Shown here piece by piece: positions 1 through 52,763 of a stretch of DNA of 52,763 nt. Positions within the stretch are counted from its first letter, which is position 1. The number at the start of each line of letters is the position of its first letter. The translations under genes were made by a program, and so were the position numbers. The notes beneath the pieces were generated by a model. That model was not told where the DNA came from. It was given only the letters and a program-made list of their open reading frames with translations, and ran no database searches. This DNA is from an uncultured Prochlorococcus sp. (lineage in GTDB: Bacteria; Cyanobacteriota; Cyanobacteriia; PCC-6307; Cyanobiaceae), in the NCBI GenBank assembly GCA_902626435.1, contig CACOFO010000004.1:1-52763 (forward strand). The letters are read 5' to 3'.

Positions 1-1
1 T

Positions 2-1093
2 ATAAAACCTCCAATACAAGGTAATGATATTGAATTAACAATTGATATAAAGATGCAATTAGTTGCTGAGGAAGTTCTTAAAGATAAAAAAGCTGGAGCA
101 ATAATAGTGATGGATCCAAGAGATGGTGCGATTAAAGCGATGGCGAGTAAGCCTACTTTTGATTTGAATTTTTTTTCAAAGGATTTTAAGCCTGAAAAAG
201 AATACAATATGTTATTTAACTCTCCTGAAAAACCACTTTTTAATAGAGCATTAAATGCTTATGATCCTGGTAGTGTTTGGAAAATTGTGACAGCTTTAGC
301 TGGTTTAGAAAGTGGTAAATTTCCTAGTGATACGCTGCTAGATACGAAACCATGTATAACTTATGGGAGTCAATGTTTTAGAGAACATAATGATTTAGGC
401 TTTGGGAAAATAGGTTATGAAGATGCTTTAAGAGTTTCAAGTAATACATTTTTTTATCAAGTCGGATATGCTGTAGGAGTAGATGAAATCCATGAGGTTT
501 CCAAAAAGCTTGGTTTTAATTCTTTATCTGGAGTTGAAATTTCTGAACAAGAAAATATAGGATTAGTAGCTAGTAGTGAATGGGCTAAAGAAGGCAGAGG
601 ATGGGGAGAACCTGGCAGAACTCCTTGGGTTCCAGAAGATATCGCGAGTATGTCTATTGGGCAATTTGTCGTTCAAGTTACTCCTATGCAAATAGCTAGA
701 GCATATGCGGCTATTGCAAATGGAGGTTATTTAATTACTCCATATTTAGCGAAAAAAGATGAAGAAAGTTTTTCAGATAAGAAACCTCTTAAAATCGATA
801 TTGATCCAAATAATATTCAGTTGATAAAACGTGGTCTCAAAAAAGTAGTAGAGTCTGGCACTGGAGTATCAATTAATTATGGAGTTTCTAATTTACCTCC
901 AGTGTCAGGTAAAACTGGCACAGCCGAAGATGGCGAAGGTGGCTTGGATCATGCCTGGTTCGTTTGCTTTACTCCATCTGAGGATAGTGAATTACTAGTA
1001 GTAGCTTTCGCACAAAATACTCCTGGAGGAGGGTCTGTTCATGCACTTCCTATGGCAAGAGAAATTCTAAAAGTTTGGAATGAAAATAAATGA
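2..1093 (+). CDS. mrdA: Penicillin-binding protein 2 (class B PBP), 3' part
   Basis: Transpeptidase half of a class B penicillin-binding protein, which cross-links peptidoglycan from the periplasmic face of the inner membrane. The frame is open from base 2, so the true start lies outside the window; the ATG at 53 is internal. The three penicilloyl-transferase motifs are present in order: SVWK (active-site Ser and Lys, about residues 74-77 counted from the ATG at 53), SSN in RVSSNTFF, and KTGTA in SGKTGTAEDG. The N-terminal membrane anchor and dimerisation domain are not in view. PBP2 (elongation) is preferred over FtsI because the sequence around SSN and the GWGEPGRTPWVPED stretch read like the PBP2 branch, but this split was judged by eye. 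It converges with the FMN reductase gene, 21 nt downstream. Confidence 0.85.
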   Translation: MKPPIQGNDIELTIDIKMQLVAEEVLKDKKAGAIIVMDPRDGAIKAMASKPTFDLNFFSKDFKPEKEYNMLFNSPEKPLFNRALNAYDPGSVWKIVTALAGLESGKFPSDTLLDTKPCITYGSQCFREHNDLGFGKIGYEDALRVSSNTFFYQVGYAVGVDEIHEVSKKLGFNSLSGVEISEQENIGLVASSEWAKEGRGWGEPGRTPWVPEDIASMSIGQFVVQVTPMQIARAYAAIANGGYLITPYLAKKDEESFSDKKPLKIDIDPNNIQLIKRGLKKVVESGTGVSINYGVSNLPPVSGKTGTAEDGEGGLDHAWFVCFTPSEDSELLVVAFAQNTPGGGSVHALPMAREILKVWNENK

Positions 1094-1114
1094 TATGAAT
1101 TTTAGTTTTAAAGT

Positions 1115-1639
1115 TTATGTTTTTAATTTTTTCATTTGTAAAAGTCTTTGAATAATATCTTCAATAGTTTTGGCATCTATTGGTTTACTATACGAAGATA
1201 AAAGTTGTCTTCCTAATACTTGACTTCCTAAATGAGCTAATTGAATGCGTAATGAGGTAAGTAATTCTAACCCTACGCCGCCAGAAAATGTTGCAATTGC
1301 AATTGGTTGGCCATTAAATAAATCCCTAAAGTCATCTCCTGAAACAGATAGCCATGCTATAAAGTTAGAGAGAATAGGAGGTATAGATCCATTATATTCA
1401 GGCGCACAAATCACCCACTTTTCTATTGCGAAAAGCTTTTTTTTTAATTTTTCGATTTCACTAGGAATATTTTCTTTGCTGTGAATTCTTGGATTAAATA
1501 GTGGAATATCAATAGTGGTAAGATCTAAAATCTCAGAATTTATATTAAGTTCATTACTTTTTTCAAGAAATTTTTCAGCAAGTTCTAGATTTTTCCCACA
1601 ACTTGCGGTAATGATTATTAGATTTTTTGATTCACTCAT
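1115..1639 (-). CDS. NADPH-dependent FMN reductase family protein
   Basis: A 174-residue single-domain flavoprotein of the NADPH-dependent FMN reductase (ChrR/ArsH-like) family. The family moves electrons from NAD(P)H through bound FMN to quinones, metal ions or other acceptors. The N-terminal strand LIIITASCGKN is the usual phosphate-binding entry. The loop APEYNGSIPPIL is the family hallmark for FMN binding. The ATG is 17 nt after the stop of flv1 on the same strand, so the two are probably co-transcribed. An electron-supply or redox-defence link to the flavodiiron proteins is plausible but inferred only from position. No membrane segment or signal peptide is seen. The substrate cannot be told from sequence. 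Confidence 0.85.
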   Translation of the reverse strand: MSESKNLIIITASCGKNLELAEKFLEKSNELNINSEILDLTTIDIPLFNPRIHSKENIPSEIEKLKKKLFAIEKWVICAPEYNGSIPPILSNFIAWLSVSGDDFRDLFNGQPIAIATFSGGVGLELLTSLRIQLAHLGSQVLGRQLLSSYSKPIDAKTIEDIIQRLLQMKKLKT

Positions 1640-1656
1640 AAATTAGATAAATAAAT

Positions 1657-3459
1657 TTAATAGTTAGCACCAGTTTTACGGTGATGCACCGCTGTCAAGC
1701 TTTCTGATTTTAATATATTACCGTGTAGCACTTCGGCGTATATTACCCAATGGTCTCCACATTCCATCCTCTCTTTCACAGAGGCATCTAACCATGCTAA
1801 AGATTCAGGAATGATTATTTGTCTATTAGGAGTAAATTCAATATTTAATCCCTCGAATCTATCCTCTCCTGGTGCAAAAGGTTTAGTGAATCTTTTTAAA
1901 GGTTCTTTAAAATCTTTTTCACTTAAAATATTTAAAGCAAATGAATCTCCAATTTGAAGTAGAGACTCTACTGATCTATCTTTTGCTACTGCAATACTTA
2001 ATCCTGGCGGAGAAAAACTTGCTTGACTAACCCAAGATGCAAGCATAGCTCCTTTAATATTATTCTCATCTTTTCCTTTAGAGGCAGTTAGAACACAAAG
2101 TGACCCAATTACCCTTCCAAGAGCTTGTAACTTTGGATCCGTTTTACTTGTAATCATTCCAGTATCTGATTTTCTGGGTTTTTTCTTGGCTTTTTTTATA
2201 ATTTTTCTTCCAAAGTGAGTTCCTATTTCTTCTAGCTCTTTAATCTTTGGTTTATTTGGGCTGAATTTAATTCTTATAGGTTCAAAACTAAACTTAAAAC
2301 CACCGTCTTTCAATTTCGATTCAAGTAAATCTATTGCTTCGCCGCTCCAGCCAAAACTACCAAAAATTCCCACTGGTTTATCTCTATTACCCTCTGATAA
2401 TAATGTTCCGAGTGCACTAACAATAGGAGTTGGTGCGTGACCACCCAGTGTTGGAGATCCGATTAAATATCCATCAGCATTTTGTATGGATTTTATAAGT
2501 ACATTATTAGATGTAAATTCACAATTAATACTTTCAACTTCAACCGAAGTTCTATTTATTCCTTTAGCTAAAGCATCACCTATAGAGGCCGTATTTCCGT
2601 ATGCACTTGCATAAATCAAAGCAATTTTAGGATTATTAGTTGATAGATTTTCACCCCATCTAATGTAATCATTTAAAAAGCTTTTTAAGCTATATTCGAT
2701 TGCGGGCCCATGTAATGGTGCAATAGTTTTAATATTATAATCTGCAATTTTTTCAGTGATTGATATCACTTGATTAGACATTGGTGCCATCAAGCAATCA
2801 TAAAAATGTTTTCTATCGATTTCTGTACTAACTCGATTTGTTTCAGACCAATATTCAGAAGCGATGTGTGCAGAGAAAATTTTTTCACTAAGAAGTATTT
2901 CTTGGTTACTTTCATAAATTATTAGACCTCCAGGCCAACGTGCTGTTGGAATAGGAATTAACTTCAGTGAAATATTCTCTAATTCCAAATTCAGTTCCTT
3001 TTTGATAATATTTATTTTTGGTAATTGAATGTCAATGAAGTTTTTTAAGTTGGGGTTTTTTTGACTCCAAAGTTCACTAATAAGTTTAAATCCAGGATTA
3101 GAGCAAGTAATAGTTAAGTTTTGATATTGCGTACTAATATTTTTTATGGTTTCTATAATTTGAGGATTAATATGTCCAGAAATGATGTTAATTTTATGTA
3201 ATTTAAATTGATCAAAAAAATGAGAAATAACTTTATTAAATGAACTTAAATGTTGTTTTTCAGGTGGATGAATAATAAACAGTTCTTCATTACTTCTAAT
3301 TAAAAAAGTATTAAATGAGGTTCCTTTCTCAAGATTAAACTCAAGTTCAAATCTTTCTTTATTTTGATCAAGAAATCTTATACAAGAAAAATTTTCAATA
3401 ATCTCAAATTTTAAAAAATTTTTATTCTTTGAAGGTAAGCTTATATTTTTATCTAACAT
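1657..3459 (-). CDS. flv1: Flavodiiron protein Flv1 (FlvA type)
   Basis: A 600-residue cyanobacterial flavodiiron protein with the three-domain layout: metallo-beta-lactamase-like (about 1-260), flavodoxin-like (about 280-420, with ASAYGNTASIG and GSFGWSGEA) and C-terminal flavin reductase (about 440-600, with ASWVSQASFSPPG and a terminal AVHHRK). With Flv3 it reduces O2 to water using photosynthetic electrons, without releasing superoxide. The di-iron ligands are mostly lost: the HxExDH motif is replaced around SGHINPQII, and the next ligand region reads ARWPGG instead of the LHWPDT seen in the partner. This is the known FlvA pattern and is why the gene is called flv1. It is 797 nt downstream of flv3 and probably co-transcribed with the FMN reductase gene. 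Cytosolic. Confidence 0.9.
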   Translation of the reverse strand: MLDKNISLPSKNKNFLKFEIIENFSCIRFLDQNKERFELEFNLEKGTSFNTFLIRSNEELFIIHPPEKQHLSSFNKVISHFFDQFKLHKINIISGHINPQIIETIKNISTQYQNLTITCSNPGFKLISELWSQKNPNLKNFIDIQLPKINIIKKELNLELENISLKLIPIPTARWPGGLIIYESNQEILLSEKIFSAHIASEYWSETNRVSTEIDRKHFYDCLMAPMSNQVISITEKIADYNIKTIAPLHGPAIEYSLKSFLNDYIRWGENLSTNNPKIALIYASAYGNTASIGDALAKGINRTSVEVESINCEFTSNNVLIKSIQNADGYLIGSPTLGGHAPTPIVSALGTLLSEGNRDKPVGIFGSFGWSGEAIDLLESKLKDGGFKFSFEPIRIKFSPNKPKIKELEEIGTHFGRKIIKKAKKKPRKSDTGMITSKTDPKLQALGRVIGSLCVLTASKGKDENNIKGAMLASWVSQASFSPPGLSIAVAKDRSVESLLQIGDSFALNILSEKDFKEPLKRFTKPFAPGEDRFEGLNIEFTPNRQIIIPESLAWLDASVKERMECGDHWVIYAEVLHGNILKSESLTAVHHRKTGANY

Positions 3460-3617
3460 TTATAAGATTAATTTTCTAGTAATAGTTTGCGACTTATTAG
3501 TCTTGGAGAGGTGTCATATAGACTTTCAACGGATTTTCAACTATCGACCAGAACATGTAGTTCTTGTTAAACCGTTATATATCAGCCGATTATACCTATA
3601 ACAGTACCAATAATGAG
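3460..3617 (-). promoter_or_regulatory. Probable flv1 promoter and structured 5' leader
   Basis: On the minus strand a perfect TATAAT lies at 3594-3589. That would start a transcript near 3582 and give flv1 a leader of about 125 nt. No good -35 is seen; CTCATT sits 17 nt upstream. The leader contains at least two short hairpins, AGAAC-TACAT-GTTCT and GACT-AATA-AGTC, and is less AT-rich than the neighbouring spacer. This suggests a conserved RNA element, but no known riboswitch was recognised. The flanking TAC-N8-GTA is the reverse of the NtcA half-site order and was not called as an NtcA site. Confidence 0.4.
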
Positions 3618-3665
3618 TTAATGAATGTAGGGTTTCCAATTGGAACGTGATTTTTGTTTGATTAT

Positions 3666-3812
3666 CTAAGCAAATTGATGATTTTTGTAAATTTTCCTGT
3701 AGTCATCATGTAATCTTTCTGTTGCTAATCTTCTATTTTTCATTGCGTCTCTAATCAAATTTATTTCATTAAAGTTTCGATTGAGGATAGTGAAAGGAGT
3801 AATGAGTTTCAT
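3666..3812 (-). CDS. Small basic protein (48 aa) between flv3 and flv1
   Basis: A short ORF, MKLITPFTILNRNFN... ending ...YKNHQFA, on the same strand as both flavodiiron genes. Support comes from a perfect AGGAGG Shine-Dalgarno at 3822-3817, four nt from the ATG; good ribosome sites are rare in this window. The protein is basic, with many Arg and Lys in the second half, and looks helical and soluble. It has no Cys, no signal peptide and no membrane segment. I do not recognise the family. A second AGGAGG-like stretch lies farther upstream near 3846. Position suggests co-regulation with the flavodiiron genes, but no function can be assigned. Confidence 0.55.
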   Translation of the reverse strand: MKLITPFTILNRNFNEINLIRDAMKNRRLATERLHDDYRKIYKNHQFA

Positions 3813-3846
3813 AAGACCTCCTAGATCTATATCTATATTCTCCTCC

Positions 3847-3865
3847 TATTAATTTCAAATTAATA
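3847..3865. repeat. Perfect 9-bp inverted repeat around a single base
   Basis: TATTAATTT-C-AAATTAATA lies about 35-53 bp upstream of the small ORF start on the minus strand. It is symmetric, AT-rich and close to where the small-ORF promoter should be, so it could be an operator. With a one-base centre it is unlikely to form an RNA hairpin. AT-rich palindromes occur by chance in this genome, so weight is modest. Confidence 0.4.
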
Positions 3866-3866
3866 G

Positions 3867-3892
3867 AGTACTATTACCCGAGTAGAAGTACT
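3867..3892. promoter_or_regulatory. Two AGTACT boxes spaced 20 bp
   Basis: The 6-bp palindrome AGTACT occurs at 3867-3872 and again at 3887-3892, exactly 20 bp start to start, or about two helical turns. The pair lies between the small-ORF leader (minus) and the candidate sRNA (plus), where a shared operator would sit. No regulator is recognised. It does not fit the NtcA GTA-N8-TAC spacing. Confidence 0.25.
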
Positions 3893-3949
3893 TTGCGGTT
3901 GTCACGACTATCATTTCTCATTAAGTAGGAGTAGAAATAATACAGGAGT

Positions 3950-4027
3950 CAAAAGCACTTCATCGACTTTGTGGACAGCGAGGTGCATACGACTCGAAGA
4001 GGGCAAACAAATGCCCTCTTATTTTTT
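3950..4027 (+). ncRNA. Candidate small RNA in the flv3-flv1 spacer
   Basis: A plausible 75-80 nt transcript on the plus strand, opposite the flv genes. A -10-like TAATAC at 3938-3943 precedes it. Stem-loop 1 pairs GCACTTC (3955-3961) with GAGGTGC (3980-3986), 7 bp with one G-U. Stem-loop 2 is a strong intrinsic terminator. There is no convincing ORF inside. The layout (promoter-like box, hairpin, terminator, free spacer) matches the cyanobacterial functional RNA (Yfr) class, but I saw neither the Yfr1 core nor a Yfr2-type motif, so I do not name it. The 5' end is a guess; the 3' end is well supported. Confidence 0.55.
3997..4027 (+). terminator. Rho-independent terminator of the candidate sRNA
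   Basis: AAGAGGGCA (3997-4005) pairs perfectly with TGCCCTCTT (4012-4020) around the loop AACAAA, followed by ATTTTTT. The T-run is on the plus strand only, so it ends a rightward transcript. No annotated protein gene lies upstream on that strand for over 2 kb, which supports a separate RNA gene. Confidence 0.8.
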
Positions 4028-4079
4028 GTATTTTATTTTATGGATTTACAGCATGGAAAAGGAGAGTGGAATTCTGCCT

Positions 4080-4099
4080 AACTGTCACATGTGACAGTT
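4080..4099. repeat. Perfect 20-bp palindrome
   Basis: AACTGTCACATGTGACAGTT is fully self-complementary and relatively GC-rich for this DNA. It lies about 160 nt beyond the flv3 stop and about 50 nt after the sRNA terminator. No T-run follows on either strand, so it is a poor terminator. It looks like a binding site for a dimeric regulator. The half-sites TGTCA/TGACA do not match the CRP consensus TGTGA-N6-TCACA or NtcA. Confidence 0.55.
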
Positions 4100-4256
4100 G
4101 CCAAAGAATAATATTTTAACTTTAAATTTTAAACAAATAATTTAAGGTTTAATTATGTGGATAAGTTGTGAAAATATTCTAATTTTAAAAATGAAAAATT
4201 TTCATTTTAATGTAGTAATACCAAAGCTTTATTAATATTCTAAACGTAAAGTCAGG

Positions 4257-6032
4257 TTAATAGTGATTAGCAACTTTTCTGTGATGAACTGCTGTTTTGC
4301 ATGATAAGTCAGAGACGTTACCATTTTCAACAATTCCGTAAATTATCCAATGGTCTGGAGTCTCTAGTCTGGAACTAACTTTACAATCTAAAAAGGCTAA
4401 TGAATCTGAGAGAACTGGTCCTCCGTCTGCGATGTTGCTAATTACATCTACATCTGCAAATCTATCAGCTCCAGGAGCAAATCTTTTTAAGAAATGTCTG
4501 AACATTTTTTGATAGTTATCTTCTCTCAAGATATTAACAACAAAACCATTCCCAACTTGCATATATGATTCAATAGCTCTATCTTTTGCTACTGCAACTG
4601 TAATACCTGGTGGAGAAAAACTTGCTTGACTAACCCAGCTTGCCACCATCGCACTTTGTCTAAATGTAGAACCTTCTCCTTGGCTTGCTGTAACTACATA
4701 TAATCCTCCACTTAACCTACCTAAAGCTTTATCTAAATTTGAATCAAGGTTCTTCATTGAGGCAATATTTTTCTTTTTATTGATCAATTGACCTAAGTCA
4801 GTTCCAGCTTCTTCAAATTGTTGATAAACGATGGGATCTGGAATGTTTTTTACTCTTAAGGGAGAGAAAGCCTCTTTTTGACCTAGTTCTCTTAATTTAT
4901 TTGCTAAGGAATCTATTGGTTCATCGTTGCCACCAAATGCATCATAAACAGCTGTAAATTGTTTGGATTTTAGTGCTGCAAATAAAGTCCCAAGAGATTC
5001 TTTTAATTCATTATCTGAATCTACCGGCCATGTGGGGATAACTACGGCTTTTGATTCGGAAATTAAACCTGTTAATTCTTGAGGGTCAGAAGATCTTAAA
5101 TCAATTAATTGAACTTGAGCATCTGCTTTACTTATTCCATGGGATATGGCTTGGCTTAGTCGATCACAGTAACCATAATCGCTTATGTAGCACACCGCTG
5201 CAAATTCGTTTCCCTTACTTTTATTACTGCTCCATTCTAGATATTTTTCTTTCCAAAAATTGACTTGGTTATGGAGCAAAGGCCCATGACCTACGGCTAT
5301 TGTTTTTAATGCAGGCAGCTTATCTATTTTTTTGATTGCCTGCAGAACGCTTCTAGCATTTGGACCCATTAGGCAGTCGTAATAAAAACGAAAATCTTCA
5401 TATATTTCTTTTTGATCAGTGTCATAAAATTCTTCAGAACAATAATGGAGTCCAAAAGCATCACATGTATAAAGGACATTTGTGCTGTGATCATATGAAA
5501 AAATCGTATCTGGCCAATGTAAATTTGGCGCGCTAATAAATTCAATATTATGTTCTAAACCGCTATTTGGATTAGTTCCTAGATTTAAAAACTCTCCACT
5601 TTTGACTTCTAAATGCTTAAAGGGAATATGTATTTGGTCTTCAATAAATTTAAGTGCTAATTTTGATCCTACTACTGTAATATTTTGGTTTAATTCTACA
5701 AGATTACCTATTAAACCAGAATGATCAGGTTCTGTATGGCTTGTAATCAGATAATCAATTTGTTGAGGATTTACCTTTTTCAGTAATTGTTCAAACCATA
5801 ATTCTTCGAACTTTGCGTGACTAGTATCAATAATTGCTAGTTTTTCGCCTTTAATAATAAAACTATTATAAGTAGTGCCATTTCTTAAACCAAATTCAAT
5901 ATCAAATCTACTGCGATCCCAATCCAAAGATCTTATAGCACAAGAATCAACAGCGAAGTTTTGAGATTGAACTGTTAACTTGTTATTTGTTTGTGCCAAT
6001 TTAGAATTACTCGTCGGGAGAGAGGCTATCAT
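4257..6032 (-). CDS. flv3: Flavodiiron protein Flv3 (FlvB type)
   Basis: A 591-residue flavodiiron protein, partner of Flv1 in a heteromer that reduces O2 to water at the acceptor side of photosystem I. The diiron centre is intact: SHTEPDHSG gives H99, E101, D103 and H104, followed by LHWPDT (His), CDAFG (Asp) and GHGPLLH (His). The flavodoxin-like domain (about 280-410) has YISDYGYCDRLSQ and YDAFGGNDEPID. The flavin reductase domain (about 435-591) has ASWVSQASFSPPG and the same AVHHRK end as Flv1. The intact ligands put it in the FlvB class, hence flv3. It is divergent from alaS across 121 nt. The stop is followed by an unusually long spacer before flv1. Confidence 0.92.
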   Translation of the reverse strand: MIASLPTSNSKLAQTNNKLTVQSQNFAVDSCAIRSLDWDRSRFDIEFGLRNGTTYNSFIIKGEKLAIIDTSHAKFEELWFEQLLKKVNPQQIDYLITSHTEPDHSGLIGNLVELNQNITVVGSKLALKFIEDQIHIPFKHLEVKSGEFLNLGTNPNSGLEHNIEFISAPNLHWPDTIFSYDHSTNVLYTCDAFGLHYCSEEFYDTDQKEIYEDFRFYYDCLMGPNARSVLQAIKKIDKLPALKTIAVGHGPLLHNQVNFWKEKYLEWSSNKSKGNEFAAVCYISDYGYCDRLSQAISHGISKADAQVQLIDLRSSDPQELTGLISESKAVVIPTWPVDSDNELKESLGTLFAALKSKQFTAVYDAFGGNDEPIDSLANKLRELGQKEAFSPLRVKNIPDPIVYQQFEEAGTDLGQLINKKKNIASMKNLDSNLDKALGRLSGGLYVVTASQGEGSTFRQSAMVASWVSQASFSPPGITVAVAKDRAIESYMQVGNGFVVNILREDNYQKMFRHFLKRFAPGADRFADVDVISNIADGGPVLSDSLAFLDCKVSSRLETPDHWIIYGIVENGNVSDLSCKTAVHHRKVANHY

Positions 6033-6094
6033 AGAATAATGGTTTTATAAATTAACTTTAGTTATATAGAATATAAATCCGCGTGATTATTTTT

Positions 6095-6115
6095 GCGAAA
6101 TAACCGAAATTTCGC
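6095..6115. repeat. 7-bp inverted repeat between flv3 and alaS
   Basis: GCGAAAT (6095-6101) and ATTTCGC (6109-6115) can form a hairpin in the divergent flv3/alaS promoter region, followed by a T-rich stretch on the plus strand before the alaS ATG. It could be an operator or part of the alaS leader. Alone it is weak evidence. Confidence 0.3.
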
Positions 6116-6153
6116 TTTTCTTTAATTTTTTTATTCTTACTTATTCTGGATAA

Positions 6154-8814
6154 ATGACATCTCAACGAATTAAAAAAATAATTACTGGAGATGAGATAAG
6201 AAATGCTTTTTTAAAATTTTATAATGAAAAATCACATAAAATCATTCCAAGCGCATCTTTAATTCCTGATGATCCCACGGTTATGCTCACAATCGCTGGA
6301 ATGCTACCTTTTAAACCAGTTTTTTTAGGTTTAAAACAAAGACCATCAAAAAGGGCTACATCTAGTCAAAAGTGCATTAGAACAAACGATATAGAAAACG
6401 TTGGAGTTACAGCTAGACACCATACTTTTTTTGAAATGCTTGGAAATTTCTCTTTTGGGGATTACTTTAAACGAGAGGCAATTCAGTGGGCTTGGGAATT
6501 AGTTACTAATATTTATCAAATTTCTAATGAAAATATAATCGTAAGTGTCTTTCATGAAGACGAGGAGTCGGTGAAAATTTGGAGAGAAGAAATTGGTATT
6601 AACCCAGATAGGATATTAAAACTTGGTGAGAAGGATAATTTCTGGTCCTCAGGAAAAACTGGTCCATGTGGTCCTTGTTCTGAACTTTATTATGATTTTA
6701 ATCCTGAAAAAGGTCTGCAGAATATTGATTTAGAAGATGGAGATCGTTTTATTGAATTTTATAATCTTGTATTTATGCAACATAATCGTGACTCTAATGG
6801 GAAATTAACAGATTTAAAATATAAAAATATCGATACGGGAATGGGCCTTGAGAGAATGGCACAAATTCTGCAAAAGAAACGTAATAACTATGAAACCGAT
6901 TTGATTTTTCCAATTATTCAGAAGGCATCAGAGATTTCAAGTATCGATTATTTTTCTTCTGATGAGAGAACTAAAATCTCTTTCAAAATTCTCGGTGATC
7001 ATACAAGAGCCGTCATACATTTAATTTCTGACGGAGTTTTAGCAAGCAATCTTGGAAGGGGATACATTTTAAGAAGGCTTCTCAGAAGAATGGTTAGACA
7101 TGGGAGATTATTAGGAATAAAAAAAGAGTTTCTGTCAGATATCGCAAGAGTAGGAATTAAATTAATGGAAAATAATTATCCAGATTTAAAAAATAATAAT
7201 GAATTAATATTGAGTGAGATAAAAATTGAGGAAGTAAGATTTAGAGAAACTCTTGAAAGGGGAGAGAAATTGCTAGATGAGATAATTTCTTCAGGACAGA
7301 AATTAATTACTGGTTTTAAAGCGTTTGAACTCTATGATACCTATGGTTTTCCATTAGAACTGACAGAAGAAATTGCAGAAGAACATAATATTAACGTTGA
7401 TATAGAAGGTTTTAAGAGAGAAATGGATGCACAGAAAGAGAGAGCTAAAGCTGCTTCAAGTAATATTGATTTAACACTCGAGGGTTCATTAGAACGAGAA
7501 ATAGATTCATTCAATAAAACTAATTTTATTGGGGAAGATTGTCTGAATGCAGAAGCAAAAATACGAGGTATTTTTCTTGATTCAAATTTAGTTAAGCAGG
7601 CATCCGAAGGTCAAAGAGTTCAAATTATTCTTGATCAAACTTCCTTTTATGGAGAATCTGGAGGTCAAGTTGGAGATAATGGCATAATTTGTTCCACAGG
7701 TGCAGAGGTATTCGTTGATAAAGTTGTTCGTAAAAAAAATGTTTTCTTGCACTATGGATTAGTGAAAAGTGGAATCTTGACTGTTGGACAAATAATTAAA
7801 ACTATTGTTAACCCCGCAAAGAGAGCTAGGGCTTCTGCAAATCATACAGCTACACATTTATTACAATCTGCTCTCAAGGAAATCGTTAATAAGAGTGTAA
7901 GTCAAAAAGGTTCATTGGTCGCTTTTAATAAATTAAGATTTGATTTTAATTCTTCTAAACCAGTATCAGAAGATCAGATTAGGAAAGTTGAGTCTCTTGT
8001 GAATTCTTGGATTATTCAGAATCATTCACTTGTTATCAAAAATATGCCTAAAAGTGAAGCTCTTGAGAAGGGCGCATTGGCAATGTTTGGAGAGAAATAC
8101 GGTGATGAGGTAAGAGTTGTAGATGTTCCAGGTGTATCGATGGAACTATGTGGTGGTACTCATGTTAAAACTACATCTGAATTAGGGTGTTTTAAAATTA
8201 TTAGTGAAGAAGGAATCTCAGCTGGCGTTCGTAGAATAGAAGCTTTATCAGGACAATCAGCTTTTGACTATTTCAGTGAAAGAAATTCATTAGTAAATCA
8301 ACTAAGTGATTTATTAAAAGCAAATCCTGGTCAACTCTTTGATAGGGTTAATAACCTGCAATCAGAACTCATAAGTAAGAATAAAGAGATTCAAAAAATG
8401 AAAGATGAAATTGCATTTTTTAAATATTCTTCTCTTCAATCATCCGCAGAAATAGTAAATTCTTTTTCATTACTAGTAAATCAAATTGATGGTTTAGATG
8501 GAAATTCTTTGCAATCTGCAGCGCTAAATTTAACTTCTCAATTAGGTAATAAATCATTAGTTATTCTTGGGGGAATACCAAATCCAGAGAACAGAAAGTT
8601 ATTATTTGTAGTTTCTTTAGGTGATGATGTTGTAAAAATAGGATTGCATGCAGGTAAATTTATTAATGAGATTGCAAGAATTTGTTCAGGAGGTGGTGGT
8701 GGAAAACCTAACTTTGCTCAAGCAGGTGCTAAAGATATTGATAAGCTCTGTGATGCTTTAGATTATGCAAAAAATTATTTGCAAAAAACATTAGAAAGTT
8801 ATTCTGATAAATAA
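6154..8814 (+). CDS. alaS: Alanyl-tRNA synthetase
   Basis: Charges tRNA-Ala with alanine. At 886 residues it has the usual bacterial length. The class II catalytic core at the N-terminus shows the conserved [19 protein letters not shown] block (about residues 89-107). The editing site that hydrolyses mischarged Ser/Gly has its zinc ligands in HTATH (H564, H568) and CGGTH (C666, H670). The C-Ala domain ends with the glycine-rich [13 protein letters not shown]. The ATG start gives the expected N-terminus. Divergent from flv3. Its last 16 nt overlap the end of speA on the other strand, so the two mRNAs must be complementary at their 3' ends. Confidence 0.97.
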
Positions 8815-10745
8815 CTACTTTTTCTGAGACTTATTTCGATTTGATCAATTAATTTCCTTGCTTCTTCAATAGTCAATTTTTTTTGATCAATTGCTGATTC
8901 AGTATTAATTCTTATAGATTCGACCAAAGAAGCTGAACTGTAATCCAATAATTGTAAAATTTCAGATTTACTGTCTTCTTTAATAATATTTTTAACCTTA
9001 TATGAATCATTTTGATTGATATCAATATGAACTACGTTTGTATTGCCGAATAAATTATGCAAATTTCCTAATGCTTCTTGATAGGCTCCAGTCAAGAAAA
9101 TTCCAACTAGATAATCCTTATCTTGCTCTGGCTTATGTAAATTTAATAGTGATTTAATTTTCCCATCATCAATAAAATTATTTAGTTTCCCATCTGAATC
9201 ACAAGTTAAATCTGCAAAGTTGCCTTTGCAGTGAGGCTCTTCTAAGTGCCTATGTATTGGTACTATTGGGAAAATCTGATTGATTGCCCAGCTATCAGGA
9301 ATAGATTTAAAGATAGATAAATTTGCATAATAAGTTGATGCAAGAGTTTCAGTAATTTCAGATAAATCAGGGTGATTGATTTCATGATTATTAAGGTTAT
9401 TAGCAATTTCTTTTGCGCAAGCCCAGGTCAGTTCTTCGGCATAAGCTCGCTCTGCTAAACTTAAAAATCCTAATCTAAAGGCAACTAAGCAATCTTCTTT
9501 AAACTTTTTTGCATCATTCCATAGTTCAATTATTTGAGATAAATTTATTTTTTTATTTTTAATTTTTTTTAATTCATAGAAAGTTTCAAGTAAATTTGTA
9601 ATGATTAATTGTTGATTTTTTTTATCAAGGATTTGTAGTTTGGAACTAACATGGCTTGTTCCTAAAACATTAAAAATTAAAACTGAACAATGACTAATTA
9701 TTGCTCTTCCACTTTCTGAGATTATGGTTGGATGCTTGATATTATTTAATTCACATGAATCTTTAATGGTTGCAATTACATCATTAGCATAATTTTGAAG
9801 CGAATAATTAGTAGAAGTGTTGGAGGAGGTTTTAGTTCCATCAAAATCTATTCCTAATCCTCCCCCAACGTCGATATATTGCATTGGAGCTCCTAGTTTG
9901 CATAGTTCGACATATATTTGACTCGCTTCTTGTAATGCGTCTTTGATCACAGCAATATCACTTATTTGACTTCCTATATGAAAATGGAGCAATTTCATTT
10001 CGTTTATAAGATTTGCTTCTTTTAGTTCTTTTATTGTCGACATAATTTCTGGGATTGATAATCCAAATTTGGAATTATCTCCAATAGATTTGCTCCACCT
10101 GCCACTACTTTTACTTGATAACTTTGCTCTAATTCCTATCAATGGAGTCGCGTTAAGTTCTTGAACTGCTTGAATAATTCTTTTTACCTCATCTTTTTGT
10201 TCAATAACTATTATTGGATTCTTGCCTAGTTTTCTGGCCAAAGTAGCAATCTCAATATATTTTTTATCTTTATAACCGTTGCAAATCAATAATGAATTTT
10301 GGTTTTCAAGAAGGGAAAGGCCAATTAATAGTTCTGATTTACTTCCTACTTCTAAACCAAAATTCCATTGGCTACCAAACTCTATTATCTTTTCTAGGAC
10401 ATTTTTCTGTTGATTACATTTGACAGGAAAAACGCCTTGATAAATGTTTTTATATTTATAAGTTTTTATTGCTTTTAAAAAAGAGTCATGTAATGCATTT
10501 ATTCGATCTTTCAAGATATCATTAAATCTTATGATTAATGGTGGATTTATTTCTCTACTTTTTAGTTCTTTGACAAGCTTAAAAAGATCAATCTTATTTT
10601 CAGAATTTATATCTTTAGTTACTGATATATTTCCTTTGGAATTTATAGAAAAATATTTATCTCCCCATTTGTCTATCTTGTAAGTCGAAATACTATCTTC
10701 AATAGTCCATATATCATTTAATTTTTTTGGCTCAAAATTAGTCAA
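8799..10745 (-). CDS. speA: Biosynthetic arginine decarboxylase (PLP)
   Basis: Decarboxylates L-arginine to agmatine, the first step of the plant/bacterial polyamine route. At 648 residues it has the typical SpeA length. The N-terminal [12 protein letters not shown] carries the PLP-binding Lys. The glycine-rich [12 protein letters not shown] is the phosphate-binding loop, and the [11 protein letters not shown] region near the C-terminus is characteristic. The start appears to be TTG at 10745, since no in-frame ATG precedes it. It runs toward and overlaps alaS by 16 nt. Cytosolic. Confidence 0.95.
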
Positions 10746-10867
10746 TTTATGTTTTAGTGATTAATAAAGGTTTCTTAAAATAAATCAAAACAATATCTTT
10801 TATTTTAATGATTACTTGCCAAGTTACCACCCAAAAGTTGAATATACATAGAGTGATTATTAACAAA

Positions 10868-11326
10868 ATGACAAAAGAGAGAACCTTTATTGCAATTAAA
10901 CCAGATGGTGTTCAAAGAGGATATGTTGCCGAAATTATTGGCAGATTTGAAAAAAAGGGATTTAAATTGGCCGGATTAAAGCAATTAATTCCATCAAAAG
11001 ATCTTGCTCAAAATCATTATGGAGTACATAGAGAGAGACCTTTTTTTGGTGATTTAGTAGACTTTATTTCAAGTGGTCCTGTTGTAGCAATGGTGTGGGA
11101 AGGCGAGGGAGTTATTTTGAGCGCTAGAAAACTAATAGGTGCAACGAAACCCCTTGAAGCAGAGCCTGGAACAATTAGAGGTGATTTAGCTATTGATATT
11201 GGTAGGAATATTATTCATGGTTCTGATGGAGAAGATACAGCAAAATTCGAAATTGATCTATGGTTCAATGAAGAGGAATTATGTGAGTGGGAAACTTCTG
11301 ATTCGAAATGGCGATCAGAAAATTAA
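10868..11326 (+). CDS. ndk: Nucleoside diphosphate kinase
   Basis: Transfers the gamma-phosphate of ATP to NDPs through a phospho-histidine. The catalytic His is in NIIHGSDG (H117 from this start), and the N-terminal [13 protein letters not shown] is diagnostic. The frame is open back to an ATG at 10808, but the family starts at MTKERTF, so 10868 is chosen. This gives 152 residues, the standard length. The extra 20 codons are judged to be leader. It converges with thiO, leaving only 3 nt between stops. Confidence 0.96.
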
Positions 11327-11329
11327 AAT

Positions 11330-12439
11330 TTAAATTTCAAATCGATCCAAACTAAATTTTTTTAAAAAGTTTTTTTCTATTTCTTTGAGATTTTTATTTT
11401 CAACTATTTTCAAAAGAAGATCACTTGTTATTGCAGAAAATAAAACTCCATTTCTGTAATGTCCCGTAGCTATAAAAAGGTTTTCAATTTTTGATTTTCC
11501 AATTATTGGTTTTAGATCTGGAGTGCAAGGTCTGAATCCCCACCAATGTTCCATCTGCGGCCAATTAATAGCTTCTGGCAATAAGGAGTGAATGCCTTCT
11601 TGCAGTTTTTTTATTCCATCAGGAGTATTGCCTTTGTTAAATTTTGAATCTTTTTCAACCGTCGCTCCAACGATTATAAGTCCGTCATCACGAGGAACTA
11701 GATAAGTTTTTGGACCAAAAATTACTCTTTTTAAAAAATTTGTTGGACCTTGTATTGATAGCATTTGTCCCTTTACAGGAAAGACAGGAATCTTATTAAA
11801 AATTTTTTTACTCCAAGCACCACTGCATATAATTGCTTTTTCGCAGTTAATTTTTTTTAATTCCCCAGTTGCACATAAAACTGTTGCACCAGTAATTTTG
11901 TTTTTTTCTAATGTCAAATCCTCTACTTCTGATCCCTCTTGAAATTCGACTCCATGCAAGGAGCATGCTCTCTCAAGAGCACGCATCAGTCTTCTTCGGT
12001 TATCTATTTGACCATCTTGTTCAAAAAGTAAACCATGTTTCCAAATAGAATTAATTCCATTAATTTCTGTTTGAAGATCTTTGTAATTTAGATATTTTCC
12101 ATATTCATAAGTGGGAAACTCTTCAAGATCTTCTTTATTTTTAAAAGGAACTACTATGCCACATTTTTTTAAACCGCACTTAATATTACTATCTTGTTCA
12201 ATACTTTTTATCCACTTTGGAATTAGACTTTGACTTTCTTGGCCAAATTTTAGTAATTCATCTTCGAGACCTTCGGCATGAGTAGCTAACATTCCTGCAG
12301 CAACAAATCCAGCTGATTCATTTCTGTTTTTGCTTAAAACTAAAACTTTGTAGTTATTTCTAGAAAATTCATAAGCAATAGATAATCCTAAAAGTCCACC
12401 GCCAATTATTAATATTGAGTTTTTTGTTTCTTGTGTCAT
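11330..12439 (-). CDS. thiO: Glycine oxidase ThiO (FAD-dependent, DAO family)
   Basis: A 369-residue FAD enzyme of the D-amino-acid oxidase/glycine oxidase family. ThiO oxidises glycine to iminoglycine (dehydroglycine) for the thiazole ring of thiamine. The Rossmann motif IIGGGLLGLSIAYEFSR is at the N-terminus. Further support comes from GFVAAGMLATHAEG, WWGFRPCTPDLKPIIG and the FAD-contacting ATGHYRNGVLFS. Some cyanobacteria fuse ThiO to ThiG; here it stands alone. No other thi gene is in the window, so assignment over other DAO-family oxidases rests on overall resemblance. Confidence 0.85.
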   Translation of the reverse strand: MTQETKNSILIIGGGLLGLSIAYEFSRNNYKVLVLSKNRNESAGFVAAGMLATHAEGLEDELLKFGQESQSLIPKWIKSIEQDSNIKCGLKKCGIVVPFKNKEDLEEFPTYEYGKYLNYKDLQTEINGINSIWKHGLLFEQDGQIDNRRRLMRALERACSLHGVEFQEGSEVEDLTLEKNKITGATVLCATGELKKINCEKAIICSGAWSKKIFNKIPVFPVKGQMLSIQGPTNFLKRVIFGPKTYLVPRDDGLIIVGATVEKDSKFNKGNTPDGIKKLQEGIHSLLPEAINWPQMEHWWGFRPCTPDLKPIIGKSKIENLFIATGHYRNGVLFSAITSDLLLKIVENKNLKEIEKNFLKKFSLDRFEI

Positions 12440-12518
12440 TTAATAATTAATATTTTTATTTGTGTTTTGGTCCTCTTTTCCTTTATATCCAATAATATTA
12501 ATAAAGAGACTTTTGATA

Positions 12519-13991
12519 ATGAACAATTTGGAATCTTGGGAAGCTGTGATTGGTTTGGAAACTCATGTACAGCTTAATACGAAAAGTAAAATATTTACAT
12601 CTGCCTCAACAGCTTTTGGTGATGCACCTAATACTCATATAGATCCTGTAGTTTGTGGGTTACCAGGAACTCTTCCAGTTTTGAATGAGACTGTTCTTGA
12701 GTATGCTGTAAAAACTTCTTTAGCATTAAATTTAAATGTTGCAGAACATTGTAAATTTGATAGAAAACAATATTTTTATCCTGATCTGCCTAAAAATTAT
12801 CAAATTTCACAATTTGATGAGCCACTAGCTGAAAATGGCTGGTTAGAGGTTGAAATAATTGAAAAGGACAAAGAACCTTACATCAAAAAAATTGGTATAG
12901 AAAGGCTACATATGGAAGAAGACGCCGGAAAACTAGTCCATTCAGGTAGTGATAGCTTAGCTGGTTCTAAATATTCTTTAGTTGATTACAATCGTGCCGG
13001 AATAGCACTTTGTGAGATTGTAAGTAAACCAGATATTAGATCAGGTAGAGAGGCATCTGAATATGCTTCAGAAATTAGAAGAACTGTTAGATATCTAGGA
13101 GTATCAGACGGAAATATGCAAGAGGGTTCATTGCGATGTGATGTCAATATTTCAGTTAGAAAAGGACCTAATGCTCCTTTTGGCACCAAAGTGGAAATAA
13201 AGAATATGAATTCATTTTCTGCAATTCAAAAGGCTTGTGATTATGAAATAGCCAGACAAATAGAAGTTTATGAAAATGGAGGAAAAATTTTCCAAGAAAC
13301 AAGGTTATGGGATGAAGCTAAGCAATTAACAAAAACTATGAGAAGGAAAGAAGGCAGTAGCGACTATAGATATTTTCCTGATCCTGACTTAGGACCAATC
13401 GAAATAACACAAGCCCAAAAAGAAATATGGTTAAAAGAACTTCCAGAATTACCTTCAAAGAAAAGAAATAAATACGTAAGTGAATTTGGATTATCTGCAT
13501 ATGATGCAAGGGTAATTTCTGATGAAATCAACATGGCAAACTTTTTTGAAGAAACAGTAGCTTATGGTGCTGAGGCCAAACTAGCTTCAAATTGGGTAAC
13601 AAGTGATATTGTGGGTTATTTAAAATCAAATAAACTTAGTTTTAGTGACTTAAAACTTAGTCCTGAAAATCTTGCTGAAATGATTAGCATGATTTCAAAT
13701 AATACTATCAGTGGAAAAATTGCAAAAGAAATTTTACCTGAACTAATTCAAAAAAATATTTCTCCGAAAAAATTAGTTGAAGAAAAAGGGTTAGCTATGA
13801 TATCTGATTCCTCAACTATTTTACCAATAATTGATGAACTTATAACTGAACATCCAGATGAGGTTCAAGCATTTAGGAATGGTAAATCTAAATTACTTGG
13901 TTTTTTTGTAGGTCAACTTATGAAACGAACAAAAGGTAAAGCTGACCCTAAACTTGCAAATAAACTTCTTGCAGAAAAATTGAATAGCTAA
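12519..13991 (+). CDS. gatB: Aspartyl/glutamyl-tRNA(Asn/Gln) amidotransferase subunit B
   Basis: Subunit B of GatCAB, which converts Glu-tRNA(Gln) and/or Asp-tRNA(Asn) to the amidated forms. GatB binds the tRNA and activates the acyl group. The diagnostic N-terminal VIGLETHVQLNTKSKIF is present, as are CGLPGTLPVLN, EGSLRCDVNISVR and a helical YqeY-like tail. The frame extends upstream to 12462, but MNNLESWEAVIGLE at 12519 fits the family start and gives 490 residues. It converges with coaE, 4 nt between stops. Confidence 0.96.
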   Translation: MNNLESWEAVIGLETHVQLNTKSKIFTSASTAFGDAPNTHIDPVVCGLPGTLPVLNETVLEYAVKTSLALNLNVAEHCKFDRKQYFYPDLPKNYQISQFDEPLAENGWLEVEIIEKDKEPYIKKIGIERLHMEEDAGKLVHSGSDSLAGSKYSLVDYNRAGIALCEIVSKPDIRSGREASEYASEIRRTVRYLGVSDGNMQEGSLRCDVNISVRKGPNAPFGTKVEIKNMNSFSAIQKACDYEIARQIEVYENGGKIFQETRLWDEAKQLTKTMRRKEGSSDYRYFPDPDLGPIEITQAQKEIWLKELPELPSKKRNKYVSEFGLSAYDARVISDEINMANFFEETVAYGAEAKLASNWVTSDIVGYLKSNKLSFSDLKLSPENLAEMISMISNNTISGKIAKEILPELIQKNISPKKLVEEKGLAMISDSSTILPIIDELITEHPDEVQAFRNGKSKLLGFFVGQLMKRTKGKADPKLANKLLAEKLNS

Positions 13992-13995
13992 AGCT

Positions 13996-14613
13996 TCAAA
14001 GAATTTCTCTTATTGTCTTGATCCATTCATTTTTATCATCTGAATTATCTAAAATGATGTCTGAAAATTTTCTTTTTTTTTCAAAACTTAATTGAAGATT
14101 TATAGATTCGTATGCTTCTTTTTCGCTAATTTTATCTCTTGTAATAAGTCTTTTTTTTTGCAATTCTTTAGGACATTTAACTAACCATATTTCAGTACAA
14201 ATATCTTCAAATTTTGCTTCAAATAATAATGGAATAACTAATAATATAGTTTGATTATTTTTGTATTGACTGCATTCTTCTATCATTTTTTCTTTAATTA
14301 ATGGGTGAAGTAGTTTGTCAAGCCATTCTTTACTTTCTAAATGTTTAAAAATAATTTTCCTTAAAAGTTTTCTGTTTATTACCCTTTCTGAATTGTTCTT
14401 ATTATCAATAATTTTATTTCCAAAATAATCTAAAATTTTCTTATATCCATATGTATTTGGTTTGATTAATTCTCTTGATAAATTATCTGCATCTAATATA
14501 GGAATGTTTTTATGTTTTCTAATGTAATTAGTTATGGTTGTCTTCCCACTGGCAATTCCTCCAGTTAAACCAATTCTTCTTTGGTTGTTTTTTGATTTTT
14601 GAAGAATATCCAT
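13996..14613 (-). CDS. coaE: Dephospho-CoA kinase
   Basis: Last step of CoA synthesis: phosphorylates the 3'-OH of dephospho-CoA with ATP. The P-loop IGLTGGIASGKTT is near residues 13-25, and DADNLSREL supplies the acidic catalytic residue. At 205 residues it is normal for the family. It is Lys/Ile/Asn-rich, as expected in this AT-rich genome. It is divergent from argJ across 76 nt. Another CoA-pathway gene, coaX, lies at 48321-49007. Confidence 0.93.
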   Translation of the reverse strand: MDILQKSKNNQRRIGLTGGIASGKTTITNYIRKHKNIPILDADNLSRELIKPNTYGYKKILDYFGNKIIDNKNNSERVINRKLLRKIIFKHLESKEWLDKLLHPLIKEKMIEECSQYKNNQTILLVIPLLFEAKFEDICTEIWLVKCPKELQKKRLITRDKISEKEAYESINLQLSFEKKRKFSDIILDNSDDKNEWIKTIREIL

Positions 14614-14689
14614 ATAATTAATAATAATCCAATAACCTGTTTCTTTAGTATTAAAGAGTAGTTAGTATGAATTAAAATACAAAAAAAGT

Positions 14690-15928
14690 TTGAGCCAGTT
14701 AAATTCCAATTGGTCGTTTGTTGATGACAGTAAGGTAACACCTAAGGGGTTTCTTTTTGCTGGGATATCTGCTGGATTAAAAGCTTCTGATAAAAAAGAT
14801 TTAGCACTAATACTCGCTCCAGAAGGAAGCATTTTTAGTGGGATGTTTACCCAATCAGTAGTTCGCGCGTCTTGTGTAGATATTTGTGAGGAAAGGATTA
14901 AAACAAATTCAGGTTTTGTACGAGCAATACTTATTAATTCTGGTCAAGCAAATGCATGTACAGGAAATCTTGGAATTCAACATTTTCAAATTGCTACATC
15001 AAAGATTGCGGAACTTTTAGGAATAAAAGAAGAAGAAGTTTTAATGTGTTCAACTGGTGTAATTGGTGTTCCAATACAAATAAATGCTTTAGTAAAAAAT
15101 TTACCGAATTTAGTAAGTGATTTAAAAAGTAATAATTTTCAAAATGCAGCAGAAGCAATTTTAACTACTGATTTGACTTTGAAAAAAGTTTTAATAGAGA
15201 CGATTATTCAAGGTAGAAAAATAAAAATAGCGGGATTTGCAAAAGGTTCAGGAATGATTTACCCGAATATGGCTACAATGCTTGCTTTTCTAACCTGTGA
15301 TGCGGGTATTCAAAAAGAAGAATGGGATAAAATGATTGCTATTGCGGTGAAAAAATCTTTTAATGCAATATCAGTTGATGGAGAGACAAGCACAAATGAT
15401 TCTTTTGTTGGAATAAATGCAGGAGAGAAAATTGAAAAAAGGTTTTTTCCAATTATCCAAAAAGGGATTGATATTGCATGTCTAAACTTGGCAAAAAATA
15501 TTGCAAGGGATGGAGAGGGAGCAAATTGTCTATTAGAAGTTTTGGTTCAAGGTGCAAAAAATACTGATGATGCAATTATGCTCGCCAAATCTATTTGTAA
15601 TTCTGCCTTAGTAAAAACCGCGATACATGGTTGTGATCCGAATTGGGGACGAATCATTTCTGCTGCAGGTAATTCTGGAGTTAAATTCAATTTTAATGAA
15701 GTTGATTTGTTTATAGGTAATACTCAGATTCTGGAAAACGGCGAGTTAAATCAATATGATCCACAAAAAGTCACAGACTATATTAAGTCCAGAATGAATG
15801 GTAGATATTTAGTTGATGATATTGTCAAAATTATGATTAATCTAAATTCGGGCGGATCGAAAGGTACAGCTTGGGGGTGTGATCTTTCTAAAAAATATGT
15901 TGAAATAAATAGCGAATACACTACCTAA
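14690..15928 (+). CDS. argJ: Bifunctional ornithine acetyltransferase / N-acetylglutamate synthase
   Basis: Transfers the acetyl group from N-acetylornithine to glutamate, recycling acetate in arginine synthesis. At 412 residues it is full length. The precursor self-cleaves before the catalytic Thr in the conserved NMATMLAF, predicted here between A195 and T196. KGSGMIYPNMATM and GCDPNWGRIISAAG are family hallmarks. The start is TTG at 14690; MSQLNSNWSF is a plausible N-terminus and no ATG fits better. The 3' end (YVEINSEYTT and stop) is echoed 1.26 kb downstream at 17161-17193. Confidence 0.95.
   Translation: MSQLNSNWSFVDDSKVTPKGFLFAGISAGLKASDKKDLALILAPEGSIFSGMFTQSVVRASCVDICEERIKTNSGFVRAILINSGQANACTGNLGIQHFQIATSKIAELLGIKEEEVLMCSTGVIGVPIQINALVKNLPNLVSDLKSNNFQNAAEAILTTDLTLKKVLIETIIQGRKIKIAGFAKGSGMIYPNMATMLAFLTCDAGIQKEEWDKMIAIAVKKSFNAISVDGETSTNDSFVGINAGEKIEKRFFPIIQKGIDIACLNLAKNIARDGEGANCLLEVLVQGAKNTDDAIMLAKSICNSALVKTAIHGCDPNWGRIISAAGNSGVKFNFNEVDLFIGNTQILENGELNQYDPQKVTDYIKSRMNGRYLVDDIVKIMINLNSGGSKGTAWGCDLSKKYVEINSEYTT
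15896..15928 (+). repeat. argJ 3' end, left copy of a direct repeat
   Basis: These 33 bp encode YVEINSEYTT plus stop, the end of argJ. A second copy at 17161-17193 matches at 26 of 33 positions by hand count. The last 21 bp (AATAGCGAATA.. to the stop) differ only at two third-codon positions, and the second copy still reads NSEYTT-stop. The arrangement resembles attL/attR at a gene 3' end. Confidence 0.65.
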
Positions 15929-15975
15929 CCCCAAACTGTGCTCATAGCAGTAGATTACAAGGATAGAAAAATCAA

Positions 15976-15995
15976 TATAACACTAATGTAACACT
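15976..15995 (+). repeat. Short repeat pair (TATAACACTAAT, TGTAACACT), left side
   Basis: TATAACACTAAT (15976-15987) is directly followed by TGTAACACT (15987-15995), about 50 nt beyond the argJ stop. The same two words recur at 17098-17120 in swapped order (TGTAACACC then TATAACACTAAT), just inside the second argJ-tail copy. Paired motifs just inside both ends of a duplicated target resemble recombinase arm sites, but this is inference. The rest of 15929-16077 holds no gene I can see. Confidence 0.4.
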
Positions 15996-16077
15996 AGATT
16001 TCCATTTGAAATATTTGTAAAGATTACGATTTAGTAGACTGCAAATTATGATGAAAATTTTTTATTAAACAATTTAT

Positions 16078-16908
16078 ATGAAAGAAGATAAATCTATTTT
16101 TTTAAGGAAAATACGCTCTTTAAATGTAAAAAATAGTGATATGTGGGTAAATGAAGCATTATTTGGTTTTTTTCATATAAAAGAATTTTGTAAAAAACTT
16201 AAAAAAAATGATAATGTTTTAGAAATTGGTTGCGGTAGTGGCATACTGCTAAATTTATTATTAGAAAAATTTAAAGATATAAATTTTGAAGGGATAGAAC
16301 CCTTTGGAGATGGATTCAGTTCTCTAACAAAATTGAACTCATTATCAAAAAAAAATGGAGTATCTATTAAAAATATTGGATATGAAGAATTATCCTATAG
16401 TCGTAAATATGATTTAATTTTTTGCGTCAATGTTTTTGAACATCTTTATGATTGGCGGAACTTTTTAGACAATATTAGTTATCTATTAACACAAGATGGA
16501 AAAATGATAGTCCTATGTCCAAATTATGGTTTTCCATATGAAAGTCATTTTAGAGTTCCTATTTTATTTAATAAAGGAATAACATCCTTAATTTTTCAAA
16601 AATATATTAGAAGTTATGAAAAGAAAAACGAATGCATTGGCTTATGGAAATCACTTAATTTTGTAAAAAAAAGAGAGGTTATTAATCATATTAAAGATTC
16701 AATTCATACCAAAAATCTAAAAATTTATGATAATTTATCAATCTTAGATTTTTTGGTTGAAAGAATCATGAATGATCGAGAATTCAGAAAAAGACAAAAA
16801 ATAGTAGGTGCAATTGCAATTTTCCTTAAAGGTTTAGGGATCTTGAATATTTTTAAACTTTTTCCAAATTTTATACCTTATATGAAATTAGAATTTTCTA
16901 AGAAATAA
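16078..16908 (+). CDS. Class I SAM-dependent methyltransferase, substrate unknown
   Basis: A 276-residue methyltransferase of the Methyltransf_11/23 type. The SAM-binding motif I is NVLEIGCGSGILLNLL (about 47-62), with an acidic motif II in NFEGIEPFGDG and the CVNVFEHLYDW stretch after strand 4. The C-terminal third (about 170-276) is Lys/Ile/Phe-rich and unlike the core. Such enzymes often methylate cell-surface sugars or lipids, or small molecules; none can be chosen here. The gene stands alone between two copies of the argJ 3' end and is very AT-rich, so it looks like an accessory insertion. Confidence 0.8.
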   Translation: MKEDKSIFLRKIRSLNVKNSDMWVNEALFGFFHIKEFCKKLKKNDNVLEIGCGSGILLNLLLEKFKDINFEGIEPFGDGFSSLTKLNSLSKKNGVSIKNIGYEELSYSRKYDLIFCVNVFEHLYDWRNFLDNISYLLTQDGKMIVLCPNYGFPYESHFRVPILFNKGITSLIFQKYIRSYEKKNECIGLWKSLNFVKKREVINHIKDSIHTKNLKIYDNLSILDFLVERIMNDREFRKRQKIVGAIAIFLKGLGILNIFKLFPNFIPYMKLEFSKK

Positions 16909-17160
16909 TCTTTGGTTTAATTATAAGTTGTGTTGACTCCTGCTTTGCCTTTTTCGGTGTATAACTTCCGAATAATTCTTTATATCTTCTTCCGTTTGAT
17001 TAATCTCTCTAAATGTAACTAACTCAAGAGGTCTTTATAACTTTTTCATACCACTACTCTAGTCATATCAGTGTGTTTTGTTAGTTGACTGAAACTTTGT
17101 AACACCTGTATAACACTAATTTTGTAGTAGTGATGCTAGTCATACCAATAGATTTGGGGT
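16909..17160. other. Non-coding stretch with short repeats and a possible decayed ORF
   Basis: No intact gene is seen. On the minus strand 16921-17034 is open for 37 codons (RPLELVTFREIN... to ...RQSRSQHNL) but has no start codon, so it may be a remnant. CTAGTCATA(T/C)CA occurs twice (17059-17070 and 17136-17147). TGTAACACC (17098-17106) and TATAACACTAAT (17109-17120) echo 15976-15995. TTTGGGGTTA at 17153 is the inverse of TAACCCCAAA at the argJ stop. The density of repeats fits the edge of an inserted segment. Confidence 0.4.
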
Positions 17161-17193
17161 TATGTATGTATCAATAGCGAATATACTACTTAA
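17161..17193 (+). repeat. Second, imperfect copy of the argJ 3' end
   Basis: Read in frame this gives Y-V-C-I-NSEYTT-stop, matching the argJ C-terminus YVEINSEYTT. Two of the seven differences are synonymous third-position changes near the stop. It lies between the accessory methyltransferase region and the membrane protein gene, whose own stop codon (17186-17188, other strand) falls inside it. There is no similarity upstream to the rest of argJ, so this is a tail fragment and not a gene duplicate. Confidence 0.65.
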
Positions 17194-17428
17194 GTTTTAG
17201 TAAATCTATTGGTAGATATTCATTTATATAAAGAAACAGTATTGTTAAAGTTCCAATTACAGAACCGATAAAACCTCCAAAAAAATTAACTAATAATCCA
17301 GATTGTCTGATTATTGTTTCTTCGTTTTTTTCTTCTTCAAAATTAGGCGAATCAACTACTTTTAAGCGCTGATTGGTTGTTGGGTCTTTAAGTTGTTGGT
17401 GTCGGATGAGGGCTTCGAAATCAGGCAT
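17186..17428 (-). CDS. Small membrane protein overlapping parA-like gene
   Basis: About 80 residues from MPDFEALIRHQQLK. The frame is open to an ATG at 17452, eight codons earlier. It has an acidic hydrophilic N-terminal half, then one or two hydrophobic segments in GLLVNFFGGFIGSVIGTL and TILFLYINEY. It overlaps the 3' end of the ParA-like gene by 67 nt in another frame on the same strand, suggesting translational coupling. I do not recognise the family. A membrane partner for the ParA ATPase is possible but inferred only from the overlap. Its stop codon sits inside the argJ-tail repeat. Confidence 0.55.
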   Translation of the reverse strand: MPDFEALIRHQQLKDPTTNQRLKVVDSPNFEEEKNEETIIRQSGLLVNFFGGFIGSVIGTLTILFLYINEYLPIDLLKLK

Positions 17429-18033
17429 GGAATTTGTGAGGCAATTGAACAATAAGCAGACCAGCCCGTCATTCGCCGGGGATCTGATCTACCTAAATCG
17501 TCTACAGCTTCAAATACAGCATTACCCGTGGCTTCTGCTTTATCAAATGCTGAAAGTAAGGGTATAAATGTATCAAAAACATATAAATCAAAATTTTCTA
17601 GAGCTGCTTTGGCTTGTTGCGCTGCTTTTTGCTGTCTAAAATCAACTTTTACTATTACTACTGCATGGTTAACTTTTAAGTTACTTAATAAATTAGATAG
17701 TTCAACAGTTAATTCAACCGATCTTGCTTTTGCAGTTGTAGGTAAGATAACTAAATCTGAACCATATGCTAAGTGTTTAAGTTCTTCTGGATCACTGCTA
17801 GCCTGGCCATCAGTTATTACAATTTCTGATGATCTTGATGCTTTAGCAGCTGAACTGACGGGGAAAACTGGAAATGGAAGATTGCCTCTTGATGCGTAAG
17901 CTAATGCAGATCTATTCTTGTCGGCATCGACGATGCAAACTTTTTTACCTTCAGAATGCCAAACACTAGCAAGGTGAATACTTGTGCAGGTCTTGGCCAC
18001 TCCCCCTTTTTGTCCGCAAACGGTAATGAACAA
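17362..18033 (-). CDS. ParA/MinD-family ATPase (orphan, short)
   Basis: A 223-residue P-loop ATPase of the ParA type. The deviant Walker A is CGQKGGVAKTCTS (signature Lys at 9, catalytic Lys at 14), followed by CIVDADKNRSALAYA (Walker A') and LVILPTTA. The family forms dynamic gradients on DNA or membranes to position cargo. There is no parB-like gene or parS cluster beside it. It is shorter than typical chromosomal ParA (about 250-270), matching the orphan ParA group that positions organelles or plasmids. The overlapping small membrane protein is the only obvious partner. The 3' part has several GC-richer codons compared with neighbours. Confidence 0.85.
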   Translation of the reverse strand: MFITVCGQKGGVAKTCTSIHLASVWHSEGKKVCIVDADKNRSALAYASRGNLPFPVFPVSSAAKASRSSEIVITDGQASSDPEELKHLAYGSDLVILPTTAKARSVELTVELSNLLSNLKVNHAVVIVKVDFRQQKAAQQAKAALENFDLYVFDTFIPLLSAFDKAEATGNAVFEAVDDLGRSDPRRMTGWSAYCSIASQIPCLISKPSSDTNNLKTQQPISA

Positions 18034-18183
18034 TTTTTTATTATTATTTCTCTTACTTTGGAGAATAATTTCTTAATGTCAAGAGAAATTGATTTTTAAT
18101 GCCTTAAAACTTATTTTTTGAAATATTTTTAAGAGGTTAGTTTTGTAAGATAACCATATAAAGTTCATTTTTTAAAAAGGCTT

Positions 18184-19146
18184 GTGAAGAAAAGAATTGG
18201 ATTAGGTACTTGGTCTTGGGGGAATAAGCTTTTTTGGAATTACCAATCTACAAATGACGATGATTTACGTGATACATATAATGAAGCGTTACGAAGAGGT
18301 TTTGATCTAATTGATACTGCAGATTCTTATGGTACTGGGAATCTTCAGGGTAGAAGTGAGTTATTGATAGGCAAATTTTTACTTAATACTCCTTCAGCAA
18401 AGCAAAAAAGAATTCAAGTAGCAACTAAACTTGCACCTTATCCATGGAGAGTCGGTAACAGAGGATTTAATAAACCTTTTTTGAGAAGTTTAGAAAGACT
18501 TAATAATAAATTAGATATAGTGCAATTACATTGGTCAACTGCAAAATACAATCCTTGGCAGGAATTAGGGCTGTTGAATAATCTTTGCGATTTAAAAGAT
18601 CAAGGCTTTGATTTTCAAATTGGTTTATCAAATATAGGTCCTAAGAGGTTAAAAAAATTAATTAATTTCTTGGCAAAAAGAGAACATAGCCTAAAAAGTG
18701 TTCAGATACAGTTTTCTTTGCTTGCTCCCGATTTAGGAAAACAATATCAGGTAAAAAAAATTTGCGAAGAAAATAATATTGATTTCTTTGCTTATAGTCC
18801 GTTGTCCTTTGGAATATTATGTATTGATCCAGATAAAGAAGAAAATAAAGGAAAAAGTTTTATTCGTAAATTTTTATTTGAATACTATAAAAAACCAACA
18901 TATGAATTGCGGAGGTGTCTAAAAAGAATTGCGAATCAAAGATCAGTTTCCCAAGCGCAAGTAGCAATTAATTGGTGTTGTTATCAAGGAACTATTCCAC
19001 TCGTTGGAATGAGAAAAAAATCTCAGGTTATAGATATATCGAATGTATTCAATTGGAATTTAAATAAAAATGAATTTACCCTCCTTCAGGAAGTTTCAAA
19101 AAATTGTTTAAAAAAATTGCCTAAAAATCCTTTTTCTAGTCTTTGA
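18184..19146 (+). CDS. Aldo/keto reductase
   Basis: A 320-residue NADPH-dependent aldo/keto reductase with a TIM-barrel fold. The catalytic tetrad is visible: Asp in DLIDTADSYG, Tyr in the same DSYGTG, Lys in VATKLAPYPW, and His in VQLHWS. The C-terminal NADPH-binding part includes IPLVGMRKKSQV. The start is GTG at 18184. The substrate is unknown; cyanobacterial members are usually general carbonyl reductases. The 150 nt upstream, shared with the divergent ParA gene, shows no clear motif. Confidence 0.88.
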   Translation: MKKRIGLGTWSWGNKLFWNYQSTNDDDLRDTYNEALRRGFDLIDTADSYGTGNLQGRSELLIGKFLLNTPSAKQKRIQVATKLAPYPWRVGNRGFNKPFLRSLERLNNKLDIVQLHWSTAKYNPWQELGLLNNLCDLKDQGFDFQIGLSNIGPKRLKKLINFLAKREHSLKSVQIQFSLLAPDLGKQYQVKKICEENNIDFFAYSPLSFGILCIDPDKEENKGKSFIRKFLFEYYKKPTYELRRCLKRIANQRSVSQAQVAINWCCYQGTIPLVGMRKKSQVIDISNVFNWNLNKNEFTLLQEVSKNCLKKLPKNPFSSL

Positions 19147-19154
19147 TTAAATTT

Positions 19155-19292
19155 TTAGGTAGATATCTTCTTATTTTTTTTTATTTGACAACTACTATTC
19201 CATAGTTCATTTGGAAATTTTTCACCAGTGAATCTAATAACTTTAGGTTTCAGATTTATTATCAAATCATTTAACATTTTATTAGATTCCAT
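19155..19292 (-). CDS. Possible small protein (45 aa) next to ssrA
   Basis: Open for 45 codons from ATG (MESNKMLNDLIINLKPK... to ...KKNKKIST), downstream of ssrA on the same strand. It is basic, and the KPKVIRFTGEKFPNELWN segment has the look of a folded short protein. No Shine-Dalgarno is seen and I do not recognise it. The 150 nt between it and the ssrA terminator (19293-19445) is very AT-rich and shows only a weak inverted repeat near 19316-19342. Confidence 0.35.
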   Translation of the reverse strand: MESNKMLNDLIINLKPKVIRFTGEKFPNELWNSSCQIKKNKKIST

Positions 19293-19445
19293 TTTACACG
19301 GTCAGAGTTTTTAATAAGATAAATTAATTTAAAACTTATCTTGTCAGTATTTATACTTATAAAACTAAAAAAATTCTTTTTAATACAAGCAATTGCAGCA
19401 ATATTTACACACTAATAAATAATCTACTACAACTTTCTAGTTATT

Positions 19446-19472
19446 TAAAAAAGTGGAGTCCTTCCAGACTCC
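19446..19472 (-). terminator. Intrinsic terminator of ssrA
   Basis: On the minus strand GGAGTC, loop TGGAAG, GACTCC, then AC and TTTTTT. Hairpin and T-run face the direction of ssrA transcription, just after the coding piece. Confidence 0.75.
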
Positions 19473-19711
19473 GCGTATCATTTGGTTGATAAGGCTGATA
19501 TGACCCCATCTCCTTTAGGTTCAAGCAGCAACTGGTGCTGTTTGACGGGAGAAACTAACGATTTTGTTAGCGTTTGTGTTTTTGCTCTAACCGAGCCGGC
19601 TTCAGTCACCTTCCTTATGCCCCGTCGAAACCATTACAACCCCATATAGTAGTGGAGTTGAGCGGAATCGAACCGCTGTCCGAAACATCGGTTGAGATCA
19701 CCTAGTCCAAT
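19473..19711 (-). ncRNA. ssrA: Circularly permuted two-piece tmRNA
   Basis: tmRNA rescues stalled ribosomes and adds a degradation tag. Read leftward, the acceptor piece comes first: the T-arm GCGGTTCGATTCCGC and acceptor strand CAACTCCA end at 19653 with no CCA encoded. After a spacer of only 9 nt the coding piece begins at 19643 with GGGGTTG, which pairs with CAACTCC to close the tRNA-like acceptor stem. The tag frame starts at 19571. This is the permuted, two-RNA form known from alpha-cyanobacteria and alphaproteobacteria. The exact 5' end of the acceptor piece (about 19710) and 3' end of the coding piece are estimates; a -10-like TATAAA lies at 19723-19718. Confidence 0.93.
19521..19571 (-). 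other. tmRNA tag-peptide reading frame
   Basis: GCT resume codon to TGA encodes ANKIVSFSRQTAPVAA. The hydrophobic A-A end is the recognition signal for ClpXP-type proteases. The peptide agrees with the tag I know from Prochlorococcus, which supports both the RNA call and the organism. Confidence 0.93.
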
Positions 19712-19717
19712 TGGACA

Positions 19718-19723
19718 TTTATA
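19718..19723 (-). promoter_or_regulatory. Probable ssrA -10 box
   Basis: Minus-strand TATAAA about 7 nt before the estimated 5' end of the acceptor piece. The 12-bp palindrome GTCCAATTGGAC (19705-19716) follows at once and could form a small 5' hairpin in the precursor. No strong -35 is seen. Confidence 0.4.
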
Positions 19724-19776
19724 TTCTGACAGGCAAAATGAGTATTGAATAGTTTTTTTATTAAGTTTTATCGTAT

Positions 19777-20901
19777 ATGAATGTAGTTGCATCAGCTCCA
19801 GAGGGATTAGAGAAATCTTTAGCTGAGGAAATTTCAAATTTAGGTGGTTTTAATATTAATGCTCATAAAAGATTTATTAATTTTAAATGTGATTTTGAAA
19901 CTTTTTATAGAGTTCATTTCTATTCCAGATTAGCTTTTCGTTTTTATAGAGAAATTGCAATTTTTAATTGCTATGATAAACAATCATTATATGAGGGCGT
20001 TAAAGACTCATTTGATTGGTTAAATTGGTTGCCCTTTGAAAAAACGTTTAATGTTCAAGTAACTGGGAGAACATCTTCTTTAAGTCATACACATTTTACC
20101 GCTCTTGAAGTAAAAAATTCTATAACTGACTTGCAACAGGCAGTTTGGAATAAAAGGTCAAATATTTCTTTAGAAAATCCTGATTTGATAATTCATCTTC
20201 ATTTAAATAATAATAAAGCAATTATCAGCCTTCAAAGTACTGTGGAAAGCTTACATAAACGAGGCTATAGACCCGCAGTTGGAAATGCTCCATTAAAAGA
20301 AAATTTAGCTTCTGGATTGATAAATATGACTCAATGGAATGGTAAAGTCCCATTAATTGATTTTATGTGTGGATCAGGAACCTTTTTAATTGAGGCAGTA
20401 AATCAATTTCTTGAAGTCCCCATAAATATTGATCAAGTATATCTTTTTGAGAATTGGTTGGACTTTAGGAAAGATATTTTCCTTAATGAAAAAAATAAAG
20501 CAAAAAATAAAATTATTAATTATGAAAAATTACCAACAATAATAGGCTGTGAAATTAATAAAAAGGTTTTTGAGCAGGCAAAAGCAAATATATCATTGGC
20601 TGGACTCGAAAACTATATTGAACTTATAAATAATGATTTTTTAGAACTCTCATTAAAATGTACTCCTGGGATTATCATATGTAATCCTCCATACGGCAAA
20701 AAATTAGGTGATGAAAATGAATTGATTTGTTTATATGAACAAATGGGAATTTTCTTAAAGAATAATTTTTCAGGTTGGGAATTCTGGCTGCTAAGTGGAA
20801 ATCCAAAACTAACAAAATATTTGAAATTGAAATCTTCATTCAAAATTCCCGTTAGTAATGGGGGAATAGATTGTAGATGGATAAAGTATTTAATAAGGTA
20901 A
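19777..20901 (+). CDS. rlmL: 23S rRNA N2-guanine methyltransferase, RlmL type (THUMP + MTase)
   Basis: A 374-residue protein with an N-terminal THUMP RNA-binding domain (about 1-155) and a C-terminal Rossmann methyltransferase. SAM motif: DFMCGSGTFLIEAV. Catalytic N-methylation motif: CNPPYGKKLG. It corresponds to the RlmL half of E. coli RlmKL, which modifies G2445 of 23S rRNA; the RlmK half is absent, as is common outside gamma-proteobacteria. It starts about 65 nt from the ssrA 5' end, divergently. It converges with the YqjE-like gene with 1 nt between stops. Confidence 0.88.
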   Translation: MNVVASAPEGLEKSLAEEISNLGGFNINAHKRFINFKCDFETFYRVHFYSRLAFRFYREIAIFNCYDKQSLYEGVKDSFDWLNWLPFEKTFNVQVTGRTSSLSHTHFTALEVKNSITDLQQAVWNKRSNISLENPDLIIHLHLNNNKAIISLQSTVESLHKRGYRPAVGNAPLKENLASGLINMTQWNGKVPLIDFMCGSGTFLIEAVNQFLEVPINIDQVYLFENWLDFRKDIFLNEKNKAKNKIINYEKLPTIIGCEINKKVFEQAKANISLAGLENYIELINNDFLELSLKCTPGIIICNPPYGKKLGDENELICLYEQMGIFLKNNFSGWEFWLLSGNPKLTKYLKLKSSFKIPVSNGGIDCRWIKYLIR

Positions 20902-20902
20902 T

Positions 20903-21304
20903 TTATTTTTTTCCTAAAACGGCCTTTGTTGTCTTGCCTAAACCCTCTAATGTTTGAGGAAGATAAGGTCCTTTGGCTAATTTTCCTCCAAGCTTTAAAC
21001 TTAAGCCTGCAAGAAATAAATCGATAAATATTATTAGTAGTAAATTATATTCAATATTCCAGTTATTATATTTTGTAAGAAAAAGATAAAAAATAATATG
21101 GATGCAAATTAGTACTAATAATAATAATGTGCTGCCAATTGCCAAAAATATTCCACCACTAATTAATCTTCTTTTTTCTCTATCTACTTCTTGAAGAGCT
21201 ATCCTTACATGCAAATCCATCACTGAACTTGCGATTGCTGAAATTCTGGAGGCGGTATTTGCAAAGTTTTTATTTTTTGGTTTTTCCATATTATTTTCTA
21301 CCAC
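20903..21304 (-). CDS. YqjE/holin superfamily III-like membrane protein (DUF1469)
   Basis: About 128-133 residues with two hydrophobic segments, GGIFLAIGSTLLLLVLICIH.. and LLLIIFIDLFLAGLSLKLGG, after a helical cytosolic N-terminus containing ALQEVDREKRR. This layout is that of the DUF1469 / YqjE family. The start is either 21304, overlapping the upstream gene by 14 nt, or MEKPKNKNF at 21289, which clears it. It is coupled to the YqjD-like gene just upstream. Function in cyanobacteria is unknown; in E. coli the pair is membrane-associated. Confidence 0.7.
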   Translation of the reverse strand: MVENNMEKPKNKNFANTASRISAIASSVMDLHVRIALQEVDREKRRLISGGIFLAIGSTLLLLVLICIHIIFYLFLTKYNNWNIEYNLLLIIFIDLFLAGLSLKLGGKLAKGPYLPQTLEGLGKTTKAVLGKK

Positions 21305-21752
21305 TGTTTATAAGAGTTCCTATTAGTAAACCAATACCAGCGGCAATAGCAATAGATAATAGTGGTTTTTTTCTTATTGGACTCTCTATTTTTGGTCTAA
21401 GTGTATTGTTAAGTTCTTCTAATAATTCTTCTAATTGACTTTCGATAGGCCCAATTTTTTCTGATATTTCCCAATTGTTTTCTCTTATTGAATCAATGAT
21501 TTCAAAAAGTTGGCTTTTTATTCCAATTGCTGAGGTCCCACTATGGCTAGCTATTACTTCAACTAAATCATCAATACTCCCTTTTGTAGCTTCAAGGGTT
21601 TGTTGTGCAATGTTTGGCCATTTTTCTTTTATTAAAGGTATTAAACTGTCAATTTTTTCAAGTAACCATTTTTCCGAGATAACTTCTTTTTCAGGAAGAT
21701 AAGATTTATCTTCTTTTTCTTCAACTTCTTTGGGAGGATGGTAAGTCTCCAT
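21291..21752 (-). CDS. YqjD/ElaB-like (DUF883-type) membrane-anchored protein
   Basis: 153 residues: an acidic Pro/Glu N-terminus, a long amphipathic helical middle (about 30-125), and a C-terminal Gly-zipper membrane anchor PLLSIAIAAGIGLLIGTLI ending in GRK. This is the layout of YqjD/ElaB/YgaM proteins, which in E. coli bind ribosomes and sit in the inner membrane in stationary phase. The next gene is YqjE-like, matching the E. coli yqjD-yqjE order. Homology was judged from layout and tail, so ribosome binding here is inference. Confidence 0.65.
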   Translation of the reverse strand: METYHPPKEVEEKEDKSYLPEKEVISEKWLLEKIDSLIPLIKEKWPNIAQQTLEATKGSIDDLVEVIASHSGTSAIGIKSQLFEIIDSIRENNWEISEKIGPIESQLEELLEELNNTLRPKIESPIRKKPLLSIAIAAGIGLLIGTLINSGRK

Positions 21753-21922
21753 TATTTAAACTTATTTATTTTAAGATTAGACCCTATTTTCTTAATTTGG
21801 AACCCTTATCTAAAGAATTGTCCGATTTGTATAGAATAAAAACATATAAAAGTTTATTTACATTTTATATATCTACTCTGTTCTGCAGGAAGGTTTTGTT
21901 AAGCTATTACTGAATTTATTAA

Positions 21923-22078
21923 ATGAGTTTAAATTTCATCATGGATATTACATTTGCATCATTAATTTTTGCATCTCGCACAATCCCTACAGATTTTGGA
22001 TTAGTAGCCGCAGCTATCGCTGGAGCTGGAAGTTTGATATTCATTGCTTTAAGATTTGTTCCTGATTCAAGTAATTAA
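21923..22078 (+). CDS. Tiny single-pass membrane protein (45 or 51 aa)
   Basis: Either 51 codons from ATG 21923 or 45 from the in-frame ATG at 21941 (MDITFASLIFASR...). One hydrophobic span, GLVAAAIAGAGSLIFIALRFV, with a short polar end PDSSN. Size and topology recall low-mass photosystem or cytochrome b6f subunits, but it does not match PsbM, PsbT, PsbK, PsbY, PetN or PsaM as I know them. TATA-rich boxes occur 40-100 nt upstream. The rest of the 21753-22161 gap shows no other gene. Confidence 0.55.
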   Translation: MSLNFIMDITFASLIFASRTIPTDFGLVAAAIAGAGSLIFIALRFVPDSSN

Positions 22079-22161
22079 AAAACAGAAACCAATTCTAAGA
22101 AAATATATCTTTATCTCAACTTTGTTTTGAAAATAGATTCGATTTATTTATCAATTAAATA

Positions 22162-22524
22162 ATGAATAAATGGGTTTTGCTTGAACATAAAGTTTATTCT
22201 CCTAAATCTATAGATATTCATTATGATTTTCTTGTTGAAAATGGAATAGATTGTTTAACTTGGAAATTCTTAAAACTACCTTTATTAAATCAAGCTTCTA
22301 TAGAAATTTTTAAGCAGCCAAATCATAGACTGATATGGCTATCCAGAATGAAGCATGAACTTTCTGATAATAGAGGGTTTGTAAAAAGAATTGATCATGG
22401 GATATTTAAAAACGTTTCTGATAAATCGGACTCTGAATATTATCGATTCATTTTGGATGGTGAACTTCTTTATGGTTTGTTTGAAATTTCGGCTAATTCT
22501 TGTAGATTGAGCAAAAATTATTAA
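22162..22524 (+). CDS. Small protein resembling the LigD 3'-phosphoesterase domain
   Basis: A 120-residue protein with IHYDFLVENGIDCLTWKF (about 19-36), then NHRLIWLSRMKHEL and FVKRIDHGIFK. This order resembles the LigD phosphoesterase (HYDFRLE..LxSWAVPKG...RLAV.. and a late Gly turn). H20, D22 and H55 line up with the metal/catalytic His, Asp and His of that domain at nearly the same spacing. The first His (H9) is present with about five extra residues. No ligase or polymerase domain is attached. If real, it would trim 3'-phosphate or ribonucleotide ends. The resemblance was spotted by eye. Confidence 0.5.
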   Translation: MNKWVLLEHKVYSPKSIDIHYDFLVENGIDCLTWKFLKLPLLNQASIEIFKQPNHRLIWLSRMKHELSDNRGFVKRIDHGIFKNVSDKSDSEYYRFILDGELLYGLFEISANSCRLSKNY

Positions 22525-22606
22525 TATTAATTTATAAATAAACGTAATATTTCTATTGAGAATTTTTGGAAATTAGTTATTCTTATTTAGCTATTGAGAC
22601 TTTAGA

Positions 22607-25600
22607 TTGGTACATATCAATCAGGTCGAGTTTGAAAATTTTAAATCTTTTGGGGGAAGTGTAAAAATTCCCCTTGAAGAAGGTTTTACAGTGGTTACGG
22701 GGCCTAACGGTTCTGGGAAAAGCAATATTTTAGATGGAATTTTATTCTGTTTAGGTTTAGCTAATAGTAGAGGGATGAGGGCAGAAAGATTACCAGATCT
22801 AATAAATAACTCCAAAGTTAAAGAGGGTAAGTCATCTGAAACATCTGTATCGGTAAAATTTAATATTGAAGATTGGTCTCCTAGAGAGGACCTTCCGCCC
22901 TTGGAACTAGAAGATGAAATTACCCTTGATAAAGGTCAAAAAGAATGGGTAGTTTCTAGAAAATTAAGGCTTATGCCAGGTGGTTCTTATGCTTCGACTT
23001 ATACTTCCGATGGAAAACAATGTACTTTGCAACAAATACAAAGAATATTAAGGGATATTAGTGTTGATCCTGAAGGCAGCAATGTTGTTATGCAGGGTGA
23101 TGTAACAAGAATAGTATCAATGAATAATAAAGAGAGGAGAAATCTTATTGATGAATTGGCAGGAGTTGCACTTTTTGATGCAAGAATAGAACAAGCTAAT
23201 GCAAAATTAAATGACGTTTTCGAAAGACAAGAAAGATGCGAAATTTTAGAAAATGAATTGCAATCCAGTAAAAATAAGCTTGAAAAAGAATGTGAAAAAG
23301 CAAAGCGATATAAAGAATTAAAGGCAAAACTGCTTCAAATAATGGAATTAGAGAAAGTTCTTATTTTTTATAAACAAGTTAAGCATGTTGAATCTATAGA
23401 AAAAAAAGAAACTGAAATTGAAAAAAATAAAATATTATTTAATAAACAAAAAGAATCTACTAATAAAGAAATATCAGTATTAGAAGATGCTTTGAAAATT
23501 CTGATTGATGAGCTTAAGGAGAAAGGAGAGGATAAATTGATAAAAGTTAATTCTGATATTGGAAGTATTAATTCTAGTTTGAGAGAACTTGATAGGATAT
23601 CAAATTTGAATAAAGAAGAGGGGATTAAATTACAAAAGCAGAGAGATGAAATTGCAATGTCTAAGAGAAATATCGAGTCAGAAAAGATGAGACAAGAAAA
23701 TTTTGATGATAACTATTTAAATCAATTGAACATGCAAATTGATGATCTCACTTTAAAACATAAATTATCCAGAAAAAAACTTTCTGATGCGGCTGGAGAA
23801 TCTGGAGAATTCTCAAAACAAAGTATCAAATTAAATGCTGAGCTTGAAAGTATAAAAAATCAAATTAATCCTTTTGAAATCAAAATAAGGAAAGTTGAAG
23901 AAGAAACTATTCAAAATAATATTCAAAAAGATGAGATATTATCTCAGATCGACGCCCTAGAGTTAGAAAGGCAGAAACTTTTTGAGGGAAATCAAAGAAA
24001 AAAAGAGACATCCGACACAAAGAATAAAAACTTGGTAACTAATAGCTCAGAAATAAATTCTTTAAAAAATGAAATTGATTTATTAATTAAAACTAAATCA
24101 AGGCTAAACAACGAGCAATTAAGGCTTGAGAAGGATTTATCTAGATTAGAAAGTAGAAAGGAAGCTTTAAATGAATCTAGAGGTTCATATGCTCTTAGAA
24201 TTCTTTTAGAAGCAGGCTTAGAGGGTATACATGGTTATGTAGCTCAACTTGGAGAGGTCAGTGAGAAAAATAGATATGCATTAGAAATTGCTGCTGGAAA
24301 TAGACTAGGACAAATTGTTGTTGATAATGATCATATTGCGGCTAAAGCAATTGAAATCCTAAAAAAGAAGAAAGCTGGAAGATTAACTTTTTTACCTTTA
24401 AATAGAATTAGAGGTCAAAAAAAGAATTATGCAATTTCAAGATTTGAAAATAAAATGGAGAATGGATTTATTGATAAAGCTATTAATCTTATTACTTTTG
24501 ATGAAGTCTATTTAGATGTTTTTCGTTATGTTTTTGGAGATACTTTGGTGTTCTCAGACTTATCCTCAGCTAGGTTATCTAAACAAAAAAATAGGTTGGT
24601 TACCTTGGGTGGTGAATTATTAGAAGCAAGTGGCGCCATTACAGGAGGTAGTAAGTTAAATAAAGATTTGGCTTATAGGTTTGGAATTAATAATGATAAT
24701 GATGATTCTAGTCCAATAAAAGAAAGATTATTAGTTATAGAGGAGGCTTTAAAAGAGTCAAATAATAATTTGATTATAAAAAATAATATACTTAATAAAT
24801 TAAACTCTTACCGTAGTCAAATAATTGAGGATTGTGCCTCGTTTAATAAAGAAATTGAAGTAAATCAAGATTCTCTCAAGGCTGTTTCGCAAAGGATTGA
24901 GGATTGTAAATCGAGATTAAATAAACTTGATATGGCTAATAATTTATTAGTTAACGAGTTAGATCATTTAAAAAATGAATTGAAGCCTTATCATGATAAG
25001 TTTGATCAATTACAAAATATTCAAAAGGCTAATTATGAAAAAAATCAAAAATCATCATTAATAGTTTTTAATAACGATTTTAATAATCTTGATAAAAAAC
25101 TTGAATTACTCATTAAGGAGAGAGATACATTAATAGATAAAAAAAATCAATTTGCTCTAAATAAAGAGCGTATCAATAATTCATTAAAAATAACTTTGCT
25201 ACAAGAAAAGAATTTGCAGGAATCTATCAAGGAGCTTGCAATTGCTCATAGTGAATGGATCGAAAAAAGAGATAAATTTAAAAAAGAGCTTTTAGTTCTC
25301 GATAATCAAAAGAATTCCCTAGAGAAAGATCTTGGTTTATTGAGAAGGAAAAGAGATGAATTAAACTCTTCAATTTCAAATAAAAGGCAAGAATATAATA
25401 ACTATTTGTTGAAGCTTGAATATCTTGAAAGGGATATGAATTCTCTTAAAGAAGAGATTAGGAGCGAGAAAATAAAATTAGAAAATTATAAAAAAGATCT
25501 GCCTAAGCCTTTCCCGCAGTTTGGAGAGTATGAAGGGAAAAGTCTTGAATCTTTGCAATCAGAAATCTCGATCATAAATTCAAAACTACAAAGCTTAGAA

Positions 25601-26188
25601 CCTGTTAATATGTTGGCTCTTGATGAATTAGAAGAATTAATTGAGAGGTTAAGTGGTTTGCGAGAAAAATTAGAAATTCTATCTAATGAAAGATCAGAAT
25701 TATTACTGAGAATAGAAACTGTTTCTACGATGCGGCAGGAGGCTTTTATGCAAGCATTTACAGAAGTTGATAAACACTTTAGAGAGATTTTTGCAAATTT
25801 ATCTGATGGAGATGGTTGTCTTCAACTTGAAAATCCTAATTCTCCCTTAGAGGGAGGATTAACTTTGGTGGCTCATCCCAAGGGAAAAAATGTCAGAAGA
25901 TTAGCCTCTATGTCAGGCGGTGAGAAGTCATTAACTGCTTTAAGTTTTTTATTTGCTTTGCAAAAGTATAAACCTTCACCTTTTTATGCATTAGATGAGG
26001 TTGATAGTTTCTTAGATGGTATCAATGTTGAAAGATTATCAAAATTAATATCTAATCAGTCAGCAAATGCTCAGTTTATAGTAGTAAGTCATAGACGGCC
26101 TATGATTAGTGCGTCTGAACGAACAATTGGGGTTGCGCAAGCAAGAGGAGCTAATACTCAAGTTCTTGGGTTACCAAATGCTGCATAA
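22607..26188 (+). CDS. smc: Chromosome segregation ATPase SMC
   Basis: A 1193-residue structural-maintenance-of-chromosomes protein that compacts and resolves the nucleoid. The Walker A GPNGSGKSN is at about 32-40. Two long coiled coils flank a hinge (about 525-690) with EIAAGNRLGQIVV and GGELLEASGAITGGS. The ABC signature SGGEKSL (about 1103) and Walker B FYALDEVDSFLD (about 1126) close the C-terminal head. The start is TTG at 22607, giving MVHINQVEFENFKSF, the usual N-terminus. No scpA or scpB is adjacent. The PRC-barrel gene follows 45 nt later. Confidence 0.97.
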   Translation: MVHINQVEFENFKSFGGSVKIPLEEGFTVVTGPNGSGKSNILDGILFCLGLANSRGMRAERLPDLINNSKVKEGKSSETSVSVKFNIEDWSPREDLPPLELEDEITLDKGQKEWVVSRKLRLMPGGSYASTYTSDGKQCTLQQIQRILRDISVDPEGSNVVMQGDVTRIVSMNNKERRNLIDELAGVALFDARIEQANAKLNDVFERQERCEILENELQSSKNKLEKECEKAKRYKELKAKLLQIMELEKVLIFYKQVKHVESIEKKETEIEKNKILFNKQKESTNKEISVLEDALKILIDELKEKGEDKLIKVNSDIGSINSSLRELDRISNLNKEEGIKLQKQRDEIAMSKRNIESEKMRQENFDDNYLNQLNMQIDDLTLKHKLSRKKLSDAAGESGEFSKQSIKLNAELESIKNQINPFEIKIRKVEEETIQNNIQKDEILSQIDALELERQKLFEGNQRKKETSDTKNKNLVTNSSEINSLKNEIDLLIKTKSRLNNEQLRLEKDLSRLESRKEALNESRGSYALRILLEAGLEGIHGYVAQLGEVSEKNRYALEIAAGNRLGQIVVDNDHIAAKAIEILKKKKAGRLTFLPLNRIRGQKKNYAISRFENKMENGFIDKAINLITFDEVYLDVFRYVFGDTLVFSDLSSARLSKQKNRLVTLGGELLEASGAITGGSKLNKDLAYRFGINNDNDDSSPIKERLLVIEEALKESNNNLIIKNNILNKLNSYRSQIIEDCASFNKEIEVNQDSLKAVSQRIEDCKSRLNKLDMANNLLVNELDHLKNELKPYHDKFDQLQNIQKANYEKNQKSSLIVFNNDFNNLDKKLELLIKERDTLIDKKNQFALNKERINNSLKITLLQEKNLQESIKELAIAHSEWIEKRDKFKKELLVLDNQKNSLEKDLGLLRRKRDELNSSISNKRQEYNNYLLKLEYLERDMNSLKEEIRSEKIKLENYKKDLPKPFPQFGEYEGKSLESLQSEISIINSKLQSLEPVNMLALDELEELIERLSGLREKLEILSNERSELLLRIETVSTMRQEAFMQAFTEVDKHFREIFANLSDGDGCLQLENPNSPLEGGLTLVAHPKGKNVRRLASMSGGEKSLTALSFLFALQKYKPSPFYALDEVDSFLDGINVERLSKLISNQSANAQFIVVSHRRPMISASERTIGVAQARGANTQVLGLPNAA

Positions 26189-26233
26189 ACACACTTTTTT
26201 AAATTTATACGTCAGAATGATTAAAAGGTATTT

Positions 26234-27277
26234 ATGAGTTTGTCTAACACTTCTGCTAATAAGAATCTCTCTAACTCTGTTCCTAGCGAACGTTTATGGT
26301 TAAGGTCAGAATTAATGGGAACACAAGTTATAACTACTGACACTGGTAGAAGGCTAGGCGTAGTTGGTGAAGTTGTTGTTGATATTGATAGAAGAGAGGT
26401 GGTCGCTTTGGGACTAAGAGATAATCCACTTACAAGATTTTTACCAGGGTTGCCAAAATGGATGCCTTTAGAAAGTATAAAGCAAGTTGGAGATGTCATT
26501 TTAGTTGACTCCCTAGATTCTTTGAGTGAAAGTTTTTCTCCAGAAAGATATGGGAAGGTAATTAATTGTCAAGTGATTACAGAATCTGGACAACTTTTAG
26601 GAAGAGTTCTTGGCTTTTCTTTTGATATTGAGACTGGGGATTTGATATCTCTTGTTATGGGTGCTGTTGGTGTTCCGCTTTTAGGTGAGGGAGTTTTAAG
26701 TACTTGGGAAATACCTGTTGAGGAAATTGTAAGTAGTGGTACCGATAGGATTATTGTTTATGAAGGTGCTGAAGAGAAATTGAAGCAACTAAGTAGCGGA
26801 CTTCTTGAAAAACTTGGAGTAGGGGGTTCTTCATGGGATGAAAGAGAAGCAAGTGGATACTCAGCAAATCTTGTACCTGTTGAGAATCAGTTACTTTCAG
26901 GTTCGGAATCAGAACAGCAAAACAATTTGATCGAGGAATATGAAGAAGTTGTTGAACAAGATGATTATGAAGATGATTATGAAGATGAACTTGAATATGT
27001 TGAAATTAAGGGTTCTTCAGAACAAATAAATAACAGAAAAAAGCTATATATGGATAATGATTATTCTGATCAGATCGAGAATCAAAATAGTTTTAATCAA
27101 ATAAATGAAAAGAATAATATTGACTATAAGCAAAAGAAACAATCAACTACTAATTTAGCGTCGAAAAGACCAATTCAAAATGCAACTGAAACTTTAGATA
27201 TTGAACCATTAGATGAACAAAATTTAGTTCAAGATAAAAATAAATCAGAAAAATTTGAAATTGATGATCCCTGGTAA
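26234..27277 (+). CDS. PRC-barrel domain protein with acidic tail
   Basis: 347 residues. Two PRC-barrel repeats are visible: about 20-100 (LMGTQVITTDTGRRLGVVGE) and about 105-185 (NCQVITESGQLLGRVLGFSF). A long low-complexity acidic/Asn-rich tail follows (about 210-347), including DDYEDDYEDELEYVE. PRC-barrels occur in the photosynthetic reaction centre H subunit, in RimM and in archaeal cell-division proteins. It lies 45 nt after smc on the same strand, so the two may share a transcript. It is conserved-looking; the role is unknown. Confidence 0.85.
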   Translation: MSLSNTSANKNLSNSVPSERLWLRSELMGTQVITTDTGRRLGVVGEVVVDIDRREVVALGLRDNPLTRFLPGLPKWMPLESIKQVGDVILVDSLDSLSESFSPERYGKVINCQVITESGQLLGRVLGFSFDIETGDLISLVMGAVGVPLLGEGVLSTWEIPVEEIVSSGTDRIIVYEGAEEKLKQLSSGLLEKLGVGGSSWDEREASGYSANLVPVENQLLSGSESEQQNNLIEEYEEVVEQDDYEDDYEDELEYVEIKGSSEQINNRKKLYMDNDYSDQIENQNSFNQINEKNNIDYKQKKQSTTNLASKRPIQNATETLDIEPLDEQNLVQDKNKSEKFEIDDPW

Positions 27278-27280
27278 TTG

Positions 27281-28546
27281 TTAAAGTTTTTTTATTGAAT
27301 TAACAATCATAGAAGCAAGTTTTTTTGCCGCACCACTATCGCCTCTTTCTTTGCTTAGATTATCCCTAATACTCTTTAATTGATCTCTATTTTGAATAAG
27401 AAATAATATTTCTCTTGCAATTTCCCTTGGCGAAATATTGCCTATCCTTTCAGGGACAATCATTTTTTTAGCTTTAATATTTGGCCAAGCAAAAAACTTC
27501 TTTTTTTTAAAATAAAAATTTTTAAATATAAAAGTAAGTAATCTGTTTATTACTGAAATTTTCCCAATTACGCCAAAAATACCATCCCATGCATTCATCA
27601 TATTTAAATGTTGAGTTGGTAGAACAACGACCATTGGAAGAGTAATTGCAGCTAATTCTGCAGTATTTGCTCCTATAGTTGTAATTGCAAGATCACATTC
27701 TTTTAATATTTCGTAGCAAGGATGTTTCTTAATTAGGTAAATCTTTGTATTTTTTGATGTTTCAATTACATAATCAAAAGGAGAGTCTTTGAATTTTTTA
27801 ATTGTTTTGATTTTTGATCTGTAGTATTTAGCAATTGGATTTTTGTTGCTTTGGAAAAATAAATATTCACTTTTATCAGTAGTTGGAGCAATGGGAATTA
27901 TAAAATTTATATTTTGATTTTCTTCAGCAATATGATCTGCAACTTCTAAGAAGAAAGGAATTCCCACAGAAAGCTTTGCTTTTTTAGAACCAGGCAACAA
28001 TGCAATGTAGTGTTTTTCTTTATTTTTCAATGATATTTCATTATTAAGTTTGATATCCGCTATCAAATCGCCAATGACTTTACATTTATATTTGTATTTT
28101 TTAGGTATTAACTCTTTTACTTTTGCGTTCATAGCAGCAATTTCGTTGGTCCATTGAGGCCATCGCGAAACCCATTCAGCATATGTGATATTTAAATAAC
28201 CTAATCTTTTAGCTAATAAAATGCTCCAAAATTGATCCCCACCAAGGAAAATAACTATCCCTTTTTTTGGCCAATTCGAAAAAGAATGTGGCCTTATCAA
28301 TAATTTCCAAAAACTTTTGGATTTCGTAATTAATTCGAATTTATTCCATGAATTTGCAACTAAAAATTCTTTACCAGTGGAATTTGGGCATGGAACAAGG
28401 ACTAACCTAAGAGTGAAATCGATTTTATCATCATCTGAAAATGATTTATTTATTTTGTTAAGCTCATCCACTACAGGATTTACCCATGTAGTTAATTCAC
28501 CAGGACCATTGGAGACTATAACTACTGCAACTGATTTTTTTTTCAT
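27281..28546 (-). CDS. LpxB-like (lipid-A-disaccharide synthase-related) protein
   Basis: 421 residues from MKKKSVAVVIVSNGPGEL. The frame runs back through the tRNA-Leu gene to 28669, so that part cannot be coding; an ATG at 28567 is also possible. It resembles the cyanobacterial family annotated as lipid-A-disaccharide synthase related: a GT-B glycosyltransferase layout with NGPGELTTWV at the N-terminus, IALLPGSKKAKLSVG mid-way, and ITTIGANTAELAAITLPMVVVLP near the donor site. It is separate from true LpxB and the substrate is unknown. It converges with the PRC-barrel gene, 3 nt between stops. Confidence 0.7.
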   Translation of the reverse strand: MKKKSVAVVIVSNGPGELTTWVNPVVDELNKINKSFSDDDKIDFTLRLVLVPCPNSTGKEFLVANSWNKFELITKSKSFWKLLIRPHSFSNWPKKGIVIFLGGDQFWSILLAKRLGYLNITYAEWVSRWPQWTNEIAAMNAKVKELIPKKYKYKCKVIGDLIADIKLNNEISLKNKEKHYIALLPGSKKAKLSVGIPFFLEVADHIAEENQNINFIIPIAPTTDKSEYLFFQSNKNPIAKYYRSKIKTIKKFKDSPFDYVIETSKNTKIYLIKKHPCYEILKECDLAITTIGANTAELAAITLPMVVVLPTQHLNMMNAWDGIFGVIGKISVINRLLTFIFKNFYFKKKKFFAWPNIKAKKMIVPERIGNISPREIAREILFLIQNRDQLKSIRDNLSKERGDSGAAKKLASMIVNSIKKL

Positions 28547-28571
28547 TGCAGTTAAACCAGAATACATTAAA

Positions 28572-28653
28572 TGCGGACGGCGAGACTTGAACTCGCAAGG
28601 CCGAAGCCACACGCTCCTTAGACGTGCGCGTCTACCAATTCCGCCACGTCCGC
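28572..28653 (-). tRNA. tRNA-Leu, anticodon AAG
   Basis: 82 nt, complete cloverleaf: acceptor GCGGACG/CGTCCGC with discriminator A, D-arm GCG/CGC, anticodon stem CACGT/GCGTG around loop CTAAGGA, long variable arm GGC-TTCG-GCC typical of class II tRNA, and T-arm GCGAG/CTCGC with loop TTCAAGT. CCA is not encoded. Loop positions 34-36 read AAG, cognate to CUU; most bacteria use GAG here, so A34 would be expected to need deamination to inosine. Confidence 0.95.
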
Positions 28654-28915
28654 AAAGGGTTCTCAGCAACCGGGGGATACCTAAACCTTTAAAATATCAT
28701 ACATTATTGGCTGAAATCAGAATTTGGCTTTAAAAGAGTATTTTTGAATATGATGAACAATATTTCTATTGCATAAAACAAATATTTATACATATATAAC
28801 GTTCTAGGTTGTATTGTAAAAAATGTCCTTTGATCACAAAAAAAATTTTGTTAAATAATTTGGCAAAGAATTTTTTATTTTAAGTCATTTTCATTTCTTC
28901 AATTTAATTTTCATA

Positions 28916-30265
28916 ATGGTTGAAAAAGTTTTAATTGCTAATCGTGGAGAAATAGCTTTACGAATTGTCAGAAGTTGTAGAGAACTAGGTATTGCAACCG
29001 TTGCAGTTTTTAGCACTGTAGACAAAAAAGCATTACATGTTCAGCTTGCTGATGAAGCGGTTTGTGTTGGAGATTCATTAAGTAATAAGAGTTATTTAAA
29101 TATTCCAAATATACTTGCTGCTGCTACATCGAGAGGAGTTGATGCTATACATCCTGGTTATGGATTTCTTGCTGAAAATGATAAATTTGCTGAGATGTGT
29201 AACGATCACGGCATAGTTTTTATTGGTCCATCTCCTAAAGCCATTAGATCTATGGGAGATAAATCTACAGCTAAAGAAACTATGGAAGCTGTTGGAGTTC
29301 CAACAGTACCGGGTAGTAAAGGCTTGTTATCAAATGTTGATGAGGCTTATAAATTGGCAGATGATATTGGCTATCCGGTAATTATTAAAGCGACTGCTGG
29401 AGGTGGTGGAAGAGGTATGAGGTTGGTTGAAAACTCTGATAATCTCGAAAAAATGTTTAAAGCAGCTCAAGGCGAAGCAGAAGCAGCTTTTGGTAATGAT
29501 GGTTTATATATGGAGAAATTTATAAAGAAGCCAAGACATGTAGAAATTCAAATTTTAGCTGATAGGTCCGGGAATGTTGTTCATTTAGGAGAACGAGATT
29601 GCTCAGTTCAAAGAAGGCATCAGAAGTTACTCGAAGAGTCTCCTAGTCCTGCAATTAACACTGGGCTAAGAAAAAAAATGGGAAATGCAGCTATTGCTGC
29701 TGCAAAAAGTATCGGCTACGAAGGTGGTGGAACAGTTGAATTTTTAGTTGATGATGATAATAATTTTTATTTTATGGAAATGAATACTAGGATTCAAGTT
29801 GAACATCCTGTTACTGAAATGGTTACTGGAGTTGATTTAATAGCTGAGCAAATTAAAATCGCAAGCGGAGCAAACTTGGAATTTAATCAGGATGATATCC
29901 ATTTAAATGGTCATGCCATTGAATGTAGAATTAATGCTGAAGATCCTTCTCACAATTTTCGACCATCACCTGGAAAAATAACTGGGTGGCTTCCTCCTGG
30001 TGGTCCTGGTGTAAGGGTTGATAGCCATGTTTATACCGGCTATGAAATACCTCCTTTTTATGACTCGTTAATAGGAAAATTAATAGTCTGGGGGAAAGAT
30101 CGTAATACAGCAATTAAACGTATGAATAGGGCTTTAAATGAATGCGCAGTAACTGGTATACCTACTACAATTAACTTTCATCTATCCTTACTAAATAAAT
30201 CTAAATTTAAGGAAGGTAAAATACATACTAAATATGTAGAAGAAGAATTATTGCCAAATTACTGA
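28916..30265 (+). CDS. accC: Acetyl-CoA carboxylase, biotin carboxylase subunit
   Basis: ATP-dependent carboxylation of biotin on AccB, the first step of fatty acid synthesis. 449 residues, standard length. The N-terminal [21 protein letters not shown]-grasp loop [26 protein letters not shown], and [16 protein letters not shown] all match the family. The 246-nt gap upstream (28670-28915) holds only AT-rich DNA with TATA-like boxes near 28790. It converges with the YggT gene. Confidence 0.97.
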
Positions 30266-30283
30266 GAAATAATTAAATGATTT

Positions 30284-30598
30284 CTATGAATTATGTGTGT
30301 GCAATGCAAGTTTGATAAGCCCTTGCTGACCGACTAAAATTTCTCTTAAAAAGCTTATAATTCCAATCCAAATAACTGGTCCAACATCAACTCCTCCAAT
30401 AGGAGGAATTAACTTTCTTGTTAAATTAAGAATAGAGCTCGATGGTATTGAAATTAATAACCATAAACCTTTACTTAAATCAATTTTTGGGTACCAAGTA
30501 AGAATTAATCTTATTAGAAAAACTATAGTTAGATATGAAAGAGAAATTCCTAAAATAACATCTAAAATTTTAAGAGAGTTTACAATCAAGGAAATCAC
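30284..30598 (-). CDS. YggT family membrane protein
   Basis: 104 residues with two long hydrophobic segments (about 8-33 and 72-92) and the conserved loop SSSILNLTRKLIPPIGGVDVGPV of the YggT/Ycf19 family. Cyanobacterial and plastid relatives affect thylakoid nucleoid placement or division; bacterial YggT is linked to osmotic shock. The exact role here is unknown. It is divergent from psbX across 81 nt. Confidence 0.85.
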   Translation of the reverse strand: MISLIVNSLKILDVILGISLSYLTIVFLIRLILTWYPKIDLSKGLWLLISIPSSSILNLTRKLIPPIGGVDVGPVIWIGIISFLREILVGQQGLIKLALHTHNS

Positions 30599-30629
30599 AA
30601 TTATTTAACTCATCTTAATAAATAACCCA

Positions 30630-30657
30630 TTGAAACGTATTTAATTCTTATTATAAA
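30630..30657 (+). promoter_or_regulatory. Probable psbX promoter
   Basis: TTGAAA (30630-30635), 16 bp, TATAAA (30652-30657); transcription would start about 16 nt before the GTG start of psbX. It is one of the few hexamer pairs here with good spacing. Confidence 0.5.
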
Positions 30658-30679
30658 TTGAGAATTTAATATCTAAAAA

Positions 30680-30865
30680 GTGCTTCAAATCTCAAATTTA
30701 TTACTAGCTGCAGATCTTTCTGCTGAAGTTGCAAATAATTCCGCAGTTGGAATGATAGGTAGTTTTATTGCCGCTGCTTTACTTATCGTTATTCCAGCCA
30801 CTGCATTTTTGATTTTTGTCAGTCAGAAAGATTCCCTCGATCGTACTTCTACTGGAAGACGCTAG
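30680..30865 (+). CDS. psbX: Photosystem II protein PsbX
   Basis: A 61-residue one-pass thylakoid protein at the periphery of photosystem II near cytochrome b559, linked to quinone turnover. The membrane span is [20 protein letters not shown], followed by SQKDSLDR. The start is GTG at 30680. The N-terminal [13 protein letters not shown] is longer than in plants, as in marine cyanobacteria. ycf66 follows on the same strand after 79 nt with a weak hairpin between them. Confidence 0.92.
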
Positions 30866-30898
30866 TTTTTGTAGAAGTTTTAAGTACACTATATATAT

Positions 30899-30920
30899 AA
30901 GGGATTTAAATAACCCTTTT
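30899..30920 (+). terminator. Weak terminator-like hairpin after psbX
   Basis: AAGGG and CCCTT bracket a 10-nt AT loop and are followed by a short T-run. It could partly separate psbX from ycf66, or it may lie in the ycf66 leader, since a TATATATA box at 30891-30898 directly precedes it. Confidence 0.35.
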
Positions 30921-30944
30921 AAAATAATATTTTGGAGAAAGAAT

Positions 30945-31880
30945 GTGGTCAATGCTAGTCTCAATTGGGCCAGTATTGTTGGTATTGTCCTAGCGGTATG
31001 TGGGGGAGGCCTTTATTTTTTGAGGTCTTTTAAACCTGCATTAGCGAGAGATTATGATGTTTTCTTCGCAGCTATAGGGCTTTTGTGCGGGGGAATATTA
31101 TTTTTTCAAGGCTGGAGGTTAGATCCCATCCTTCAGTTTGGTCAGTTTTTGTTAGCAGGAACCACAGTCTTTTTTGCATATGAAAGCGTGCGATTGAGGG
31201 GAGTTGCTACTGATCAAGCTAGAAGGTCATCTTATTTTGATGATGATCCTATTTCTGATGCACCCAGAAATTCTAGAGGTCGATTTAATGAAGATTATGA
31301 TAGGTTTGAAGATGCTGAAAGACCATCAAGAAGATTTAAACCTCAAGAAGATGAATTTGAAGAAGACTATATGGAGGGGAGATCTCGGAGGAGGAATGTT
31401 TCAAGAGCTATACCTTCTGCGGCTGCAAGCAGAAGCAGGCTATCGACAAGAGAAGCAGGTCAGTTTGAAAATGAGGAACCTATAAGGAGAAGAAGAAGAC
31501 AGACTTCTGAAGATAAAAATAGTAATCAATCAGAAAGAAATAACTTTGGTGAGAGACGCAACTTATCTCGTAATTCAGTTAAAACAGGATCAAGACCTAG
31601 AATGAATCGTACAGTGTCTAGACAAGATAATAATATTTCTTCGCCTGTTAATTCTTCTCCACTAAGCAACAAACCCACAAGATCTTCTGTCAGGCAGCAA
31701 ATTTCGACAGCTCAAGTAGAAGATGCTTCATTTAAAGATACTAATCAAGTAAAAACAACTCGCGACGCTCGTAGAGTAAGTTCATCAGCTAGATCAAGCT
31801 CTAAAAGTCAAAATGGTAGATATACCGTTGGTACAAACAAAAAGAAACCTAGAGATAACAGCTCTAGATTTGATGATTAA
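30945..31880 (+). CDS. ycf66: Ycf66 family membrane protein
   Basis: 311 residues from GTG at 30945, chosen because GGAGAA lies 7 nt upstream and VNASLNWASIVGIVL fits the family start. The frame is open further back, but that part overlaps psbX. Three hydrophobic segments (about 5-24, 36-56 and 61-80) make the Ycf66 domain. From about 90 on the protein is a long disordered tail rich in Arg, Ser and Asn. Ycf66 is conserved in cyanobacteria and some plastids; its function is not established. It ends directly against the hli stop on the other strand. Confidence 0.85.
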   Translation: MVNASLNWASIVGIVLAVCGGGLYFLRSFKPALARDYDVFFAAIGLLCGGILFFQGWRLDPILQFGQFLLAGTTVFFAYESVRLRGVATDQARRSSYFDDDPISDAPRNSRGRFNEDYDRFEDAERPSRRFKPQEDEFEEDYMEGRSRRRNVSRAIPSAAASRSRLSTREAGQFENEEPIRRRRRQTSEDKNSNQSERNNFGERRNLSRNSVKTGSRPRMNRTVSRQDNNISSPVNSSPLSNKPTRSSVRQQISTAQVEDASFKDTNQVKTTRDARRVSSSARSSSKSQNGRYTVGTNKKKPRDNSSRFDD

Positions 31881-32156
31881 TTATGCGATTCCTGCCCATT
31901 TCAAAAACGATTGTTGACTGAATAATTCAATTAGTATTATGGCCAGAAATCCGATCATTGCAAATCTTCCATTAGTTATTTCAGAATAACTACTCCACCC
32001 GAATTTGTATTCATCTTCCATATCAGTTGATTTTTTATCTATATTATTGTCTTCAGTTTGTTCATTGATGTAATTTACATCTTTCTGTTGTTCTATAAAA
32101 TTCTCATTCTCTAAATTTGTTATTTCTGAGTTAGTTTGTTCTTCTTTAGAATTCAT
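31881..32156 (-). CDS. hli: High-light-inducible protein (HLIP) with long N-terminal extension
   Basis: 91 residues. The C-terminal half has the chlorophyll-binding helix motif E-ITNGRFAMIGF, then a hydrophobic span LAIILIELFSQ. HLIPs bind chlorophyll and carotenoid and protect photosystem II assembly intermediates. The first ~45 residues are an acidic Asn/Gln/Glu-rich extension, longer than most hli products. It starts 8 nt after the stop of the ABC transporter gene and probably shares its transcript. Confidence 0.88.
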   Translation of the reverse strand: MNSKEEQTNSEITNLENENFIEQQKDVNYINEQTEDNNIDKKSTDMEDEYKFGWSSYSEITNGRFAMIGFLAIILIELFSQQSFLKWAGIA

Positions 32157-32164
32157 TTTTTTTG

Positions 32165-34147
32165 CTAATCCTTAAAATTATACTTATCAGAAGTCACTAA
32201 TTTCCAGTCTCCTTGACCATTTAATTCTAAAATATTTTCATGAAAATCTTTCAAACTTGGTCTATGTCCAACACTGATCAGAGAAAGTTCTCGTTCCTTT
32301 AGTAAACTATATAATTTTTTTTCGGTGTCAATATCTAAAGCACTTGTTGCTTCATCAAGTACTGCAAATCTTGGAGAATTTAGTAGCAGTCTTGCAAAAG
32401 CTAATCTTTGTTGCTCACCTAGAGAAAGAATTCGTGGCCAATCTTGTTTGATATCAAGATTAGGATACCGGTCCACCAAGGTTTTTAAATTTACTTCATG
32501 AAGTACAGAAGTAAGATGTTCATCACTAAATTTCTTGACTTCTGTGGGATAACATAATTGTTCCCTTAAAGAACCTAGTAACATATAAGGCTTTTGAGGT
32601 ATGAATAATAACTCCCCAATTTTTGGTTTTTTTATAACTCCATTGTCTGGTTCCCATAAACCACTAATCATTCTTAGTAAAGATGTTTTTCCACACCCAG
32701 AAGGTCCAACAACCAAAAGCGATTGATTATTATCGATGCTTAAATTTAAATCCTTAATTATTGTTTTATTTGATCCTGGTGGGCAAAGGTCAGCATTGTT
32801 AATCAAAATTGAGGGAAAATCTGAAATAACGTTTTGATTGCTTGTAGGGCTAGTTTGACTAATAGATTCGACTTTTGATTGGAATCCCTCTAATCTGCCG
32901 ATCCCAGCAGTAAATTTTGCAAGTTCTTCTATTTGATTAACAATGAAAAATAATGAACCTTCGACCATTCCAAATGCAAAACTTGCCTGAATAAAGCGCC
33001 CATAATCAATATCCCCTTTAAAGTATGGGATTGCCATTATTAAGTATGGAAAGAAATTTCCAGCATAATTAATAGATCTTCTCATGACGTCAATTATTAC
33101 TCTCCATATGATTAGTAAATTAAAATTTCTCACTACTTCTCCTAATCGCCTTTCAGTTTCACTTCGCTCAGGGTTCTCTCCAGAGTAAAAGGCTATTGAT
33201 TCCGCATTATCTCTAATATGTACTAAACCATATCGGAAATCTGCTTCGTATCTAAGTTGATCGAAGTCTATCTTTACAAGATTTTTACCGGCAATTAAAA
33301 GGATAGAAGTTGCAAATGCAGCGTAACCAAATAAAGAAAAAGTAAGTGTTGTGCTGATACTCCATAAAATCAGAATATTAAGCGAAAATGTTAGTAGTGC
33401 ATCAAAAATACCTAATGTAAAAGATAGACTTTGTCCAGTAAATGCTCGGGTATCATCTGTTATTCTTTGATCAGGATTATCTACATCAGTTTGTTCTTCA
33501 TCATTGGGATTTAATTGGTAATATGCTTTATTAGTCATATAATCCTTAACTAAACTTTTTGAAAGCCATTCTCTCCAAATGATTCCTAATTTATATGTGA
33601 AAAATATTTGAGAAACACGTATTGGTAGAGCAACAGCAAAACAACATGCGTAAATCCCCAAAATCCTATAAAATCCATCTTCTTGTTTTTCTACTAAAGC
33701 ATTTGTTAAATCTCTTGCTATAAATCCTATTCCTGCGTTTATTCCGTTTACGGCTAAAAGCATTAAAACAATTATCGCGAGGAATAACCAATGTAACCAT
33801 CTACGGTTTTTTAGTTGCCGTCTTAAGCTAAAAAAGCTTCCTGACCCAATTAAAAATAAGGCAGAAAAAAGCAATCCCCAGCTACCAGCCCAAATTGAAT
33901 TAACAGTATTTACTACTCCGCCGAAATACTTCTCAAGAAAAATTGGTTGAAAGCTTTCAAAAAAACTGATTATTCCTGTAAGACCTACAAGTACTACTCC
34001 ACCAACGCAAAATAAAAGAGATACCAAAAGCCATATAAATTGAAATCCATTACATTGATCAATGGGGAGAAAAAATGGCTGGGATAGTTTCCTTAATTTT
34101 TGTAATTGGTTCAATATTTTTGATTTATTTTTAACGGCTTTATTCAT
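32165..34147 (-). CDS. ABC transporter, fused permease/ATPase (ABCD / SbmA-like type)
   Basis: 660 residues. The N-terminal membrane domain (about 30-420) has several spans and reads like the ABC_membrane_2 / SbmA-BacA / peroxisomal ABCD family. The C-terminal ATPase has Walker A GPSGCGKTSLL, signature LSLGEQQRLAFAR, Walker B FAVLDEATSALD and switch His SVGHRPS. The signature begins LSLGE in place of LSGGE, which is common in ABCD-type members. The family carries acyl-CoA, cobalamin or peptides; the substrate here is unknown. It sits in a leftward run between a 92-aa protein and hli. Confidence 0.88.
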   Translation of the reverse strand: MNKAVKNKSKILNQLQKLRKLSQPFFLPIDQCNGFQFIWLLVSLLFCVGGVVLVGLTGIISFFESFQPIFLEKYFGGVVNTVNSIWAGSWGLLFSALFLIGSGSFFSLRRQLKNRRWLHWLFLAIIVLMLLAVNGINAGIGFIARDLTNALVEKQEDGFYRILGIYACCFAVALPIRVSQIFFTYKLGIIWREWLSKSLVKDYMTNKAYYQLNPNDEEQTDVDNPDQRITDDTRAFTGQSLSFTLGIFDALLTFSLNILILWSISTTLTFSLFGYAAFATSILLIAGKNLVKIDFDQLRYEADFRYGLVHIRDNAESIAFYSGENPERSETERRLGEVVRNFNLLIIWRVIIDVMRRSINYAGNFFPYLIMAIPYFKGDIDYGRFIQASFAFGMVEGSLFFIVNQIEELAKFTAGIGRLEGFQSKVESISQTSPTSNQNVISDFPSILINNADLCPPGSNKTIIKDLNLSIDNNQSLLVVGPSGCGKTSLLRMISGLWEPDNGVIKKPKIGELLFIPQKPYMLLGSLREQLCYPTEVKKFSDEHLTSVLHEVNLKTLVDRYPNLDIKQDWPRILSLGEQQRLAFARLLLNSPRFAVLDEATSALDIDTEKKLYSLLKERELSLISVGHRPSLKDFHENILELNGQGDWKLVTSDKYNFKD

Positions 34148-34189
34148 TACTCAACAAATTTTATAAAATAAGTTAAATCTTTTAAAATT

Positions 34190-34468
34190 CTATTGACCAA
34201 ATCCAATAAACGAAAGTGCCCAATCAGGTAAATTTAGGTAATTCAAGATTGTTGTATCAAACTCATGTACCTTTGGAAAAGATTTATCTATTGCCCACCA
34301 TAATAGAAAAGGTAAATTAAATAAAATTTGTAATTGCCATTTATAAGTTAAAACGCTCCAAATCTTTATTAACTTATTTTTGAGTGGATTATCTAAATCT
34401 TCCCAATTTTTTGAGATTAAATTTAATAAATTTTTTGATTCTGTATTTATGGAGTCTGGTGTATTCAT
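34190..34468 (-). CDS. Hypothetical protein (92 aa) between HIT and ABC genes
   Basis: No family recognised. The N-terminal half is charged and helical; FNLPFLLWWAIDKSF (about 50-65) is a hydrophobic, Trp-rich segment that may touch or cross the membrane. The C-terminus NLPDWALSFIGFGQ is also non-polar. It is in line with the ABC transporter gene (42 nt) and could be an accessory subunit, but that is only positional. Confidence 0.6.
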   Translation of the reverse strand: MNTPDSINTESKNLLNLISKNWEDLDNPLKNKLIKIWSVLTYKWQLQILFNLPFLLWWAIDKSFPKVHEFDTTILNYLNLPDWALSFIGFGQ

Positions 34469-34515
34469 TTTGCTTTTTACTTATTTATAGCCAATAAACA
34501 TTTCTTTCGAGAGTT

Positions 34516-34857
34516 TTAACCTGGGGGCCAATTCATTTTTCTTCCAGATAAAAAATGAATATGTAAATGAAAGACTGTTTGACCTGATTCTGCTCCTGTA
34601 TTGATTACTGTTCTCCAATTAGTTAAATTTTTTGATTTAGCTATTTTGCTACCTACAAAGAGTAAATGACCTAATAAATTTGATTCTTCTACATTACATT
34701 CCAATAAACTGATAATTGGCTTTTTAGGAATCACTAAAAAATGTACTGGAGCTTGAGCCTGAATATCATTAAAGGCAATACAAAACTCATCTTCATAAAG
34801 CTTATCGCATGGAATTTCACCATTTATTATTTTGGAAAAAATAGTTGTTTCGCTCAT
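34516..34857 (-). CDS. HIT family nucleotide-binding protein
   Basis: 113 residues with the histidine-triad motif HLHIHFLSG and the N-terminal IFSKIINGEIPCDKLYEDE of the HINT branch. Such proteins hydrolyse AMP-lysine or adenylated acyl groups. It is 18 nt downstream of def on the same strand, a likely operon. Confidence 0.93.
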   Translation of the reverse strand: MSETTIFSKIINGEIPCDKLYEDEFCIAFNDIQAQAPVHFLVIPKKPIISLLECNVEESNLLGHLLFVGSKIAKSKNLTNWRTVINTGAESGQTVFHLHIHFLSGRKMNWPPG

Positions 34858-34875
34858 TAAAGATTTGTAAATTAA

Positions 34876-35481
34876 TTAATTCATCGGGATAACATCTTTC
34901 ATTTTATAACCTTCTTTCGTAAGTTCTTTTTTGAGGTCTTCTTTTGAAGTTACTCTATCCACGAAAAGCACGCCTCTTAAATGGTCAACCTCATGCTGAA
35001 TACATCTGGCCAAGAGTCCATCAGCATTCATTTTTCTTGGTCTTCCCATTTCATCTCTAAACTTTAATTTTATGGTAGATGGTCTAATGACATTTAAGTA
35101 AACACCTGGAATGCTCAAGCAACCCTCTTCATAAGAGTTAAGTGTAGATCCAAAAGCAGTTATTTCTGGATTAATTAAAATGAGAGGCTCTGCTGCAGAA
35201 TCTTCAAAATTTATATCGATCACTAACAGTTCTTTACTTATTCCTACCTGAGGAGCAGCTAGGCCTATCCCTTTCGCAGAATACATGCTCTGAAGCATTT
35301 CTCTTGCAAGTTTTCTTGTATCGATATCCACTTTACTTATTCTTTTAGCGGTAGTTCTTAAAGTATTGCTTCCAAGTTTATATATTTCTAAAGGTGGATT
35401 ATCAACAGCCTCTTTTGCAACTTTAGTAGTAGAAACATTATTCCTTGATTTTCTTGCTAGATGTGAAAAATGATTTGCCAC
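34876..35481 (-). CDS. def: Peptide deformylase
   Basis: Removes the N-formyl group from new proteins. All three motifs are present: GIGLAAPQ, EGCLS (metal Cys) and QHEVDHLRG (two metal His plus catalytic Glu). 201 residues with an N-terminal extension of about 30 residues, as in many cyanobacteria. First gene of the leftward def-HIT-92aa-ABC-hli run. Confidence 0.96.
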   Translation of the reverse strand: MANHFSHLARKSRNNVSTTKVAKEAVDNPPLEIYKLGSNTLRTTAKRISKVDIDTRKLAREMLQSMYSAKGIGLAAPQVGISKELLVIDINFEDSAAEPLILINPEITAFGSTLNSYEEGCLSIPGVYLNVIRPSTIKLKFRDEMGRPRKMNADGLLARCIQHEVDHLRGVLFVDRVTSKEDLKKELTKEGYKMKDVIPMN

Positions 35482-35538
35482 TATTTATTGCAGTAATTGA
35501 GGGTTAAACTATAAAAATAATAACATTATTTTGAAACT

Positions 35539-37479
35539 TTGAATGCTATAAGTTCAATGAAAAATCACATTTCATATAAAATTGAAGATCTCAATAAATT
35601 GAAGAATTCTCATAAAGAGCTTTTACTTGTAAAAAATTTAATTTTTTGGATTGAACCAGTAAATACAGAAAAGGAGAGAATTAATGCAATTTTTGTAAGA
35701 CCTTTTAATAAAAAAAAATCGCGACCTCAAAATTTAACGGGAGAGAAATTTTATATAAAAAACTTCTTTCATGGATATGGAGGCATGTCATATAAATGTT
35801 TTGAATATGGTGAAAATATATATCTCGTTTGGATTGATCAATTATCTAAATCATTATGGAGTCAAGTTTTTCAAATTAATATTCTTGAAGATACCGATAA
35901 TTATATTTTGCCAAAAGGAAATATAAATAAATTAACGAATTCAATAGAGGGTAATTTTGATGGATGTTTTTGCCTCGCGAATAATTCTACATTAATTGGT
36001 TTAATTGAAATAAATAACAATGATTATCTTTACTCTCTCAATATAAAGAAAATAAATCAAGACCTTAAAATACTTAAAAAATTTAATAATTTTGCTGGAG
36101 ATTTATCTTCTAATTCTTCAATTAATTTACTTTCTTGGATAGAGTGGGATACCCCATATATGCCTTGGGAAAAAAACGATCTTTTTTTTGCTGAAATTGA
36201 TCTTTTCGGTGAATTAAAGAAAATAAAAAAATTTTCGCATAAAAATATTAATAAAAATAAAAAAGTTTCTTTTTTTCAACCTCATTGGATAAGTGAAAAA
36301 ATTTTAGTATGTTCTGAAGATAGTTCTGGATGGTGGAACTTATTATTTTTAGAGGTTAGAGAAATTGAGAGTATTTTTATAAAGAAAAGAGTAAAAAAAA
36401 ATGCGGTTGAATATGGATTACCGCAATGGGTCTCTGGAGTTAAATTTTTTTCAGGAAATCTCAAAAATTTATTTTGTTTAGCAAAAAAAGAAAATAGTTT
36501 AATATTTGAACAATATAAAGATCTTAAATTTGTAAAAGAATTTTCTACTCCTTTTACTGCAGTAAGTGATTTCAGTGTTGTTAGGAAGAAAGTTCTTTTA
36601 AAAGGTTATGGATCTGATTTTTTTGGAAGCATTATTGAAATTGATTTTGCAAAAAAAGTTTTATCAAATTTTTCTGATTATACATATATCAACCACATAA
36701 AAGATTGTTCAAAACCTGAAACATTTTGGTTTAGAGGTTTCGAAGATAAAATTACTCATTCTTTTCTTTATAGACCGCTTGTTGATAATTTCAAAAAGCC
36801 CCCACTTCTTGTTAGAGCTCATAGCGGGCCAACTTCATGCTTTGATGGATCTTATAATTCTGAAGTTCAATATTGGTCGTCGAAGGGATTTTTTGTTGCT
36901 GAAGTCAATTATGGAGGATCATCAGGATTTGGTAAAGCATACAGAGATAGATTGAATCACAAGTGGGGTATTGTTGATTCTTATGATTGCAAAGCACTAG
37001 CTCTTGAATTAATCAAATCAGATCTAGTTGATAGTGCGAAAGTGGTAATTTTTGGTAATAGTGCTGGTGGTTTAACTGCCCTGAACTGTTTATTATATGG
37101 GTCTATATTTACAGCTGCAATTTGTAAATATCCTGTTATTGATTTGAAGGATATGCATTACAACACGCATAGGTTTGAAAAAGATTATTTAAATTCTTTG
37201 GTAGGAAATTATGAAAATAATCATGATGACTATATAAATAGATCGCCAATAAATCATATTAATAAAATAAAAAAACCTATCTTATTGTTTCATGGAAAAA
37301 AAGATACAGTTATTTCATATAAACAAACTTTGAAAATTCAAGAAATTTTGCTTCAGAATAATAAATATTCAGAAGTTATGTTTTTTGAAAATGAAGGGCA
37401 TGGGTTTAAAAATATTGAAAATAAAGCAGTGGTGATGCAAAAATCTCAGGAATTTTTAAAAAATGCTTTGAAAATTTAA
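35539..37479 (+). CDS. S9 family serine peptidase (prolyl oligopeptidase type)
   Basis: 646 residues: an N-terminal beta-propeller-like part (about 1-390) and a C-terminal alpha/beta hydrolase. The nucleophile is in FGNSAGGLTAL (Ser508 from this start), the Asp in HGKKDTVIS and the His in NEGHGF. The family cleaves short peptides, often after proline, or removes acyl-amino acids. No signal peptide is seen, so it is probably cytosolic. The start is TTG at 35539, or the in-frame ATG at 35557. It overlaps the end of sufS by 4 nt (convergent). Confidence 0.88.
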   Translation: MNAISSMKNHISYKIEDLNKLKNSHKELLLVKNLIFWIEPVNTEKERINAIFVRPFNKKKSRPQNLTGEKFYIKNFFHGYGGMSYKCFEYGENIYLVWIDQLSKSLWSQVFQINILEDTDNYILPKGNINKLTNSIEGNFDGCFCLANNSTLIGLIEINNNDYLYSLNIKKINQDLKILKKFNNFAGDLSSNSSINLLSWIEWDTPYMPWEKNDLFFAEIDLFGELKKIKKFSHKNINKNKKVSFFQPHWISEKILVCSEDSSGWWNLLFLEVREIESIFIKKRVKKNAVEYGLPQWVSGVKFFSGNLKNLFCLAKKENSLIFEQYKDLKFVKEFSTPFTAVSDFSVVRKKVLLKGYGSDFFGSIIEIDFAKKVLSNFSDYTYINHIKDCSKPETFWFRGFEDKITHSFLYRPLVDNFKKPPLLVRAHSGPTSCFDGSYNSEVQYWSSKGFFVAEVNYGGSSGFGKAYRDRLNHKWGIVDSYDCKALALELIKSDLVDSAKVVIFGNSAGGLTALNCLLYGSIFTAAICKYPVIDLKDMHYNTHRFEKDYLNSLVGNYENNHDDYINRSPINHINKIKKPILLFHGKKDTVISYKQTLKIQEILLQNNKYSEVMFFENEGHGFKNIENKAVVMQKSQEFLKNALKI

Positions 37480-38729
37480 GAATTGGTTTTTAGAAAATCA
37501 ATAGTATCTTTTAATTTTTCTAGAAATATATCAATTTCTTCCTTATTAGTTGTGAAATTCATACTAATTCTAGCCGTTGATTTAATTCCAATATATCTGT
37601 GAAGAGGTTGACAGCAATGATGCCCGCTTCTGATACAAATTCCTTTTGCATCAAGAATTTCAGCAATATCGTTTGAATGAATATTTTTTATATAAAAAGT
37701 GGCAAGTGATGCTCTGTCTGGATCTATCTCTGGCGGTGGACCTATAATTTCAATATTTTTGATTTGATTTAATTTTTTAAATAAATATTTAGTAATAGTC
37801 TTTTCATATTCATGAATTTCATTTAATCCAATGGTGTTTATATAATTAATTGCTTCTGATAGACCTATTGCTTCTGCAATGGCTGGAGTTCCAGCTTCAA
37901 ATTTATGTGGTAGCTCTGCCCAGGTACTTGTCTCTTCAAAAACATCTTGAATCATTTCGCCACCTCCAAAGAGAGGAGGAATTTTTTCTAGGATTTCTTC
38001 TCTTGACCAGAGGAAACCAATACCTGTAGGACCACAAAGTTTATGTCCTGATCCCGCTAAAAAATCTATATCGAGGTCACTTACATCCAGTTTTTGATGT
38101 GCCAAACTTTGACATGCATCTATTAATACTAAAGATCCTTTTTGTTTAGCTAATTTAGTTATCTCTTTGATTGGATTACAGCAACCCAAAGTATTACTAA
38201 CGTGTACGAGACTAACAAGCTTAGTTCTTGATGTTAGTTTTGATTTAAAGTCGTCCATATCTAATTTCCCATATTTATCTAAACCTATAAATTTTAATTT
38301 GCATTTATTTTTTGCTGCAACCATTTGCCATGGAACAATATTGCTATGATGCTCCATTATTGACAAGAGAATTTCATCGTTTTCTCTTAACGAGGATTCG
38401 CCCCATGTTCTAGCCGCTAGATTGATTGCTTCAGTAGCATTTCTTGTGAATATAATTTCTTTTGCTGAATACGCTTTTATATATTTACTAATTAAATATC
38501 TTGCATTCTCAAATTCTTCTGTTGCTTTAGCACTTAATTGATGCGCGCCTCTATGTACATTGGCATTAAAGTTTCTATAAAAATCATCAATTTTTCTTAA
38601 AACTTGTATTGGTTTTTGGGTAGTTGCAGCATGGTCTAAATAAATGATTTGCTCATGACTTTTTAAATTCTTATTTAAAAGAGGAAAATCTTTCTTAGTT
38701 ATTGCAGGGAAATTTTGAATCGTTTCCAT
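37476..38729 (-). CDS. sufS: Cysteine desulfurase SufS
   Basis: PLP enzyme that takes sulfur from cysteine for Fe-S cluster assembly. PLP Lys in AGSGHKLCGP (K230). Catalytic Cys in RSGHHCCQPLH (C372). The class II (SufS) loop is short, as expected. 417 residues. Its ATG overlaps the sufD stop by one base (TAATG), showing translational coupling. No sufE or sufU is in this window. Last gene of sufBCDS. Confidence 0.96.
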   Translation of the reverse strand: METIQNFPAITKKDFPLLNKNLKSHEQIIYLDHAATTQKPIQVLRKIDDFYRNFNANVHRGAHQLSAKATEEFENARYLISKYIKAYSAKEIIFTRNATEAINLAARTWGESSLRENDEILLSIMEHHSNIVPWQMVAAKNKCKLKFIGLDKYGKLDMDDFKSKLTSRTKLVSLVHVSNTLGCCNPIKEITKLAKQKGSLVLIDACQSLAHQKLDVSDLDIDFLAGSGHKLCGPTGIGFLWSREEILEKIPPLFGGGEMIQDVFEETSTWAELPHKFEAGTPAIAEAIGLSEAINYINTIGLNEIHEYEKTITKYLFKKLNQIKNIEIIGPPPEIDPDRASLATFYIKNIHSNDIAEILDAKGICIRSGHHCCQPLHRYIGIKSTARISMNFTTNKEEIDIFLEKLKDTIDFLKTNS

Positions 38730-39946
38730 TAATTCTCATTTAAAAGTTTATCAAGCAAATCCCATTTATCTTTTGAAACGGGAATAAATGAAATTATTTC
38801 TTGAAAGTAAGAACTTAATTGTAGTTTACTTGCTTCTAGTAATGTGATCCCTCTTGTTCTCATATAAAAAAGTTCCTCTTCATTAAGTTGCGCAATTGTA
38901 GCTCCATGTTTGCATTTAACATCATCAGCAATTATTTCTAATTGAGGTTTGGTATCTATTTGTGCATAATTTGATAAAAGTAAATTTCTGCTTAATTGGG
39001 AAGCATCAGTTTTCTGGGCAATTTTCGGTACTATTATTGAACCTTCAAATATTGCATGTGATTTATCGTCAGCAAGTGATTTGTTGATTTGATCTAGAAA
39101 TCCATTTGGACCATTAAATTCTATTTTTGTATACGTAGAAATTTGTTCATCTTTTTTTGTTATTTGCATACCTTTGATATTGGTTTTAGCGTTTCCAGCA
39201 GATTGTTTAATTCTAATTTCAAATCTTGCATAATTGAATTTGAAATGTAAGGAACCTAAGTTGTATGAGCTATTTTTTTCTTGAATTACATTGAGAGAAT
39301 TTATTAAATTTGATTTGTTTTTACCGTAAGAAACAACGCCATGATTTACGGAACTATTTTCTTCTAATACAAAAAACGTTGACTGAGATAATGAAGAGTT
39401 TTCTTTTCCAAGATTTACCTGTAATAATTCAATATCGCAATTCTTTTCTAAAATTATTACCAATGTTTTTGCGTTTAAGGAATTACTTGATGCATGACTA
39501 AAAATTTCAATAGGAGGGATTTTTGATCCATTTATTTTTAATCCCAAGAAATTCTTTTTAGAACTTAAAGACAGATTTAGTAGGTCACTCCAATTTTCAT
39601 TTTGATCAAAACAAGCTATCTGATCTTTGATATATTTATTTAATTCATCCTCACTTAATTGCTGTATTGAATAATTTTCTTTTATAAATTTAATTTTGCA
39701 ATTCTCACCAATTATTAATCGAATGGAATTCTGAGAATTTTCTGGATAGGGTATATCAAATTTTGAATTCTTTTCATTAACCGAGTAGTTTAAAAAGTTT
39801 GAAAATTTTGATTTATTTGAAAGTCTCCATAATTCACTTTTAGGATTAGGGATGGGGCTTGATTGTAGTTTATGAAGACAGATTTTTTGTATTTCTGTTT
39901 GATTATTAATTAATTGATTAGTTTTTATTTTTTCAATTATTTCCAT
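38729..39946 (-). CDS. sufD: Fe-S assembly scaffold subunit SufD
   Basis: 405 residues of the SufB/SufD beta-helix family; forms SufBC2D, on which clusters are built. The C-terminal KCKHGATIAQLNEEELFYMRTRGI is the diagnostic block. The N-terminal third is variable and Asn/Lys-rich. It starts 4 nt after the sufC stop. Confidence 0.95.
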   Translation of the reverse strand: MEIIEKIKTNQLINNQTEIQKICLHKLQSSPIPNPKSELWRLSNKSKFSNFLNYSVNEKNSKFDIPYPENSQNSIRLIIGENCKIKFIKENYSIQQLSEDELNKYIKDQIACFDQNENWSDLLNLSLSSKKNFLGLKINGSKIPPIEIFSHASSNSLNAKTLVIILEKNCDIELLQVNLGKENSSLSQSTFFVLEENSSVNHGVVSYGKNKSNLINSLNVIQEKNSSYNLGSLHFKFNYARFEIRIKQSAGNAKTNIKGMQITKKDEQISTYTKIEFNGPNGFLDQINKSLADDKSHAIFEGSIIVPKIAQKTDASQLSRNLLLSNYAQIDTKPQLEIIADDVKCKHGATIAQLNEEELFYMRTRGITLLEASKLQLSSYFQEIISFIPVSKDKWDLLDKLLNEN

Positions 39947-39950
39947 TTAT

Positions 39951-40736
39951 TTAAGTCTCTTTTACAAAGTTGTCAGTCCATTCATAACCTTTTTTTTCAA
40001 GTTCTAGTGCAAGATCACTCCCACCTGTTTTTATGATTTGTCCATCTGCCATAACGTGCACATAAGTCGGTTCAATTTCATCAAGCAATCTTTGGTAGTG
40101 TGTAATTAATATAATTCCAGTTTGTTCATTAGATATTTTTTTAATTCCTGATGCGACTATTCTAAGAGCATCAATATCTAGTCCAGAATCGGTCTCATCT
40201 AATATTGCTATCTTGGGCTCAAGTAAAGCCATTTGCAGAATTTCATTTCTTTTCTTTTCACCGCCGGAAAATCCTTGATTTACACTCCTTGATAGGAATG
40301 CATGATCCATTTTCACAAGTTCTAATTTTTCTTTAACTAATTCCTCAAAATCAAACGTATCCAATTCTTCTTTGTTAAGGAATTTTCTTCTAGCATTCGT
40401 TGAAACTCTAAGAAACTCAAGATTACTTACGCCTGGAATTTCTATTGGATACTGGAAACCAAGGAAAATTCCTGATTGAGCTCTTTCTTCGGGTTCTAAA
40501 GAGTTGATATTTTCACCTGAAAATTTTATGTCGCCATTTGTAATATTATAAGAGGGGTGTCCTGCAATGATTTTCGAGAGAGTACTTTTGCCACATCCAT
40601 TTCTTCCCATGATGGCATGGATTTCTCCAGGATAGACAGTTAGCGAAACACCCTTCAAAATTGGAAGATTTTCAGTAGATGCAAAAAGATTTTCAACTTC
40701 TAATATTGGATCTGATTCTCTCATTTTAGTTTGCAT
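39951..40736 (-). CDS. sufC: Fe-S assembly ATPase SufC
   Basis: 261-residue ABC-type ATPase of the SufBCD complex. Walker [10 protein letters not shown], the SufC-typical signature [14 protein letters not shown], and Walker [12 protein letters not shown]. Soluble, with no membrane partner. It starts 21 nt after sufB. Confidence 0.97.
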
Positions 40737-40757
40737 ATCAGTTTAGAAATTGACTAA

Positions 40758-42200
40758 TTAACCTACTGATCCCTCGAGTTTAAGTGCGAGTAACTTATCA
40801 GCTTCAGCAGCAAATTCCATAGGTAATTGATTAAATACATCTCTGCAGAAACCACTGACCATCATAGATACCGCCTCCTCAAATTCTATACCTCTGCTTT
40901 GGAGATAAAAAAGTTGATCTTCAGAGATTCTACATGTGCTTGCTTCATGCTCAATTTCAGAATTGGGTTGTTGAGATTTGATATATGGGAATGTATTTGC
41001 AGAAGCTTGATCACCTATTAACATTGAATCACATTGACTGTAATTTCTTGATCCTGCTGCTTTTGTCCCCATTTTGACAAGGCCTCTATAGCTATTGATT
41101 GAATTACCCGCACTTATACCTTTGCTAACAATAGTTGATTTGGTTTTGGGTCCAATATGGATCATTTTTGTGCCGGTATCTGCTTGCTGAAGATTATTGG
41201 TCAGTGCTACTGAATAAAATTCCCCTACAGATTCTTCCCCTAAAAGGAGACAGCTAGGATATTTCCATGTAATTGAAGACCCTGTTTCAACTTGAGACCA
41301 GCTAATTTTACTTCTCTTACCTAAACATTTGCCTCTCTTGGTGACAAAATTAAAAATTCCGCCAACACCTTCCTCATCACCAGCATACCAATTTTGGACA
41401 GTTGAATATTTTATTGAGGCATCGTCAAGGGCTATGAGTTCCACAACTGCGGCATGTAGCGTATTTGTATCAAACATTGGTGCTGTACAGCCTTCTAGGT
41501 AACTTACAGAACTAGATTCTTCAGCAATGATTAGTGTTCTCTCGAATTGTCCAGAATCTCCACTATTAATTCTAAAGTAGGAAGATAGGTCCATAGGGCA
41601 TGTAACACCTTTTGGGATATAAACAAAAGAACCATCACTAAAAACAGCAGAATTTAGTGCTGCAAAATAATTATCACTAGCTGGAACTACCGTACCTAAA
41701 TATTTCTCAATTAAATTAGAGTGATTTTTTACTGCTTCACTGATTGAACAAAATATGACCCCATGTTCAGCTAGTTCTTCTCTAAATGTTGTAGCTATAG
41801 AAACACTATCAAAGACTGCATCTACTGCCACATTTGTGAGTTTTTTCTGCTCAGTAAGAGGTATACCCAATTTGTCGAAAGTCTCAAGAAGTTTGGGATC
41901 AACTTCATCTAAACTAGAAATTTTCTCTTTTTGTTTTGGGGCAGAATAATAAATTATGTCTTGATAATCGATTTGTTCGTATCCCAATCCCGCCCAATCG
42001 GGTTCATCCATCTTTTGCCATTTTTTAAAAGCTTTTAATCTAAAATCAAGGAGGTATTGTGGCTCTTCTTTTTTTTGTGAAATAAGTCTAATTATGTCTT
42101 CATTCAACCCCTTTGAAATTTTTTCAGTTTCAATATCTGTAACGAAACCATACTTATAAGGCTCCTTTACTACATCTTTAACTAAATTTTCGTTAACCAT
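40758..42200 (-). CDS. sufB: Fe-S assembly scaffold SufB
   Basis: Main scaffold of the SUF system. 480 residues from [11 protein letters not shown] at 42200; the frame is open 20 codons further to 42260, but that extension does not resemble the family. Conserved blocks: [51 protein letters not shown] and [15 protein letters not shown]. First gene of sufBCDS, the usual cyanobacterial order. The SufR repressor gene that often lies divergently upstream is not seen; an unrelated 117-aa gene occupies that place. Confidence 0.96.
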
Positions 42201-42296
42201 GTTATCCAAAAATAACTTATTACAATTAGCTTTATATACTCTAACGAAAGATATCCCCAATATTGACTTTTTTTCCTTTATTAAAACTAAAAATTA

Positions 42297-42650
42297 ATGT
42301 CTAATAATCTTGATCCCTTGTCAAACCCCTTAAATATTCAAACAATTAAGGAAATTGATAATCTAGACTTACCAATAATGCAGAAACATCATGTAAGAAT
42401 ACTTGCTCATTGCCTCCAGATTTTAAAAGTTATCAATAAAGACAATAGTTTTGTATATCAAAATAAAAATCCCCTTAGAGAATGGTGTGATAATCAATCC
42501 AAAAAATTTGATGATAAAAAATTTAGTGATCTCTTTTATCATCAATTAGAATCTACTTCAAAAAAATTAAGTACTTTTTCAACAAAAATAGGTAAAAATA
42601 TTAATGATTTAGAGATTGGGGATCTAGTACTTCTAGTTGAACAAAGTTAG
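42297..42650 (+). CDS. Hypothetical protein (117 aa), divergent from sufB
   Basis: No known domain recognised. Largely helical, with a basic middle (KNPLREWCDNQSKKFDDKK) and an acidic end (NDLEIGDLVLLVEQS). No helix-turn-helix or Cys cluster like SufR is visible. One His-rich patch, MQKHHVRILAHCLQ. It shares the 96-nt divergent region with sufB, so co-regulation is possible. Function unknown. The 172 nt after it (42651-42822) show nothing I can name. Confidence 0.7.
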   Translation: MSNNLDPLSNPLNIQTIKEIDNLDLPIMQKHHVRILAHCLQILKVINKDNSFVYQNKNPLREWCDNQSKKFDDKKFSDLFYHQLESTSKKLSTFSTKIGKNINDLEIGDLVLLVEQS

Positions 42651-42822
42651 AGCCCCTTCAAATTGATCCCGAAGAAAAAATATATTTTTGTTGAGTCGTT
42701 AACAAATTCAGGTAATAAAATTTAAAAAAAAAGAAAATTAATTTACACTTAAAAAAATCTAAAAATCAATTAATTTCATTGATACCAATTGTTTTGACGA
42801 TAAATATTAATTTCGAGAATGT

Positions 42823-44019
42823 TTGAGTAGTCAGAGGATCCTGACGACAGGGCAAAAAGACACACAATTTCCAAAAAAAAAGAACATACTGATCCCAAAC
42901 AAAAGTGGAGATTTAAAAGTGCCTGAAGGGATCATGAATAAAGATCAATTACTCTCACTTACCCTCAGACAATTACGTCAAGAAGCAAGTAAATTATCGG
43001 TACCGCTTTACAGCCGGAAAACAAAAGCTACTTTAGTGGATTTAATACTTAAATATCAAGAAAAATCTTCTAAGAAAGTAAATAACATAACGCAACAGAC
43101 AGACTTTGCAGAAACTTTTGAATCTAATACCCCTAAAACCAGTGAAGCAGTTAAAACAAATGTAGTATTCCTACCTCGAGATCCAGATTGGGCGTATGTT
43201 TTCTGGCAAATTTCTGATGTTGATCGAGAAAAAGCTCAATCCCTGGGAGCTAATAAATTGTGTTTACGATTATTTGATGCATCTGGTTATGAAGGAAGTA
43301 ACTTAAACCAAGGAACATTAAGAGAGATAACAGTTGATAGTTATAGTACTGAATGGTACTTGCCAATCCCACTTGCAGATAGAGACTATAAAGTTGAATT
43401 AGGTTATAAATACGGTTTTAACTGGATGTCATTGGCGTTTTCTTCGGTTAGTCATGTTCCTGGGTCTCATCCTTCTGAACAAATTCTAGACAAATTTGTA
43501 CCTTTTAATTTGGATTCTACTTCTGAGTCATTCTCAGATAGTTCAAATATTGATATTTCAGAACAAAATGGTATGCATGAAAGGTTATATCAAGCAGCAA
43601 CTAACATTCCTCTCAGAAGAAAAGTTGGTTCTGAAGAGTTTATGGAAAATTTAAATTCAACAAAATCTAATGATAATCTGACAGATTCAGGGGCTGGTAA
43701 ATGGTCATCAGGTTTAAACGATTCTGGAAGTGGAGTTGTTAAAAATAGATCTTTTTGGCTCGTTGCTGATGCTGAATTAATTGTTTACGGAGCTACAGAA
43801 CCTTCTGCAAAACTGACAATAGGTGGAGAAGATGTACCTCTTGCAGCTGATGGCACCTTTAAAATTCAAGTTCCATTCAGAGACGGGACTCAAAAATATG
43901 ATATTAAAGCTGTTGATGCTTCCGGGAAGCAAGAAAAAAGTATATCAATAAAATTTGATAGAACTACACCACTTGACGATACTAATGAAAAAGATAATGC
44001 CGAGACAGAATGGTTTTAA
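42823..44019 (+). CDS. Rho-N/SAP-like + DUF4912 protein
   Basis: 398 residues from TTG at 42823. About 38-80 (MNKDQLLSLTLRQLRQEASK... then SRKTKATLVDLIL) is a Rho N-terminal or SAP-like nucleic-acid-binding motif. About 100-220 is DUF4912 (VVFLPRDPDWAYVFWQISD), known from cyanobacteria and some other bacteria. A second beta-rich module lies near 310-385 (FWLVADAELIVYGATEPSAKLTIGGE). Ser-rich linkers join them. It may be a nucleic-acid-linked regulator, but the role is unknown. Confidence 0.75.
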   Translation: MSSQRILTTGQKDTQFPKKKNILIPNKSGDLKVPEGIMNKDQLLSLTLRQLRQEASKLSVPLYSRKTKATLVDLILKYQEKSSKKVNNITQQTDFAETFESNTPKTSEAVKTNVVFLPRDPDWAYVFWQISDVDREKAQSLGANKLCLRLFDASGYEGSNLNQGTLREITVDSYSTEWYLPIPLADRDYKVELGYKYGFNWMSLAFSSVSHVPGSHPSEQILDKFVPFNLDSTSESFSDSSNIDISEQNGMHERLYQAATNIPLRRKVGSEEFMENLNSTKSNDNLTDSGAGKWSSGLNDSGSGVVKNRSFWLVADAELIVYGATEPSAKLTIGGEDVPLAADGTFKIQVPFRDGTQKYDIKAVDASGKQEKSISIKFDRTTPLDDTNEKDNAETEWF

Positions 44020-44031
44020 TAAATTAAATTA

Positions 44032-44202
44032 ATGCTGAAAAAAATTGTAGCTTTTACGCCCTTGTTTGGAGCATTAACGTTTCCACTAATAGTGCCAATT
44101 ACAATTTCTAAATTTGGTGTTAATTATGGAATTCTTAGTGCACTATTAATTTCTTCATTATGGTTTATCGCTATGTTAAGAACTTCCGAAATGCCTCATT
44201 AA
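44032..44202 (+). CDS. Small membrane protein (56 aa)
   Basis: MLKKIVAFTPLFGAL... to ...TSEMPH. Two hydrophobic segments (about 5-24 and 33-49) with a short loop SKFGVNYG. It starts 12 nt after the DUF4912 stop on the same strand and ends 33 nt before pgm. Unrecognised. Compact spacing and clean hydrophobic pattern argue that it is real. Confidence 0.55.
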   Translation: MLKKIVAFTPLFGALTFPLIVPITISKFGVNYGILSALLISSLWFIAMLRTSEMPH

Positions 44203-44235
44203 TTTAGTTAGATTTTTTGAAAGTTTCTTAAAAAT

Positions 44236-45873
44236 ATGACTCAAGTTGATGTAATTAATATAAATTCTCCTTTTTTAGATCAAAAACCAGGAACTTCTGG
44301 TTTAAGAAAAAGTACTTTAAAGTTTCAGGAAGATCATTATCTAGAAATTTTTATTGAAGCAATCTTACAATCATTGGAGGATTTAAAATGTTCAACATTA
44401 GTAGTTGGCGGTGATGGCAGATATGGCAATATTGAAGCAATAGAAAAAATTGTCCAAATATGCGTTGCTCATAAAGTTCAAAAGGTTATTGTTCCAAAAC
44501 ATGGTTTATTATCTACTCCTGCTACATCACATTTAATTAGAAAAGAAAACGCTATTGGTGGAATTATTCTTTCTGCAAGCCATAATCCTGGTGGGATTGA
44601 TGGTGATTTTGGAGTGAAATTGAATATATCTAATGGTGGCCCAGCACCTGAGATAATTACCAATAAGATTTTCAAGGCTTCACAATTACTAACTAGTTAT
44701 AAAATTTGTAAAATTCAATTACCTGATTTTAGTGAATATGGGACTTATTCTTACGGTGAAACTACCTTAGAAATTATTGATGGATTAAAAGATTATTCTA
44801 ATTTGATGGAAAAAATTTTTGATTTTGATCAAATTAGCGATTTTTTAAAAAAAGACTTTTCGTTAATCTTTGATGCAATGAATGCGGTTACAGGTCCGTA
44901 TGCAAAAAATATTTTTGTTGAAAAAATGGGTCTTGCTCATGATTGTGTCATGAATGGCAATCCGTTAAAAGATTTTGGAGGTTTACATCCTGATCCTAAT
45001 CTTACTTACGCATCCCACTTAGCTGATTTGTTATTAAATAAAAAATCTTATAGTTTTGGTGCTGCTTGCGATGGAGATGGAGATAGAAATATGATTTTAG
45101 GAAATGCATGTTTTGTAAATCCTAGTGATAGCCTTGCAGTTATTACCGCTAATACCAAATGTGTCCCTGGTTATAAAGATGGTATTACAGGTGTGGCAAG
45201 ATCCATGCCAACCAGTTCAGCGGTTGATAATGTTGCTCGAGCATTAAATATACCTTGTTTTGAGACACCAACTGGCTGGAAGTTTTTTGGAAATCTTTTA
45301 GATTCTAATTTAATTACTTTATGTGGAGAAGAAAGTTTCGGAACAGGTAGTAATCATGTACGAGAGAAAGATGGATTATGGGCTGTTTTGTATTGGTTAC
45401 AAGTTTTAGCTGAGAAAAAGTGTTCGGTAAGTGATTTGATGCAGAATCATTGGAAACAATTTGGTAGGAATTATTATTCAAGACATGATTATGAGGCAAT
45501 TCCCTCAAATATTGCTAATCAAATCTTTGGTAATCTTACTGCTATGATCAAAAATTTAAAAGGAAGTAGTTTTGCTGGCCATTTAGTTAAAGTTGCAGAT
45601 AACTTTTCATATTTAGATCCCGTTGATAATTCCATAAGTGAAAATCAAGGATTAAGACTGGTTCTTGATGATAATTCTAGAGTAATTGTGCGCCTTTCTG
45701 GAACTGGGACTAAGGGTGCAACATTAAGACTTTACTTTGAGAAATTTTTCAATCCTCAACAGAATCTTTTGTTAAATCCTCAGGTCGCTTTGAAACCTCT
45801 TATAAATGATTTAGATGCTTTATTAAATATTTCAAAACTTACTCAAATGGAAACTCCTACAGTAATTACATAA
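44236..45873 (+). CDS. pgm: Phosphoglucomutase
   Basis: Interconverts glucose-1-phosphate and glucose-6-phosphate, feeding glycogen and sugar-nucleotide synthesis. 545 residues. Phosphoserine loop SASHNPGG (S115), metal loop DGDGDRN (D279 first), sugar-binding loop GEESFGTGSNHVREKDG and phosphate-binding RLSGTGTKGATLR. All are intact. The long form matches the eukaryote-like PGM1 group found in cyanobacteria. Confidence 0.95.
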   Translation: MTQVDVININSPFLDQKPGTSGLRKSTLKFQEDHYLEIFIEAILQSLEDLKCSTLVVGGDGRYGNIEAIEKIVQICVAHKVQKVIVPKHGLLSTPATSHLIRKENAIGGIILSASHNPGGIDGDFGVKLNISNGGPAPEIITNKIFKASQLLTSYKICKIQLPDFSEYGTYSYGETTLEIIDGLKDYSNLMEKIFDFDQISDFLKKDFSLIFDAMNAVTGPYAKNIFVEKMGLAHDCVMNGNPLKDFGGLHPDPNLTYASHLADLLLNKKSYSFGAACDGDGDRNMILGNACFVNPSDSLAVITANTKCVPGYKDGITGVARSMPTSSAVDNVARALNIPCFETPTGWKFFGNLLDSNLITLCGEESFGTGSNHVREKDGLWAVLYWLQVLAEKKCSVSDLMQNHWKQFGRNYYSRHDYEAIPSNIANQIFGNLTAMIKNLKGSSFAGHLVKVADNFSYLDPVDNSISENQGLRLVLDDNSRVIVRLSGTGTKGATLRLYFEKFFNPQQNLLLNPQVALKPLINDLDALLNISKLTQMETPTVIT

Positions 45874-45906
45874 ACTTTAAAGTAATGATTTTTTGATTTA
45901 ACTAAT

Positions 45907-47196
45907 ATGCATTCAGAAAATTTATTTACTGATTTTTCTCAAATAGAAAATAATGCTCCTTTGGCAGATAAATTGAGACCAAAGAATTTAGATGACTTTT
46001 TTGGCCAACAATCAATCTTAAATGAGAATTCGCTTTTAAGGAGTGCGATCTTAAAAGATAAAATTAGTAATTGCATTTTTTCTGGTCCCCCTGGTGTTGG
46101 AAAAACTACTCTAATTGAAATTATTTCTTTTAATACGCGGTCAAAATTAATTAAATTGAATGCAGTATTAACCAGTGTTAAAGAATTAAGAAATGCAATC
46201 TCTGATGCAAAAGAAAGATTGAAAAATTCTAAAAGAAAAACAATTTTATTTATCGATGAGGTTCATAGATTTACATCTGTGCAACAGGATGCTTTATTAC
46301 CTTCAATAGAGAATGGAATTATAACTTTTATTGGTGCTACAACTGAGAACCCCTTCTTTGCCGTTAATAAAGCTCTTGTTAGTAGGTCTCGTATTTTTAC
46401 ATTACTTCCTTTGGGTGAAAATGATTTGAAGAAGATAATACAAAAAGTTATAACTTACTATTCAAAACAAAAAGATTCAAAAAAGGTTTATTTAACCCCG
46501 GATGCAATAAGTCATTTAATTAATTTTTCTGGCGGTGATGCAAGAACATTAATTAACGCTTTAGAGATGGCTACAGAAACAACTCCTGAAAATGATGCTA
46601 AAGAAATAATGATTAATCTTTCAATAGCTGAAGATGCAATTCAAAAGAAAAATATTGTTTACGATAAAAATGGTCAAAATCATTACGATATTATAAGTGC
46701 ATTCATTAAGTCCATTAGAGGTTCTGATCCAGATGCAACTTTATTTTGGCTAGCCAATATGCTAGAGGCTGGTGAAGATCCTAATTTCATTTTTAGAAGA
46801 CTACTTATATCTGCTAGTGAAGATATTGGGATTGCTGATCCTAGTGCCATAGTTGTTGTACAGTCATGTTGTAATGCTTTTGATAGGGTTGGTTTTCCAG
46901 AAGGATTATATTTTTTATCTCAAGCTTCTTTATATCTAGCTATATCTCCAAAAAGTAATAGTACAAAAGGCATTTTTAAAGCAGTTGAGAAAATAAAATC
47001 TATCAATGCTTTTGAAGTGCCAAGTCATTTAAAAAATAATTCTAAAAGTTATGTAAATCCTCATAATTATCCACACAATTGGGTCTCACAAGAATATCTT
47101 CCTAAATCTGCAAAAGGTTTAAAAATATGGGAACCAAACAATAATGGATGGGAGAAAATCAAATATGAAGAACTGCTTAGAAGAAAAGAAATTTAA
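45907..47196 (+). CDS. rarA: Replication-associated AAA ATPase RarA (MgsA)
   Basis: 429 residues, a clamp-loader-like AAA+ ATPase that acts at stalled replication forks. N-terminal ADKLRPKNLDDFFGQ, Walker A SGPPGVGKTTL, Walker B FIDEVHRF, sensor FIGATTENPFF, arginine-finger region SRSRIF and SGGDARTLINALE. The C-terminal tetramerisation part includes IRGSDPDATLFWLANML. It converges with the PPTase gene, overlapping by 4 nt. Confidence 0.95.
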   Translation: MHSENLFTDFSQIENNAPLADKLRPKNLDDFFGQQSILNENSLLRSAILKDKISNCIFSGPPGVGKTTLIEIISFNTRSKLIKLNAVLTSVKELRNAISDAKERLKNSKRKTILFIDEVHRFTSVQQDALLPSIENGIITFIGATTENPFFAVNKALVSRSRIFTLLPLGENDLKKIIQKVITYYSKQKDSKKVYLTPDAISHLINFSGGDARTLINALEMATETTPENDAKEIMINLSIAEDAIQKKNIVYDKNGQNHYDIISAFIKSIRGSDPDATLFWLANMLEAGEDPNFIFRRLLISASEDIGIADPSAIVVVQSCCNAFDRVGFPEGLYFLSQASLYLAISPKSNSTKGIFKAVEKIKSINAFEVPSHLKNNSKSYVNPHNYPHNWVSQEYLPKSAKGLKIWEPNNNGWEKIKYEELLRRKEI

Positions 47197-47849
47197 AAAT
47201 TTTTTGAACAACAAATAATCTCAGGATTAAAAGTAGTTTTTTCTTTATAGGCTAAAGCAATAGTCCAATTATGGAAATTAATCTGTGAATAATTTAAATG
47301 TATATTTTTCTTTATGTGTATTAACTCTTTTTGCTTTTCAAAATAGTGCCAATGGTTTATGTCTTTAGCCAATTTTCCATGATCCCACTTTATAGCCGCT
47401 TCAACAGCACACCATTGATTTAATATCATATTTTTTGTTATGTAATTATCATAGATTGATTTGTTGGTATGAAAAAAATATTTTTCTGCAAATTTTACAT
47501 AGTTAAAATCTCTATCTGTTCTCTCAATATCAATCCCTATTTTGTTTTTATGCCAGACTATAGTAATGGCATCTTTACAATGACTTAAACTTATATTTCC
47601 CATGCCAGATGGTAAACTTGGAGGTTTTCCAGGATGAGCATTAATCGGAATTTCTAGGGGATCTAAATCAAAGAGTGTTGAAAGTGATTGTCTTAAATAA
47701 GCTCTTGTTTCTAAAAAAATATTTGATCTTGAACTTGATAGATTTTTTGCAGTTTTAATTTCTTCTACCGTTGCGACATCTTTTACACCTTTAATCTCAT
47801 AAAACCAAATTTTTGGTATTTTATATTCATACTCATTTAATAATTTCAA
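47193..47849 (-). CDS. 4'-phosphopantetheinyl transferase (Sfp/HetI type)
   Basis: 218 residues. Transfers phosphopantetheine from CoA to carrier proteins such as ACP. Core motifs: NISLSHCKDAI, IGIDIERTDRDF (metal) and WCAVEAAIKWDHGKL, a form of the family WxxKEA block with V in place of K. The apparent start is TTG at 47849, which overlaps the bcp ATG on the other strand. No Met codon suits better, so the start is uncertain. Confidence 0.82.
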   Translation of the reverse strand: MKLLNEYEYKIPKIWFYEIKGVKDVATVEEIKTAKNLSSSRSNIFLETRAYLRQSLSTLFDLDPLEIPINAHPGKPPSLPSGMGNISLSHCKDAITIVWHKNKIGIDIERTDRDFNYVKFAEKYFFHTNKSIYDNYITKNMILNQWCAVEAAIKWDHGKLAKDINHWHYFEKQKELIHIKKNIHLNYSQINFHNWTIALAYKEKTTFNPEIICCSKNF

Positions 47850-48316
47850 TGGCTCTTAAGGTTGGCGACAAAGCACCAGAATTTAAATTAAAAGATTCTT
47901 TTGAGAAAGAAGTGTCTCTTAGTGATTTTAAAGGTAAAAGAATAATACTATATTTTTATCCAAAAGATAATACTCCCGGATGTACTAAAGAAGCCTGTAA
48001 TTTTAAAGAGAATTGGGATCTACTCCAAAAAAATAATATTGTTGTTCTTGGTATCAGTAAAGATAATGCCCTTTCACATAGGAAGTTTATAGAAAAATTT
48101 AATTTACCCTTTATTCTTTTAACTGATCCTGAACCTTATAAAGTTTCTTCTGATTACGATAGCTATGGACTTAAGAAATTCATGGGAAAAGAGTATATGG
48201 GAATGATGAGAAATACATTTTTAATTGATACTAATGGCAATATCGAGAAAATTTACTTAAAGGTAAAAGCAGCAATAATGGCTGATCATATTATTGCGGA
48301 TCTTGGATTAAATTAA
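47849..48316 (+). CDS. bcp: Peroxiredoxin Q / BCP
   Basis: 155-residue thiol peroxidase that reduces H2O2 and lipid peroxides with thioredoxin. Peroxidatic Cys in DNTPGCTKEACNF, with the resolving Cys five residues on in the same motif. The frame is open to 47813, but MALKVGDKAPEF at 47849 is the family start. Its 5' end touches the PPTase start; it converges with coaX (4 nt). Confidence 0.94.
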   Translation: MALKVGDKAPEFKLKDSFEKEVSLSDFKGKRIILYFYPKDNTPGCTKEACNFKENWDLLQKNNIVVLGISKDNALSHRKFIEKFNLPFILLTDPEPYKVSSDYDSYGLKKFMGKEYMGMMRNTFLIDTNGNIEKIYLKVKAAIMADHIIADLGLN

Positions 48317-48320
48317 CTAA

Positions 48321-49007
48321 CTATTTGAGAGATAGGTAGTGTATGATCATTCCCTCCATAACCAAATTAGGAGCATTTATTATATTTTTTTTATTTGTTT
48401 CAAGAGATTTTGTAAGGAATTGAGAGTCTCCTCCACAAGTTATTAAGATATCCTTTAAGGGATTAAATGAACTCTTAATAACACTAGTAAGGGAATTGAT
48501 TACTCCTTTTAAAATTGCGTCCTCTGTATTAATTAAAAAATCTTTTGTAGGTATTTCAAATTTTTTTGGAACTTTAAGATTTTTTGTGTTTTGTTCCATT
48601 GATTTTAGTTGTGTTAGAAAACCTGGAATAAGTTGACCTCCCAAAATCGACCCATTTGAATTTAATTTTGTTATTGATAATATTGTTCCAAAATCTGCAA
48701 TTAGTAAATCTTTTTTAAAAGGGTTTTCAATAGTGTTTAGAGCTGCGAGACAAGCAAGAGCTCTATCAATTCCAAAATAATCAGGGAGATTTGATAACTG
48801 AATATCTTTGGTTTTTATTTCATTTTCTTCGTTCAGTGAAAAATTAGGAAATTTTCCTACAGAAGCCCAAATTAATTGATTGACATCTACGTCTTCTGGA
48901 ACCTTTTGTTCTTTTTTGGTATGGAAGAATTTAGATTGATTTTGAGAATAGTTAGCCCAGTGAAGCCTACTATTGCCCACTAACAAAAAATTTATATTTG
49001 AGACCAT
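48321..49007 (-). CDS. coaX: Type III pantothenate kinase
   Basis: First step of CoA synthesis. 228 residues, short for CoaX (about 250). ASKHA-fold marks: LIADFGTILSI and GGQLIPGFLTQL, then ITCGGDSQFL. The usual N-terminal phosphate loop DxGNT is changed to LLVGNSRLHWAN, a form also seen in related cyanobacteria. 15 nt after cysH on the same strand. Confidence 0.82.
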   Translation of the reverse strand: MVSNINFLLVGNSRLHWANYSQNQSKFFHTKKEQKVPEDVDVNQLIWASVGKFPNFSLNEENEIKTKDIQLSNLPDYFGIDRALACLAALNTIENPFKKDLLIADFGTILSITKLNSNGSILGGQLIPGFLTQLKSMEQNTKNLKVPKKFEIPTKDFLINTEDAILKGVINSLTSVIKSSFNPLKDILITCGGDSQFLTKSLETNKKNIINAPNLVMEGMIIHYLSLK

Positions 49008-49022
49008 TTTTTTATGATCAAT

Positions 49023-49748
49023 TCATTTATTTGTATGTATTCCACATTCTTGTTTAATTCCTCCAAATCGTGTATCCCTGCCTTTTGTTTGGATACCATC
49101 AGGAGTGCTGGAATGCCAATCGCCTACAGTAGAGTAACCTTTGCTAAAAAGTGGATGAGAAGGTAAATTAGACTCTTTCATATAATAAAAAATGTCTTTA
49201 TTTGTCCAATTTAATAAAGGCCTTAAAGAAAGTCTTGCCCGAATTTTGTCCAGGTATCTCATTTTGTTTCTGTTTTTTGTTTGGCCTGCTCTAACCCCGC
49301 TTGCCCAGCAATCAATATTATATTTTTCTAGACCATTCTCTAAAGGTTTTATCTTTCTTAATTCATGATACTTATCTAAATCATTCACTTTATTTGTTTC
49401 CCAAAGTTTTCCGTATATAGCCTCCATTCTTGCTGGAGATAATTCACTTTGCAGAACTTCTACTTCTAAGGCTAAATCTTCAATAAGCTTTTCAGCATAT
49501 TGGTATGTTTCTAGAGGTAGGTAACCTGTATCTATCCAAAATATTTTGATTTTTCTTTGCAGACATAATTTACTGACCATATCTAAAAGGACTGATGACT
49601 GTATTCCAAAACTTGTTGTAAGAGCAAATTGATTGTCAAACTTTTCATAACCCCATGAAAGAATTTCTTGAGGCTTCATATCTATCAGCTCCTGATTATA
49701 TTTATTTATTAATTCAGGTTCAATATTTTTTTGGATGTTTTCAATCAT
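49023..49748 (-). CDS. cysH: Phosphoadenylyl-sulfate (PAPS) reductase
   Basis: Reduces PAPS to sulfite with thioredoxin. 241 residues. ATTSFGIQSSVLLDMV, IDTGYLPLETY and C-terminal QECGIHTNK with the catalytic Cys. The CC..CXXC residues that bind the 4Fe-4S cluster in APS reductases are absent, so PAPS is the likely substrate. It sits next to coaX and near a DASS-family transporter. Confidence 0.92.
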   Translation of the reverse strand: MIENIQKNIEPELINKYNQELIDMKPQEILSWGYEKFDNQFALTTSFGIQSSVLLDMVSKLCLQRKIKIFWIDTGYLPLETYQYAEKLIEDLALEVEVLQSELSPARMEAIYGKLWETNKVNDLDKYHELRKIKPLENGLEKYNIDCWASGVRAGQTKNRNKMRYLDKIRARLSLRPLLNWTNKDIFYYMKESNLPSHPLFSKGYSTVGDWHSSTPDGIQTKGRDTRFGGIKQECGIHTNK

Positions 49749-49843
49749 TCTTCAATTTGGTTTTGAGTTTAATGTTATTTCGCTCAATTTGAAAATTATT
49801 CGTTTAGTTTAATAATACATTTACGCATAATAATATTTCGCTG

Positions 49844-51037
49844 ATGAAATCAATACAAAAACCAATAGTAATAGTTGGAGCAGGTTTTGCAGGTATGACC
49901 TTAGCTTTGAATTTAAAAAATCTTAATTCTTCTTTACCGATTCTTGTAGTTGATTCTGAATCTAACTTTATATTTAAACCTTTAATGTACGAAGTTTTAA
50001 GTAAAGAAATAAGAAGTTGGGAAGCTACCCCAAAATTTGCAAATATTTTTTCTGATGCAGGTATAACTTTTTTAAAAAATTGTTTAACCAAGATTTACTT
50101 CAAAGAAAATATTCTTGAATTTAGTGACAAATTAAAATTAAGCTATCAATATCTTGTGATTTGTACAGGATCTATTCCAAATAGTTTTACAATTAAAGGT
50201 GTAGATGAAAATTGTTATTTTTTTAATGATTTTGGTGATCTCAATAAATTGGAATCTTTTTTAAAAAAAATACAAAAAACTTCGTTTCATAAAAACTTAT
50301 TCATAGTAGGAGGCGGTCCCTCTGGTATCGAGCTGGCATGCAAAATTAAAGATATATTTATAGACCAATTTGAAATTAATGTAATAGAAAAATCAAATGA
50401 AATTCTTCATAGAAACAAAATTTTTAATAGAGAGCAAGCAGAAAAGGCACTAGAAAAAAGAAAAATCAACATTATTTTAAATTCTACAGTTAAAGAAGTT
50501 TCAGAAACTAAAATTTGTATTGTCAATGAGTTTGGAATAACTTCTTTGGATAAAGATATTGTTATTTGGACTGCAGGCGTTAAACCTAATTTGTCTTATT
50601 TAGAAACTAATGAAATAACAAAAAGATTTGGAAGAATTTTAGTTAATAATAATTTGCAAATAGAAAACTATAAAAACTGTTTTGCAATTGGCGATATTTC
50701 AATTATTGAAGGAATGGAGGATTTACCCATAACAGCTCAAGTTGCTATGCAGGAAGGCAATCATCTGGCTAAAAATCTAGAACTATTAATTCAAGGAAAG
50801 GATCCTTTACCTTTTGAATTTCAAGACAATGGTGAAATGATTAGCTTAGGGATAGGCGAAGCTTCAATTTCCGGGCTTGGGGTTACTTTATCCGGGAAAT
50901 TAGCTTTTGAGGCAAGAAGACTTATATATACTTCCAAGTTGCCTAATATTACGGAAAGCTTAAAATCTGCATCTTCTTGGATATTCCAAAAAAAATCTTT
51001 TTTTAAAAAGTTTTTTAAAAAAGATAATTCCATCTAA
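49844..51037 (+). CDS. ndbB: Type 2 NAD(P)H dehydrogenase (NDH-2)
   Basis: 397-residue FAD protein that passes electrons from NAD(P)H to quinone without proton pumping. FAD site IVIVGAGFAGMTLAL, NAD site FIVGGGPSGIELACK, and late motif NCFAIGDISIIEG. The tail is Phe/Lys-rich (KKSFFKKFFKKD) and probably an amphipathic membrane anchor. No EF-hand. The symbol is by analogy to cyanobacterial ndb genes. Confidence 0.85.
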   Translation: MKSIQKPIVIVGAGFAGMTLALNLKNLNSSLPILVVDSESNFIFKPLMYEVLSKEIRSWEATPKFANIFSDAGITFLKNCLTKIYFKENILEFSDKLKLSYQYLVICTGSIPNSFTIKGVDENCYFFNDFGDLNKLESFLKKIQKTSFHKNLFIVGGGPSGIELACKIKDIFIDQFEINVIEKSNEILHRNKIFNREQAEKALEKRKINIILNSTVKEVSETKICIVNEFGITSLDKDIVIWTAGVKPNLSYLETNEITKRFGRILVNNNLQIENYKNCFAIGDISIIEGMEDLPITAQVAMQEGNHLAKNLELLIQGKDPLPFEFQDNGEMISLGIGEASISGLGVTLSGKLAFEARRLIYTSKLPNITESLKSASSWIFQKKSFFKKFFKKDNSI

Positions 51038-51086
51038 ACTTTTTTGAAATATTGTTTTTGGGTATATTGAGTTAAATAAGTTTTAT

Positions 51087-52763
51087 ATGAATTTAATTGC
51101 AGTAGTTAGTAATAATCTTGATGCGTTTATAACGGTACTTATTTTAATAATGTCAATAATTTTGTTTATCAAAAATACCATAGCTCCAGAATTGACTGGC
51201 TTGTTATGTGTTGGAATATTTATAGCCACTGGGGTTCTTCCTCCTGAAAAAGCTTTAGCTGGATTTGGTAGCCCATCTTTAATTACTCTTATGGGTTTAT
51301 TTGCAGTTTCCTCTGCATTATTTAAAAGTGGTGCTTTAGATAGAGTAAGAGAACTGATTTCTTATGAAAGTATTAGAACGCCAAGGAAATTAATTTCTTT
51401 AATAGGTTTTTTGATTGCTCCAATATCTGGAATTGTACCTAACACTCCTGTAGTAGCATCTTTGTTACCTTTGATTGAAGGTTGGTGCGAGCGGAGAAAG
51501 ATATCACCATCAAAAGTGTTATTACCTCTTTCTTTTGCTACTTTACTAGGCGGAACTCTAACATTATTAGGTAGCTCAGTAAATCTTCTTGTTAGTGATA
51601 TTAGTCAACAATTAGGTTACGGAGCTTTGGAATTATTTAGTTTGACTTCAATAGGAATTCCTGTGTGGCTTATAGGCACAATCTACATGATTTTAGTTTC
51701 TGATATGCTTTTGCCAGATAGAGGGAGAGATAAGGAGTTTATTAAAAATGGGGATATGAATATATACTTTACTGAAGTTACTATCCCCTCTACTTCAGAA
51801 TTAGTTGGACAATCTGTCAGAAATAGTAGATTACAAAGACGATTTGACGTTGATGTTCTGGAATTGCAACGAAATGGAAAAGTTATTCTTCCTCCTTTAG
51901 CAGATAGAAAGATTGAACCAGATGATAGATTAATAATACGCGTTACAAGGGCAGACTTATTTAGGCTGCAGCATGAACATACCATTCTTTTAGGGGAAAA
52001 GAAAACATCTTTAGACGGAGCTAATGTTTTCTCAGATGATGAGGGCACTAAAACTTTTGAAGCTTTATTACCTGCAGGCTCAACTTTAGCTGGTGCAAGT
52101 TTGAGAGAATTAAGATTCAGGCAACGCCATAATGCAACAGTTTTGGCGCTCAGAAGAGGCCAACAAACTGTTCAGGAGAGATTAGGTCAAGCTGTTTTAA
52201 GAGCAGGCGATGTTTTACTATTGCAAGCGCCGTTAGATTCAATAAGAGGTTTACAGGCGAGTAATGATTTGCTTATTTTAGATCAATTTGAAGATGATTT
52301 ACCTGTCTTGATAAAAAAACCTATCTCGATTGCAATTGCAATAGGAATGGTGGTTTTGCCGTCGGTTACTAATATTCCATTGGTAGGTTCAGTTCTTTTG
52401 GCAGTGATTGCAATGGTTGCTTTTGGATGTTTAAGACCTGCAGAAATACAAAAATCAATTAGGTTAGACGTCATTTTATTGCTGGGATCCTTATCTTCTT
52501 TTAGTGTTGCTATGCAGGTAACAGGATTAGCAGATTTAATTGCATTCAATCTTAATTTTGCTCTTGATCGATTACCTCTGTATTTTGCACTAGTTGTAAT
52601 TTTTGTATCAACTGTTATCCTTACCCAATTTATCAGTAATGCTGCTTCGGTTGCTTTGATTTTGCCCGTTGCCATTGAATTCTCAAACGTTTTAGCGATT
52701 TCACCCAGTGCTTTGATAATGCTTGTTTTATTTGGAGCAAGTCAATCTTTCTTGACTCCAATG
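51087..52763 (+). CDS. DASS/SLC13-type anion transporter with RCK_C domains, 5' part
   Basis: 559 codons in view; the gene runs off the window without a stop. Membrane spans at the start (about 15-185), then a soluble insert (about 215-390) with two TrkA-C/RCK_C-like repeats (VTIPSTSELVGQSVRNSRL and LLPAGSTLAGASLRELRF), then more spans. GIVPNTPVVASLLPL and LTQFISNAASVALILP are the two SNT-like substrate loops of the DASS fold. Relatives carry sulfate, dicarboxylates or arsenite. With cysH nearby, sulfate is a fair guess but unproven. Confidence 0.85.
   Translation, partial: MNLIAVVSNNLDAFITVLILIMSIILFIKNTIAPELTGLLCVGIFIATGVLPPEKALAGFGSPSLITLMGLFAVSSALFKSGALDRVRELISYESIRTPRKLISLIGFLIAPISGIVPNTPVVASLLPLIEGWCERRKISPSKVLLPLSFATLLGGTLTLLGSSVNLLVSDISQQLGYGALELFSLTSIGIPVWLIGTIYMILVSDMLLPDRGRDKEFIKNGDMNIYFTEVTIPSTSELVGQSVRNSRLQRRFDVDVLELQRNGKVILPPLADRKIEPDDRLIIRVTRADLFRLQHEHTILLGEKKTSLDGANVFSDDEGTKTFEALLPAGSTLAGASLRELRFRQRHNATVLALRRGQQTVQERLGQAVLRAGDVLLLQAPLDSIRGLQASNDLLILDQFEDDLPVLIKKPISIAIAIGMVVLPSVTNIPLVGSVLLAVIAMVAFGCLRPAEIQKSIRLDVILLLGSLSSFSVAMQVTGLADLIAFNLNFALDRLPLYFALVVIFVSTVILTQFISNAASVALILPVAIEFSNVLAISPSALIMLVLFGASQSFLTPM

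Follow-up and report, generated by a model that had tools for sequence, protein, structure and literature searches.

Our comparison of argJ loci in the genus Prochlorococcus indicates that the 3' end of this gene is very probably a common entry site for small cassettes that lack an integrase and are mobilised in trans by lambda-type integrases. The window, which is the whole stretch of 52,763 nt analysed here, holds one such unit, and we propose that it is a non-autonomous, single-gene integrative cassette. The cassette would exist as a circle with a lambda-type attP, consisting of right arms, end motif, a core made of the argJ 3' end, end motif and left arms. Rarer integrase-bearing elements with like ends would supply, in trans, a tyrosine recombinase that joins this attP to the argJ tail (attB) by an exchange inside GAATATAC. 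In this way the argJ end would be replaced synonymously by the incoming tail so that the gene stays whole, and the native 3' half would be moved to the far end as attR. Further rounds would produce arrays, and cassettes would presumably pass between cells. The proposal addresses the open question of single-gene swapping, above all of exposed surface proteins, in streamlined Prochlorococcus.

The window unit and its argJ tails

The 21-bp 3' end of argJ in the window, AATAGCGAATACACTACCTAA, is followed downstream by a second copy, AATAGCGAATATACTACTTAA (Table 1). The two copies differ at two sites, both synonymous, and each encodes NSEYTT-stop, as a preliminary description of this DNA had reported for the same positions. 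That description had put the repeat at 33 bp. Over this length the alignment is 79% identical, and true homology is limited to the last 21 bp; the first 12 bp, which belong to argJ codons in the left copy and to the right end of the element in the right copy, lie outside the repeat. A degenerate 21-mer with up to three mismatches matched twice in the 52.8-kb window, where 100 dinucleotide shuffles gave 0.01 matches on average, and the right copy is identical to the native tail in 36 of the 61 empty sites described below. The idea that the tail repeat is due to chance or to an unrelated duplication is practically ruled out by the 0.01 expected matches and by the existence of the 61 empty sites.

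Table 1. Features of the argJ region, with positions in the window
Feature	Position	Strand	Evidence
argJ, integration target, 3' end rebuilt by the element	14690..15928	+	PF01960 ArgJ, E 3.5e-128
attL core: argJ tail whose 3' half comes from the element	15908..15928	+	codon mixing over occupied loci
Inserted unit (1,265 bp) with both ends, the cargo and the displaced argJ tail	15929..17193	.	absent from 61 empty sites
Left end motif (consensus TAGTGATAGCAATGGATT)	15943..15959	+	scores 6.8; medians: left-end 4.1, mid-unit -0.8
Left arm-type repeats TAACACTAATGTAACAC, 11-bp period	15978..15994	+	tandem-repeat analysis
Cargo: class I SAM-dependent methyltransferase, 276 aa	16078..16908	+	Methyltransf_23 PF13489, E 3.3e-16
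Right arm-type repeats TAACACCTGTATAACAC, 11-bp period	17100..17116	+	6-bp word as in left arm
Right end motif copy TAGTCATACCAATAGATT	17137..17154	+	right-end motif
attR core: displaced native argJ tail	17173..17193	+	equals tail in 36/61 empty sites
Native right flank: ParA-like ATPase gene	17362..18033	-	PF01656; ~172 bp from argJ stop in empty sites

A single gene-sized ORF, the methyltransferase gene, lies between the tail copies together with non-coding DNA. Its AT-richness had also been noted: GC content is 0.238 in this gene (Methyltransf_23) and 0.258 in the unit, against 0.334 in argJ and 0.313 in the window. Inspection of the ORFs between argJ and the ParA-like gene found no recombinase inside the unit, in line with the earlier description, and an Rfam scan of 15900-17250 at E 0.1 gave no match. 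Behind the right tail copy, from 17194 onwards, the window continues with the flank that is native to empty sites (one mismatch in 30).

Empty and occupied argJ loci

We matched argJ in 168 of 200 Prochlorococcus genomes, including that of the window, and examined 141 of the 168 (27 were left out), i.e. the window plus 140 other loci in which the DNA behind argJ was analysed. The comparison demonstrates both empty and filled sites. In 61 loci a single tail is followed by the native flank with the ParA-like gene ~172 bp away, and in 80 loci, the window among them, foreign DNA follows argJ directly. Over the 30 nt past argJ, empty sites differ from the native flank at nine positions at most and all 80 occupied loci at 16 or more. 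The preliminary description had predicted single-tail empty sites and other cargo within the same borders, and both exist; the finding that it had named as contrary, both tail copies in all relatives, is false, as 61 loci have one tail. Among the literature matches listed, none describes argJ as an integration site, and a prior mention is possible.

The ParA-like gene is reached in 75 of the 80 occupied loci. After inserts of 142 to 9,342 bp, the native flank reappears in all 75 with no more than eight mismatches, preceded by an argJ tail with up to five mismatches in 71 of them and by a last tail with 6-10 mismatches in the other four. At the argJ end itself, NSEYTT-stop is kept in 80/80 occupied and 61/61 empty loci. 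The gene is thus restored in every occupied locus, as expected of an element that enters at a gene 3' end and rebuilds it; this part of the preliminary description is borne out by the empty and filled sites and by the synonymous replacement of the argJ end.

The tail copies also locate the exchange. The native last seven nucleotides, TACTTAA, occur in 57 of 61 empty sites, in 57 of 75 rightmost copies and in 3 of 75 argJ-proximal copies, indicating that the incoming element provides the new end of argJ and displaces the old one. At the serine codon, AACTC on the left is combined with AATAG on the right in eight loci (five of them single-unit), and the reverse arrangement, AATAG on the left and AACTC on the right, is found in five (three single-unit); L132, a ninth candidate for the former class, was left out since its right copy is unreadable. 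Codon mixing and the tail-end pattern together confine the exchange to GAATATAC, a crossover window of 8 bp (tail nucleotides 7-14, window 15914-15921). The unit therefore has a core of direct repeats in which the exchange falls in one short region, as is characteristic of lambda-type elements.

Arrays were cut into units wherever a tail with up to five mismatches occurred (in a control of the tail search, six mismatches gave one chance tail in 29 loci); borders are approximate in L061, L107, L132, L123 and, in L057, for the second unit. Among the 80 occupied loci, L034 and L079 stop before a second tail and contributed no unit. We obtained 121 units in 78 loci (one unit in 46, two in 24, three in five and four in three), with a median length of 1,623 bp and 104 units of 2.5 kb or less. 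One ORF of at least 90 aa is present in 76 units and none in 12. Cargo ORFs occur on both strands, and the unit ends are conserved although the cargo differs. The YadA-like group, assigned as a BLAST cluster of which three members were scanned against Pfam (all three match YadA_anchor), comprises 49 ORFs, every one of them on the minus strand, which are spread over 45 of the 121 units and 33 of the 80 loci. Further cargo includes PEBP, DnaB_C, SRA-HNH, an outer-membrane barrel, DNA methylases, a helicase-nuclease and a glycosyltransferase. Library scans took 60 representatives of the 71 ORF clusters and one further member (the 11 left out are 61-125 aa), and no conjugation or relaxase family appears among the 25 families listed of the 66 Pfam families for these 61 representative cargo ORFs.

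The methyltransferase unit lies directly behind argJ in two other loci as well, L057 and L148, so that units alike in cargo and borders, 1,263-1,265 bp long, occur in three hosts. Between the window and L148, identity is 95.2% in the methyltransferase gene, 88% at the unit ends and 82.3% in the host flank; comparison of the window with L057 gave 97.1% and 93.7%. Cargo at 95% identity in hosts whose flanks share 82% (window and L148) demonstrates horizontal transfer of the unit.

The preliminary description had left open whether the unit is a very small mobile cargo unit or a decayed one. It is unlikely, though still worth considering, that the units are CIME-like remnants of once complete elements and now immobile. 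Such decay would explain why just 79 of 121 displaced tails encode NSEYTT-stop, which together with the poor last tail in 4 of 75 loci suggests that many attR sites may be dead, and why 12 of 121 units contain no ORF of at least 90 aa. It does not sit well with a unit of near-equal length and the same borders in three hosts whose flanks are less alike than the cargo, with ends that are conserved while the cargo varies, or with the fact that units without recombinase are the rule (a recombinase was found in 2 of 121). A small mobile cargo unit fits these observations better than a decayed one.

In a flank tree of 135 loci, occupancy changes 44 times, compared with 44.6±3.1 times when shuffled (44 or fewer in 242 of 500 shuffles), which indicates that in this tree it does not track descent. 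The scatter could in part come from homologous exchange of the region.

We consider it very improbable that ordinary homologous recombination of the flanking genes brings in the cassettes, with the tail repeat as a passive by-product. Whole arrays may well be exchanged homologously between cells, and this could scatter occupancy on the tree; however, such exchange accounts neither for the same 8-bp junction with unrelated cargo nor for the synonymous replacement of the argJ end or the arm repeats at the unit ends. The cassette shared by the window and L148 despite unlike flanks also argues against homologous recombination as the sole route.

Unit ends and candidate recombinases

Exact 7-mer tandems with an 11-bp period occur in 58 of 115 left ends and 48 of 115 right ends, and in one of 115 unit interiors. 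Any other spacing from 8 to 16 bp gave three at most, and shuffled left ends averaged 0.6. Counted per unit, the 11-bp tandem is present at either end in 73 of 115, at both ends in 33 and at neither in 42. The words of these arm-type repeats, read by eye, vary by family (TAACAC, TGACAC, AAACAC, ACCAC, TGTGAT and CTTACA), and comparison of units demonstrates that they are paired: the similarity of left and right arm within a unit averages 12.19 of 16, against 11.21 when permuted (117 units, 0 of 2000 permutations). The end motif TAGTGATAGCAATGGATT, trained on right ends, marks left ends as well (p 2.6e-14 against mid-unit, 112 units). The window has putative arm-type sites with a 6-bp word on both sides, laid out around the core as in lambda-type elements, and judging from the sequence its arms and end motifs together have the layout of a lambda-type attP. 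The left end motif copy in the window might serve as an accessory site or a bend. We considered, and dropped, the idea that the end motif contains IHF sites: WATCAANNNNTTR, which we take to be the IHF consensus, is weakly enriched at up to one mismatch (left 23 versus 14 of 113, right 40 versus 13 of 113).

An element of the lambda type encodes its integrase, which the window unit does not. The two units with a tyrosine recombinase are those of L051 (9,043 bp) and L042 (6,494 bp); a third argJ tyrosine recombinase, accompanied by a serine resolvase, occurs in G068 at a locus outside the 141. The genomes with a recombinase at argJ are G047, G173 and G068. Against the Pfam cut-off of 27.1 bits, the L051 recombinase passes (28.6) and those of L042 (17.2) and L180 (18) fall below; catalytic residues were judged by eye. 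Two of the 61 representative ORFs matched integrase PHROGs (best E 2.4e-20), and a profile of four recombinases gave weak matches to PDB entries (an integrase at E 0.0015, XerA at E 0.0044). Relatives of the argJ recombinases at E ≤1e-8 are found in 20 of 266 genomes of the genus, and in three of these the argJ locus is the known location. In this wider family an 8-mer tandem at 11 bp lies upstream in 7 of 14 full-length loci. An association of the family with tRNA genes was examined and rejected, as an ARAGORN scan of 19 loci and their ~1.5-kb flanks gave no tRNA. No relatives of the units were seen in viral-contig and phage collections.

The arms connect these recombinases with units that lack one. 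L042 and L180, two of the three argJ recombinase elements, bear TGTGATN5TGTGAT arms, and the same pattern lies close to the ends of L042 itself and 27 other units (28 of 121), including 22 of the 45 YadA-like units; it is absent from the 178,685 bp of interior sequence of 115 units. L072, which has no recombinase, matches L042 at the right end with 90% identity over 90 bp, while all other units reach 60% at most. Arms of the TGTGAT class are thus common to integrase-bearing and integrase-less units, and at the level of sequence this is the pattern expected of a helper and its putative dependants. For the TAACAC arms of the window, no recombinase with the same arms was found, and at E 1e-8 the genome of the window, which is 65% complete, gave no match to the argJ recombinase family. 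The TAACAC arm pattern occurs at 19 sites in 15 of 200 genomes (reversed control, 0), and all 19 lie within argJ inserts when positions are compared by hand; a recombinase acting in trans may serve this class too.

Alternatively, a single host enzyme could act on all cassettes, which would make argJ the site of a chromosomal integron-like system run by the host. The candidate is a conserved 389-aa tyrosine recombinase, a core gene product whose gene is next to a putative hemH-like gene (names such as hemH, pyrH and flavodiiron are provisional). It is the sole PF00589 protein found in the window genome, is matched at E ≤0.001 in 66 of 66 good genomes and 175 of 200 overall, and seems by eye to retain the catalytic R, K, R, H and Y. 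Its near-ubiquity makes co-occurrence uninformative, however, and one core enzyme explains neither the many arm words paired within units nor the arms shared by units and recombinase-bearing argJ elements. We therefore regard control by the host enzyme as decidedly unlikely and prefer mobilisation in trans by integrases of related elements. The mapped site, crossover window, arm code and candidate recombinases make excision, helper specificity and the vector directly testable.

Related systems and other genera

Integrons are arrays of mostly single-gene cassettes at a fixed site, with the recombinase usually encoded elsewhere. The argJ arrays resemble them in accumulating single genes at one site. 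In contrast to integrons, their core is a 21-bp protein-gene tail with arm repeats, cargo lies on both strands, and no integron integrase is present at the entry site, the window having no recombinase ORF from argJ to the ParA-like gene. The arms imply a chemistry unlike that of integrons. We hold as about evenly balanced the broader reading that picocyanobacteria have a cassette system that resembles integrons but uses lambda-type att sites, with argJ as the common entry site. In it each arm word would be a code for a particular integrase, most cassettes would be single genes that borrow this enzyme, and YadA-like surface adhesins and restriction/modification genes would be swapped. If true, adhesin and restriction/modification genes would be continually exchanged in the most abundant phototrophs. 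By analogy, the window unit would work like a lambda-type integrative element reduced to att sites and cargo.

By the features tested the window unit is CIME-like, being flanked by attL and attR and lacking recombination and transfer genes. CIMEs are described, in the part of the account considered here, as decay products of ICEs or IMEs with such flanks and no integration genes, and tandem arrays as the outcome of one site-specific integration after another at a target gene's end (PMC5704250). The argJ units differ in their size (median 1.6 kb), in mostly having one gene and in that by far the most of them lack a recombinase; we recognised no ICE or IME. The ssrA islands of Dehalococcoides are likewise arranged in tandem and bounded by copies of a gene 3' end, and an integration module is present in 16 of them and absent from 15; their target is the tmRNA gene, their integrase is a serine recombinase, and the portion of the account consulted does not describe arm-type repeats (PMC3146451).

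Variable cargo is repeatedly added at one site in the argJ arrays, as in additive islands. The additive flexible genomic island of Methylopumilus, also a streamlined aquatic bacterium, is variable (330 bp to 42 kb) and lies behind a repeated gene 3' end; its repeats are the last 20 bp of tRNA-Lys, so that the target is a tRNA gene, and empty-site mapping, arm sites and unit structure do not feature in the text consulted (PMC10872708). The tycheposons of Prochlorococcus (Hackl et al. 2023, as cited in later papers) and the picocyanobacterial tRNA-Phe/Cys integrase come from the same host and share with the argJ units tyrosine recombinases and islands of variable cargo. A small serine recombinase often accompanies the tRNA-Phe/Cys integrase (PMC10187409), an arrangement also seen at argJ in G068. 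The targets described for these systems are tRNAs, and tycheposons reportedly measure 4-200 kb. The target of the window unit is argJ, a protein gene, and the unit is therefore not a tycheposon.

Integrase-less cassettes of several genera appear to share a protein-gene 3' end as their docking site, and this natural site, with its short cassettes, could help the engineering of these bacteria. We examined 20 argJ loci from other genera of the family and found clear extra tail copies in six: five in L271, one in L272, two in L273, three in L275, one in L279 and three in L284. L276, L281 and L288 each have a single weak candidate, which was not counted, and 11 loci have no extra copy over 8.4 to 14 kb. 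All copies from these genera number 18, whereas shuffling this DNA 20 times gave between 0 and 2 per shuffle. Two matches to YadA-like proteins (33-40% identity) are present in L273, and a partial match to the argJ recombinases (27-29%) starts ~117 nt past a tail copy in L284. The clear tail copies in six of 20 loci indicate that the argJ site is used beyond Prochlorococcus.

Cargo of the argJ cassettes

The YadA-like proteins carried by many cassettes are likely to be variable surface proteins. In an alignment of 41 of them from Prochlorococcus, the C-terminal part was conserved, whereas the middle varied. Another protein was cargo repeatedly, in five units; the one member scanned has the C-terminal domain of DnaB helicase. 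Relatives of the window's methyltransferase also occur outside argJ: three stretches, L185, L186 and L187 (genomes G020, G037 and G008), encode proteins with 75%, 58% and 56% identity to it, respectively, and each lies on a different contig from argJ.

Features discussed in this part (L, DNA stretch; G, genome of the Prochlorococcus sample)
Feature	Location	Remarks
YadA-like proteins	L036:493-1833; L089:526-1740; and relatives	Prochlorococcus; YadA_anchor match
297-298-aa protein	L148:2038-2931 and four relatives	DnaB helicase C-terminal domain (one member scanned)
389-aa tyrosine recombinase	L179:7479-8645 (window genome contig C7, 15478-16644)	minus strand; core-gene neighbourhood
Recombinases of the argJ-element family, possible second docking site	L181:4844-6600 (G054); L297 (G145); L298 (G172); L299 (G111)	

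A possible second docking site near argJ

Integrating elements may have a second docking site ~11 kb from argJ. A left end in G054 is similar to those of argJ cassettes, and GTTGAAA arms with an 11-bp period are present in both G054 and G111. The gene preceding the G054 recombinase is presumably flavodiiron-like.

Other recombinases

The 389-aa tyrosine recombinase of the window genome has matches in all good genomes of the genus sample (66/66); we take the surrounding genes to be hemH-like and pyrH-like. Among recombinases more distant from the argJ family (L305-L310), 11-bp tandem repeats, for example TACCAGCA or CCCAAACTTT, lie close to where the gene presumably starts.
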